Source: Saxidomus purpurata
Taxonomy: Eukaryota > Mollusca > Bivalvia > Venerida > Veneridae
Assembly: GCA_022818135.1 (NCBI GenBank)
Contig: JAFMSR010000012.1
Location: 8,476,492 to 8,540,491, forward strand
Direction of reading: 5' to 3'
Length of the DNA: 64,000 nt
Shown here: one piece after another, positions 1 through 64,000 of the stretch
Numbering within the stretch: the first letter of the stretch is position 1
Layout: each line of letters opens with the position of its first letter
Notes under the pieces: generated by a model
Databases searched by the model: none
The model's input: only the letters and a program-made list of their open reading frames with translations
Told to the model about the DNA's origin: nothing
Program-made: the position numbers and the translations under genes

Positions 1-1124
1 TCTGTTCAGATTAGGTAAAAGGGTGAGACGTTCAAGTCAGTTATATTCCACATAGGCAGTTAGTAAAATCCCTGAAAATATATAACAATCTAGATCCTTT
101 TCTCTAGCTTTATTATGTATCGGTAACAATACAAAAGGATTCAGTAAACATTTATTATATTATAACAAATTCCTGTGTTAAAGCGTAAAGAGGGTCATGG
201 GTATGCGACAATTAACAAATACATTGTACATAATGAAATACATATTAAAACAAATGTTTTCTTAATCCTTAACCTTTTGTGTTGTTTCATCATCAACTTA
301 CATGAGTCTGCTATCTCTTAATTTAGGGCATATAAACAACCAAAGTTAGTGAAATAATTAAGCAAATAGCTGAAAAAGAACAACTGGAAAGTGTATTGCT
401 CTGTCTGTTTCAGAAAAAAGTGCATTTTAAAATTTTACCACCCCATTGGGGCCTCATCTCTGAGGGCTAATTCCTTTTACAGCATCTCAAATGAATACAC
501 AACTTAATTCTTACCAGATATATTAAATCAGTACTATTAGTTTCAGAAAACAAACATTTCTAAGTTTCTTAATACAGCATTTCAGAAAAGCACTACACTC
601 CCTTACTGGGCCTCATTTTAAAAAAAAGATCAGGAAGTGTAGATGTTGAAAATTAGATAGAGTGATCATTAAACTATTTGAGCGAATTGCAATTTAATTT
701 TGATTACTGGTTTCAAAGAAATAGAAATTTAATGTTTAACAGACTGACCTGTTTTCTGCAAGTTACATGTATACACAATGTTATTTAGCACAATTAATTT
801 AGACACAATCATAATTATAAAAGTAGTTTCTTCACAAATTAAGTATTCCACAGGTTTTAATAGGGAATATTTAAAAAAAAAAAGTGAAACATTTCATGCA
901 TTTGACAAAGTTGCAAAGTAAACTTCTATGATAGATGATGGATGTCCACTTTTCTTAAACTTCACAACTGACTTATTTACACTTAGAAACACTAGTTACA
1001 ACACATTTCAAAGGAAACTTCATCTTCAGTACAATATTATATATCATGATGGCAACTAAATGAGTTTAGTTTTTAATGTCTAGATCAGACCAGTATGCAC
1101 ATATGTCTTATTTTCCTATTAATG

Positions 1125-1285
1125 GGAAGCACTAGTGTAGAGGTTAAGGCATTTGCCACTCATCCCAGAGGTTGCGGGTTCAAGCCCCACCAAGGTCAAG
1201 ACCGTACCTCCTTACATGACACCTGTGTGACTTGATAAGCTTCAAGCTTTCTTCACAATCAAGCTAAAATAAATTGGTATTAACT
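1125..1285 (+). repeat. tRNA-derived SINE copy
   Basis: A polymerase III type head is visible, with an A-box-like TAGTGTAGAGGTTAAGGC and a B-box-like GGGTTCAAGCCCC about 35 bases later. A non-tRNA body follows. The partner copy is in the right arm at about 34430-34575 on the minus strand, so this insertion predates the duplication or allele split. I cannot assign the SINE family. Confidence 0.6.
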
Positions 1286-2189
1286 AAACTGAGTGTTAAC
1301 CTGCCAGAAAGTAGTGATTGTGTCTATTTGACCAGTTCAGATCATAATCAGTATGTACATATCTTGACTGAAACCTAGTGAGTAAGTGAACTGGAGGCTT
1401 TAAATAAGCCTGTTTCAAACAACTAACAGGGTAAAGGTCAATTTGAACTCCAAAATATTCTAAAAGGTGCAAACAACACATTTTTGTACAGAAATCTACT
1501 TGAACATGTTAAATTTTTTTCAAGACTATGAATTGTAGAATTTCTGATAAATCGGATATATAACTTTGACCAAAATTAATTATTTTTTGAACTGTAGTTT
1601 TGTTAGATATAAAAAATAATTGTGTACACAAAATAATGTTTTGGGGATTTCTTTTCTGCATAACATAGAGTTGACTTCATGCTTGTTTTTTTTTACCTAT
1701 CTTCTGTGTAATTTCAGCTTTAAGAACATGTATGTTCATTGTACTTACTACTGTAGTGCAAATATTTCCATGTAAGACAGTAAGAAGTGCAGTAACCACA
1801 GTATTTGCATAGACATTTTCAAAAAATATAAGGTCTAGAAAATGTATTGACCTTTTTAACATAACTGTAGGTGCAGCTCATTTTATAAATAAAATTTCCA
1901 TTCTCAGTTTGTACAGGCAAGTATGTAGACATGACTTTTACTAAATTTAGTTGCTATTTACAAAAGTTTGATGCTCGAGTTAAAAAGTTTGTCTAGGTAT
2001 TGAGAGCTTAGGCATACACATTTTCATGAAAGGAATTACAGCTTATTGTAATGTAATTAGCTGCACAATACAAATAAACAGTTATTTTGATATCAACTTT
2101 ATGCACTTGAGTTTCATAGGTAAGAGTAAAACTAAATTTTAATTCACAAGCAATACTATATAAACTACATGACTGTATAACAAAAGAAA

Positions 2190-2276
2190 GTCAGATTGGG
2201 ATTTGAACCCAAGTCTCCCCATAGCTTTTAACATGGCACTAAGCATGGGTTGCTCTAACCAACTGAGCTATCTGAC
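2190..2276 (-). tRNA. tRNA-like sequence, probably a degenerate or intron-bearing tRNA
   Basis: Read on the minus strand, the 87 bases have a perfect 7-bp acceptor-like pairing (GTCAGAT with ATCTGAC). They also have a D-arm-like CTC..GAG and a T-arm TTGGG-TTCAAAT-CCCAA, followed by a T-rich stretch that could end polymerase III transcription. The anticodon region is too long for a class I tRNA: a CCCAT/ATGGG stem encloses an oversized loop, as if a short intron or insertion were present. No standard U33-anticodon arrangement can be read with confidence, so I give no isotype. The same 87 bases occur in the right arm. Confidence 0.4.
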
Positions 2277-3746
2277 ATTAAATTTTGTTTCTCAAGTAGT
2301 TTTATACAGTGTAACCTTGTACATTTTGTCTTTAAATTTAATAGTAGGAGTGCAACAAGCTTAATAGGTACATGAATGTTTTTAGGACATTTTTCATTCT
2401 TACTGTACATTTTAGTATTTACTATTTACTCAATTGTTTTGCTCAAACTGCATTGATTCTATCTAATTGTATTAAATTTATCATGATTTTTAAGCTGAAT
2501 TTCACTAGTGAATTAAAATATGTTTTTGTGAGAATATCATTATTTAGTTTAATTAATGTTGATTTAATTCACATTATTGATTAACCTGAAACTAAAATGT
2601 CTTGCGAGACTTTGGATGTTTTCTGTCCCTTAGTAGATTGACTATTTGGAGAATATTGTACAAAATGTACTCACCCTGGCGTGAGTGTTGGTTAAAGTTT
2701 TTTTGTATAAAGTCCAGTTACTTGGATACAACTAGAAAGTTAAAACTTAAAATGCTTCTTTACTTTCAACATCTACAACAGGATAAAGTTTTTGTTTTTT
2801 ATTTTTTTCTGTTTGGCTTTATGACAGACTTATGTTTGTTTTGCCTTTAATTGTCAAAAGCTTTGTTTTACTGGCATGCACTGAGAATTGTCTAGTACCC
2901 TGTCTTACAGACAGCCCTTTCTTGTATCACAAAGTTTGTGCTTCAATATGATCATGAAGCTGGTACTTCTAAAATGTGTTCTTGGAAATAATAATATTCA
3001 TGTATATTTAGTACTTAATAGAGTAAAATAGTATATTGTTACTTATTTCAGTACTGATCCTCAGTTCTGTACTCATCCCATATCTACTGTCTGAGAGTTA
3101 GTAAGTCACTGTCATTTAGGTAGTGTTGAACAACATGGAGAAATTTCAAGTAGCGCTAGCCAAACTGGAACTACACGTTTAAAAACTTCACATTTTCACT
3201 GTAAATCTTGTGCTGTAACAAAAATAACCCACGCATGGCCATAATAGTCAGTTATTACGGTTGGCCATTAACGAAGATGATGATGATGAATAGATTAGAA
3301 TCTTGTCATTTCTCACAAATCTCTAACAGAATTTAGTCACTTTAGTCCTGATATCACATGTACAGCTTATACAATGTATTGTTATTACTGAAGTTCTTCA
3401 CCTGCTACTGCTATCAAGCAAATGTGAAGTTCTATTTTGAATAAGTTTGGTTTCTTCAGTTTTTATTAATTTAGTAATTATCATTTTGATTCAGTAAAAT
3501 GAAATCAATCAATCATCTCTGCAATCAGTAGGTGGGGAAAATAAAAACTTACCCTGTTATAAATATTTGAATGTTTAATATGGAATTGTTGATCATTCTA
3601 TTTGGGCTTATGCATTGTTTTCAAAAGTGCTAAGTGAAAATGTTTTTACTTGATAGCAAGCAGAGCATGTAATGACAGCTGATCATGATCTGCACTAGCT
3701 AAAACAACTTCAGCGCATCAAGTATATTTGCTTGACAAAAAACAAA

Positions 3747-4425
3747 ATATAACAATTGCGGCATTGAAGTAACTCCAGAGGTGAAAAGTCTCGTGTCCCA
3801 AGCTGGGATTGAACCCTGACCGCTGACATGGAAACAACCATGTCGCTAAAGGGTTAACCCAACAGCAAGGCTATTGGAAGTGATTTATAACCACTAAACT
3901 CCTCTCATCAATTTTGAGCCGAGCATCAGCTGCGTATTCCCTGCAATTTCAAGCTTGTTACAGCTCCCCGCTGGCTTCTACCTGCTCACCGAAATATCCT
4001 CGTCGCCAATGAAGTATTTCCAGAGGAGAAAAATCTCAAGTCCCCAGCTGTGATCGAACCCTGACCGCCAGCATGGGAAGGGGACTCCACAACCACGTCG
4101 ATAAAGGGTTAAGCATGATTCATAACTATTACAGCATTTAGATTGGGAGCCAGAACTAAAAGATAGATCTGCACTGGTCATAACGACCATATCATTTACT
4201 GCCAGTATTAGAAAAATTAACATTGATAATTATGCTACGAGGAGGTATAGGCCATTGCTGTAAATGCACATGTAAGCTTGTTTACTATAGAAAAATAAAT
4301 TGATCGAATTGATGTGAAAACACGGATTCAGTGGTTGTATCGTGAAAACATATGACATTTCCTACCTTCTTGGACAGAACAGTTCAACACGGATATATTT
4401 AATGTTTGCGAGTATTTTTTTATCA
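3747..4425. other. Left-arm-specific block with two tRNA-derived repeat fragments
   Basis: This block replaces the 28078-29046 segment of the other arm. It contains two related segments, about 3775-3880 and 4010-4110, roughly 240 bases apart. Both read on the minus strand as a polymerase III B-box-like GGTTCAATCCC / GGTTCGATCAC context. They look like two copies of a tRNA-derived SINE. Nothing else is recognisable in the block. Confidence 0.5.
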
Positions 4426-4689
4426 AGCGTATTTCAAGTACAAACGCTTTAATCCACAGAGCAGAAGATCATAATACGAGTCAGTTTATTATAATTGAAA
4501 CAAGCGCGCACGAAACTTGAATGTTTACAATTTCAATGTCAAGGTCGAATTATTCAAAAAACGGAAAGGTACATTATGAAGCGGAATGAATAACATCAAA
4601 TTTCAAGCCAAATAAACAATCGTACATACTGGTACGAGGGCAATTACTGAAAATAAAAGGCTTACAAGCAGTGATTAATTAGCGTGAAA

Positions 4690-4883
4690 CAGTAGCGGCC
4701 ATATTGGATCGTGACGTCATTAAGACGTCTAAGACAGCGTTATCCTTGTCGTAGGTCTGCGACAATTTCTACGACGTTGTAAGCTACGACAAACTTTCAT
4801 AAAACGGTACTAAGTCGTCTGCGACACTTCTAAGACAAAAACGCCTCTGCGACATGTCGTAGAACGTTGATAAAACGGCCCCC
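4690..4883. repeat. Inner edge of the left arm: TCGCAGACGAC-rich repeat with a CRE-like site
   Basis: The segment is dense in CGAC/GTCG words and contains a palindromic TGACGTCA at 4712-4719, next to GCGGCCATATTGG. The copy in the right arm (27603-27790) is nearly identical, with its CRE at 27764-27771. A looser relative lies at 37525-37690. A shared end (GGGGCCGTTTTATCAACG on the reverse strand) marks the inner limit of both arms, so this is probably a transposable-element terminus. The CRE could also mark a promoter, but no transcript is evident. Confidence 0.5.
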
Positions 4884-4970
4884 TGGACAGAGCGCTGCGA
4901 CAGCTGCAAGCCGGTACAATGAGGAATGTGTTAGTCAAAGTACCAGTAGTAACTGACAATAAGGTCAATC

Positions 4971-5663
4971 ATGTTGGCGTTGGTCGCTGTTGCTGTTTAC
5001 TGTGATCCCAGAGCACACACTGCGGAAGAGAGTCTCCAAGATCTACCCAAAGGTATGGTCATAACCGCAGTGCTCCATCATAAACATGCCTGGAGTAGTT
5101 CACGCAGCACAGACGAGAGTTTTCAAGCACTTGCCATACATTTAAATCATCTCAAGGTTACAGCATTGGGTGAAATTGGCCTAGACCACTCCGAACCCTT
5201 GAGGTATTGGGCCTTCCAGGTGAGCCTACATAGACACGTATCAGTTATCTACTGCCGTGGAACAAACACAGATTGTGGCACAGTAGTCTTCCTTTTGCTT
5301 CTACACTTGCTAAAGAAGTATGTACAGCCCGATCACTCTGTCCATCTTCGTTCCTTCACAGGTAATCAGTATGTACTTCAAAGATGGATGGAGGTGTTCC
5401 TAAGAATGTTCTTTGGATTCACAAAAATGGTTGATAAATTCTCATCTAACCAAGTTGCAGCGCTTCAAAAGATTGACGAATATCGCCTGCTCCTGGTGTC
5501 AGATGCGCGATATTTTCTTTTACAGGGATCCAGAGTATCGTCTCCAAGCCAGATCTACACAGTAGCCAAGAGTGTAGCTGAGCACCATCAGATCAGTGTT
5601 GAAAAAGTACTAGAGGTTATAGTTGACAATGCATTGTACATCTACCAGGGACATTTCCAGTAG
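4971..5663 (+). CDS. Degenerate TatD-family (metal-dependent hydrolase-like) protein
   Basis: This is an uninterrupted 230-codon ORF. The start is the first ATG after an in-frame TAA. TatD-type signatures occur in order: GEIGLD (residues 67-72), a VI.CRG strand (92-97), H-L-R-S-FTG (125-131), FGFTKMV (148-154), LLLVSDARY (173-181) and a C-terminal SPSQIY..A..VA segment. TatD enzymes are DNases/hydrolases that use His, Glu and Asp metal ligands. Here the usual N-terminal HxH segment is absent. The His of the V-I-H-C-R strand is Tyr94, the His before FTG is replaced by Arg127, and the Glu of the E-T-D-A-P motif is Val176. The length is somewhat below a typical TatD of 260-300 residues. It lies just inside the inner edge of the left arm and has no matching copy next to the right arm. 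It is likely a pseudoenzyme or an intronless decayed copy from an expanded family. An intact frame favours recent origin or some constraint. Confidence 0.6.
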   Translation: MLALVAVAVYCDPRAHTAEESLQDLPKGMVITAVLHHKHAWSSSRSTDESFQALAIHLNHLKVTALGEIGLDHSEPLRYWAFQVSLHRHVSVIYCRGTNTDCGTVVFLLLLHLLKKYVQPDHSVHLRSFTGNQYVLQRWMEVFLRMFFGFTKMVDKFSSNQVAALQKIDEYRLLLVSDARYFLLQGSRVSSPSQIYTVAKSVAEHHQISVEKVLEVIVDNALYIYQGHFQ

Positions 5664-6335
5664 AATACAGTTACATACAGTGTGATGAGTAGGCCTTCTA
5701 GAAATACTTAATCGTAGTTGCATACTGTGAGAAAGATGCTGCAAATGAGTTCCATTTAGGATATTCAGGTCATTTCTAATGGATAAAGAATTCAATATTG
5801 GAACAATAGTCCATTTTCAATGGACCAGGTGTGCTAAAATGGATATGTAGTCCAATTCTATTGCATCTCATAACATACCAAATCTAGAACAGGTATATAA
5901 ATACGTCCACATACTTCCGAAGCATACATTTGACAATTGACATCGAAGAGGTGCCATCCAGATATCTACAAGGATCTTCAGGTACCTTCAAGTTCCAAAA
6001 TTCAATTTATCCGTAGTAACAGTGGCCACTGAAGTTTCAAAGGGCATCTAGCTCACGGAGATGTACTGACCACCGTTCCTCAAGAGGGTTCATACAGTTG
6101 GCTTCTTATAATTCTATGTGATTCATAATCACAAAAGGTAAATATTTTGATTTTCTATTTTTTAGATTATCATCAATATATGCTAGTGCTATATTTACAT
6201 GGATTTGGTCACAACTCGACAATATCTCCCAATCCTCTTGATAGATCTTCATGAAGCTTGGATTATTTCTTAGCCTGATCCAGTCAGTTTAGTTGGGTAC
6301 GATGTGTTGCATGGCTTTTCTTCATTTGCTTGTTT
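5664..6335. other. No gene recognised
   Basis: AT-rich sequence between the TatD-like ORF and the LINE remnant. I see no gene, no RNA gene and no repeat here beyond short AT-rich runs. Confidence 0.5.
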
Positions 6336-8010
6336 CTAAAAAAATCTGTTATATCTATATTTTAAGATAATGGCTAATACAGGCAACAATGACTCGCCTA
6401 TCTCAACCTGTCTGCATTTAGATTTCTTAAGTATTATTGCCGCTGACATTATAAACAAGGTATATAATATTTTAGCATTTACCANNNNNNNNNNNNNNNN
6501 NNNNNNNNNNNNNNNNNNNNNNNNNNNNNNNNNNNNNNNNNNNNNNNNNNNNNNNNNNNNNNNNNNNNNNNNNNNNNNNNNNNNNNNNNNNNNNNNNNNN
6601 NNNNNNNNNNNNNNNNNNNNNNNNNNNNNNNNNNNNNNNNNNNNNNNNNNNNNNNNNNNNNNNNNNNNNNNNNNNNNNNNNNNNNNNNNNNNNNNNNNNN
6701 NNNNNNNNNNNNNNNNNNNNNNNNNNNNNNNNNNNNNNNNNNNNNNNNNNNNNNNNNNNNNNNNNNNNNNNNNNNNNNNNNNNNNNNNNNNNNNNNNNNN
6801 NNNNNNNNNNNNNNNNNNNNNNNNNNNNNNNNNNNNNNNNNNNNNNNNNNNNNNNNNNNNNNNNNNNNNNNNNNNNNNNNNNNNNNNNNNNNNNNNNNNN
6901 NNNNNNNNNNNNNNNNNNNNNNNNNNNNNNNNNNNNNNNNNNNNNNNNNNNNNNNNNNNNNNNNNNNNNNNNNNNNNNNNNNNNATATCTTGTGCTACTT
7001 CTTTTGGTGGATCTAACAGAGTTTTTTCCGTAATGGCTACTAATTCTAATTTTAAAAGTTTTGTTTCAAATATTTTCCTTTCTTCAGAATATAGTGGGCA
7101 GTGAAACATTAGATGGCTAAAATTTTCTATTTCGTTACAATGTTGACAGTTTTTGTCGTCTACATATCGGTCCCCTTTTAAATAGCTACTTTTAAGTTTA
7201 AGTCTACTATACATTGTGTCTATTTTTCTAAGATGATGGTACGTTTGTAATTTACTAGGCGGTTTAATATTAATTTCTATGTTATGTGTTGAGCAATATT
7301 TTCCCATTGCTTTAGACATTTTTGTGTAACTTTATCTTTAATGATGCTGTAGACTTCCGGTATGCTGAGCTTAATTGGAATTTCTGTACCAGAGGTGCTG
7401 CCGTATTTGGCATTGTCGTCTGCTATTTCATTTCCGTTTATGCCTACATGACTAGGTACCCACATTAATTGAATTTCGTCCCCTCTATGCTTTATGGCTG
7501 TGACGGACTTTAAAATACTGTAAATCATTTCTTGCCTATGAGACTGACCCGATTTTATTGCTAATAAGGAACTCAGACTATCGCTTATAATGACCGCTTT
7601 TGGAATATAGTTTTCTTTGCAATAACATATTGCATAATCTATTGCTGCTAACTCACATGTAAATATTGAAGTTTGATGGTTAAGTTTTAGACTCTTGTTA
7701 TGTAGAATTATGCCGTCTTCTGCTATAACTACTATGCCCGTCCCTGCTATTTGTTTGGACGGGTCTTTACTACCGTCTGTATAAATTTGAGTAAAGTCTC
7801 TAAAGTGTCGAATAATGTTTAAATTTGCAATAATTTTGTTTCTTCCGTTATCTCCTGCTTTGTTAATTTTCCCAACTAAATCTAGGTTAATCTCAGGCAT
7901 TTCAATATTGATAAGTTGTTCGTAGCACGGTTCTTGAATTTGGATTTCGCCAGCAGGCTGTTTCTGCTCTGTATTTATACACTTCTGAGATGTACCATGT
8001 GATTGTCTTG
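6336..8010 (-). pseudogene. 5'-truncated non-LTR retrotransposon remnant: RNase H and C-terminal region
   Basis: The ORF at 7277-7900 encodes an RNase H domain with all four catalytic acidic residues: D42 (YTDGS), E83 (FTCELAAI), D107 (IISDS) and D161 (NEIADD), plus H151 in WVPSHVG. Upstream in-frame codons continue to about 8010 and then lose homology, with no reverse transcriptase, so the copy is 5' truncated. Around 7280-7319 the frame shifts into a second ORF with KLQTYHHLRKIDTMYSRLKL and a C.HC-x-C-like segment (CQHCNEIENFSHLMFHC). This is the usual tail after RNase H in I/Jockey-type LINEs. That second frame runs into the 500-N gap. An in-frame tail is visible beyond the gap on the left contig at 6336-6484. 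Confidence 0.75.
6485..6984. other. Assembly gap of exactly 500 N
   Basis: There are 500 consecutive N from 6485 to 6984. A round gap size is typical of scaffolding joins where true distance is unknown. It lies within the LINE remnant and separates the contig holding the left inverted arm from the contig holding everything else in the window. Confidence 0.98.
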
Positions 8011-9945
8011 TCCAATCAAAATGCTAGTTTAACAGTGACTATGTGATTAGTCCCTGAACAAATTCAATTATTGAACAGTTCTACTTATAGCTCATGGGGA
8101 GCTCAAAGCTGTTTTCTTAATTAAATTCATCAAGCTACGTTCTGCACTAAAAATAGTGACATAATATAAGAAACTCATAAATGGCGCCCTGCCTTTTCAG
8201 CATAATGTTGGAATACAAGACAAAAATCCCATTATTCTTATGTGGAAACATAAAAGTAGTTACATAATGAATACAAAACAATACAGTAAACAGCCTAACA
8301 ACGGTACCTGAAGGGGTTCTTTCTTAATATTTTTACATGAATAATGTACTCTGAAAGTTTAAAGTAGAAAAACTCAAGATTCACAAATGGCCACCGTCAT
8401 TTTTGACGAAAAAGTAGTTCCCATCTTCCTGACCTAAATAAACTTATGAATGAAACTCAAACAACATTCCCAGATCAGGTTCCCCTATATTGACAATAAA
8501 CAACTGTCCAGGGAACAGAAATGCAGAGAACACTATCTCTGTTGCTGATAATTTTATACCTCTAACTAACAACAATAAGAAGGAACATTATACAAGTACA
8601 GGTGGACTTATTAGTGTTAATTAACAATTGGATTTAAATGCTTTTTATCTTTGACTGTGTCCACCAAGTTAAATGAGACTGCATATGAAAGGTATGTTCA
8701 AACATTTTTGCAATTTTATAAAGCACTTTGACTTTTACCTTACAATATTTGCAAATATTCTATTATTTATTCTTACGAAGTTAACTGAATCCACACCTGT
8801 TTTAGGGAGTGCCTCTCTAAGAATCAAAGCGCTGTGAGCGCTGAAGGCCTGGGGGCTATAGGTTAACTCCCCGAAAAACAACTTTTCACCTACGTGTTCT
8901 GCGTTGAATCTTACCTAAAGCGCGGGTCGAAATGTGCAGAGGACGAAATTCAATATATGACACAGAATGAATGATTCACAAATATATGGGTGACAGGGAA
9001 GTTTGTTTTATTATGAAATGTACGTTAAATGAAAAATAATCACATAGTCAACATTATAAAATGTTTAAGCCAGTACAAATAATTCGATCTGCGTTTTGTA
9101 CAACTTCAAGCGATATGATCTGATGATGTGGATCGAAAATTATTGTGTACCAATGACAAGACCTTGAAACAGAAATAAACAAAGCAATACCAGCAATGAA
9201 ATATAAATACAGTACTGTACAATGTGTATAACAGAGAAAACCAAAAATGATTCTGGGTTACCTTGTAGTTGTAATCAGTGAAACCGTTCACTGGGCCTCG
9301 ACATGCAGCGTCCTCGATAAATGGCGGGTGAATTTGATCACGTTAGTTCCTTCTCGGGAATGTACGTAAATTATATCTTTTTTTAGAGACATTTATTTTT
9401 AGGTAAATATATATGTTATCGTTCAGTAAATAACAAAGTTGTCAATGAAATAACATCGGAAATTTGAAAATCAAACTACAAACTCTTATATCGAAGCCAG
9501 ACGTTTTCCGTAAATTTCCGTAAATATCCGTACTTTTCCGTGATATGTATATGATTATCTTCCCTAATCAGCTAACAGCGCATTAATTTCTAAAACAGAA
9601 AAAAATGTGTAATGCAGCCCGTAAGCTATATACCTTCCTGCAGTCGTTTGAAGTTTTATGTACTATTTTTATTTGTAACATGTTCTTATCATATGCGGCA
9701 TTCAAACAGAAGATTGATCTGGTCTGTCTTGCACTACTTTCGCATAGCGCATGTTTACAGTTGTTATTCGCACATAGCACGGCTAAAATTCTTGCAGGGT
9801 TTGAAATGTGGTATACTAACTTAGGCCTTGGGGACTTTCAGTCCCCAGGCCAAAAACTAGACCTATCACTAAATGTGATTAATACCCCCAACAGACTGCT
9901 TCTTTAGGTATAAGATGCCTAAATACATTTCCATAGACTTACATT
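8011..9945. other. No gene recognised
   Basis: AT-rich non-coding sequence. The only structure I see is a GC-rich hairpin at about 9823-9852 (GCCTTGGGGAC, short loop, GTCCCCAGGC) and clustered TTCCGTAA words near 9490-9540. Short ORFs near 9605-9907 overlap the hairpin and resemble no family. Confidence 0.5.
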
Positions 9946-10361
9946 ACAAGGGTTTCTTACAGTGCGACTACCCAAAATCTCACCGACTGCTGAAATGAAC
10001 TTTATTTTGTAGAATCATCCTAGTCCCACATAAAAATAACAAAATTTATACATGTGATCCAATACTTTATGCCAGTAATTTGGAGCTCAATGACACCACC
10101 CCCATATTTGTGGCAGTAGAAGTGATCACCGACTAAATATGTCAGTATTTTCAAATATCAAATATTTTAATTATAATTTCTATCCAGATTTTTCTCTTCA
10201 TATTTCATTTGTGATCTATCATGCAGTGATTATTTCAAACTAATTTTTCTTGTATGCATCCACTTAGTTTCAGCCAATCAGCAATCAAACACATAGTGTA
10301 GGTCCGCATGTTCCTTAGACAAAATAACCTGCTTCGGGTTTTCACCGATATAGGCGTCTCA
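9946..10361 (+). repeat. Intact copy of a ~415 bp dispersed repeat
   Basis: The unit runs from AAGGGTTTCTTACAGTGCG to GGCGTCTCATAC. Its first third recurs at 11975-12106 and its remainder at 20180-20467. In this copy the two parts are directly joined (..ATGCCAGT then AATTTGGAG..), which gives the empty-site sequence for the 8-kb insertion in the other copy. I see no coding capacity and no clear terminal repeats. Confidence 0.85.
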
Positions 10362-11974
10362 TACGTAAAGACTGAAATGATTGCTTTTGTACGCACTTAC
10401 AACTCTTTCAAATAATAAAATAATCATTGCTATACCAAAGCATAGCTTTGATTTAATCTGCATAGCATCACGATGCAGAATATACCTCCATATTGATGAC
10501 CAGGCCGAGACGATTTCGTGTGCTGCTGCTGAGCTTTGAAATAATTTGTCAAATTGTTTCAAAATCAGTTGTCACATCTTTTCTTTTCAGAGTCGAAAAT
10601 GTGAGTGGACAGGGAGCCGAGTGTCTATTAAAAATATATGTGTTTATTTGGTTGATACATCATATACTCTTATTGCAATGGCATGTTATGTTACCCTACC
10701 CCTTCCAAAAATATGAAATTTTGAAGAAATTTTGCCTTATTTATCACAAAATAGTATTCTAAAAAGCAGGATAGTATTAAAAATTACATCAAAAAGTACA
10801 ATAGAGTTAAGGCTGTACATACGCACACTGTACAAACACGCTTGTTCAGTAAAAACCAGAAAATAATCATCTAGATGGACGTTCAGAGTGCCAAAAATTA
10901 AAAGTAATCTGCGTAGTATTTGAATTTCTAACACATGTACCATGAATTATAAAGAACCGAGTGCTTCTTAAGTGCCACTTTTTCTTAAAATATGCATCCC
11001 TCTGAGGCCAAGAAAGCGTTTTTTTTATACCACTTTAGAGTAATACATGTATTTGTATTTCTGAGACCGAAATTGCAAATGCAACAAGAAATGATGCATA
11101 TTTAACAAAATTCGTATTTAATGTAATGAAAAACAACCAATTAGCTACAAAACCTGAACAGATTTTGTCAAAAATTGGGTTTTAAGGCATTTTTGTAATT
11201 AAAGGGAGGTAATTCAAAATCTATATTGCCCTTCCCTATGCGTTCTGGGATATTTTGTCAAATTTTGTGGTAAGAATTACGTCGATTTTTGTTAAATTAC
11301 AATGCTAGCACTGTTTTCACGCAATTTCATGGCGACTAGATCTATATAACACATTTTAATTACAACAGTATACTTGTTTGGTATGTTTTCAGCTCTAGAA
11401 TCATAAGGTGACGAAAATCATTTACTAAAACAGTAGCCATTTAGCTGATATTTACCTGTCTAGTTATTTTAAGATTCAGTTACAGGTCTAAATAACACAA
11501 TTTCATAAATAAAATCACAGTACGTACTAAAATCTGAGCATAAACAGCTCGGGAATATACTTTGTAAATTATCATTTGTGAATTATATACCACATTTCAC
11601 ACTTCTATTGACAGCATGTTATCTGCCCTTGCACATTTCTTTTCAGCATTTTCTCAACTGCTGGTCCCATATATTGAAACTTTGTAACCATACCTGCATT
11701 CTAGACTCAAAAACCATCTAGTAATAAATTCAGATTTGCGCTGACATCTCTACACTCCGTATTTATGTGTGCACAACAAAATCAAACAGTTATAATCCCC
11801 TTAATCTGACTGAGGGGTACATTTTGAACCTTTATTTTCTTAAAAAATATCAGAAAATCTGTTTTGTTTCCTTCCAGACCTACATTCAATGTAACTGTTA
11901 CCAAATTAGCTATTTTGAATACAAATCAATGTCTAATATGAACTCGGGGACACACAGATACATCGTTCTCTCAT
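10362..11974. other. No gene recognised
   Basis: AT-rich sequence between the two copies of the 415-bp repeat. ORFs here are under 90 codons and resemble no family. I see no RNA gene or mobile-element signature. Confidence 0.5.
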
Positions 11975-12106
11975 TATAAGGGTTTCTTACAGTGCGACTA
12001 CCCAAAATCTCACCGACTGCTTAAATGAACTTTATTTTGTAGAATCATCCTAGTCCCACATAAAAATAACAAAATTTATACATGTGATCCAATACTTTAT
12101 GCCAGT
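11975..12106 (+). repeat. First part of an interrupted 415-bp repeat (left half)
   Basis: Nearly identical to the first ~130 bases of the intact unit at 9946-10361. It stops exactly after ATGCCAGT, where the 8-kb element begins. The rest resumes at 20180. Confidence 0.9.
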
Positions 12107-12866
12107 CATCCCCAACTATTTTAACCATCGTGTATTGGAAAACCGGCATGCGTTTTTACATAGAGTAAAGAAGGGTTTTATTAAATAACTCGTCATAACT
12201 TTCTTTCTGTTTAAAATACAAAATTTGTCATTATCACAATTGTTAATTTTATTTCTCTTCCATTTCATGAATATTTTTTTGTCAATGTAAAGTATTAAAT
12301 CAATGGTCCTTTTTACGTTTAAAAACTATCACTGTCCATTTTTACGGGCATTGAATTATAGTAGAAACGCGAAACAATGCCAGTTTCGATTCCAATTTTG
12401 CATTTTGATTCTAATTTTCAGCTTTTTGCTATTTCAACGAAAAAATGTCACTATTACAATGTCTTGATATTTCCTTTTCCTTTTTAGATATATAAAAATT
12501 ATGATGTTGAATTCACATCTTTGCAGTCCTTTCTAACTTTTACTCAACTGACTTATAATTTTTTAATAAGAATTTACCGTTTCGGCAATACTCGGCAATT
12601 TACGTAAGACACATGTTTGCCTTATATCACGAGTATACCTGTGTTTAGTAATTCGATCAACATGAATGACTTTTATTCATAAATATTACCAGGGCATAAC
12701 TTTTAGAAGAATTTTAGAAAAATATATATTTGCATTATAATATTAAACTGATAGTTACGTTATAAAAGTTGTTAAATCAAACAAAGCCCGTTTGATCGGA
12801 TGGCACCTAGATGTGTATATCGCACCTCTATATTGAGGGGTAAGAGGGGTAGGGTGGTGTCCTCAA

Positions 12867-12882
12867 GACAGACATGTCTGTC
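12867..12882. other. Perfect 16-bp palindrome
   Basis: GACAGACATGTCTGTC is its own reverse complement and lies about 760 bp inside the left end of the 8-kb element. It contains AGACATGTCT, the form of a p53-family half-site. It could equally be a dimeric protein site used by the element, or chance. Confidence 0.4.
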
Positions 12883-14149
12883 ATCAGGTAATAATACTTT
12901 TTCAGTGTATATTGTCAATGCATGTCACATACTGAAATAACAGAAGACTGGCGTCATGGCGTCATGAGCTCTTCAACAACGCATTTTTTGTTTGTTCTTT
13001 CATTCGTCAAGGAAGAATCTACATGAAGACATATCGTACAAGTCATATATGTAAGTATGAAAATAATTGAATAGTTTTTAAATATCTTCATTCAATATGC
13101 TTGTAATCGGACACTAGTTACACTATATAAGGAAAAATCCCCGTGCAATAACAGTTGTGTTTACAATGTTTTTCAGAAAGGAACTTTTGAAATTTTATAA
13201 CTCTAATTTTTTTGCTATCTGAAGGATTTTAAAATTTAAAAAGTTATGAAATGCTGTTGATACTCAAATTTTAGTATTAAAATATCTCTTTTGGAAAAAA
13301 ACATCTTTAATGACACTTGATTTTTCATAACGGCTTGTTGCTGCTATAACCATTTACGAAAACAGTGTTAGTTACTCCCTTGCGCAATTTGAATCTTAAC
13401 AATAATGGAAAATAATGAATAAAGTGTATATTTTATTAGCTTTCTAGTGATATGAAACATTTTTAAATATCTTTTGTTTTAATAAAAGTTACGGCCGTTA
13501 AAAAAGACACCTCTATCAATACAAGAACACAGACTACCGACCGCTGCCCATCGCATTGATCTCTTATCAGAAGAAAATATTGCGTAATTCAAGGTTTTGT
13601 TTGCAAACACGATCTCTCCCATAGGCGTAAAACTTAGGAGATATTTTTTGTTACAAAATTAATTATTCATTTTTTCCCCACCTTTAAAATAATCATTATT
13701 CATCAGGTTTTTTAAGCAAGTCAGTTCAAACATAATGTATTCAACATTGTATAAAACATTATGTCTCTGTAACACCCCCGTCCCCCACCCCCATCATACC
13801 GTTCTTGATCATAATGACCGGATAAATATTAATGAATATAGTGTTATATGTACATGTTGTATCTTGTGTACCTGAGTGAAAATGAAAGAGATGTTCTGAT
13901 TCACCTGCTCGAAATCTAAATTTCTAATGTCTGTTTGCAATTTAGCGTTAAACCCCAAACATCATAATAAAATAGATTTTAAAAAAAAGAGAAATAAATC
14001 ATGACATTGTATTTATTCAAATTCGTACATTTATAAGCGGGTCACTCCGATGAAATTATTATCAATAGACAAATTACTGTGAAAAACATCATAAGTTAAT
14101 CAAAATCTTTGTTTATCTTCATCTACAATGTCCACATATCTAATAACAC

Positions 14150-14626
14150 TTATATTTGTTGCATGGTACATGCTTCTGTACATGAATATATCATGCAGCG
14201 TTCCATTGGCAAACACTTCTTCAATAGTCTTTCACCTTCGCGAACAAATACTGTGCGCACGTGTAATCTTGGCGTCAAGCGAACGGGGAATTTCAATTTA
14301 ATTCCAGTACCATCACTATTTAGGCGGTAATACCAGTCATCTGATAGATTTAAGACCTTAAAATCGTCAAGTGTACACAACTTCTGTTCAGTACCAAAGC
14401 ATGATCGAAAAACATCCAAGTCAACAAAGATAACTGATTTTGGATTTTTTGACTTTAATCGTGCCTGCATTGTCCGTTCAAGAGCGCGTGCAAATTGCTC
14501 TTTCCTGCATTGGTCAATTGTAGGCGAACAGTACTCATTAACCAAGTGGTCCGGTATATGACTTTCTGGCTCCCATGTGCAGTCGTATGCGTGAAACCCT
14601 TTCCAGTTAACCAAATATTGGTTTCT
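14150..14626 (-). CDS. Chromodomain protein, exon 2 (element-encoded)
   Basis: On the minus strand the exon opens after a pyrimidine-rich tract ending TTTTTTTCAG (acceptor at 14627-14628). It begins RNQYLVNWKGF..YDCTWEPESHI, the second half of a chromodomain with its aromatic Trp residues. About 110 further residues follow, without a domain I recognise, ending at a stop near 14150. Joined to exon 1 at the GTAAGT donor, the spacing between Y-F-V-E and Y-L-V-N-W is 13 residues, exactly as in HP1/CBX chromodomains. Chromodomains bind methylated histone tails; in mobile elements they can steer integration to or from heterochromatin. Here it is a separate protein, not fused to the transposase-like gene, which lies divergently about 1.7 kb away. 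Confidence 0.75.
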   Translation of the reverse strand, partial: RNQYLVNWKGFHAYDCTWEPESHIPDHLVNEYCSPTIDQCRKEQFARALERTMQARLKSKNPKSVIFVDLDVFRSCFGTEQKLCTLDDFKVLNLSDDWYYRLNSDGTGIKLKFPVRLTPRLHVRTVFVREGERLLKKCLPMERCMIYSCTEACTMQQI

Positions 14627-14862
14627 CTGAAAAAAATCAACAGGAAAAAACATGTTAGTATGTTTGGACGTAAACTAAACTTAGTGAACATGACTGTTCA
14701 TTTCTACGGCAAGTTTTAAATATAAAGCAATGAAAGTGCCACAAATACTCTTGATATACATATCTAGTTTATATCGGTAAAAATGCAGCAGTGCAACATA
14801 CAAATGCATTGTCTCTTAATTGTAGTACTTTTATAATTTTGTAAAATATGAAGGGAACTTAC

Positions 14863-15029
14863 ATTTTGGTCTTTCTTTCTCCACACAAGACGTTCAACGA
14901 AATAATCCTGATCAAGAACTACCATTGGATCTTGGCAGCAGTCTTTTGGTAACGGATATCTAGCATTTCACCTTCATGAAGTACTTTGTAGTCAATTTGT
15001 TTACGTTTTCTAAGACTGGTGGCCATCAT
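14863..15029 (-). CDS. Chromodomain protein, exon 1 with a frameshift
   Basis: The exon starts at an ATG at 15029 (minus strand; a second ATG follows at once) and reads MMATSLRKRKQIDYKVLHEGE. The frame is then lost. Another frame continues ..RYPLPKDCCQDPMVVLDQ and ends DYFVERLVWRKKDQN before a consensus GTAAGT donor (14862 downwards). The last part is the first strand of a chromodomain and completes the domain with exon 2. The 236-bp intron spans 14627-14862. A single-base change near 14960 between the two frames is either a sequencing indel or a disabling mutation. The basic N-terminus could be a nuclear localisation signal. Confidence 0.65.
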
Positions 15030-15610
15030 TAACGTTATATCGTGTGTTTTAACTGCTTGATGTCACTTATTAAAATGAATATCGAACTAACCTCTATGCA
15101 CTTGACAAAAGTAAGATGATTATGTGAAAAGAAAATTATTTCAGCTCAAACTAATATCTGTTTGATCTGCCCCGTTCGTAAAATTATGTAGAAACAAACT
15201 GATAATGATCCATACAATGCTTAATTGTCGCAATTGCCAGTTAAAATAAACAATTATCACTTGATTTGTTTTCATAGTACCGGTATATAGAATCTGAAGA
15301 TAAAAATGTTGTACATTTCCTTATTGCAAAACCATTTCTTATACAAACATTTTTTTCGCTCAGTCATTATTTCGATTAGAAATATATTATGTAACGCCAA
15401 ATTAAATTTAATATTTTGTGAATCGTTTATTGACTTGCTACAGCGCAGTATTTTTGAATGAAGAAAGACAACTTTTTTTCCGTGAATAAAAGTCTTAAAC
15501 ATGAAAAAAAGTACAGAATATCTTCTGCATCTTCTTTCCAACATATGCGTGTATTATGTAAATTATTATTTAGTAATAAATACTCGAGACTAAATGATTT
15601 GTGTATAATA

Positions 15611-16102
15611 TCGGTCAGCAAAAAAAAATAATCTTTAAACTTATACGATGTTAAAGTGGATCCGTTTTATTACCCTTAATCATTTTATTACATGTATCTT
15701 ACTAGCATATTGCCCGCGGATAGAATGATTTCCCGTGTGTGTTTTACGGACATGCGTTCTTTTCATTGTACAATTTCGGTCAGCAAAAAAAAAAATCTTT
15801 AAACTTATACGATGTTAAAGTGGATCCGTTTTATTACCCTTAATCATTTTATTACATGTATCTTACTAGCATATTGCCCGCGGATAGAATGATTTCCCGT
15901 GTGTGTTTTACGGACATGCGTTCTTTTCATTGTATAATATCGGTCAGCAAAAAAAAAATCTTTTAACTTATACTATGTTAAAGTGGATCCGTTTTATTAC
16001 CCTTAATCATTTTATTACATGTATCTTACTAGCATATTGCCCGCGGATAGAATGATTTCCCGTGTGTGTTTTACGGACATACCTTCTTTTCATTGTATAA
16101 TA
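15611..16102. repeat. Three ~164 bp tandem repeats between the two divergent genes
   Basis: Three units of 165, 164 and 163 bases start at 15611, 15776 and 15940, each with TCGGTCAGCAAAAA. They differ at only a few positions. Each holds GTGGATCCGTTTTATTACCC and TTGCCCGCGGATAGAATG. A strongly diverged further unit is detectable to about 16330 (ATTGCCTGCGGGTAAAGCG). The position, between a minus-strand gene starting at 15029 and a plus-strand gene starting at 16749, suggests a bidirectional promoter, an enhancer, or binding sites for the element's own protein. Confidence 0.9.
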
Positions 16103-16604
16103 TCAGTCAGCTTAAAAAAACTTTTACCGTACATAACATTTCTATGAGAAGAATGATCTTAACTTGTTTATGTGTTAATAAGTATTAGCAAATACATGTT
16201 TCATAGATAAAGGGTAAATGGACAAACTTAATCTAAATATTTTGAACCGAAAAATCTTAATTTTATTACCTCTCCCTAATCAGGATATTGCCTGCGGGTA
16301 AAGCGATATCCGGCGAGTGTGTTTTATTGCATATTATTGTAATAGTTTTTAAAAAATATTTTAACATACCTGACGGTGTACATAACATTTATACAAGAGT
16401 TTAATTTATCAAATTATATACTTTAGCGAGTGTTATCAAATTTGCAGTTTCATGACGTATCAATACAATGACCGTGTTTTTTATCCGCCATATTTTTGAT
16501 AAATTACATATAGCAGCGATTTATTATGAAGTATAATGAATACCAGATGAACAAAATTTTGAATGTGTGTAAAATATGAAGATTTGTTCATTCATTGATT
16601 TTAC

Positions 16605-16748
16605 TGTTGTTTCAGACTTCCACATCGGCGACAATCAAGAAAAACTACATAAACGTTGAGGGTTTGAATCCTGGGCACGTATACGTGAAGCTAATTAATC
16701 ATGTGCTAATGAACTGTGACTGCAATAGCTGAAAGTCCAGTTATCAAA
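16605..16748 (+). promoter_or_regulatory. Possible 5' leader with splice acceptor of the transposase-like gene
   Basis: TTTTACTGTTGTTTCAG ending near 16615 is a good splice acceptor and would start an exon about 135 bases before the ATG at 16749. This suggests a non-coding first exon further upstream, perhaps within or beside the tandem repeats. No matching donor could be fixed by eye. Confidence 0.3.
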
Positions 16749-18981
16749 ATGGCAACACAAAGTACACCGGTTAAACAAGTGAACATATCTATTTGTGCAT
16801 CTCCGGCTGAACCAAACGATCAAGTATCACTGACATTAACAAATAAGTTTCTACGAAGGTGTACAGCTCAAATTATCAATGAAATAAACTCCAGCTTAAA
16901 ACATATCCAACTTAGACAAACGGAAAATTTAGAAAATCGTCTAGTAGTAGCATCGAGGTTGAGCTCGTCTGGTTATAAGAAAATATCTGGTGGCAACAAT
17001 AAACTTAAATTTGACAATAAAGTGAGAGTAATTGCACTGACTGAACATGATCTTTGTGATGTTTCGTCCCCAGCTTCAGAGACCACGCCTGTATGTACAC
17101 CAAACACTGGAGTAAGAGTTGACAATGCCTCATACACACACAGAAAGAGAATAATAAAAAAACTTGAACAAAACACATCCAAAGCCCTTGATTTTGTTGA
17201 ATCCTTTGGCGTCATACCGAAGAAATTAGTTTGTGAATCATTTGACGGCAAAGACTGTACAATTAAATTGAATGAAATCCATAACACTGCTACAAGCTAT
17301 GAAAATATGACATCTATGAAAAAAATTGAAGTACAAGAATTGTTGCAAGTTTGTGATCAGTCCATGATCTCTGACTCGGCGTATCATGAGCTAGCTATGC
17401 GCGTGCCTGACCTTCCGCGGAAATCTCACTTGGTAGCATGCAGAAATGAGATGAATTCGGAATACGACGTGAAAAGAACGCCTGGTATGCTTCCGGGATC
17501 GTACATCAGCATTCGTGAAGAAATAGTCGGTGACGTCAAATATCTTCTCGGAAAAGGGCAAACGATTAATGAGTCGCTACAAATAAAGGTATCCGGGGAC
17601 GGTACAAAAGTCAGCCGCGTGTCAAACTTTGTGAACGTTTCATATTCCTATGTAACAGAAAACCTGCAATCCCATGTTAAACAGAGAATGTTAGCAATCG
17701 TCAACTGTGAGGAGAAATTCGAAAATTTTAAAAAACATCACTCGCACCATTACAGAACGAGATTGACGAGCTAAACAGTTCCGGGGAAATCACAGTCGGT
17801 CAGAAAAACATCAAAATAGAGGTATTCGTCGGCGGCGACATGAAATTTCTTCAATTACTTCTAGGTCTCAATGGAAGTTTAGGAGTATATGCATGTCCCT
17901 GGTGCAAAGTTCCAAAAGAAGAAAGAGGAAACGTCTCCTATCCAGAAAATCATTACCATGAACCCGGCATGTTCCGTACGGTGGCTGAACTAAACAGCTT
18001 GTCGAAGAAAGGTGTAAAACCGAATTACGGGGTTAAAGCTGCGCCACTGCTGAATGTTGAACCAACACACTACATACCTGATGAACTCCATCTTTTGATG
18101 CGAATAACGGACATTCTTTTGCGCAATTTGATTTATCATGCCAAATCAAAAGATGAGTATGCAAAACTGACAGGGCATGCAACTGACAATCTACAGCTAC
18201 TAATTGAAGCCATCCAGTCATGTGGGGTTACGTTTAAAACGTGGGTTACAGCGACAGGTGAACTTGATTGGACTTCACTCACCGGAGTTGACAAGAAGAA
18301 ACTTCTCAATAAGTTGCCACAAAAGCTGCTATTTTTCATTTCACACGGATACACATGACTACGTTGTGAATCTGTGGAACGAATTCAGTGCACTGTATTC
18401 TCATGCGTGCACGGGTGAAAATACAGAATCATTATTTAATGAACCTAGGAGGTTCATAGAACAATTCATACAACTAGGGCAAATGAAAAGGGAAGGCTAC
18501 CAACCCAAGAATGTGACTCCATACATGCATGCACTTATATACCACGTGCCGTACTTCGTGAAGAACTATGGTGGCTTGAGGAAGTTCTCCGGTCAGAACG
18601 TGGAAAAAGTGAACGACATAATAAAGATGGTCCACCAAACAAAATCGAACAAGCACGACCCTACGCGAGACGCACTACTTGTTAGAAAGAGGCTTGAAAT
18701 TACAGCACGAGAAAATGAAGGTAGAGTTAAACGTAAATATGAAAAGACCGATCAGAGTTACTGGAATGGCGGGATTCATCAACTCAGGCAAAAGAAAAGG
18801 GCAAACATTGCAGAAGAACTTAGGACTGTTCATGAAAGTTTCCACAGTACCGCAAATAGTGTACAAGTTGATCTTGAATCATTATCTGTTCAACAACTCA
18901 AAGAAAAGTTAGTATCATGTGGTGTAAAAACCAAGTTAAGAAAAAAGGAAAAATTGATAGACCTTTTGCTGGAATCAATGT
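16749..18981 (+). pseudogene. Putative DDE-type transposase with C-terminal SAP domain, two frameshifts
   Basis: Three frames join into one protein of about 740 residues. Frame one (ATG 16749 to about 17735) includes SGDGTKVSR, with a candidate first catalytic Asp at 17598. A shift at an A-run near 17730 leads into a frame reading IEVFVGGDMKFLQLLLGLNG (second Asp at 17837). That frame also has a CPWCK zinc-type pair (17894-17905) and PDELHLLMRITD (Asp 18080, His 18089). A second shift near a T-run at about 18330 leads to HALIYHVPYF..N..G and VEKVND, with a candidate Glu at 18603. The C-terminus (about 18870-18978) is a SAP-like DNA-binding motif, SLSVQQLKEKL..G.KTKLRKKEKLIDLL. The order D-D-CxxC-DxxH-E resembles CMC/EnSpm and KDZ transposases; that assignment is inferred. 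Both shifts sit at homopolymers, so they may be sequencing errors rather than real breaks. The GTG at 16716 in the same frame is not a likely eukaryotic start. Confidence 0.65.
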
Positions 18982-19114
18982 GAAATGACTTTAGCAGATG
19001 AAATAAACCCAAAGAAGTGTAAAAATATCTTACATTTATATTTATGTTGCTATTAATGCTATTGGACACAAAACTCTTATTAGAAACATTCTTTTAAAAT
19101 TGATATATCATTCA

Positions 19115-19870
19115 ATTTTTAGCCATCAGTCAGGATCTTATTCTTTTATAAGAGCAATATTTGTGGTTTTCAAGATCAGTTTTTTAATTGTTATAAGTCA
19201 GAGTCTCCGCAATGTATTTATAGTTTATATAATTTTATAAAAATAAATTTATGTTTTAATATTGATGAGCAATACGTAACAAGCTGTGAAATGCATAATT
19301 ACAGCAATAATTGTGTAAATCGTATTGCTAAAGGCAAGATATTTGCGAATAAAGAATGAATGCATTGTTACGGAAAAATATTGTCATTTATAAATGTACA
19401 AAAAAACGTAGTGAAATATGATTGAAATATAACAATATCATTTAGCCGTCGGTCATGATCCTCTTCTTTTATCATATTTGAAATTTCCAAGATCAGTTTT
19501 TTTTAAAAACTGTTATAAGTCAGAGCGACTGCATTGTTTTCATTGTTTTCATAGTTTATTTGTTTACTTAATTTATAAAAAGAAAAAAAGGTGTGAAAAG
19601 CATAATTACAGCAATACTTGTGTTAATTGTTTTGCTAGATTGCAAGATATTTGCCGAATTGCAAATAAAGAATAAATGAACTGTTATTTACAAGATACGG
19701 ATAAAACGTTTGAATATTGATAACCCATACTTAACAAGCTGTGAAATGAATAATTACATAAATACCTGCGTTTATCGTTATTGTCAAGAGACGGATAGAA
19801 ATATTGTCATTTATAAATGTACAATGACACGAATTCATTTATGATTGAAATATAACAATATTAAATGTTA
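19115..19870 (+). repeat. Degenerate ~300-bp direct repeats in the right arm of the 8-kb element
   Basis: Two long and one partial diverged units follow the transposase-like gene. Shared landmarks are CAAGATCAGTTTTTT with GTTATAAGTCAGAG (19169 and 19490 regions), AACAAGCTGTGAAATG (19279, 19735) and ATTGTCATTTATAAATGTAC (19380, 19805). They are non-coding and AT-rich, and may be subterminal protein-binding repeats. Confidence 0.7.
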
Positions 19871-20179
19871 TTGAAATATATGATGTTGTTACTTTAGTTT
19901 ACTATGTAGTCTGATTTATTTGAAATATTGAACTGTAGGAGATTATCGGTTTTGATCAACATAAGAAAGCTACAGTTGCCCCTACTGAATCAAAATATCG
20001 ATTTTCTCCCGTTTGACTGATTTAGTTACACATGACTGGTTTTATGGCCCTGTAAACCACACATTCTCGCAGATAGCAATACACGAAGGGTAACTCGGGA
20101 GATACAGTGAAAAAACATGAAATTGACTTAATTCCCTTGATTTTAAAGATATTGGTCGTGGTCATTAATGTTGGCCATG

Positions 20180-20467
20180 AATTTGGAGCTCAATGACACC
20201 ACCCCCATTTTTGTGGCAGTTGTAGTGGTCACCGACCAAATATGTCAGTATTTTCAAATATCAAATATTTTAATTATAATTTCTATCCAGATTTTTCTCT
20301 TCATATTTCATTTGTGATCTATCATGCAGCGATTATTTCAAACTAATTTTTCTTGTATGCATCCACTTAGTTTCAGCCAATCAGCAATCAAACACATAGT
20401 GTAGGTCCGCATGTTCCCTAGACAAAATAACCTGCTTCCGGTTTTCACCGATATAGGCGTCTCATAC
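20180..20467 (+). repeat. Second part of the interrupted 415-bp repeat
   Basis: Matches bases 10076-10361 of the intact unit with a few substitutions, starting precisely at AATTTGGAGCTC after the right end of the 8-kb element. Confidence 0.9.
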
Positions 20468-21290
20468 CATAAACTGAGGAAGTTCAAAGTAACAGAATAC
20501 CTTGCAAAAATCAAAGCACTGAAAGTGCTGGTAGAGCAATGACCTTAAACAACAGTAGAGGTAAATAAAGCACATAAAACCATTATCTAGTTCTCTATCA
20601 CAGTAGCTTGTCATTTTGTAAAACTATAGCACAATGTCTCTAGATTTTTCATCCATGAGAATCAAGCCAGATCCTAATTCTGTATTCATTTCAATACAAA
20701 TACTGTTTGTTGGTAGGGCAAACTGTAAGCAGTTATGGGCTCATATAATAGGAACAAAATGCATGTGGAGCATGCCTCTGAGGTCAAGTGGATGAGCTGA
20801 TGACTTGAAATCACTGTAACCTTTTATACCTTGAGGTGCATGGTCTTGGTTAGATGAACATTCTTATCAAGTTTCATTAAAATCCTTTAAGGGTTTAAAT
20901 GATATGGAGCAGACACTGAAAATGAATCACTTTAAGTATGACCTTGAGCTGATGGGGATGAAATATGTGTTCTGCATGTCATGTTGATGGGTTAAACATT
21001 TGACCAAAATGTTCATAGAAATCCTTCAAATTGAGGGGACAATAAAAATCAATAACCCCTACTAAAAGTATGATCTTAAACCAACAGGCTTGGAATATAA
21101 GTTCTTTACTGCATCTTGATAAGATGAACATTTGACCCAAATTTCAAACTTAAGGGGTTGAGGACATTATGAAGCTGACATAAAATCAGCCATCTGACAG
21201 ACTGATCAACTTACAAACTGACTGACAGACCGATTGTCTGACCAGCTGACTCTTCTATACCCCCAAACTTTGTTTGTGGGGAGAAAACAA
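20468..21290. repeat. Decayed HINE/pearl-like sequence
   Basis: Diverged core-repeat-like text (TTTCATTAAAATCCTTTAAGG and similar) is followed by GACTGACAGACCGATTG microsatellite remnants. It ends with a weak hairpin, ACCCCCAAACTTTGTTTGTGGGG (21259-21281), like the 3' hairpin of the elements at 26080 and 30093. It is an old copy without a clear 5' end. The ORF across 21234-21416 is not supported. Confidence 0.45.
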
Positions 21291-21429
21291 ACTTACTGCT
21301 GCAGTTTACTAACGCTCTCTTGCAATAAATTTGCTTGCTCCTGTAATAAATACAGACCTAAAACATGTACTCATCTGTCACCTGCATTTAACAGGAAACC
21401 AAATCTGACAGACTGATCAACTTACAAAC

Positions 21430-22011
21430 TAGTAGTTTTGGAATTATGCTCTGGACAAGGAAAATTAACAAAGAGCAATAACTATGTTATTAGTCAAGAT
21501 GGAGTTAGAATTCTTGTGCACTTCCACTCATTGTGCTTGACCATTGTATGAAGTTATATTGCATTCCAACCAGTAGTTTTCACATTATGCTCCAGACAAG
21601 GAAATGTAACAATGGGCAATAACTAGATTAGTCAAGATAGAGTTATGGTTCCTGTGCACTGCACTTTCTCTCATTGTGCTTGACCATTTTATGAATTTGT
21701 ATTGAATTCCAACTATTAGTTTTCAAGTTATGCTCGGGACAAGGAAAATGCAAAGGACCGCCTGCCAAACTGACCGCCCTGACCGTTAAATCCAAATCAA
21801 TTAATTGGTACATTAATTAGGCAGCTGTAATTACATATGAATGAAGAAGATTAAAAGTGAGAATGACATTGACCTAGTGGTTTCAGAGGAGAATGTCATT
21901 TGAAGGAAATGGTGGACGAACTGACGGACAGACATAAAATGTACGACAGACCCCATACGTAGAGCGATCCTAATAGCTCACTCTGACACAAAGTGTCAGG
22001 TGAGCTAAAAA
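21430..22011 (+). mobile_element. HINE-like element, GTGAGCT type
   Basis: Two to three ~145 bp core repeats (TAGTTTT..TTATGCTC.GGACAAGG..) are followed by GACGGACAGAC microsatellite. A strong 3' hairpin closes it, AGCTCACTCTGACAC-AAA-GTGTCAGGTGAGCT, followed by AAAAA. The 5' end is not clear. It is non-coding. Confidence 0.6.
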
Positions 22012-22605
22012 TCTGGGTTGGTTAAGCCCATATTAAAACTGCATTTTCTGGTGTCTGAGAGACCAATCTGTTCGAAAAATGCAATTTCATTAGTCAACAC
22101 TATAGGTGGGTATGATACTGAGTCACCTTTTGACTAAATATATAATGAAAGTCAATGGGGACAACAATAGGAGTATCTGACCTAAATATAGATTCAGAGC
22201 AAATGACATCGTATCTGTTTTCCTATGTTTTACATGCAAAATATCTCAAGAAACCTGTTTATTTGCATAATTCTATATTTAGCAAGAACTCAAATGCCAA
22301 AAAACAGGAATTAATATTTTTTCCACTACACTGTGGCTAAAATAGAGGTGCCAGTGTGGTTAAATGGGGTTATTTTGTAATATTTAAGCTTTAAAGGGTA
22401 GCAACCGATTGAACATCTATAAGTGATACGTTTTATAACATTTAAAATGAAAGACCATTATATTTTTTCAATTTTCAATTTATAACTAATATTTGTGATA
22501 TGATTTGTGTCTATTAAGTTAATTCATGTCGAAGCTGTCAAAACAAGGGCGGGTAAATTGGTAAATTAGAACTAAGAGATGAGCACAATGGTACTTTTTA
22601 AACAA
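22012..22605. other. No gene recognised
   Basis: AT-rich sequence ending in a C-rich run (about 22615-22640) at the boundary with the next repeat array. No coding or RNA signal is seen. Confidence 0.45.
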
Positions 22606-23808
22606 AATGATCAGCCCCCCCCGCACCCCCCCCCCACCGGGGCAAGGTCAATTTTGACCCAAGGGGCATAATTTGAACAAACTTTGAAGAGGTCTACTAG
22701 GAAATGCTACATGCCAAATATCTAAGCTCTAGGCCTTGTGGTTTCAGAGAAACAGATTTTTAAAGTTTTTGCTACATAAGCCTATGTAAAACTAAGTGAT
22801 CCCCGGTGCGAGGTCAATTTTGACCCTTGGGTCATAATTTGAACAATCTTGGTAGAGGTCCACTAGCCAATGCTACATGCCAAATATCTAAGCTCTAGGC
22901 CTTGTGGTTTCAAAGAAGAAGATTTTTAAAGTTTTTGCTATATAAGCCTATGTAAAACTAAGTGATCCCCGTGCGGGGTCAATTTTGATCCAAGGGTCAT
23001 AATTTGAACAATATTGGTAGAAGTCCACTAGCCAATGCTACCTGCCAAATATCTAAGCTCTAAGCCTTGTGGTTTCAGAGAAGAAGATTTTTAAAGTTTT
23101 TCCTACATAAGCCTATGTAAAACTAAGTGACCCCCCGTGCGGGGTCAATTTTGATCCGGGGGTAATAATTTGAACAATCTTTGTAGAGGTACTCTAGGCA
23201 ATGCTACATGCCAAATAACTAAGCTCTAGGCCTTGTGGTTTCAGAGAAGAAGATTTTTAAAGTTTTTCCTATATATTCCTATGCAAAACTAAGTGACCAT
23301 CCCCGCAGGGTCAATTTTGACCCGGGGGTCATAATTTGAACAATCTTGGTAGAGGTCCACTAGCCAATGCTACATGCCAAATATCTAAGCTCTAGGCATT
23401 GTGGTTTCAGAGAAGAAGATTTTTTAAATTTTTTCCTATATATTCCTATGCAAAACTAAGTGACCACCCCCGCGGGGTCAATTTTGACCCTGGGGTCATA
23501 ATTTGAACAATCTTGGTAGAGGTCCACTAGACAATGCTACATGCCAAATATCTAAGCTCTAGGCCTTGTGGTTTCAGAGAAGATTTTTAAAGTTTTTCCT
23601 ATTTGTTGCCATAGCAACCAGAGTTCTGCATGGAATGGAATTCTTTGAACAATTTTGGTAGAGCTTCATGCAAGGAACATTCCTGCATAGTTTTATCAAC
23701 ATTGGCCTAGAGGTTTCAGAGGAGATGTCATTTGAATCAAAATGTTGACGGACGACGGACAATCATCGATCAGAAAAGCTCACCCTGGCATAGCCAGGTG
23801 AGCTAAAA
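22606..23808 (+). mobile_element. HINE-like element with five to six ~165-180 bp core repeats, 5' truncated
   Basis: The core unit recurs at roughly 22640, 22810, 22980, 23140, 23310 and 23470, with GGTCAATTTTGACCC, CATAATTTGAACAATC and CTAAGCTCTAGGCCTTGTGG. After a non-repeated segment there is a GACGGACGACGGAC microsatellite and a 3' hairpin AGCTCACCCTGGC-ATA-GCCAGGTGAGCT, then AAAAA. The expected 5' hairpin is missing and replaced by a C-rich run. Related full copies lie at 45650 and 46873. Confidence 0.8.
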
Positions 23809-23933
23809 ATACATGTTATTTTTAATGAATCCGTCTCTTAAATGTGCATTTAGTGAATACTAATGGGCGTTCAGTAGAACACTTGTGTCACCCTCTTACG
23901 CTTCCTCAGAATAACCAATAATTTTGTGACAAA

Positions 23934-25030
23934 ACAAGAGCTGTCCCTCCCAAGTGACGAATGCCCCCGAAAGAGGTGCCTCACAGTCTGTGTCCTCTCC
24001 ATGTGCTCAATAAATGTGCTATGTAATTTTAAAATCCTTCCATGCATGACAGAGTAATCATGCATACAGTATTCCATTACTTTAAACACTAAGTGTGACC
24101 TTGACCTTTGAGGTAGGGACTTGGGTCTTGCATGCGACACATCCGCTTGATGTGCTAGACATTTGTGCACAGTTATTTTAAAATCCTTCAAAGCATAATA
24201 AAGTTATAGTCCGGACACAAATGTATGCATATATACAGGATTCCATTACCTATAAACTCTAAGTGTGACCTTGACCTTTGTGGATGTGATGTGGGTCATG
24301 CACGCGACACGTCGTCTTGATGTGCTAGACATTTGTGCCAAATTATTTTAAAATCCTTCAAGGCATGACAAAGTTACAGTCCGGACACGAATGTGTGCAT
24401 ATATGCTTATATAGAGGAATCCATTACCTTCAAACTCTAAGTATGACCTTGACCTTTGAGCTAGGGACGTGGGTCTTGCACGCGACACGTCGTCTTGATG
24501 TGCTAGACATTTGTGCCAAGTTATTTTAAAATCCTTCAATGCATGACGAAGTTACAGTCCGGACACGAATGTGTGCATATATGCTTATATGGAGGAATCC
24601 ATTACCTTCAAACTCTAAGTATGACCTTGACCTTTGAGCTAGGGACGTGGGTCTTGCACGCGACACGTCGTCTTGATGTGCTAAACATGTGTGCCTATTT
24701 ATTTTAAAATCCTTCAATGCATGACAAAGTTACAGTCCGGACACGAATGTGTGCATATATAGAGGATTCCATAACCTTCATACTCCAAGTGTGACCTTCA
24801 CCTTTGAGGTAGGGATGTGGGTCTTGCACGCGACACGTTGTCTTGATGTGCTAGACATGTGTGCCAAGTTATTTTAAAATCCTTCAATGCATGACAAAGT
24901 TACAGTCCGGACACGAATTTGTAAGTGGGGACGCACGGACGGACGGACAGACGGACGGACGGACAGACGGTCAGACGGACAGACGGACAGACGGTGCGAT
25001 TTTAATATGCCACCCTTCGGGAGCATAAAA
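23934..25030 (+). mobile_element. HINE-like element with ~178 bp cores, GGGGGCAT type
   Basis: It starts ACAAGAGCTGTCCCTCCCAAG and soon has ATGCCCCCGAAAG, complementary to the 3' end CTTCGGGAGCAT. About five ~178 bp cores follow (TTTTAAAATCCTTCAA, AGTCCGGACACGAATG, GTGACCTTGACCTTTGAG). A (GACG)n microsatellite at 24935-24990 and the 3' hairpin complete it. A sister copy with the same plan is at 47819-48867. ORFs on both strands within it are repeats of the core. Confidence 0.8.
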
Positions 25031-25310
25031 AAGTACAAAAAGGGGCATAACTCTGTCAAATATGACCTTGACCTACAAAATTTGGCATCAAAACCCTTTT
25101 GACATAAGCAATACAATTTGAAAGTTTGATAAAGAAATCTTAAGAAATGGCAAAGTTATAGCAAAAATCTAAGTATAAAAAGGGGCATAACTCTGTCAAA
25201 TATGACCTTGACCTACAAAATTTGGCGGCATCACGACCCTAATGTCATAAGCAATGCAATTTGAAAGTTAGATGAAGAAATCTTAAAGTCCCTGTTTCAC
25301 TTACAAAAAT
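25031..25310. repeat. Two ~130-bp repeats flanking the preceding element
   Basis: AAAAAGGGGCATAACTCTGTCAAATATGACC recurs (25038 and 25178 regions) with its following bases. It is another core-repeat family, into or beside which the 23934-25030 element has inserted. Confidence 0.6.
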
Positions 25311-25315
25311 TTAAT

Positions 25316-26035
25316 GTACAGTAAACTCTGCTTATAAGGAACTCCTCTGGACCTATCAAATTTGTTCCTTATATCCGGAGTTCCTTATATCTGTATATCG
25401 AACAAGCTTGAAGAGTTATAAAGATCGTTAATTGCTATCCTTTACTATACCCGTAAATCTATGTAAAATAATTGCAAGGATGAATAAAACAGAAAAAGGA
25501 CCGTTCATGTTTTCATTGGCAATATTTCAACTAATACAATAGAAGAAAGCTGATTTTCGCGCACTTGTCACAACTTGAAATATTTAACAAGGTATTTTCC
25601 TAAAATGGGATTTCATCCGGTCTGCATGCTAGAAACGCTAAAGATCATTTACGTAAAATATTATCACTACAATATCTTATTAAGCAATTATTTTTTTCTC
25701 TCATTTAACTAGTTTACCAAAACGTTACACATTTGTAATGATTTACCGTTATGAATTATAGCTACAAGTGCCCTAAAAATACAATGCAGACGGCAACAGA
25801 AAAATGAAAAATCAACAGATTGTGTTTAACTCTTTAACTCTCTGAACATATTTGCAGTTCGATATATATGATTACTTTACTGTACATTTTGCATTGTTGG
25901 GCTAGAAAATATTGTTCCTCATATCCGAAGCTTCCTTATAACCGTAGTAAGATATAACCGTATATTTTTACATAAAACAAAGAAGGGAAAAAATCGGGCC
26001 CAAAAAAACTGTTCATTATATCCATGCATATTGTA
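25316..26035. mobile_element. Probable TIR DNA element (non-autonomous)
   Basis: The left end has TGCTTATAAGGAACTCC and TTCCTTATATCCGGAG. The right part has inverted relatives (CTTCCTTATAACCGTAG, TTCATTATATCC). The pattern is like Tc1/pogo-group MITEs with GGTTATAAGGAA-type ends, but termini and target duplication could not be fixed. No coding. Confidence 0.4.
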
Positions 26036-26079
26036 CCACAGAAAAGCGGTCTCGATTTTTCTCAACAGCCAGTAATAAA

Positions 26080-27260
26080 CTAGAATTGTGTCCAAAGGAC
26101 ACCGATGCCCCCACTGTGCAGATGTGCTCATAAACAAGAGCAAGCATATCTGTATGTAAGATTTTTATGTGGAACTTTTTCATTCCACTGTTTCATTTCT
26201 GTACATATACCTAAAATGATCTACAGGTAACCTTATGTACATGTTAAATTAAATTACAAATGTAAAATTTATATGTTCAATTATTTATATGGTATATAGT
26301 GAAAAAAATCAACAAAGGGCCATAATTCTGTTAAATTTGGTCGCAACAAATTTATATGGTATATAGTGAAAAAATCAACAAAGGGCCATAATTCTGTTAA
26401 ATTTGGTCGCAACAAAAATTTCTTCCTTTACTACCATCTACACATTAAAGCTGTTCATCCCTGGAAGTTTAAGCAAAATCTGCCATCCGGTTTAAGAGGA
26501 GTTGCGTTCACAATATTTCTATATGGTATATAGTGAAAAACTTAACAAAGGGCCATAATTCTGTTAAATTTGGTCGCAACAAAAATTCCTTCCTTTACTA
26601 CCATCTACACATTAAGGTTGTTCATCCCTGGAAGTTTAAGCAAAATCTGCCAACCAGTTTAAGAGGAGTTGCGTTCACAAAATTTCTATATGGTATATAG
26701 TGAAAAAATCAACAAAGGGCCATAATTCTGTTAAATTTGGCCGCAGCAAAAATTCCTTCCTTTACTGCCATCTACACATTAAGGTTGTTCATCCCTGGAA
26801 GTTTAAGCAAAATCTGCCATCCGGTTTAAGAGGAGTTGCGTTCACAAAATTTCTACATAGTATATAGTGAAAAAATCAACAAAGGGCCATAATTCTGTTA
26901 AATTTGGTCGCAGCAAAAATTCCTTTCTTTACTACCATCTACACATTAAGGTTGTTCATCCCTGGAAGTTTAAGCAAAATCTGCCATCCGGTTTAAGAGG
27001 AGTTGCGTTCACAAGATATATAGTGAAAAAATCAACAAAGGGCCATAATTCTGTTAAATTTGGTCGCCGCGAAAATTCCTTCCTTTACTACCATCTACAC
27101 ATTAAGGTTGTTCATCCCTGGAAGTTTAAGCAAAATCTGCCATCCGGTTTAAGAGGAGTTGCGTTCACAAGATTTCGGGACGTACGGACGGACTGACGGA
27201 CTGACGGACGGACGGACAAGTGCAACGCTATATGCACCCCACTTTGTGGGGGGCATAAAA
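26080..27260 (+). mobile_element. HINE/pearl-like element with five ~170 bp cores
   Basis: The 5' end CTAGAATTGTGTCCAAAGG forms a hairpin (GTGTCC-AAA-GGACAC) and continues with ATGCCCCCACTGTG. The 3' end CACCCCACTTTGTGGGG..GCATAAAA is its own hairpin and pairs with that 5' segment. One partial and five full cores carry AAGGGCCATAATTCTG and CATCCCTGGAAGTTTAAGC, followed by a (GGAC/TGAC)n microsatellite at 27178-27215. The long ORF across the cores is a by-product of unit length. It is nearly identical to the copy at 30093-31312. Confidence 0.85.
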
Positions 27261-27602
27261 AGTTAAAAAGTAAGCTATTTACAGTAACTACAAAGGGAAG
27301 TTATTCTAAAAACAAGGGTAGCTCATGGTGGTGAACATTTATGCCATGTTAAATAAAAATCCCTCCATGCAGAAATTCTCCGGACAAAGATATTATTGGA
27401 TTTAACAATGAACCTCTATGTGTGACCTTGACCCTAGACCTTGTTCATGCACATGATCCTTCGTTTCATGGTGGTGAACATTTGTGCCATGTAACATCAA
27501 AATCCCTTAAGCATGAAGAAGATATGCTCCGAACAAAGTCATTCTTGAATTTGACCTTTAACCTTTAAGAGAGTGACATTGACCTTAGAACTAGGGACCT
27601 GG
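27261..27602 (+). repeat. Fragment of GGGGGCAT-type core repeats
   Basis: Diverged cores with CATGGTGGTGAACATTTGTGCC and GACCTTGACC lie between the preceding element and the inner edge of the right arm. The homology ends exactly where GGGGGCCGTTTTATC begins. Confidence 0.6.
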
Positions 27603-28077
27603 GGGCCGTTTTATCAACGTTCTACGACATGTCGCAGAGGCGTTTTTGTCTTAGAAGTGTCGCAGACGACTTAGTACCGTTTTATGAAAGTTTGTCGTAG
27701 CTTACAACGTCGAGAAATTGTCGCAGACCTACGACAAGGATAACGCTGTCTTAGACGTCTTAATGACGTCACGATCCAATATGGCCGCTACTGTTTCACG
27801 CTAATTAATCGCTGCTTGTAAGCCTTTTATTTTCAGTAATTGCCCTCGTACCAGTATGTACGATTGTTTATTTGGCTTGAAATTTGATGTTATTCATTCC
27901 GCTTCATAATGTACCTTTCCGTTTTTTGAATAATTCGACCTTGACATTGAAATTGTAAACAAACATGTTTCTTCAAGTTTCGTGCGCGCTTGTTTCAATT
28001 ATAATAAACTGACTCGTATTATGATCTTCTGCTCTGTGGATTAAAGCGTTTGTACTTGAAATACGCTTGATAAAAAT

Positions 28078-29046
28078 GAGAATTGGACATAGGTTTTTCA
28101 TTTTGTGTTAGATTGATTTCAAATTTTCACAAACAATTAATGGATAATGTACTCCAACATAATCAAATGGGTTTGTGAGTCATACATTGGGGTGGGGGTT
28201 GGGGAGGGGGGGGGGGCGATATTTTAGTATTTTTGGACTTAGTCAGTTTTAGCTAGTCTGATTTTTCAAATTTTGCATTTAGGTCACTCACATGCAAACT
28301 ATCAAAGCTATCAATTAAAACTTGGAATACCTGTTCACTATTAAATGTACTATAGAATGAAGGAAGAGTTTTACAAGTTATATAACCCTGTCATGTATTT
28401 TGACTGGATTATTGCCCCTTCTTAACTTAGAAAGTTTTACACACACACCATTTTTGTAACAGTGAACATAATGCAACCAAACTTGGTGTATAAGAAGTAT
28501 TTATGAATATCTTTAATTGAATTGTGTTTTGGGGCTCCTGGGGTCAAAAGGTCACTGTTACTAAAAATAGGAAAACTGTAATATATTCAATATCTTTAGA
28601 TACAGTTGACATAATGTAACCAACTTTTGTTTGCAGTAAGTATTTAAGAAGATATTTGATGGATGTGTTTTAGGGCTCCTGGGGTCAAGGTCACTGTAGC
28701 TAAAAATAGAAAAATGGTAATTATTCAATATCTTTAGTTACAACTGACATAATGTAACTAAATTATCAAGTGTGTAATACATATAAATAAAAACATTTAC
28801 TGGGATTGTGTTTGGGATTATGGGGTCAAGGTCAAGTTGTTTTTTTCTAAAACTAGAAAAATGGGAAATATACAGTATCTTTAGTTGCAATTGAATTATT
28901 GTGAACACAGTTAGTGTATAGTTATTAATTACAAAAACCTTTTGTGGGATTGTGTTTCAGGGACAAGGTCAAGGACACTGTTACTTAAAAAATAATCCGT
29001 AAAAGGATAAAATCAGAGGAGCGTTCGGCACCCGCAGGCAGTGCTC
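28078..29046 (-). mobile_element. Right-arm-specific HINE-like element with ~130 bp cores and a G-rich tract
   Basis: On the minus strand it begins AACAAGAGCACTGCCTGCG, the usual style of 5' end for these elements. It has about four ~130 bp cores (CAATATCTTTAG.TACA.TTGACATAATGTAAC on the plus strand). Near its other end, about 28188-28216, is a G-rich tract of four runs of four or more G. It replaces 3747-4425 of the left arm. Confidence 0.55.
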
Positions 29047-30092
29047 TTGTTATATTTTGTTTTTTGTCAAGCAAATATACTTGATGCGCTGAAGTTGTTT
29101 TAGCTAGCGCAGATAATGATCAGCTGTCATTACATGCTCTGCTTGCTATCAAGTAAAAACATTTTCACTTAGCACTTTTGAAAACAATGCATAAGCCCAA
29201 ATAAAATGATCAACAATTCCATATTAAACATTCAAATATTTATAACAGGGTAAGTTTTTATTTTCCCCACCTACTGATTGCAGAGATGATTGATTGATTT
29301 CATTTTACTGAATCAAAATGATAATTACTAAATTAATAAAAACTGAAGAAACCAAACTTATTCAAAATAGAACTTCACATTTGCTTGATAGCAGTAGCAG
29401 GTGAAGAACTTCAGTAATAACAATACATTGTATAAGCTGTACATGTGATATCAGGACTAAAGCGACTAAATTCTGTTAGAGATTTGTGAGAAATGACAAG
29501 ATTCTAATCTATTCATCATCTTCGTTAATGGCTAACCGTAATAACTGACTATTATGGCCATGCGTGGGTTATTTTTGTTACAGCACAAGATTTACAGTGA
29601 AAATGTGATGTTTTTAAACGTGTAGTTCCAGTTTGGCTAGCACTACTTGAAATTTCTCCATGTTGTTCAACACTACCTAAATGACAGTGACTTACTAACT
29701 CTCAGACAGTAGATATGGGATGAGTACAGAACTGAGGATCTGTACTGAAATAAGTACCAATATGCTGTATTTTACTCTATTAAGTACTAGATAAAGTAAA
29801 TATACTTATTATTTCCAAGAACACATTTTAGAAGTACCAGCTTCATGATCATATTGAAGCACAAACTTTGTGATACAAGAAACGGCTGTCTGTAAGACAG
29901 GGTACTAGACAATTCTCAGTGCATGCCAGTAAAACAAAGCTTTTGACAATTAAAGGCAAAACAAACATAAGTCTGTCATAAAGCCAAACAGAAAAAAATA
30001 AAATCTTTATCCTGTTGTAGATGTTGAAAGTAAAGAAGCATTTTAAGTTTTAACTTTCTAGTTGTATCCAAGTAACTGGACTTTATACAAAA

Positions 30093-31312
30093 CTAGAATT
30101 GTGTCCAAAGGACACGGATGCCCCCACTGTGCAGATGTGCTCATAAACAAGAGCAAGCATATCTGTATGTAAGATTTTTATGTGGAACTTTTTCATTCCA
30201 CTGTTTCATTTCTGTACATATACCTAAAATGATCTACAGGTAACCTTATGTACATGTTAAATTAAATTACAAATGTAAAATTTATATGTTCAATTATTTA
30301 TATGGTATATAGTGAAAAAATCAACAAAGGGCCATAATTCTGTTAAATTTGGTCGCAACAAATTTATATGGTATATAGTGAAAAAATCAACCAAGGGCCA
30401 TAATTCTGTTAAATTTGGTCGCAACAAAAATTTCTTCCTTTACTACCATCTACACATTAAAGCTGTTCATCCCTGGAAGTTTAAGCAAAATCTGCCATCC
30501 GGTTTAAGAGGAGTTGCGTTCACAATATTTCTATATGGTATATAGTGAAAAACTTAACAAAGGGCCATAATTCTGTTAAATTTGGTCGCAACAAAAATTC
30601 CTTCCTTTACTACCATCTACACATTAAGGTTGTTCATCCCTGGAAGTTTAAGCAAAATCTGCCAACCAGTTTAAGAGGAGTTGCGTTCACAAAATTTCTA
30701 TATGGTATATAGTGAAAAAATCAACAAAGGGCCATAATTCTGTTAAATTTGGCCGCAGCAAAAATTCCTTCCTTTACTGCCATCTACACATTAAGGTTGT
30801 TCATCCCTGGAAGTTTAAGCAAAATCTGCCATCCGGTTTAAGAGGAGTTGCGTTCACAAAATTTCTACATAGTATATAGTGAAAAAATCAACAAAGGGCC
30901 ATAATTCTGTTAAATTTGGTTGCAGCAAAAATTCCTTTCTTTACTACCATCTACACATTAAGGTTGTTCATCCCTGGAAGTTTAAGCAAAATCTGCCATC
31001 CGGTTTAAGAGGAGTTGCGTTCACAAGATATATAGTGAAAAAATCAACAAAGGGCCATAATTCTGTTAAATTTGGTCGCCGCGAAAATTCCTTCCTTTAC
31101 TACCATCTACACATTAAGGTTGTTCATCCCTGGAAGTTTAAGCAAAATCTGCCATCCGGTTTAAGAGGAGTTGCGTTCACAAGATTTCGGGACGACGTAC
31201 GGACGGACGGACGGACGGACTGACGGACTGACAGACTGACGGACTGACGGACTGACGGACGGACGGACAAGTGCAACGCTATATGCACCCCACTTTGTGG
31301 GGGGCATAAAAA
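30093..31312 (+). mobile_element. HINE/pearl-like element, polymorphic insertion
   Basis: Same structure as 26080-27260 with the same partial-plus-five core arrangement and a longer (GACG/GACT)n tract at 31190-31270. The left arm keeps the uninterrupted site near 2700 (TATACAAAAAAACTTTAAC in reverse complement). The insertion therefore went into an A-run with no clear target duplication. Confidence 0.88.
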
Positions 31313-31521
31313 CTTAAACCAACACTCGGTCCAGGGTGAGTACATTTTGTACAATATTCTCCAAATAGTCAATCTACTAAGGGACAGAAAACATCCAAAG
31401 TCTCGCAAGACATTTTAGTTTCAGGTTAATCAATAGTGTGAATTAAATCAACATTAATTAAACTAAATAATGATATTCTCACAAAAACATATTTTAATTC
31501 ACTAGTGAAATTCAGCTTAAA

Positions 31522-32145
31522 CTAGAACTGTGTCCAAAGGACACGGATGCCCCCACTGTGCAGATGTGCTCGTATATAGTGAAAAAATCAACAAAGGGCC
31601 ATAATTCTGTTAAATTTGGTCGCCGCAAAAATTCCTTCCTTTACTTCCATCTACACATTAAGGTTGTTCATCACTGGAAGTTTAAGCAAAATCTGCCATC
31701 CGGTTTAAGAGGAGTTGCTTTCACAAAATTTCTATATGGTATATAGTGAAAAAATCAACAAAGGGCCATAATTCTGTTAAATTTGGTCGCCGCAAAAATT
31801 CCTTCCTTTACTTCCATCTACACATTAAGGTTGTTCATCACTGGAAGTTTAAGCAAAATCTGCCATCCGGTTTAAGAGGAGTTGCTTTCACAAAATTTCT
31901 ATATGGTATATAGTGAAAAAATCAACAAAGGGCCATAATTCTGTTAAATTTGGTCGCCGCGAAAATTCCTTCCTTTACTACCATCTACACATTAAGGTTG
32001 TTCATCCCTGGAAGTTTAAGCAAAATCTGCCATCCGGTTTAAGAGGAGTTGCGTTCACAAGATTTCGGGACGTACGGACGGACTGACGGACGGACGGACG
32101 GACAAGTGCAACGCTATATGCACCCCACTTTGTGGGGGCATAAAA
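31522..32145 (+). mobile_element. Short HINE/pearl-like element with three cores, polymorphic insertion
   Basis: It starts CTAGAACTGTGTCCAAAGG and ends ..TGTGGGGGCATAAAAA. Three ~170 bp cores precede the microsatellite at 32070-32103. The first two are nearly identical to each other. The empty site in the left arm near 2490 reads CAGCTTAAAAATCATG in reverse complement, which fits insertion between two T residues without duplication. Confidence 0.88.
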
Positions 32146-32356
32146 ATCATGATAAATTTAATACAATTAGATAGAATCAATGCAGTTTGAGCAAAACAAT
32201 TGAGTAAATAGTAAATACTAAAATGTACAGTAAGAATGAAAAATGTCCTAAAAACATTCATGTACCTATTAAGCTTGTTGCACTCCTACTATTAAATTTA
32301 AAGACAAAATGTACAAGGTTACACTGTATAAAACTACTTGAGAAACAAAATTTAAT

Positions 32357-32443
32357 GTCAGATAGCTCAGTTGGATAGAGCAACCCATGCTTAGTGCCAT
32401 GTTAAAAGCTATGGGGAGACTTGGGTTCAAATCCCAATCTGAC
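32357..32443 (+). tRNA. tRNA-like sequence, right-arm copy
   Basis: The same 87 bases as 2190-2276 with a single visible change in the D-loop (GTTGGATAG for GTTGGTTAG). The 7-bp acceptor pairing, T-arm and oversized anticodon region are all kept, and TTTCTTTT follows. The degenerate anticodon arm keeps confidence low for a working tRNA. Confidence 0.4.
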
Positions 32444-32774
32444 TTTCTTTTGTTATACAGTCATGTAGTTTATATAGTATTGCTTGTGAATTAAAATTTA
32501 GTTTTACTCTTACCTACGAAACTCAAGTGCATAAAGTTGATATCAAAATAACTGTTTATTTGTATTGCCCAGCTAATTACATTACAATAAGCTGTATTTC
32601 CTTTCATGAAACTGTGTATGCCTAAGCTCTCAATACCTAGACAAACTTTTTAACTCGAGCATCAAACTTTTGTAAATAGCAACTAAATTTAGTAAAAGTC
32701 ATGTCTACATACTTGCCTGTACAAACTGAGAATGGAAATTTTATTTATAAAATGAGCTGCACCTACAGTTATGT

Positions 32775-33849
32775 AAACAAGAGGGCCATGATGGCCCTGT
32801 ATCGCTCACCTGTCTACCATTGGCAAAAATAAAAAGGTTATTAATAGCAGAAAGGATCAATTTTTACCTTTGGCTCATGATTTTTTATCCTCTTAATAAG
32901 CCTATGTAAAATCAAAAGACCCCCCCCCCGAGGCAGGGTTAATTTTGACCCTGAGGTCAGGATTTGAACAATCTTGGTAGAGAGTCAATTATTGCCACAT
33001 GCTGAATATCTAAGCTCTAGGCCTCATTATTTTGCTGTCTGATCATGATCTGCACTGTTGGCTATTCATTTTTTTGCTGTCTGATCATGATCTGCACTGT
33101 AAGCTATTCATTGTATGTTGGCTGGTCATGATCTGCACTGTCAGCTTTTTATTTTTTGCTGTCTGATCATGATCTGCACTGTTTGCTATGCATTATTTAG
33201 CTGTCTGATCATGATCTGCACTTTCATAATTTAGCTGTCTGATCATGATCTGCACTTTCATTATTTTGCTGTCTGATCATGATCTGCACTTTCTGACAAA
33301 TTTCAAGGATATCTGGGCTAAAAATGTAACATCTAGAGTGTTAACAAGGTTTTTTCCATATTTGGGCTGTGACCTAGTTTTTGACCCCAGATGACCCATA
33401 TTCGAACTTGGGCTAGAAATCAACTTAACAACCTTTCTGACAAATTTCCAGGATATTTGGGCTGAAAATGTTACCTCTAGAGTGTTAACAAGGTTTTTCC
33501 ATATTTGGGCTGTGTGACCTAGTTTTTGACCCCAGGTGACCCATATTAAAACTTGAGCTAGAAATCATAGAAACAACCTTTCTGACAAATTGCCAGGATA
33601 TTTGGACTGAAACAGTAGCCTCTAGAGCCTTAACAAGATTTTTCTATTTTTGGGCTCTGTGACCTAGTTTTTGACCCCAGATGACCCATATTCAAACTCG
33701 TCCAAGTAATTACTGGGACAAACATCCTGACCAAGTTTCGTGACAATTGAGGAAAAAATGTGACCACTAGAGCGTTAACGAACTAAATGTGGACGGACGA
33801 CGGACATTCATCGATCCTAATAGCTCACCCTGAGCCAGCTCAGGTGAGC
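32775..33849 (+). mobile_element. HINE-like element, GTGAGCT type, polymorphic insertion
   Basis: The 5' hairpin AGGGCC-ATGAT-GGCCCT is followed by ATCGCTCACCTG, complementary to the 3' end CAGGTGAGC. Cores of ~130 bp (TTTTTGACCCCAG, GACAAATTTCCAGG) follow an unusual short-period array at 33035-33300. GACGGACGACGGAC and a hairpin lie at the 3' end. The left arm gives the empty site TTATGT/TAAAAAGG in reverse complement near 1860: insertion between T and T with no duplication. Confidence 0.88.
33035..33300 (+). repeat. Array of seven copies of a GATCATGATCTGCACT motif
   Basis: Units of about 30-45 bases share GCTGTCTGATCATGATCTGCACT, which contains the palindrome TGATCA, with variable short spacers (TTGGCTATTCATT, TTTCATTATTT). 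The same word occurs singly at 3685 and, diverged, at 34345. Confidence 0.9.
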
Positions 33850-34429
33850 TAAAAAGGTCAATATATTTTCTAGTCCTTATATTTTTTGAAAATGTCTATG
33901 CAAATACTGTGGTTACTGCACTTCTTACTGTCTTACATGGAAATATTTGCACTACAGTAGTAAGTACAATGAACATACATGTTCTTAAAGCTGAAAGTAC
34001 ACAGAAGAAAGGTAAAAAAAAACAAGCATGAAGTCAATTCTATGTTATGCAGAAAAGAAATCCCCAAAACATTATTTTGTGTACACAATTATTTTTTTAT
34101 ATTTAACAAAACTACAGTTCAGAAAATAATTAATTTTGGTCCTATTTATCAGAAATTCTACAATTCATAGTCTTGAAAAAAATTTAACATGTTCAAGTAG
34201 ATTTCTGTACAAAAATGTGTTGTTTGCACCTTTTAGAATATTTTGGAGTTCAAATTGACCTTTACCCTGTTAGTTGTTTGAAACAGGCTTATTTAAAGCC
34301 TCCAGTTCACTTACTCACTAGGTTTCAGTCAAGATATATACAGACTGATTATGATCTGCACTGGTCACATAGACAAAATCACTACTTTCTGGCAGGTTAA
34401 CACTCAGTTTAGTTAATACCAATTTATTT

Positions 34430-34575
34430 TAGCTTGATTGTGAAGAAAGCTTGAAGCTTATCAAGTCACACAGGTGTCATGTAAGGAGGTATGGTCTTGA
34501 CCTTGGTGGGGCTTGAACCCGCAACCACTGGGATGAGTGGCAAATGCCTTAACTTCTACACTAGTGCTTCCCATT
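34430..34575 (-). repeat. tRNA-derived SINE, right-arm copy
   Basis: Counterpart of 1125-1285 with the same A- and B-box-like sequences on the minus strand and few substitutions. Confidence 0.6.
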
Positions 34576-34964
34576 AATAGGAAAATAAGACATATGTGCA
34601 TACTGGTCTGATCTAGACATTAAAAACTAAACTAATTTAGTTGCCATCATGATATATAATATTGTACTGAAGATGAAGTTTCCTTTGAAATGTGTTGTAA
34701 CTAGTGTTTCTAAGTGTAAATAAATCAGTTGTGAAGTTTAAGAAAAGTGGACATCCATCATCTATCATAGAAGTTTACTTTGCAACTTTGTCAAATGCAT
34801 GAAATGTTTCACTTTTTTTTTTTTTTAAATATTCCCTATTAAAACCTGTGGAATACTTAATTTGTGCAGAAACTACTTTTATAATATATGATTGTGTCTA
34901 AATTAATTGTGCTAAATAACATTGTGTATACATGTAACTTGCAGAAAACAGGTCAGTCTGTTAA

Positions 34965-35705
34965 ACAGTCACAGGGCTTTTTCTGGCTCTTTTGGGAAAA
35001 GGCACCTGGCCCTTATTGGGAAAAGAGCAGTGTTTTTCTGATCAAATTGGGAATCTAAGTATGAGTTTAATATCTATTACCTTGACGTCTAAATAAATAT
35101 CTGTGTTTAGGGCATCGATCCCAAAAATTCTAGGTAGAGTAGGGGCAAAGTTTTTTTTTGTTTTTTCTTTAATTGAGAATATTTCTATAGGTTGGAAAAA
35201 AACACTCGTGTTCAGGGCAACAGGCCCAAGAATGCTAGGTAGTGTAGGGACAGACTAAAAAAAAAAACGAAAAAAAAAAACATCCAATCATGAATTATAA
35301 AAAATTAAGGTTATTTTCGATTGGGAACATGGCCAATGTTCGGCCCCTGGTGATAGGTTGAAAAAGCCCCTAGTCAATACTAATACATGTACTACTTTCT
35401 GATTTATGTTTACAAAAGGGTATTGTAACAACTGGAAAGACCTTCATACATTGTTGTGCTATGATACAAATAATGAAAGTCAATACCGGTATGGCATTCT
35501 ATGGCCTTGCTCACCAACCAGCTTCTGTGGTCCTACTTTATGATCGAGTAGTTAGAATCTCTGACTTGAAATCAATAATACATCATATTGAGTTAGGGTT
35601 ATGGGTTCGAGCATAAAGGTGCTCCGCACACTCATTGTCAAGATCGGATTAGTATCTCCAGAGTTATTGCCCTTTAATTGTTATTTTCTTCTATATTCAA
35701 TATAA
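34965..35705. mobile_element. Composite insertion absent from the left arm
   Basis: The left arm joins GTCTGTTAAAC directly to ATTAAATTTC; here about 740 bases intervene. The first part (34971-35372) has inverted ends CAGGGCTTTTTC and GAAAAAGCCCCT flanked by AGTCA on both sides, fitting a small TIR element. The remainder (to 35705) includes a tRNA-like stretch with GGGTTATGGGTTCGAGC, possibly a SINE. How the two parts arrived is unclear. Confidence 0.5.
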
Positions 35706-36442
35706 AAACATTAAATTTCTATTTCTTTGAAACCAGTAATCAAAATTAAATTGCAATTCGCTCAAATAGTTTAATAATCACTCTATCTAATTTTCAACAT
35801 CTACACTTCCTGATCTTTTTTTTAAAATGAGGCCCAGTAAGGGAGTGTAGTGCTTTTCTGAAATGCTCTATTAAGAAACTTAGAAATGTTTGTTTTCTGA
35901 AACTAATAGTACTGATTTAATATATCTGGTAAGAATTAAGTTGTGTATTAATTTGAGATGCTGTAAAAAGAATTAGCCCTCAGAGATGAGGCCCCAATGG
36001 GGTGGTAAAATTTTAAAATGCACTTTTTTCTGAAACAGGCAGAGCAATACACTTTCCAGTTGTTCTTTTTCAGCTATTTGCTTAATTATTTCACTAACTT
36101 TGGTTGTTTATATGCCCTAAATTAAGAGATAGCAGACTCATGTAAGTTGATGATGAAACAACACAAAAGGTTAAGGATTAAGAAAACATTTGTTTTAATA
36201 TGTATTTCATTATGTACAATGTATTTGTTAATTGTCGCATACCCATGACCCTCTTTATGCTTGAACACAGGAATTTGTTATAATATAACAAATGTTTTCT
36301 GAATCCTTTTGTATTGTTACCGATATATAATAAAGCTAGAGAAAAGGATCTAGATTGTTATATAGTTTCAGGGATTTTACTAACTGCCTATGTGGAATAT
36401 AACTGACTTGAACGTCTCACCCTTTTACCTAATCTGAACAGA

Positions 36443-37524
36443 AAACTAACTATTAAGTTTTAGTACCGAGGGTCAATATGTAATCATTTATAAAATGTCC
36501 AAGGGACAAAACCCGTACTCCATGGTCAAATTGAAATAATGTTATTTTATCAACTCAAAGCTAGATTTCATTATACTATTTTATCTAAGCTATTGTTACA
36601 ATTGCCAAAGTAAACAAACAACATAAATTGCATTCACTTGTACTAATAATTTGGCAATAATGCACTTTCTTTTCATGGCTTCTCATATAATTGTTTGGGT
36701 ATTTTCTCCAGAAGAACAGACTATCCACATTTTTCTGGTCTTCAATGGCGTTATTGCATTTTTCCCTTTGACACTTATCCATGCCCACATAATGTGAATA
36801 CTTTTGTAGCAACAGAACAGATATTAATTTGTTTGTCATTATGACAATGTGACACTGAAATAGCAAATGTTTTGCTGATATGTATTAAATTGGAGGGTCC
36901 ATGGTACATGAAGTAAAGCCTCAGACTTCTGCATTGAGTTCAAATCAAATTTTATAGTACACATGCAGCATGTTTGTCAAGAAAGTTTAACATTGTCTAA
37001 AGAACCAGGACACCTTTGCTTTCAATCAATGTACAAGCATCAAATGGGTATTTGGGTTTTCATGGTAAATGTTGCTTGCACTCATATTACTTCATACATA
37101 TTTCTCATAAGAAAAAAAAACACTTTCTGTTTCATACATAGGTAGGTATATCTTGATCTTGCATATGGCCTGACTGTACTTGGATAAATGCAGGTTTGGT
37201 TTCAGCATGATTGTATTATGGACCAGGCTTGACCTCCTTTCTGTATGACGTCCTGAATACTGCTCCTTTACAAATTGACCTTGTGTCATCAACTTCATAC
37301 AAATGTTTATTGCTGTGCATTTGGTTTTTATATCAGAATATTTTATAAACAACTGAGCTTTGGCCTTTGAAGTTCTAAGTCAAAATAGGTGTTCTATTTA
37401 TGGTGAATTTGCTGCAGGCACCATTCCTTGTCCCTGACATAACAGGAAAACGTCTAAATATTGGAATATAGGTTACCTAGTACATGTAGGATGCCCACGG
37501 GAAAATGATGTCACGGAAAACAGG
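36443..37524. other. No gene recognised
   Basis: AT-rich sequence directly outside the matched part of the right arm. Short ORFs here have no family resemblance. Confidence 0.45.
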
Positions 37525-37695
37525 TGGTTTGACTGTGTCTCGCGTGAATAACGGTCTACGACAAAGTCTGCGACATTGCAGCGACATGGATCCTGCGACA
37601 CCTTTCATAAAATGGTCGTACGACAATGTCGTTGAACAAGTGCTGCGACAAAGATTTGTCTTTGACTGCGACATGTTGATGAAACGATATCCTGG
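37525..37695 (+). repeat. Third, diverged copy of the TCGCAGACGAC-rich repeat
   Basis: TCTACGACAAAGTCTGCGACA, CTTTCATAAAATGGTCG and GATGAAACGATATCC resemble 4690-4883 and 27603-27790. Downstream, GACACTCCGTCTCGTGATGGTG belongs to the GGGGGCAT-type core family, as beside the right-arm copy, so the two may have a common insertion context. The ORFs spanning it on both strands reflect the CGAC periodicity. Confidence 0.55.
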
Positions 37696-38087
37696 TTCTC
37701 GGGCATGACACTCCGTCTCGTGATGGTGAACAATTGTGCCAAGTTATTTAAGAATACCTCAATACATGGATATTAACTGCTCGGACAAGCTGAACTCAGA
37801 TGTACAGACGCACATGCATACACTTAACGGCCATTAAACAAGGCATTAAATCCCTCTACCTGTAGAATGAATAAATAATTATGATTAAATAATTAAGTCA
37901 AATAAATTAACTCTCCTCAACAAAACCAAGGGCATAAGCTATTTCTTAAGCATGTGAAAACCCTATTCATATCTACTAGACTACTAATTGAAAACTTTTA
38001 CAACAATTTAATAGGGTTATTAAGGTAGTGATGTGAATCCGCCGGATTATACGGATATTGTTTCACTCTGTACCGTGAGTGACCTGT

Positions 38088-38395
38088 ACCTCCGCGATAG
38101 CCTTGTGGTTAGAGCGTCCACTTAGTGTGCGGGAGGTCGTGGGTTCGATCCTCGGCCGCGTCATACCAAAGATGAGAAAAAAATGGTACTGACAGCTCCC
38201 TTGCTTGGCGCTCAGCATTATAAAAGGGTAGTTTCAGGAAGATAAAGAGATGCTTCCGGCTTCTGGGAAAAGGTACCGGTAAGTACTTGTTACTGGATAC
38301 CCTGTTTGTCGCACAACAGCGTTGTAGCTAATGTTGTCTGTTGATCATATGCGACGTTAAATAAGGCTTCTTTATCTTTATCTTGGTATAATGTA
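38088..38395 (+). repeat. tRNA-derived SINE, nearly full length
   Basis: The head has A-box GATAGCCTTGTGGTTAGAGCG and B-box GTGGGTTCGATCCTC. The body follows, and the tail GCGACGTTAAATAAGGC ends in a CTTTATCTTTATCTT simple repeat. The organisation fits a tRNA-head SINE with a LINE-type tail. It is the best preserved SINE in the window. Confidence 0.7.
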
Positions 38396-39899
38396 AATAT
38401 AAAACTGCAATTTCCCTGTCATTTATCATGTTTATTCGCTGAATAAGAATGAGTTAAGTTTTTTTACCGTGACGACAATGACACAGTTACTTAGTAAATT
38501 GGCTGTTTATAATTCTACCTCAAAGGGTAAACTCAACATATAAACATTAATTATTTTGTCCAAGCGCGGCTTTAGACATAAAGTCCAAATGGCTTTTCAA
38601 CATCTCGAAACAGTTGAAAATCATTGCAAATTAGTTGCTAAAGTATTTGTGAAATTCCATTGGCATAGTTTTTCAGAATGTTTCATGTTCTAGTCATCTA
38701 ATGAGCTTCCGCATTCTCTTATACATCTGCAATAGTTGCAGTGAACAGTTTTGATAAAGTTGGCTGTGTTGTATCAAATTCATCTGCTAAAGAACATATT
38801 GGACAGGTCAAGTCTTAGTTTCATTAGTCAATGTTGTTAATAGCTAGTCTGTTTGGTAAATATCATAATATGGTTCAAGAAACTGATAAAGCAACATCAA
38901 CTTTGGAAATGCTTGGAGACCAGTAAGGTTCTTCAATTTGTCATTATTGTCCCTGCAATAGTCATTATCGAATCTCGTCTTCAGTTTCAGCACTTCAGTT
39001 TTCAGCTCAGGCGTTTGAGTCCTTAGTTTCTGTAAAATTGCATTCATATCATCCATTAAATCACCATCAATGTCCATCTGCAAAGTCGCGCCAGTTTCAT
39101 CAGAGTCTAAGATGAGTACCAATGGTGTTTCCTCTTCTGTTAGCATCGGCCAACAAGTACAGCTTAAAAGCTTACTGACGGGACCCAGTCTGGATTCAGT
39201 CTATCATACAAGTATGCCTTTTTCCCTTAAAGAAAGAATGTTTAACTTAGAGTCTTTACAAGTTATGTTTTACAGAATTAAGAAAAATGATAACCAAAGA
39301 AACAGTTAACTTTATAATGTATACAAGCATGGCAAGGGTGTTTAGTAGACCCAAGCTCCTGGGTTCTAACCCATGAAAATTTTGAAATACCTGTATTTGA
39401 CCCGCAATAAAAAACCCTACGAGTCATATTTTCATGAATTTTCATTCATGCCTCTATTACTTAATGTAAATGTCCATCAACTTGTTAATTCCAAACACTC
39501 AGGCCGCATCAACCATTGACGCATAAGAATGTGAGAAATGGAGGTGTAACTTGTATTTTAATCTACTCGCTTTCAGAAAATCACTGACATGCGAGGTCAG
39601 GAAGATATGTGACAAACAGGAAAAAGGGAACATTTAAGCCAGCTGCTAGACCTTGCTGTTTTAAGAATTTTCTGAAAATGCAACAGTATATATAAAGCTT
39701 CATTTCAACACAAAATGAAAAAATGTGATGTGCAAACATAAAATACAAGGCTCGAAACTCTATGACCCATGGGTAGACGTTTAAAAATATCACATGTATT
39801 GACTCTTGAAAATTTTACGCTGAATTGACAATGACTCTCAAGTTTCAAAGCCTACCAGACACCCTGATGGCCATAATAATCAGTTATAACGTTTAGCCA
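38396..39899. other. Mostly anonymous sequence with one orphan ORF
   Basis: A minus-strand 100-codon ORF at 38844-39146 encodes an acidic N-terminus followed by LMDDMNAILQKL and LKTEVLKLKTRFDND. These are heptad-like stretches that suggest a short coiled coil. I recognise no family, and there is no clear splice context. It could be an exon fragment of a host or transposon gene. The rest shows nothing. Confidence 0.3.
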
Positions 39900-39908
39900 T
39901 TATCAAAG

Positions 39909-41096
39909 GTAACCAGTCAACTCATACCTAAGTAATCTCGTACCTGAATTGGTCAACTTGTACCTGATTTATTTTCGAAAAAGTCAACTTGTACATGTAC
40001 CTTAAACTTTTTTATGCAATATCTTTGAGATAATAGTATTTTTTTATCAATCATCATTAAATATTTGCATTAAAATACTTTATTTTGCAAAATTGTATCA
40101 GAAAATGAAATAAAGAGAATTTTTGAAAAAAGTCAACTCATACCCTACGTAATCATTTGTTTTTAGCATTACTAAAATAATGAATAACGGGACTTTTGAA
40201 AATTGTATTATTTTCATCATGTTTATGACGAAAATATGTTTTATTTCAGTTCAACTTAGGGTTTTTAAGATACAATAGACCCTCGGACATCGAAATTTGG
40301 TTTGTCGACACACTCATAAAATTAGTAAATTTGCCTCCTGTTTTATTTTTGTACTGATTTATGTACAAACTTTAATTAATTATTATTTTCTGTGTGATTT
40401 TATTCATAAAGGCGATGGAATTTCAGATCAAGTGACAGTAACAGTTAACTGAATTTTGAGAAGACTAGTTACTTCTTGAATGAAAATACCCTACAAAGTA
40501 ATTCTCGGCTTCGCACATCCGGGCACTGATTAAAATACCTATATTCGGGAAAGGTGATTCTTCGGCTTTCATCGCTGGTCTGTATCCATCTTTACTTACA
40601 AAATGCATGAAATGAAAGAAGAAAAATGAAAGAAGACGAGTGTCTATCATTAGCTTATAATCATAGAATTGAATTTGTAGTAATTCTGTGTTGTTAAAAG
40701 CTTTCTGTTTCATTCGAAATAAACTTAAACTTGCATATGGGTGTACGGTAAAGACCGAGTTTTCGCCTTTCACCGAGTGACGAAATGAATGCGATCTAAT
40801 AATCCGATTGGTTAACTAGCTAGTATGACGTCACGGCGAAGCCAAGAATTTATTTTCTTGCATGCAACAGAGAAAGTTAAAGAAAAAAAACAAACTTATA
40901 TAACATTTAACTTAAGTTAACATATACATGTTTTATGATAAAAGCACCTTACAAACTATTGACAATAACTGACTTTCACCTGAAAAAATCAGTTTTGAAA
41001 CAAAATCTACGAGTTGACTACATACATGTAGGGTACGAGTTGACTTTTTTACCAATTCAGGTACGAGGGGACTAAGGTACGAGTTGACCCGGAAGC
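39909..41096. mobile_element. 1188-bp MULE-like non-autonomous transposon with 9-bp target duplication
   Basis: TTATCAAAG occurs immediately outside both ends (39900-39908 and 41097-41105). The ends are inverted repeats: GTAACCAGTCAACTCATACC at the left and GCTTCCGGGTCAACTCGTACC-like in reverse complement at the right. Further matching subterminal GTACCTGAATTGGT words extend the similarity over about 45 bases. A 9-bp duplication is typical of Mutator-like elements. No transposase is present. A minus-strand 102-codon ORF (40465-40773) lies inside, preceded by an inverted CCAAT-like site (GATTGGTTAAC) and TGACGTCA at about 40827, so a captured promoter/exon is possible. Confidence 0.8.
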
Positions 41097-41105
41097 TTAT
41101 CAAAG

Positions 41106-44040
41106 ATGATTATGATAGAAAGATATACCACAGATAACAGTTACACGTAACAGATAGTAATACGCACATTGTATGTCTGTCAATGTCTGAGACCATACTC
41201 AATTTTATATGTACAGTAGTGAATTTATAAATAATTGCTTCCGGTTAAAGAGAAATTCTCCTTTGAAAAGAGTTTAGATACAGTCTAATTTATTTACGAA
41301 TCACCCAAGGTTGAGATCCTCCGATCGGGAATATTGTTTGCCCTGACTATTTTCTTCAATGGCGGATAATATGTGAAGAGTGCCTGTTTACAGTATAAAT
41401 AAAACAATCTGACTCCGAGCATACTATGTGTAGAAAAAATATATCAACATATGACGAAAATGGTTCTGTATGATAAACGATTGTATAGAGTTTAGCATGA
41501 ATTATTCAACAAGCATGAAGTGTTTTCGGCAATATACGTACATTTTCAAATGTTTGATTCTGACCGTTGAACTATTTTGTGTCGGACAATTTTCAGATGA
41601 GAATAATCAGTCTTTGGTTTAAGAATCAAGCCTCAAAATGCCGGTAGGTACTATAGCTGTCCTTACGGACACCTAAAAATGAAATTTGGCCTGGCAAACA
41701 GTGTTATTTAACCTAGATTTAGTAGTAAACCTTTAATTTGTAAACTGTCAGGCAATATGCATATAGTGCTGACTTCAGAAACTCGAATTGACGGACGTAA
41801 AATACAGTGGTTACGTCGCACTAGAAAAATCAAACAAACAAACAACAACATAATCTGACATACAGACATTTAACAACATGTGTCAATTCATTAAAAAATA
41901 AGTGCTAAATAACTACTGTTTTCGGCTGAGGTTTTGATTTAAAATTTCTAAGAATGTTGCATTACATGTAACTCATAATTGAAACAAAATTCATTATGAA
42001 GAAATGCCTATTCACATAATTGTATGCTTCATAAGACACACACTACAAAATATGAAAGTAACAAAATAACACAAAATTCGTTAAAGTAAGGAATTTTGAC
42101 TGATAATCAAATTGGCGAATATTTTCCATCAAAATGATTTTTAATGCATTCTTCATTACACTTTTATGATCAAAACAGACTGTACCCGTGTATATTAACA
42201 TTGTGTTTCATGTGTAAACAAAAGAGCTCACCTTAAGGCTGTTTCTTTACAAATTTCGAAAAACTTGAAAACTTCTAAAGAGAACTGAATAACTATTTCC
42301 AGAAATTTAGAACAATATATAAGGCATCGTTTGATTTATCAGATTTTATTACAAATCCGATGAAACCCGTTTTTCAAAGTCGTAAATTTAGCCAAAAATT
42401 ATGCTAAAGTAGTAACTAATATTTTATATATAATTCATTACAATGAAAGCGCGACACATATCGCAGTTAAGAATTCTTCTGAAAGAAAGGAAATATATCG
42501 GCATATATCCCCTCCCCCTTCTGAATCAGTTTTTAGACTTTTTGTTTTTTTAATTCTCGAAGACCATGTGTACACAACTGCGTTTTTTGCGTACAGGTAG
42601 CTACGCGCCTGATTGCTCTTCCTTGGGGCAAATAACAGACTTGTAGGTGTTGACAGGAGCCTGTAAATTGTGATTTTCAACACATTTATGGACCAAAAAT
42701 GTTAAAATTCTCGGACCGATTTAACATGGCTTTTCAGACTTGTTTTTGAAGTCAAAATTCGGTCCAGAATCAAAAATCCGAAGATTATCGAAGCCCTGGT
42801 TACTAGTAAGTAGCTATTTAAGAATTAAACATGAATAATAATTATTATTCTTAGATTAATTCACTATTTTTATTTTGGTGTACATACACTTAACCGGTTT
42901 AGAAAGGCAAAAGTGGCAAAATATTTATTTAACATTGTTATCGTGTCACATTTATTCAAATTTCATACACAACAAAAATAATATGAAATTAAATTCTTAC
43001 AAAAGTTTCAATAATTCATTGCAAAAACTTATATAGAAATAGAAACAATAGGGTCATTCAAAAAAAATGTGCAACAGGGGAAATCTTGCATTTCTAAATC
43101 GGTTAAGTGTACAAGTACATCTTTTTAAAAATACTTGGAAACTAGCTTTCTTGCATATTTTGAACAAACAATATTTCAATATCAATATTGGAAAATTTCA
43201 GTTACCTACATCCAGTACATACAAAAGTACAACATTTTAAAAAGTATACCTAAGGCGTCATTGTTCACTCTAAAAATGATGTCACATACCACAATTTGAC
43301 GTCAAAGCTCGCTTCAATTTACATAGGCAGTAAACTATTCCGGTAATCATTTCCTAACATCATCATTTATTTTTGGTTGCAACATTATATACTCTTTCAA
43401 TATATATCATATCTTGTGAACTATTTTATGTCTTCTTTCCACGATATGCCTTTTTTCATAAGGTATAGCCAAAATGAAAAAAAAAGAATCATTTTAAATC
43501 GCTGTTGCCATAGTAATGGTCTTGGAGGATTTTGAAGCAAATAGTATGTTTCTGTTGAGGAAAATAAAGTGGCTTTCAGTTTTTATCATTGGTTTTGCAT
43601 TTAAAAAGGGTGACAAAAATGTAAATTTTATGGGGTTTTTTATGAATTATTGTCGAAAAATGTAACAAATGTCCGAAGGTACATTTTCGCGCGTCGACGG
43701 TCATATAGTTTCATAACCATTTTGGAACATGACAACTTAATGGGAGAATAGAAATTGGGAAATGCATCATTATAAGCAGTGATATAATGTACTGCTCAAA
43801 TTATAAAGAGCTGTCTGTAACACAGCATGTCGAAATATTCTCATAGTTTGCCAATAAAACAAAATATTTATCTGTAAATAGCAAATCGAAATTATGTTGA
43901 CCCTCTAAGTATTAATTAGAAAACTGCTATCATAAAAAAAGTCCAAAGTTATCTAGTGTAACTTAATCTGATACCCCTGAAAACTATTGTTAAATTTCAA
44001 GTAACTCATATAAATGGTTACTGAAGTGCATGGTAATAGC
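41106..44040. other. No gene recognised
   Basis: About 2.9 kb of AT-rich sequence. Short ORFs (for example 42438-42683, minus) show no domain. No SINE head, TIR pair or tandem repeat was found by eye. Confidence 0.4.
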
Positions 44041-45600
44041 TTGCAACCAAAACTTTATCCAAAGTTCAACAAGGGCCACAATTTGTAGTGAATTCAGTCA
44101 AGAGTTTTCTAACGAATTGTTTGATAACCCTTAACACTTGGTTTAGTTTCAATGGCCCCATAAGTAGTTTAATACTGAAGTATGTACATAAAAAAATCTT
44201 GCATGCAAAGCTTTAGTAACGTTTCTAATTTCAAGAAGGGCCACAATTTGTAGTGAATTCAGTCAGGAGTTTCCTAACTGACTGTTTGTTAACCCTTAAC
44301 ACTTGTTTTTAGTTTCAATGGCCCCTTAAGCAGTTTAATACTGAAGTATGTACATCAAAGAATCTTGCATGCAAAACTTTAGTAAAGTTTCTAAGTTCAA
44401 CAAGGGCCACAATTTGTAGTGAATTCAGTCAGGAGTTTCCTAACTGACTGTTTGTTAACCCTTAACACTTGTTTTTAGTTTCAATGGCCCCTTAAGCAGT
44501 TTAATACTGAAGTATGTACATCAAAGAATCTTGCATGCAAAACTTTAGTAAAGTTTCTAAGTTCAACAAGGGCCACAATTTGTAGTGAATTCAGTCAGGA
44601 GTTTCCTAACTAATTGTTTGATAACCCTTAACACTTGGTTTAGTTTCAAATAGCCCCTTAAGTAGTTTAATACTGAAGTATGTACATAAAAAAATCTTGC
44701 ATGCAAAACTTTAGCAAAGTTTCTAAGTTCAACAAGGGCCACAATTTGTAGTAAATACAGTCAGGAGTTATCTCACCTGATAGTTTGATACCCTTGAAGA
44801 CTGTATTGAAGTTTTATATCAATCCAATAACTATACTGATTTAGTGAGATGTGTGCATGATAGTGCCCTTGCATACAAAACTGTTACCAAATTTCCTGTC
44901 AAACAAGGGTCATGATTTTAATCAAATTTATACAGGAGTTATCTTACCTGAATGTCAGACATCCCTAATGAGATGAATGGAGTTCAAATCAATCCCATAA
45001 GGGGTTACTGAAATATGTGTATTAAAGTACCTTGCAAATTCTGTATTATACCTCTACCATACATACAACACTTAAACCATAATTCTCAAGTTCAACAAGG
45101 GCCATAACTTACAATAAATTCAGTGAGGAGTTATCTTACATGACAGTTGGAGACCCCTGGACATACTAATGTTTCAAATCAATTTCAGCAATGGTAACTT
45201 AGATAGCCTGATAGTAGCTTGCACATGCATCTTTGACCAGTCAGCTTGCATGCAAAACTTAACCAAACATTCTAAGTTCAAGATGGGCCATAATTTGAAT
45301 TAATTCAGTCAGGAGTTATCTAACCTGATTGTTTGATACATTTAATACTAAACTGAAGTTTTAAATAAATCTTGTGAGTGGTTACTGAGATAAAAGCATT
45401 GCATGCCAAACTTTAACCAAAATTTCTAAGTCAAAACAGGGCCATTAACTTGAACTTAAATTCATACTAGAGTTATCTAACTTGCCAGTCTGAAACCACT
45501 GAAGACTTTAATAAATTTTCAAGTCAATCCTATAAGTTGTTACTGAGATATATCCTTGATAGTAATTTGCATGCAAAACTGTAACTAAAGCTGCAACGCT
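44041..45600 (+). repeat. Array of ~165-170 bp core repeats
   Basis: At least eight units carry CAAGGGCCACAATTTGTAGTG, AGTCAGGAGTT and CTTGCATGCAAAACTTTAG. The units beginning near 44236 and 44401 are practically identical, while later ones (after 44780) decay progressively. The array precedes a GTGAGCT-type element and probably belongs to a HINE-like element whose ends are unclear. Confidence 0.8.
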
Positions 45601-45649
45601 GATGTGACTGTAAGAGCTTTCCATATTCTTTGAATAATTGAGTTTATAA

Positions 45650-46790
45650 CAAAAGGGCCAAGATGGCTCTATATCGCTCACCTTGGTACAAGTCCACTTG
45701 CCTGGTGGAAGATCACTAGATAATGTTATATACCAAATAAGTTTTCCTATATACGCCTTTGTAAAACAAATGATCCCCCCCTGGGCAAGGTCAATTTTGA
45801 CCTCAGGGGCATAATTTGAACAAACTTTGAAGAGGTCTACTAGGCAATGCTACATCCCTAATATTTAAGCTCTAGGCCTTGTGGTTTCAAAGAAAAAGAT
45901 TTTTAAAGTTTTCCCTATATAAGCCTATGCAAAACTAAGTGACCCCCGGTGCGGGTTCAATTTTGACCCGGGGGTCATAATTTGAACAATATTGGTATAG
46001 GTCCACTAGCCAATGCTACATGCCAAATATCTAAGCTCTAGGCCTTGTGGTTTCAGAGAAAAAGATTTTCAAAGTTCTCCCTATATAAGCCTATGTAAAA
46101 CTAAGTGACCCCCGGTGCAGGGTCAATTTTGATCCGGGGGTCATAATTTGAACAATCTTGGTAGAGGTCCACTAGCCAATGCTACATGCCAAATATCTAA
46201 GCTCTAGGCCTTGTGGTTTCAGAGAAGAAGGTTTTTAAAGTTTTTACTATATAAGCCTATGTAAAACTAAGTGACCCCTGTGCGGGGTCAATTTTGATCC
46301 TAGGGGCATAATTTGAACAATCTTGGTATAGGTCCACTAGCCAATGCTACATGCCTAATATCTAAGCTCTAGGCCTTGTGGTTTCAGAGAAGAAGATTTT
46401 TAAAGTTTTTCCTACATAAGCCTATGTAAAACTAAGTGACCCCCTGTGCCGGGTCAATTTTGATCCGGGGGTCATAATTTGAACAATCTTGGTAGAGGTC
46501 CACTAGACAATGCTACATGCCAAATATCTAAGCTCTAGGCCTTGTGGTTTCAGAGAAGAAGATTTTTAAAGTTTTTCCTATTTGTTGCCATAGCAACCAG
46601 AGTTCTGCATGGAATGGAATTCTTTGAACAATTTTAGGAGCTTCATGCAAGGAACATTCCTGCATAGTTTTATCAACATTGGCCTAGAGGTTTCAGAGGA
46701 GATGTCATTTGAATCAAAATGTTGACGGACAACGGACGACGGACAATCATCGATCAGAAAAGCTCACTCTGGCGTAGCCAGGTGAGCTAA
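45650..46790 (+). mobile_element. HINE-like element, GTGAGCT type
   Basis: It begins AAAAGGGCCAAGATGGCTC..ATCGCTCACC and has five ~165-170 bp cores with GGTCAATTTTGATCC and AAGCTCTAGGCCTTGTGG. A short GACGGACAACGGACG microsatellite is followed by a hairpin ending GGTGAGCTAAAAA. Closely related to 22606-23808 and 46873-47697. Confidence 0.82.
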
Positions 46791-46872
46791 AAACAAAGAA
46801 CATAGCTGAGATTTAAATTTTTTTGCAGCTCTCTGTACACACAAATTCACCATACACTTAAAGGAATTAAAA

Positions 46873-47697
46873 CTAGAGAGCCAAGATGGCCCTATATCGC
46901 TCACCTTGGTACAAGTCCACTTGCCTGGTGGAAGATCACTAGATAATGTTATATACCAAATAAGTTTTCCTACATACGCTTTTGTAAAACAAATGATACC
47001 CCCCTGGCAAGGTCAATTTTGACCCAAGGGGCATAATTTGAACAAACTTTGAAGAGGTCTACTAGCCAATGCTACATGCCAAATATCTAAACTCTAGGCC
47101 TTGTGGTTTCAGAGAAAAAGAGTTTTAAAGTTTTCCCTATATAAGCCTATGTAAAACTAAGTGACCCCCGGTGCGAGGTCAATTTTGATCCATGGATCAT
47201 AATTTGAACAATATTGGTAGAGGTCCACTAGCCAATGCTACATGCCAAATATCTAAGCTCTAGGCCTTGTGGTTTCAGAGAAGAAGATTTTTAAAGTTTT
47301 TCCTATATATTCCTATGCAAAACTAAGTGACCACCTGCACCGGGTCAATTTTGACCCGGGGGTCATAATTTGAACAATCTTGGTAGAGGTCCACTAGCCA
47401 ATGCTACATGCCAAATATCTAAGCTCTAGGCCTTGTGGTTTCAGAGAAGATTTTTAAAGTTTTTCCTATTTGTTGTCATAGCAACCAGAGTTCTGCATGA
47501 AATGGAATTCTTTGAACAATTTTGGTAGAGCTTCATGCAAGGAACATTCCTGCATAGTTTTATCAACATTGGCCTAGAGGTTTCAGAGGAGATGTCATTT
47601 GAATCAAAACGTTGACGGACGACGGACGATGTACGACGGACGACGGACAATCATCGATCAGAAAAGCTCACACTGGCATAGCCAGGTGAGCTAAAAA
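46873..47697 (+). mobile_element. HINE-like element, GTGAGCT type, shorter copy
   Basis: Starts CTAGAGAGCCAAGATGGCCC..ATCGCTCACC. It has three to four cores, then a non-repeated 3' segment, an expanded GACGGACGATGTACGACGG tract and the hairpin GCTCACACTGGC-ATA-GCCAGGTGAGC before TAAAAA. It lies only ~80 bp after the preceding element of the same family. Confidence 0.82.
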
Positions 47698-47818
47698 CCA
47701 TACACAGACAGAAAAATGAAGGGAGTATACTGTGCATAAATGTTTGGGGTAAAATGATCCTTTTCATGGCTTTTCAAGTTCTGAAGAATAATGTATAAAT
47801 TTTGAATATATTGAACTA

Positions 47819-48867
47819 ACAAGAGCTGTCCCTCACAAGTGACGAATGCCCCCGAAAGAGGTGCCTCACAGTCTGTGTCCTCTCCATGTGCTCAATAAAT
47901 GTGCTATGTAATTTTAAAATCCTTCCATGCATGACAGAGTAATCATGCATACAGTATTCCATTACTTTAAACACTAAGTGTGACCTTGACCTTTGAGGTA
48001 GGGACTTGGGTCTTGCCTCGACACATCCGCTTGATGTGCTAGACATTTTTGCCAAGTTATTTTAAAATCCTTCAAAGCATAATAAAGTTATAGTCCGGAC
48101 ACAAATGTATGCATATATACAGGATTCCATTACCTATAAATTCTAAGTGTGACCTTGACCTTTGTGGTAGGGATGTGGGTCTTGCATGCGACACGTCGTC
48201 TTGATGTGCTGGACATTTGTGCCAAATTATTTTAAAATCCTTCAAAGCATGACAAAATTACAGTCCGGACACGAATGCATGCATATATGCATATATAGAG
48301 GAATCCATTACCTTCAAACTCTAAGTGTGACCTTGACCTTTGAGGTAGGGACGTGGGTCTTGCACGCGACATGTCGTCTTGATGTGCTAGACATTTGTGC
48401 CAAGTTATTTTAAAATCCTTCAATGCATGACAAAGTTACAGTCCGGACACTAATGTGTGCATATATAGAGGAATCCATTACTTCAAACTCTTAAGTATGA
48501 CCTTGACCTTTGAGCTAGGGACGTGGGTCTTGCACGCGACACGTCGTCTTGATGTGCTAGACATGTGTGCCTAGTTATTTTAAAATCCTTCAATGCATGA
48601 GAAAGTTACAGTCCGGACACAAATGTGTGCATATATAGAGGATTCCATAACCTTCATACTCCAAGTGTGACCTTCACCTTTGAGGTAGGGATGTGGGTCT
48701 TGCACGCGACACGTCGTCTTGATGTGCTAGACATGTGTGCCAAGTTATTTTAAAATTCTTCAATGCATGACAGAGTTACAGTCTGGACACCAATTTGTAA
48801 GTGGGGACGCACGGACGGACGGACAGACGGTGCGATTTTAATATGCCTCCCTTCGGGGGCATAAAAA
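47819..48867 (+). mobile_element. HINE-like element, GGGGGCAT type
   Basis: Sister copy of 23934-25030 with start ACAAGAGCTGTCCCTCACAAG and five ~178 bp cores. It has a much shorter (GACG)n tract (48811-48830) and the 3' hairpin ATGCCTCCCTTCGGGGGCAT before AAAAA. Cores differ between the copies in number and small indels. Confidence 0.82.
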
Positions 48868-48961
48868 TCATTTGCAAATGATATTGTTTCTTAAGGATTA
48901 TGTTTTATATTTATTTTCAGTTGTGGCAAGATTGTGAGTTCAAATTGAATAAATGAAACAC

Positions 48962-49625
48962 AAGAGCGTCAAGATGACCCCATCTTGCTCATCTGTATGA
49001 GGTGTACTACACATTGCTTATAAACATTCCAAATATCTAAGCTCTGTCTGTGGGCCGTGTGTTTTTTTTAAAGTTTTCACTATATAAGCCTATGCAACAT
49101 CAAGTACCCCCACTCCCTCCGCCCTCTCCCGAGAAGGGTTTATTTTCACCTGAGGGTCATGATTTGAACAATCTTGGTAAAGGTCTATGAAGCAATGCTA
49201 CTTGCTACATATCTTAAGTTCTATACCTTGTGGTTTCAGAGAAGAAGACTCAGGGGTCTCGATTTGAACAAACTTGGTAGAGGTTTACTAGGCAATGCTT
49301 CTCAGCTCTACACCCAGTGTGGTTTCAGAGAAGATTTTTTTACAGTTTTTTCTATTAAAATTTATTCCTATATAAGCCTATGTAAAACCAAGCGACCCCC
49401 TAGCTCACAGTGAATTTTGATCTGGATTGATCTTTTGTAACCCCGCAATACAATTAACACCACAATACCATTTTTAACCCCATAATGACGAAATAAACTC
49501 AAAGAACCTCACAATACTAAGTTGTATTCAAACCCTAACCCCGTAATGTCTACTGGGCATGTATGGACAGACGGATGGACAGACGTTGCAATTTTAATAT
49601 GCCACCCTTTGGGGGCATAAAAACC
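48962..49625 (+). mobile_element. Chimeric HINE-like element: GTGAGCT-type 5' part, GGGGGCAT-type 3' end
   Basis: The 5' part AAGAGCGTCAAGATGACCCC..TGCTCATCTG and the cores (AATTTGAACAATCTTGGTA, CTATATAAGCCTATG) belong to the GTGAGCT family. The 3' end (GCAATTTTAATATGCC, then ACCCTTTGGGGGCATAAAA) is that of the GGGGGCAT family. The two ends therefore cannot form the usual subterminal pairing. No coding. Confidence 0.6.
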
Positions 49626-51262
49626 AATACTTGTTAATAATTCCATCAATAATCAATCACCTAAATATCTCTCAGAAAAAATTAACCATAAAGAACCACC
49701 TACACATCAACTAAGATCATCAGGGAACAATAAACTTAAAGTACCAAAACCAAGAAAAGAATTTTTTCTCACTGTACAATTTTTGTTTGAACATTTATCT
49801 AAATGCAAAATAATGCTCTTTTCATTTACTTTGACATTATGTCTTATTGAATCTTAATTAATTTGCATGTCTTTGTAAATGTTATAATTGTTGTCATATA
49901 TATGTTTGTAAATATGTTAAGGGTGGACCACATTGTAAATTGGTTTAGCCAAATGTTATTATACACTATATAAATCAAAGGACTGAAAGAGCTGGAGGGT
50001 CGATTGTCTCTGAACAACACAGACTGTACAAGTACATGATTGTGTAAATATCAGGACAACCCATGCATGAGTAAAGTTATCAACAAACTGGAGACACAAA
50101 TGTCCACAGAGTTTGACCTTTAACCATATGTGTAAACTTTACTTTTGATAGGAACCCATGTGCTTACATTTTGCATTCAGTGACTACATGTATGTTCAAC
50201 TACCCTATAAAGTATCATAGCTGTGAATGGTAACTGAGAAGTGGATTTTTACAAACCTGAACTGAAAATTCAAAGTTTGCACAACTTTTAATGTCATTCA
50301 AAAGTTATGGGATATGCCCATAGGGTTGATTGTATTGTGTCAATAATACAAAATAAATTCCTATCCTAAATTGTAGGCAAAAACTGAACAATGAGCAAGA
50401 TCAAAGAAGACACAGAGTAAATTAATAACTGAACAAGAAAAACAGTGATACAAAGTATCACAGCGGGCCCCACAAACAAAACTGACATGTAAATATTCTA
50501 GAAATTGGTGATGATTGATGTTGAGGCATGGCCCAAAAAGAACCCAAGGAAACCAATTCTGGTTGTACAAGCAAAACCTGACACGACTACTGACTGAACT
50601 TTACTGTTATCGAATAATATGTATACAGTATGTCTTATTAACATTATCCTTATAAGTTTGACATGAATTAAGTTTTCTATGATTATTTGCTGTAAAAAAT
50701 TTAAAATGGTTTAAGTCTTAAAATTATAAGTAAAACAGAAGAAAAATGTAAAAGAAATAATATTGTTCTATTCTGAAATGTTTTTAAATTATTTAGATTT
50801 ATTACTATATAATTTTGAAAACAGAAATCGCTATAATGCATAACAACTGTTTATATGGAACTATTTGTATGTATGTTGTGCGTTCAGCCGTTAGGCCGAT
50901 ATAGTCTGTTAACATTGGCTGGATTTTAACAATCGACCCAACAATCGACCCAATAAAGTCATTATTATTATTAAAAGACTCAATTTTAAGAGTTTCACTG
51001 TAAACAACCATAGCAAGGTGTCTTGCAGTTGTTGATAACTTTTTTTATGTAGTTTCTTGGGATGTGAACTAACCTAGCAAAAATGGTATCCAGATACTTT
51101 TTAGATCGAGTACACAGGCTCTTGCCACTTTTCCTAATGTATTGAACAGACCACATATTGAAAATGACCATCGGTTAACTGTGCCTGTCAATAATCGTCA
51201 TTTTTAAAACAAAACAAAACAATGACTTTCAATTACATATCCCTACTATTCTGTATTTTAGA
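49626..51262. other. No gene recognised
   Basis: AT-rich non-coding sequence. A tandem duplication of ACAATCGACCCA at 50930-50950 and short ORFs without similarity are all I see. Confidence 0.4.
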
Positions 51263-51475
51263 GCCGCCGTGGCTCAATGGTAGTCCGTTTGCCTCCAGAT
51301 CAAAGGGCCCCGGGTTCAATCCCTACCATTGCCGTGTCGGTAGTGTCCTTGAGCAAGACACAAATAATGCCACATTGCCTCTCTCTCTTCGAGGTTGCTA
51401 TCCTCTGGAATGAGTCTCGAGAGTGATTTATATAAGTTGTAAGAACTTGTTTTGCAATCGAGAATAAATGTTCTG
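51263..51475 (+). repeat. tRNA-derived SINE
   Basis: The head carries A-box TGGCTCAATGGTAGTCCG and B-box GGGTTCAATCCC. It is followed by GTGTCCTTGAGCAAGACAC, a central segment resembling that of V-type SINEs, and a body ending near AATCGAGAATAAATG. Family assignment is tentative. Confidence 0.6.
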
Positions 51476-53156
51476 CCACTTTATTGACTAGTCCTTTAAT
51501 GAAGTCTAGAATCAGTATATCATAAATTTTCTGGTAGAACACAATGGTCCATGAAATAAATTATACAGATTATGAAAGCACCTTCACCAGTGTGTCAATA
51601 CAACGAAAATACGAAAGAAAATTCCTCATCTTTCTTGCTTACTGTTGCAATTTTTGTCACTTTCAGATTGCCCCCAAAATCAATAAGGCAGTCACCTACA
51701 TTACTTAAAAGACTGAACTTCCTTGTTGATAGTTTTCGGAAAAAATCTTCACATTTTAAAATAAATCTGACTTGTTTAATTATGTGGTTTTACAGTGATG
51801 TCATGTACAAAATACAAAATCTTAATTCATTTCATGATGAAATTGATCAATATTTTATCACGTTTGAAGTTGATTTACGTCTATTTCAAAAGGAAAAACA
51901 AACCCCTAACCTTCTGTCGATTTCAGTCAAATTCATCAAGAAAATGTTTACAGGAAGGTAATAAAAACTGGTCTCCTGCTCCATTCTCCAATGGTCTCAG
52001 TCTCAGAAATGATTCGTGTAATAATTAGCCATGAATTATTTTTGGAAAATATCTATTTTTTAAATCATGACCATCCATGACTTTTGTAAAGAGTCTCCAA
52101 AAATATGAACCAGGCGACGATTTCCATTTTACAATAGAGTTCAGGAAAAAATATGTGCTACCATATTATTGAATTTTTAAATGAAATAAATTTACAAATT
52201 TAATTCTGTTATCATTAAATTTAATTTCTAAAACTGAAAATCGACTTTTAAAAGACTTAAATGTGCTGGAAATAACATAAAAAGTGCCTTTAAAATGTTG
52301 ATCAATATAGACAACATGAATACCTTAGAAATGGAAATAATGCATAAGCCCATTTCTAGATTTCTTTGTAAAATCAAGTGATTTCTCTGCAGCATACATT
52401 TTAACCCAAGGGTCTTGATTTGAACAATCTTGGTAGAACAATAAGCAATTCGACATGCAAAAATGTCTAGTGTTTAACTGTTATGAAACAGCTTGTGACA
52501 ATAATTGGGTTTCTTTGTTATAACATTATTTTAAGTATTAACATGCTTTTGTGGGTCATAATTTGAACAATCTTGGTAGAGGTCTAAAGTGTTGCAATTT
52601 TCATTTATTGTGGCATGTTCAGGTTGCTCTTTTTACTGATCATTAGTTATGGTATTTTTGATATGAATAATACAAATTACTAGAAGTATTAGTGTCTTTG
52701 GCAGACAACCAAAGACCTCATGTTTCTCTGTGAGTAATTTTCCACAGTGTGAGTGGTTGAGCTAACACCTTGACCTGTTCCAAAAATAGACAACCTGAGT
52801 TCTATAATTAGTGAATGCTGGACTTATGGAAGATTATTTTAAAGACTGGCATTAGGTCAATCATCTTAGCATTGCTACAACCTGGCTGATATTTTTAGTA
52901 TCACAAGTTTTTTAGATTGTGGGAAAGCACCTTCCTTGATTATACAACAGAATGGCTATTTCTGGCATTGGATATTTTTAGTAACTAAGCATTCTGCACA
53001 TTTTAGTAACTAGGGAGGCTGCCTATTTTTAGGAACTGTATACTGCTATATTTTTAGACTGAGTTAAGAATCTAAGAATAGACACAACTGTGAAGTATTA
53101 AGGTATTTTTAGTTACTCTATTTTTACACACAAAACTGCAAGACAAAGAGATTTCC
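51476..53156. other. No gene recognised; decayed core-repeat fragments
   Basis: GGTCTTGATTTGAACAATCTTGG (about 52410) and a similar stretch near 52555 are remnants of GTGAGCT-type cores. The 129-codon ORF at 51572-51961 shows no domain or codon pattern to support it. Otherwise nothing. Confidence 0.45.
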
Positions 53157-54108
53157 AAACAAGAGCCATGTTACACATGGTTAATCCCCCTGCTGGGAAG
53201 AAGTTACCAGAAGGTTGTACTTTCGTACATTTTACTTGGTGAAAGGAAATCCTTAAAAAGCCGTATAGTTATGTCAGTGTATTAAGTTGGAAGAAAATCT
53301 CTCAAGTACTTTTGGAGTTATGCTGCGGAAATTGTTTTTCAAGTAAATCTGATAAAGGGGAATAACTCTAAAAGTAGGCAAGGTAGAGTTATTGTTCTTA
53401 CACACTGCACTTCCTACCAATGTGCTATGTCAGTGTATTAAGTTTGAAGAAAATCCCTCAAGTACTTTTGGAGTTATGCTCCGGAATTTTTTTTTCAAGT
53501 AAATCTGATAAAGGGGAACAACTCTAAAAGTAGGCAAGGTAGAGTTATTGTTTTTGCACTACCAATGTGTTATGTCAGTGTATTAAGTTTGAAGTAGATC
53601 TCTCAAGTACTTTTAGAGTTATGCTCTGGACAAAACTTTTAAAGTAAATCTGATAAAGGGGAACAACTCTTAAAGTAGGCAAGGTAGAGTTATTGTTCTT
53701 GCACACTGTACTTCCTACCAATGTGCTATATCAGTGTATTAAGTTCGAAGTAAATCCCTCAAGTACTTTTGGAGTTATGCTCTGGACAAAACTTTTAAAG
53801 TAAATCTGATAAAGGGGAATAACTCTAAAAGTAGGCAAGGTAGAGTTATTGTTCTTGCACACTGCACTTCCTACCAATGTGCTATGTCAGTGTATTAAGT
53901 TGGAAGAAAATCCCTCAAGTACTTTTGGAGTTATGCTTCGGACAAATATCTGATAAAGGGGAATAACTCTAAAAGTAGGCAAGGTAGAGTTATTGTTCTT
54001 GCACACTGCACTTCCTACCAATGTGCTTTATCAGTGTATTAAGTTTGAAGTAAATCCCTCAAGTAATTTTGGAGTTATGCTCTGGACAAAACTTGTAAAG
54101 TAAATCTG
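53157..54108 (+). mobile_element. HINE-like element with ~150 bp cores, part before the LINE
   Basis: The 5' hairpin CCATGT-TAC-ACATGG is followed by TTAATCCCCCTG. Six ~150 bp cores follow (TCTGATAAAGGGGAATAACTC, CAAGGTAGAGTTATTGTTC, TCAGTGTATTAAGTT). The last unit stops at AAATCTG (54108), where a LINE starts. The unit resumes at 62929. Confidence 0.85.
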
Positions 54109-54293
54109 TTTTTTGCTGTAAGCGACCATCGGCCACGGCGGTGTTCTTTACAGGCATAACAAAAATCATTCAAAAGTGCACTTAAAAATCGGTTACATAC
54201 GTTTAAAGTGTTCTAAAAGTGTATTATTGGACATATTAAGAATATATACAGAAAGGTATTGTACTTTCTTGTTACATCTAGTTTACGTGACTA

Positions 54294-55330
54294 ATGATCA
54301 TGAGTGAAGTGCTAGCGGACGAGTCCTCAAATTCGGACAATCAAAACGTAAATAAACACGGGGTTCTCCTGGTATTTCTAAGAGAAAGTGATGTATTCAG
54401 ATGTCGTAAACCTGGTCAAAGTCAACAACAGTGGCTAGAACATTCTGAATTGTATTTAGCAATAGGCGAAAATATTGTAGCCTCGCATATCACAGGTGCA
54501 AAGAGTTCGAGGGTTATGGAGGATCTACCTTGATAACCTTGAAGACAAAGTAAAACTTATGACAAGTGGGGTACATGTAAGGAGCAAGTGGGTCAGTGTT
54601 CTCAACACCAATCCCGACCGTCTTGACGGTGAACAAGCCACTAGAGTTCGGATCAAGAATATCCAACTCTCAGTTGATGACGGGCTTATAAACCGCACTC
54701 TCACACTGAAAAACTTAGAAGTTATATCTCTTTACCAGAAAAGACTGCGCATAAATAATAAGCTAACGAACTGTGAAGCAGGCGATAGACTTGTTAGCGT
54801 AAAATCGTCTACCCTTAAGGAGCCTTTACCTCAGTTTATGAATTTTGGGAATTTCAAGGCACGTGTATTACATGTCGGCCAAGCCAAAAGCGAAAAAAGG
54901 CCAAAGAAATGTACTAAATGTTTCTGTGAGGATCATACATTCAATGAATGCCCGAATGACTGGGTCTGCAAAAGGTGTGAGAAAACAGGAGATAAGATGT
55001 CCGAATGCCAGCTAAACGATGCATCCTGAATCCGAACCAGACTCAGAATCCGAACCAGACTCAGAATCAGATTCTGAGGCAGACAACCATTTGGAGGTGA
55101 AGTTTGATAAAACAGAGTTCCAACCATGGTCCGCATCACCGACCACCATTGACAAAACCACCAGTCATGCAACAGCACGTGCTAACAACCAGAAGTCAAT
55201 AGATGATTATCTGACTCCCAACAAAGATAAACCTCAACTGGTTAATGAACGCTCACCACCAACACCAGCGGAGGAATATTGTGATAAATGTGATCAGAGA
55301 GGATCGAAAAAACATAAAAAGAAAAAGTGA
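54294..55330 (+). pseudogene. LINE ORF1 (nucleic-acid-binding, zinc-knuckle protein), frameshifted
   Basis: Frame one starts at ATG 54294 (MIMSEVLADESS..) and passes into a second frame near 54510-54535. The second frame runs to 55029 and contains a CCHC knuckle, C-T-K-C-x4-H-x4-C (about 54910-54950). A second knuckle follows (CKRC..GDKMSEC) whose His is replaced by Asp. A third frame from about 55019 carries the acidic repeat SEPDSESEPDSES and a lysine-rich end. Such ORF1 proteins bind the element's RNA. At least two frameshifts make this copy non-functional. Confidence 0.8.
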
Positions 55331-56414
55331 TCTCCATATACACTATTTATTTCGCAGTGTTTTCAAAATTGAACGTTCTAATGGACCTGAGATTTAAAAA
55401 CGATTCATACATATTAATTAGCTTTTCATTCAGTATGCTGAATAAAGCTCATTTGCTAATCACAGGTAAATGACCTGTCAGCGCAAAATTTTGTACAAAA
55501 TACAGGTAAAATGTTATCTGGTTATTCCATTTATATGAAATATGAATGTAATGCACAACTAAATATTGCACCTAAAATCATAATGGTATGTATTGCACTA
55601 CTAAATATTGTACATAAAATCATAATTGTTTCTTCCACATTACAAGAAATCGTTAATATGCTATTTAAAATAGACATTTCATTAGTATACAGTATAAAGC
55701 AACAGTCTGTCACATGGATCGTTGCAACTATATTATATGTACATGTAATATTGCATCATGCTTTATCGCACTCAAACTTACATTTATTATTTCAGCGCGG
55801 CCTCCGGGGCTAGCACATACTTGTAAATATAAATGTTCTGGTTACTGTTAAAATATGTACCGATACTTTTGGTGTATTTGAGAAAATATTTGTCACATGC
55901 TATTTAGATAAACATTGTACGGGTTTGTCAAAACAACTGCTTACCTCCTTCAAATACCTATGTATATTTCTGTACGATTTTTGGCAACGCTTTAGCATAG
56001 ACAATAGTTTCATGCTTTTATTCATAAGTAGAATGAAATTACTGTTAACTTCATCATATTTGTTAAATATCAACGCTCATGCGTATTTGTTTGTAAATAT
56101 TCATGCTAGGATTTTACGGCCCATCAAGGAAAAATCACAGGCTTGCATATCTTTCTGCTTTAGAATACTACTTCTTAATATATCTGAAGTTTTTTCAATG
56201 AAAAGCATTGAGAGATTAGACAACAAGGTAATGAATGTACATGATCTTATATTTTTTGTTTCGATAAGATTATAGATAGTGCTTACAAACATTACCTCAA
56301 AAAGCAGCTCAAAATACGATACATCATTACGTATGCAAAGAACTGTAGTCTCCTTCACATTTGTAAATATTCATGCAAGGTTTTTACAGCCTATCAAGGA
56401 ACAATCAAACTGTA
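55331..56414 (+). other. LINE spacer between ORF1 and ORF2 with an internal direct repeat
   Basis: No ORF is supported. A ~50-bp sequence beginning TTTGTAAATATTCATGC at about 56088 recurs at about 56360, with similar following bases (TTTTACGGCC/CATCAAGGAA). The second copy ends just before the ORF2 start. Confidence 0.65.
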
Positions 56415-58443
56415 ATGTCTACGTCTAAAATTCACTTTGGGTCATTGAATGCCCAAGGCTTGCGCGGTTCACTTAAACGCTTACGAGTCTCCGAATGGAT
56501 AAAACAGCAAAAAATGGATATAATCTTTTTAATAGAAACGCATTTTACGGAAGAAATTCTAAATAATGTATATGATGACTTCAAAGATTTTTATGTATAT
56601 AATTCGTATGGTTCGAACAATAGCAAAGGTTGCTGCATTTCGATAAAAAAATCCTTAAACTTTGAAAATGATATATTGAACATTTTTCCAGATAACGATG
56701 GACGATACATTTTAATGAATCTCTGTATAGAAGAAACAACTTTCTCCCTGCTTTGTATATATGTGCCAAATGATAAAAGAAATAGAAATCATTTTTTTTT
56801 TTAAATTAATAGCTTACTCGATCAAGAATGTAATGGATTAAAAATCATAGGCGGTGACTTCAATGAATCACTAAATCAGTCTGATAGAATATCACGTAAC
56901 ACTCATAACATCAAACCAACAGTAAATCTTTTAAAGCTTATTAAGAACCATAATTTATGCGATATTTGGAAAATAAAAAACAAATATAAAAATCAATTTA
57001 CATGGCGGCGTACAAATGGATTTGAAAAAAGCAGAACTGATTTTTGGCTAACAGAAAACAATATTTCAAGTTTTATATCAGACACTGACATAAGACCTGC
57101 GCAGATAAAAATTCACTGATCACCAAGCAATATCTCTTAAAATAGTCTTACCTACAAAGCGCGGTCCAAGCTACTGGAAAATAAATAACGCTCTCCTAAA
57201 TGATATTGAGTATAAAACATTAATAATCAAAACAATTACAGACGTGGAAAATGATGAAACCTTAATTCATATAAATAACCGAACACATTGGGAAATAGTC
57301 AAATATGAAATTAAAGAAAAATCAATTGCTTATTCGAAAAGAAAAGCAAAAAACCGACATGACTATTTAGCTGAATTAGAAGAACAACTTAAACACTTAA
57401 ACGCATCCTATGAACGAGATAAACCTGATATTACATTAAAACCAATAAAAGATCTTGTAACTGAAATCAAAAATTTATATTGCGTGAAGGTTAATGGTGC
57501 AAAGATTAGATCCAGAGTACAGCTCATTGATGATGGGGAAATAAACTCCAAATATTTTCATTTGATCGAAAAATCTAGACAATCGCGTAAAGTATTAAAT
57601 AGTTTAATCATCAATGGAAAATTAACCACAAACTTTGAAGACGTCCTTAACGAAGAAGTCAGATTTTATAGTGATTTGTATACAGAGAAGTGTCAGTATG
57701 AAAATATTGATGAATATTTCAATACAGTCAGATTTAACAAAACACTTACAGAAAATGAAGCAAATACATGCGAGGGGTTATAACTTTCGAAGAATGCAAA
57801 AAAGCTCTTTCAGAAATGAAAAGAAATAAAAGTCCCAGATATGATGGCTTATCTGTTGAATTTTATGTCGCATTCTGGAACAAAATAAAACATCTACTAA
57901 TTAAAAGCTATAACGAAACATATGCAAACAAAGAATTGTCAGAAACTCAGAAAATAGGCATTATTTCGCTACTATATAAAAAGGGCGACCCGACAAACAG
58001 TGAGAATTATCGCCCAGTATCAATTTTAAATAACGACTATAAGTTATTCACCAAAGTTTTAGCAATTCGATTACAAAAGGTCTTGCCTTCAATTATAGAT
58101 CTAGATCAGCAAGGTTACATAAAAAATCGCTTTATAGGAAACAACATTAGACAGATATCCGATATTATAGATTTTTGTGAAGAAACGGATACAGATGGTG
58201 CTATACTTTTCCTCGATTTTTGAAAAGCATTCAACACAATTAATCATGAATTTCTGTTTGAAACTCTTAAAAGATTTAATTTTAAACCAATGTTTATAAA
58301 CTGGATACAATCTCTGTACACCAACATCATCTCATATATATTAAATAACGGTTGGTTATCTCAGAGTCTTAAGCTAACACGAGGCCTCCGTCAAGGTTAA
58401 CAATGAAGTTTTCAATATAAAACTGACTCAATTTGCCAATGAC
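56415..58443 (+). pseudogene. LINE ORF2, endonuclease and reverse transcriptase N-terminal half, several breaks
   Basis: The likely start is ATG 56415. Endonuclease motifs: SLNAQGLRG, LIETHF, then after a T-run frameshift at ~56800 GGDFNES, FTWRR and SRTDFWL, then in another frame TDHQAIS (57115). The RT region follows from 57768: NKSPRYDGL, LLYKKGDP..SENYRPVSILNNDYK, QQGYIKNR and FLDF. A TGA at 58221 interrupts FLDF-KAF. GLRQG is then joined directly to VNNEVFNIKLTQFANDTS, a deletion of the segment usually between them. The catalytic F-A-D-D box reads F-A-N-D (58432-58443), losing one catalytic Asp. Confidence 0.85.
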
Positions 58444-58524
58444 ACTAGTCTATTTTTAAGAAATAAGAGTGACATTCTGAACGCTATTACAACTAATAAA
58501 ACTTTCGGAAAATATTCAGAAATT

Positions 58525-60380
58525 TTATTGACCATGTTTTTTATGGAGACTAACATTTTGCTAGTTAATTTCTGGAAAAATAATGATGGGTCAATGACTT
58601 AACTTTTTCGCAATATTAATATATAGTGATACACTATCAGATCAAGGTGCTTAATGCAGAATTAGCTAGAATTTATGGAGACTAACATTTTGCTAGTTAA
58701 TTTCTGGAAAAATAATGATGGGTCAATGACTTAACTTTTTCGCAATATTTATATATAGTGATACACTATCAGATCAAGGTGCTTAATGCAGAATTAGCTA
58801 GAATTTTGGTATTATAAACGTTTATGTATGTGGTGTATGTTTCAGAATGGATATCACTTTCTAATCTTTTCTTATGTAGTATATTATACTTTAGGATGAA
58901 AAATTAGAGATATTGGTATTTCTATCATCATCTGAATAAATATTACGCTCCTTATTATTACCCCACCCACTTTACTAAAATTCATTTTTTTCAATTTTTG
59001 ATAAATGAATATTTCATGATAAAGGAGTAACCATGGTTCATACAGAAGTTCTAAGACAAAATTCAAGTACTTTTCAAGGACTTTTCAAGGACTTTTCTCC
59101 AAATTTCAAGGACTAAAATGATGCGCAAAAACCGACTACATAGTCAAATGTCGCCTTAAATCATATTTGGAACACAATGTTGATATGTATCTTGGTTATT
59201 CAAATTAATATCAAGCAAAATTCATGTTGATAATCCCAATATTTACAGGCTATTCAAATTTAGATTTTTGTCACGAAGAACAACGGTATTGACTCATCGG
59301 AACGTTCATTTGTCAGATTTTGTTTATATAAATGATTTTCTTCTCGTTGATGACTCTTCAATGCACTTTCGCCCATATTGCGCAATGTCTGTAAGTTTAT
59401 CCATCACAACGCAAGTACACTTGTGTTTGTTCCCCTTAAAATCCTTTATCCATGCTTTATACCTATCATTCGTGAGCAATGTCGATTATATATAAAATGC
59501 TCTTATTTCGGCTAACTTTCACAAATTTTCCGCGACCATGACTTTTGGTAAAGGGAAATCACTCTGGTAGCAAGCGTGTCTAAATTCCCGAGTCTGGTAC
59601 GTAGTTGATACATCACACGTGAGAAGGTTCGATGGATACAGATACAGACTGTTTTCTCGTCATTTTAAGGCGTGATACAATTATTTTGGACGTTTTTTAC
59701 GCGGAACATACCAATTCAATGACTTTTTAAAGAAATTCACTAGTTTTATTTTCAAATTCAAGTACTTTTCAAGGACTTTTTCCCAACACAGAATTCAAGT
59801 ACTTTTCAAGCACTTGGCATCACATTCAAGTACTTTTCAAGGCCTGTGCGAACCATGGTAACAAGCTTTTTCAGACATTTTGTCTGCAGTTTGATTAAAA
59901 CTTCTGTTTTAGAATGCAAAAATAAAAAATGGGGATCAATGTGCATATAAGAAAGAAATTCAATAAAAACTGACAAAAAATGTTTTTTTTAGATTTCGGC
60001 GAGCTTTGAGATATGACGGCATATGTCTGTAACAAAGAACTGTAAAAGAAATTAGTTATTAATGAACTTTTATATCCTAACAATTCTTCTTATAATACAG
60101 TTTGAATTATGTAAATATCTTAAATGTTTTTTGAGAAATGACTATTTTTGTACCCCTACCCCCATTTTTGGCATATGACAAAATTTGTCAATTTAGTCAC
60201 CAAATGTGAGGTCAAAATATTTTTTCTCAAAAATGTTCAATTATTTTACACTAAAATATTCCTATTGCGCCTAAGTTCACTACTACCCAATTGTTTTTTC
60301 AAGTTAACTCATCATTTTTGAAATACAACAAATGTAAATTTCCGGAAGTGCACAAATCCAAAACCTCACCAGTGACCCCC
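58525..60380. mobile_element. Insertion of about 1.85 kb within the LINE reverse transcriptase
   Basis: LINE coding similarity stops after TFGKYSE and resumes with LNINKTKGMWIGK. Inside are a perfect-looking 132-bp tandem duplication (units at 58543 and 58675, one visible difference) and a segment with repeated TTCAAGTACTTTTCAAGGAC (59060-59115, 59757-59845). The latter is bounded by ACCATGGT on both sides (59031 and 59850), so it may be an hAT-like element nested inside. Exact ends of the whole insertion are uncertain. Confidence 0.6.
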
Positions 60381-61374
60381 CTTAATATAAATAAAACTAA
60401 GGGCATGTGGATAGGTAAATCTAAAATTTCAGATGAAAATATAAGCGACATTAATTGGAAGAAAACAGTTAAAGTTTTAGGGGTATACTTTGGAACAGAC
60501 AAAAGGGAATGCGAAAAATTAAATTGGGAATCAAAAGTCGAACAATGTCAAAATCTCATTAACCAATGGGGCAAAAGAAAGTTATCGTTTTATGGAAAAG
60601 TTACTGTAATAAAATCTATTCTCCTTCCAAAATTTACTTATTTGCTACAATCTATTCATCTACCTAAATCAGTCATGAACAAACTTAATACGTTGCTTTT
60701 TAATTTCATATGGAGTAATAAGAGAGAAAAAATCAAAAGAAGTATACTGATCAATAAAATTGAAGATGGTGGAATTAACATGATCGATTTAGAAAGCTTT
60801 GCAGTCATGTTACAAATAAAATGGGTAAATTCACTACTATCATCTGAAAAAGCTTATTGGAAAATTATCCCAAAATATTATCTTGACAGCTTCGGTAAAG
60901 ATTTCCTTATATTCTATATGAATTTTAACTCAATAAAAATTCTGCCGAAAAACTTCTGTAATTTCCCAGAATTCTATAAAGACATCATTTGCAATTGGAT
61001 ATCCTTAAGAAAGATCAACAAAACGCAACCTAAAACATTCTATGATATTCGCCAAGAAATAATTTGGGGCAATGAGTTAATTAAACACAAAAGCAAAACT
61101 ATATTATTTAAAAATTGGATAAACTCGGACATAATTTTTGTAAATGATATCATAGATAATAATGGCAAAATAAGCGAAAACATTATCTAAGACAAACTAC
61201 AAAATCGTTCTAATTGGATATCAGAGATAACGACACTTAAAAACGCACTACCCAAATCATGGCTTAAGAAAATTCAATCCTAAGAGTCAATACGAACTCA
61301 CGTTAAAGTGAATCTAAAACTTCCTTCATTTTCCATATCAAATTTACAATCATTAAATAATAAAGCAATATATA
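60381..61374 (+). pseudogene. LINE ORF2, region after the reverse transcriptase core
   Basis: Reads KTKGMWIGKSKISDENI, VKVLGVYFG, W..K..Q..N.I..W..RKLSFYGKVTVIKSILLPK and LNTLLFNFIWSNKREKIKRS, all usual in L1/Tx1 ORF2 after the YADD box. The frame stops at 61188. Similarity continues beyond two stops to LNNKAIYT at 61370, where the next insertion begins. The first ~90 bases of the open frame upstream of 60381 belong to the inserted DNA. Confidence 0.8.
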
Positions 61375-62169
61375 CCGTATTTACCCGTGTATAATACGCA
61401 CCCGTGTATAATACGCACCCTCGATCTGGGCTTTAAAAATGGGGAAAAATGCCTACATCAGTGTATAATACGCACCTTAAATATCCGAAAATTATGCCAT
61501 TTTCGTTACGAAAATTATTCAGTAATCATGGTAATCGGAGCACCGTAACGATTTATACACGTAAAAAGGACAATACGGCAGTTATCGACTATATTATGAA
61601 AATTTGATAAGCATAGATATGAAAAACTCAAAAATGTCATGCTTATTCAAGGGTACTTTGAGAACATAATTATTTTCTCAAGATGTCAACACCTTCTCAA
61701 CAAACTTCGGTAATTACGGCGCCATCAAAGAGAGACATGTGAAAATCAATGCAATTATATCATATAAGCGTGTTTGTTTACCAATAAACGGAATATTGTA
61801 TTGATCAGCAATAATTGTTTGATAATTAAAGAGACAACAAACTTTGTTCTAACAAAGTTAAATTTTTATTGAAACTTGAAAGAAAACTATCAAATTTACC
61901 GGCAATGTTTTATTGTACATGCCGTGCATCGGTATCGGCTTTTAGGAAACCTACGTGCTCTTCATAATGAAGTTACCGGTAGTAAAAAAACGGGTAAACA
62001 TCCGCTTTCAGTGAAAATCCCAATACTACTTCTAATTTATACGATTTCAACATTTTCAGTGCTGGAAAAAATTGTCCGAGATCCTACATCGGTGTATAAT
62101 ACGCACCCCTTCCTTGAAGCCCTAAAATCTGAATTAAAAAGGCGTATTATACACGGGAAAATACGGTAA
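61374..62169. mobile_element. TIR DNA element (MITE-like) inside the LINE
   Basis: The left end TACCGTATTTACCCGTGTAT matches the right end in reverse complement TACCGTATTTTCCCGTGTAT, and similarity extends to AATACGC. The word GTGTATAATACGCACC occurs several times near both ends. The surrounding TA-rich bases leave the target duplication ambiguous (TA or ATA). The ORF at 61876-62169 ends in the terminal repeat and resembles no protein. It interrupts LINE codons between KAIYT and LLKKRI. Confidence 0.8.
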
Positions 62170-62738
62170 TACACTTTTGAAAAAAAGAATATCGAAACCA
62201 AACTTACAATCTTTCTGGGAGAACAAAATTTGGTTTTGAAATACCATGGAACAAATTCTATTCACAAATGAATATGTGTATTGACAACAGATACAGACAG
62301 TTTCGGTACAAATTAATAAATAACATCATTGCCAATTGTGATAACCTACATAAATGGAAAATTAACGAAACTCCAAACTGCAGCTTTTGTAAAGTACCAG
62401 ACAATTTAGAGCACTTCTTTATTGATTGCCATTTAATAAAATCTTTTTGGAACAGAGTGTCGAATACATTTAAGTCACTTGGAATTCAGAGAAATGTATA
62501 CAATTTAAAAAGTGTTGTGCTAGGATACAACTTTGACAACAGTCATTATTGGGAATTTAACACGATTTTAACTACATCAAGTTTTTGCATATACAAATCC
62601 TTCTTCCAAAGTAATCAGCGTTTAAATGAATTAAACATCATACACATCTTTTTGTATGAAATGAACATGATAAGAAAATACCTAGAATACAAACAAGAAC
62701 GGTGCTCATTCATAGACAAATTCATAGAGACATTTTAA
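62170..62738 (+). pseudogene. LINE ORF2 C-terminus
   Basis: Begins LLKKRISKPNLQSFWENKIWF, shifts frame near 62236 into EIPWNKFYSQMNMCID, and continues to a stop at 62736. It includes RQFRYKLINNIIAN and the CCHC-like motif C-S-F-C-x7-H-x4-C (about 62380-62430) found at the end of L1/Tx1 ORF2. The 3' untranslated part runs to the A-rich end at 62928. Confidence 0.82.
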
Positions 62739-62928
62739 CATGCATACCTTTCAAACTCTTGAGAACACATATTTTTTAGACATCTTACATTAAAAGCTAT
62801 TAAAAGCTTAAAAACTATAAGTGACTGCACTAATTAGTATTTTCATGAAATTGTAGAACTGTTTATATGTACATTTATATAAATGTTGTTGTGTAAATGA
62901 TGATATGATTTTACATAAAAGAAAAAAA

Positions 62929-63195
62929 GTAAAGTAAATCTGATAACGGGGAATAACTCTAAAAGTAGGCAAGGTAGAGTTATTGTTCTTGCACACTGCA
63001 CTTCCTACCAATGTGCTATGTCAGTGTATTAAGTTTGAAGAAAATCCCTCAAGTACTTTTGGAGTTATGCTTCGGACAAAGTTTTTCAAGTAAATCTGAT
63101 AAAGGGGAATAACTCTAAAAGTAGGCGAGGTAGAGTTATTGTTCTTACAAACTGCACTTCCTACCAATGTGCTCTGTCAGGGGGGGGGGGATAAA
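62929..63195 (+). mobile_element. HINE-like element with ~150 bp cores, part after the LINE
   Basis: Starts with the second copy of the 14-bp target duplication and continues the core repeat exactly where it stopped at 54108. One full and one partial core lead to CAGGGGG..GATAAATAAG (63178-63200). This is roughly complementary to the TTAATCCCCCTG near the 5' end and so is the likely 3' terminus. Confidence 0.8.
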
Positions 63196-64000
63196 TAAGG
63201 GGGCTCATGGTGGCTGGTTTAAAAGGTGGTGCTTGGTTGTGAGAGGGGTCTTCGCGAGTTGGTTTTCTATGTTATTAGAAGTTGCCAGTATATCTCATTG
63301 GAAGTAATTAAAGTGATTAACAGTAATTTGCAGTAACTTAAAGTTATCTAATTAGAATAATTTCTATTTACTCATGACAATTTTCTGAAGAATATTCAAG
63401 TCCTTTTATGAATTATTTTGAACATATTTGAACAGATGTGATGAATGAATGAGAAATAAATTGTAGTAGAAGAACTTGAACTTCATCGTTCCTTCACGAA
63501 AAAGGTTCCAAGCTAACTTGGATGGTGGCAGCAAAACAGGACAGTGTTTTTGCCAAAACTTGAAAAAGTTCAGTTTATACAGAACAATCTTGGATTATAC
63601 ATTGCCCAATTCAACTTGAACCCCAAAATAACTACCAAACAACCGCTGAAGTGAAATAGCGGTAAAATTAGGTTACAATACTATCTAAAAATGATAATAA
63701 AGATAATTGATGAGTGATTCATATACACAGGAATATTTGAAAAACTTTTCATCAGGTTCTTATGTAAATGTTTTTTGACAGACACATTACTTGAAAACAC
63801 ACTTACCACAAATTGCTTGTAATTTGTTGCAGTTTTGCAAGTAAACCAGAAGTGATTTACAATATCAGTTATCCATTTCAAAAACAACTTGTTCCCTTTC
63901 TTCTGTGCAACCTGGAAGAATTGTGTATAAAGATATTATTTTACATAATCTCTTCCATGTTTCTCTGTTTATTTACAGTGAAACTAAAAAGGCAGAAATA
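63196..64000. other. No gene recognised
   Basis: AT-rich sequence to the window edge. The minus-strand 68-codon ORF at 63681-63887 shows no family resemblance. Confidence 0.4.

Follow-up and report, generated by a model that had tools for sequence, protein, structure and literature searches.

Our analysis supports the 8073-bp block at positions 12107-20179 as one transposable element with defined ends and two genes within it. The best reading is a new lineage of RAG1-fold transposon that would insert bluntly and whose chromatin-reader partner invites comparison with the PHD finger of RAG2. We consider it likely that the block is a copy of a cut-and-paste DNA transposon that combines a RAG1/Transib-fold transposase with a divergent chromodomain partner, joins its target with a 0-bp stagger and has moved short copies in trans. 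The window analysed is the whole stretch of 64,000 nucleotides from Saxidomus purpurata; the genome searched was the window's own (1.135 Gb in 4232 contigs; one genome only).

The insertion can be read from the window itself, where the target repeat occurs both interrupted and intact:

12107-20179, no strand assigned: whole element, 8073 bp, termini 5'-CAT...ATG-3', no target-site duplication (empty site and copy ends)
11975-12106, plus strand: target repeat, left half, interrupted (alignment to the empty site)
20180-20467, plus strand: target repeat, right half, interrupted (alignment to the empty site)
9945-10361, plus strand: target repeat, uninterrupted, the empty site (alignment within the window and genome copies)

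Joined together, the two halves align to the intact repeat with ten substitutions and with an ungapped junction, CCAGT/AATTT. In the genome, all 39 other scored copies of the repeat (1838 first-look candidates) pass this junction uninterrupted at 95-99% identity, and some are arrayed with a period of about 2.13 kb. Since the repeat is very abundant and uninterrupted elsewhere, the empty site is not one lucky paralogue. The proposal in the initial annotation that an 8073-bp block splits a repeat exactly is thus borne out. The reverse scenario, with the intact repeat as a deletion derivative and the 8 kb as original sequence, is next to impossible: we found no support for it, none of the 39 other scored repeat copies holds the block, and both block edges are termini of a dispersed family. 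Deletion instead of insertion is ruled out by the uninterrupted genome copies of the target repeat.

Both edges of the block recur as ends elsewhere in the genome. Searching with positions 12107-13200 gave 39 other scored copies (best 40 of 605 first-look candidates), all of which start exactly at 12107. With 19000-20179 (best 40 of 370 candidates), the last 177-192 bp were found in 38 other copies, every one of which finishes exactly at 20179; this count sets apart three pieces of one closer relative on contig C14, which stop at 20177. A short copy, L088, used as query gave the same picture, with 39 of 39 other left ends beginning at its first base and 33 of 39 other right ends reaching its last base, the remaining six being 2-4 bases short; like the others, these counts come from the best 40 candidates, a choice that favours intact ends. 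Copies that start exactly at 12107 and end exactly at 20179 show both block edges to be true element ends. The ends are related to each other as inverted repeats:

12107-12132, plus strand: left terminal inverted repeat, CATCCCCAACTATTTTAACCATCGTG, its first ten bases identical in 25 of 27 copies
20154-20179, minus strand: right terminal inverted repeat, reverse complement CATGGCCAACATTAATGACCACGACC, matching the left one at 14 of 26 positions

The outermost bases, CATCCCCAAC...GTTGGCCATG, match as inverted sequence at 8 of 10 positions (P 0.0009 against random 10-mer pairs in the window), and the match over 26 bases has P 0.0046. Twenty further right ends were read in other copies. The left terminus is CATCCCCAAC, and the right terminus read inwards is either CATGGCCAAC or CATGGGGAAC. 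CA..TG termini are found in 27 of 27 copies, including one whose right end is TTTG and still TG-final. The related inverted ends claimed earlier are hence confirmed by the matches and by the shared ends of genome copies. The initial annotation had also held that copies ending at unrelated positions, or carrying one gene only, would reveal a chance composite; unrelated end positions are not what the genome copies showed.

The insertions leave no target-site duplication beyond chance. We read both ends and flanks in 27 copies, i.e. the window's copy and 26 short copies. Eleven short copies were first taken for both ends; the right end was placed by a pattern scan in four and by BLAST in four more, and three were dropped. 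The remaining 18 are the ones present among the best 40 candidates for both ends; for one of them, C7:39468965, the match fell short of the terminus and we extended it by four bases to set the right end. Of the 27 copies, 1 is flanked by an exact direct repeat of at least 3 bp, compared with a mean of 0.96 after shuffling right flanks among copies, and a duplication of exactly 2 bp flanks none of the 27. The constant target duplication for which the initial annotation suggested inspecting the flanks is therefore not there. Within 12 bp, the flanks of the 27 copies show no target preference beyond the 95% limit of random draws. Two further empty sites agree: a copy on C9 is flush when compared with an uninterrupted relative (L030), and a copy on C1 is flush when compared with three related stretches (L036, L029, L041). 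This comparison left out two alignments to distant window repeats that were too gapped at the junction. The filled C1 copy has one base fewer than its three relatives within eight bases of the junction, so that loss of one base at this insertion is possible; we count this shortfall at one paralogous empty site against the preferred explanation. As CCCC occurs on both ends of the short copies, we considered whether a fixed CATCCCCATG target is duplicated over four bases (CCCC). We rejected this, since neither CATCCCC nor GGCCATG is present in the window's empty site and since CATCCCC hardly varies between copies whose flanks are unrelated.

An insertion without duplication could also arise if an excised linear element were caught at random double-strand breaks by end joining, not by 0-bp strand transfer. 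The lack of a significant target preference would fit such a capture, as would the blunt signal ends produced by RAG-type enzymes, which cells are able to re-join. End joining usually trims ends, however, whereas no target base was lost at the window's empty site and the ends are base-perfect in the copies read, although these were chosen by similarity, which favours intact ends. We regard end-joining capture as improbable and retain 0-bp strand transfer as the preferred reading.

As the initial annotation had it, the block holds two genes, one for a transposase and one for a chromodomain protein:

16749-18983, plus strand: RAG1/Transib-like DDE transposase, 743 aa across two single-base frameshifts, apparently one exon (profile, fold, motifs)
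14863-14925, minus strand: chromodomain gene, exon 1, from Met MVVLDQDYFVERLVW (GT donor after 14863; spliced Pfam score)
14150-14626, minus strand: chromodomain gene, exon 2, with the rest of the chromodomain and a conserved Cys-containing C-terminal domain of about 100 aa, no fold assigned (AG acceptor before 14626)

Judged from profile comparison and a predicted model, the transposase belongs in the RAG1/Transib fold group. A profile built from 36 transposase homologues finds RAG1 in PDB, and at E<=0.001 the predicted model of one homologue, P0026, has no matches other than RAG1, RAG-like and Transib enzymes. The protein has a putative D-D-E triad as well as C(2)C and H(4)H motifs, which read ACPWC and HALIYH in the window; C395 and C398 (P0026 numbering) are invariant in the homologue alignment. 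The two frameshifts lie in homopolymers, an A run near 17736 and a T run near 18333. They speak against the preferred explanation, as does the lack of an intact two-gene copy, none having been seen in the genome. The weak codon-position bias relative to the closest copy, on C14 (39/33/57), is another point on that side. The initial annotation had named a DDE-SAP transposase: the DDE part stands, in the form of the RAG1/Transib fold group, and the SAP part is weakly supported, the SAP-like region at the C-terminus scoring E 0.02 in the window protein and E<=0.1 in 3 of 36 homologues, the best still below the Pfam cut-off. On co-occurrence of the two genes in other species, scans of the viral_contigs and genome_contigs collections found no relative, eukaryotic contigs with context lying outside these scans. 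For the C28 transposase family, one search for ends yielded nothing beyond a dispersed repeat of about 510 bp.

The chromodomain gene encodes a spliced protein of 179 aa with GT-AG intron borders; a longer start at 15026 would require a frame change. With the exons joined, the Pfam Chromo match improves from 36 to 46.6 bits (cut-off 25.1) and covers profile positions 3-50 of 53, so the chromodomain reported for the block proves correct. Pfam found no other domain in the protein. Its aromatic-cage positions, which we take to correspond to those of HP1, are Y, W and F, and by this analogy methyl-lysine binding is plausible. Six homologues are 49-60% identical, and their C-terminal 100 aa or so hold 31 invariant columns, four of which are cysteines. 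This domain has no PDB match at E<=0.001, but its predicted model is weak (mean pLDDT 63.9), so that the missing match says little; the weak model also weighs against the preferred explanation. For the Mytilus coruscus homologue P0037, an N-terminus resembling a chromodomain is unsupported (BLAST E 4.5, no Chromo match).

Do the two genes belong together? In the 17-kb regions around ten other transposase loci, the partner was found at two (C19 and C1:14.07 Mb) and not detected at the other eight. The C19 pair is divergent, as in the window (C12), while the C1:14.07 Mb pair lies on one strand, with the partner some 200 bp upstream of the region where the transposase starts. A further same-strand pair, the fourth in all, follows from the coordinates alone at C2:48.65 Mb. 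We counted 20 partner loci and 28 transposase loci in the genome, the latter a manual grouping of HSPs; the former remain of 33 chromodomain HSPs after setting aside 12 whose match was mainly to the chromodomain and one that belonged to a locus already counted. Four pairs lie within 10 kb, against 0.0099 expected by chance if loci are treated as randomly placed. At the three paired loci outside the window, the partner is 39-53% identical to the window's. Loci with one gene only, the other finding that was to reveal a composite, are nonetheless common: 24 of 28 transposase loci lack a partner within 20 kb, and 16 of 20 partner loci stand alone, many of the unpaired loci being fragments or stop-containing. 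Both the unpaired loci and the variable layout, divergent on C12 and C19 and same-strand on C1 and C2, count against the preferred explanation.

These observations bear on whether the chromodomain gene is a passenger, a host-derived cargo dispensable for movement, which would make the element a one-component RAG1-like transposon. The absence of a partner around most transposase loci, its presence in just two of the ten regions and the changing gene order and strand among the four pairs all suit a passenger. Against this, the pairing recurs at four diverged loci, partner relatives with shared invariant columns exist in other sources, and many unpaired loci are fragments. The diverged pairs, taken with the relatives elsewhere, fit long joint inheritance better than repeated capture, and we therefore hold the passenger reading to be rather unlikely and the paired reading to be the better one. 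As to the initial annotation's suggestion of a new two-component DNA transposon, one element, two genes and, as the best reading, a new lineage stand; the biochemical partnership we infer, with many loci unpaired.

Two further parts of the block are repetitive:

15602-16126, no strand assigned: about three tandem copies of a unit of about 164 bp between the divergent genes, with related sequence once in the short copy L088
19118-19861, no strand assigned: degenerate direct repeats of about 270 bp, 3' of the transposase

Short copies with both ends placed measure 3.1-4.4 kb, and their ends are about 80-89% identical to those of the 8-kb element. L088 has in common with the element 508 bp of the left end (89%), 186 bp of the right end (81%) and some fragments; its longest frames reach at most 93 aa, and a Pfam search of seven frames of at least 60 aa gave two weak matches below the cut-off. 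By their sequence similarity, the short copies are young: the median pairwise identity near the right end is 97% (n=20), and two of these copies, whose right flanks are unrelated, show no substitution and two gap columns in a comparison of 351 columns.

The limited similarity between L088 and the element, together with the fact that C16, the nearest copy to retain much of the left part (from the left end through element base 1628), has neither gene in 9.7 kb, raises the question whether the ends come from another, non-RAG-like element, i.e. the abundant 3.1-4.4 kb family, with the two-gene cassette nested or captured and a different transposase moving the family. Other copies contradict this. 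A relative on C14 is 88% identical over the transposase part of the element and the last 477 bp, with transposase and right end in order, its homology beginning at element base 4508, past the partner gene. A copy on C5 (about 75%) likewise has transposase and right-end sequence in order, and on C10 left-half sequence (element 1104-1516) lies upstream of a transposase copy. Moreover, CA..TG termini are typical of the RAG1-fold clade in the excerpted account of PMC12730594, and Pfam found no other transposase and no Rep/helicase domain in the block's 11 stop-to-stop frames of at least 80 aa or in the seven L088 frames. Foreign ends are accordingly an improbable explanation, and the linkage seen on C14, C5, C10 and C16 identifies the 8-kb block as one element and not a chance composite.

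Comparison with known systems draws on excerpts of the cited articles. The CMCT clade (RAG1/Transib/CACTA; EnSpm-Mirage-Chapaev-Transib and relatives) is described with C(2)C and H(3-4)H motifs between the second D and the last E, mostly 5'-CA..TG-3' termini and target-site duplications of 2-5 bp (PMC12730594, Kojima 2025). The element has these motifs and, in all 27 copies, these termini, but differs in the duplication (at least 3 bp in 1 of 27 copies; flush empty sites). ESTA, Plavaka, Lanisha, EnSpm, Mirage and Chapaev have the motifs and CA..TG termini in common with it, ESTA was likewise recognised by its RAG1 likeness, and some fungal CMCT members carry a TET/JBP gene where the element carries a chromodomain gene (PMC12730594). 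RAGL transposons, two-gene elements of invertebrates including bivalves, carry a kelch-PHD RAG2L gene in convergent arrangement and make duplications of 5 bp (PMC7204232). RAGL/ProtoRAG and the RAG1-RAG2 locus are like the element in a RAG1-fold transposase with a C-C-H-H motif, a second gene with a domain of histone-reader type and CA-initial termini (PMC7204232). The differences are a small chromodomain protein in place of RAG2L, divergent or same-strand instead of convergent genes, and no duplication beyond chance in place of 5 bp (PMC7204232). Because one bat-star RAGL element is described as head-to-head (PMC4411706), convergent order is not a strict RAGL feature. Further, RAGL ends are given as CACTWMCAAAC, whereas the element has CATCCCC on the left and CATGGCC or CATGGGG on the right, with no RSS-like CAC heptamer. 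No kelch or PHD domain was found in the block's 11 frames of at least 80 aa and several shorter ones, a scan blind to genes of many short exons.

RAG1 itself is about 16% identical to the element's type of transposase over a structural alignment. Transib shares the RAG1/Transib transposase fold, as seen in the predicted model of P0026, and differs from the two-gene element in being a single-gene element. Its 5-bp duplication (PMC4411706, PMC7204232), considered here for HzTransib, is not seen in the element. Spy, of the PHIS superfamily, is a cut-and-paste transposon that also lacks a target-site duplication, for which blunt ends and non-staggered target joining were proposed; it differs in its transposase group, its AAA^TTT target and its one reading frame (PMC11304231). 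Identity with Spy is ruled out by the protein and by the lack of an AAA/TTT preference in the flanks of the 27 copies. Helitron identity was rejected too, the scanned frames holding no Rep/helicase Pfam domain and the flanks not being the A^T at which Helitrons insert (A at -1 in 5 of 27 copies, T at +1 in 6 of 27). Among the titles and abstract openings listed by searches of open-access PMC, none described a RAG1-like or CMCT transposon with a chromodomain gene. Since the CMCT motifs and termini are present without the duplication, and since RAGL and Spy differ in their features, the best reading is, provisionally, a RAG1-related lineage outside the named superfamilies, as judged from fold and profile comparison and from the published descriptions. 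There is an even chance, in our judgement, that this is an undescribed RAG1-fold superfamily present in bivalves, with relatives in a coral and a sponge (one homologue label is presumably a sponge's), with zero-stagger joining and a paired chromodomain reader, and hence a second, independent RAG1/RAG2-like solution.

A mechanism can be proposed on this basis. The transposase would pair both element ends and cut at the outer CA, and both 3' ends would be joined to directly opposite target phosphates, with a 0-bp stagger and little sequence preference; no gap would then be filled and no duplication would arise. The partner's chromodomain may bind a methylated histone tail, while its conserved C-terminal domain may touch the transposase or DNA and so steer or license transposition, in a role like that of RAG2's PHD finger. 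The short copies would be non-autonomous derivatives mobilised in trans; that this transposase moves them is suggested by the shared ends, 26 of the 27 copies without duplication being short ones with ends about 80-89% identical to the element's.

V(D)J recombination traces back to a RAG1-fold transposon with a chromatin-reading partner of its own. If a separate lineage of this fold does use a different reader, the coupling would seem to have arisen more than once, and its purpose could be tested. RAG and Transib make 5-bp duplications (PMC7204232, in the part used here); zero-stagger insertion by a RAG1-fold enzyme, if true, would be a mechanistic novelty and a natural comparison for what sets the stagger. 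Near-identical short copies with unrelated flanks suggest that the activity is recent and may be assayable.

On the plus strand of the short copies (3.1-4.4 kb; L088 and its relatives), which share their ends with the 8-kb element, CCCC adjoins both outer trinucleotides (CAT-CCCC-AAC ... GTT-CCCC-ATG), and the CCCC is therefore a direct, not an inverted, repeat within otherwise inverted ends. At the corresponding end positions the window copy carries CCCC and GGCC, in contrast to the CCCC found at both positions in the short copies.

The target repeat, present uninterrupted at window 9945-10361, belongs to a larger and very numerous unit, for which the genome search returned 1838 first-look candidates. 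Several contigs (C876, C1:70.6 Mb and C1329) carry this unit in arrays that repeat every ~2.13 kb. Two other features were seen in the window:

7277-8023, minus strand: frame with an RNase H domain (PF00075, E 4.6e-12)
22637-23600: tandem array of about five copies of a ~166-bp unit, just outside the element

The RNase H frame is probably the end of a retrotransposon; about 300 bases separate it from an N gap of 500 bases (6485-6984).

A diverged copy of the transposase was identified elsewhere in the same genome:

C28:582824-584461: transposase copy, 43% identical to the homologue P0026

It has a 554-aa open frame without a stop; one search for the ends of this copy did not find them. The P0026 database entry is a protein from a 16-kb contig of a Candidatus Thiodiazotropha taylori MAG. 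This contig is probably DNA of the host, a lucinid clam, carried along in the symbiont assembly. In the alignment of homologues, P0047 and P0048 stop short of the C-terminal SAP-like region. The range of the transposase family includes a coral (P0045) and more distant sources.
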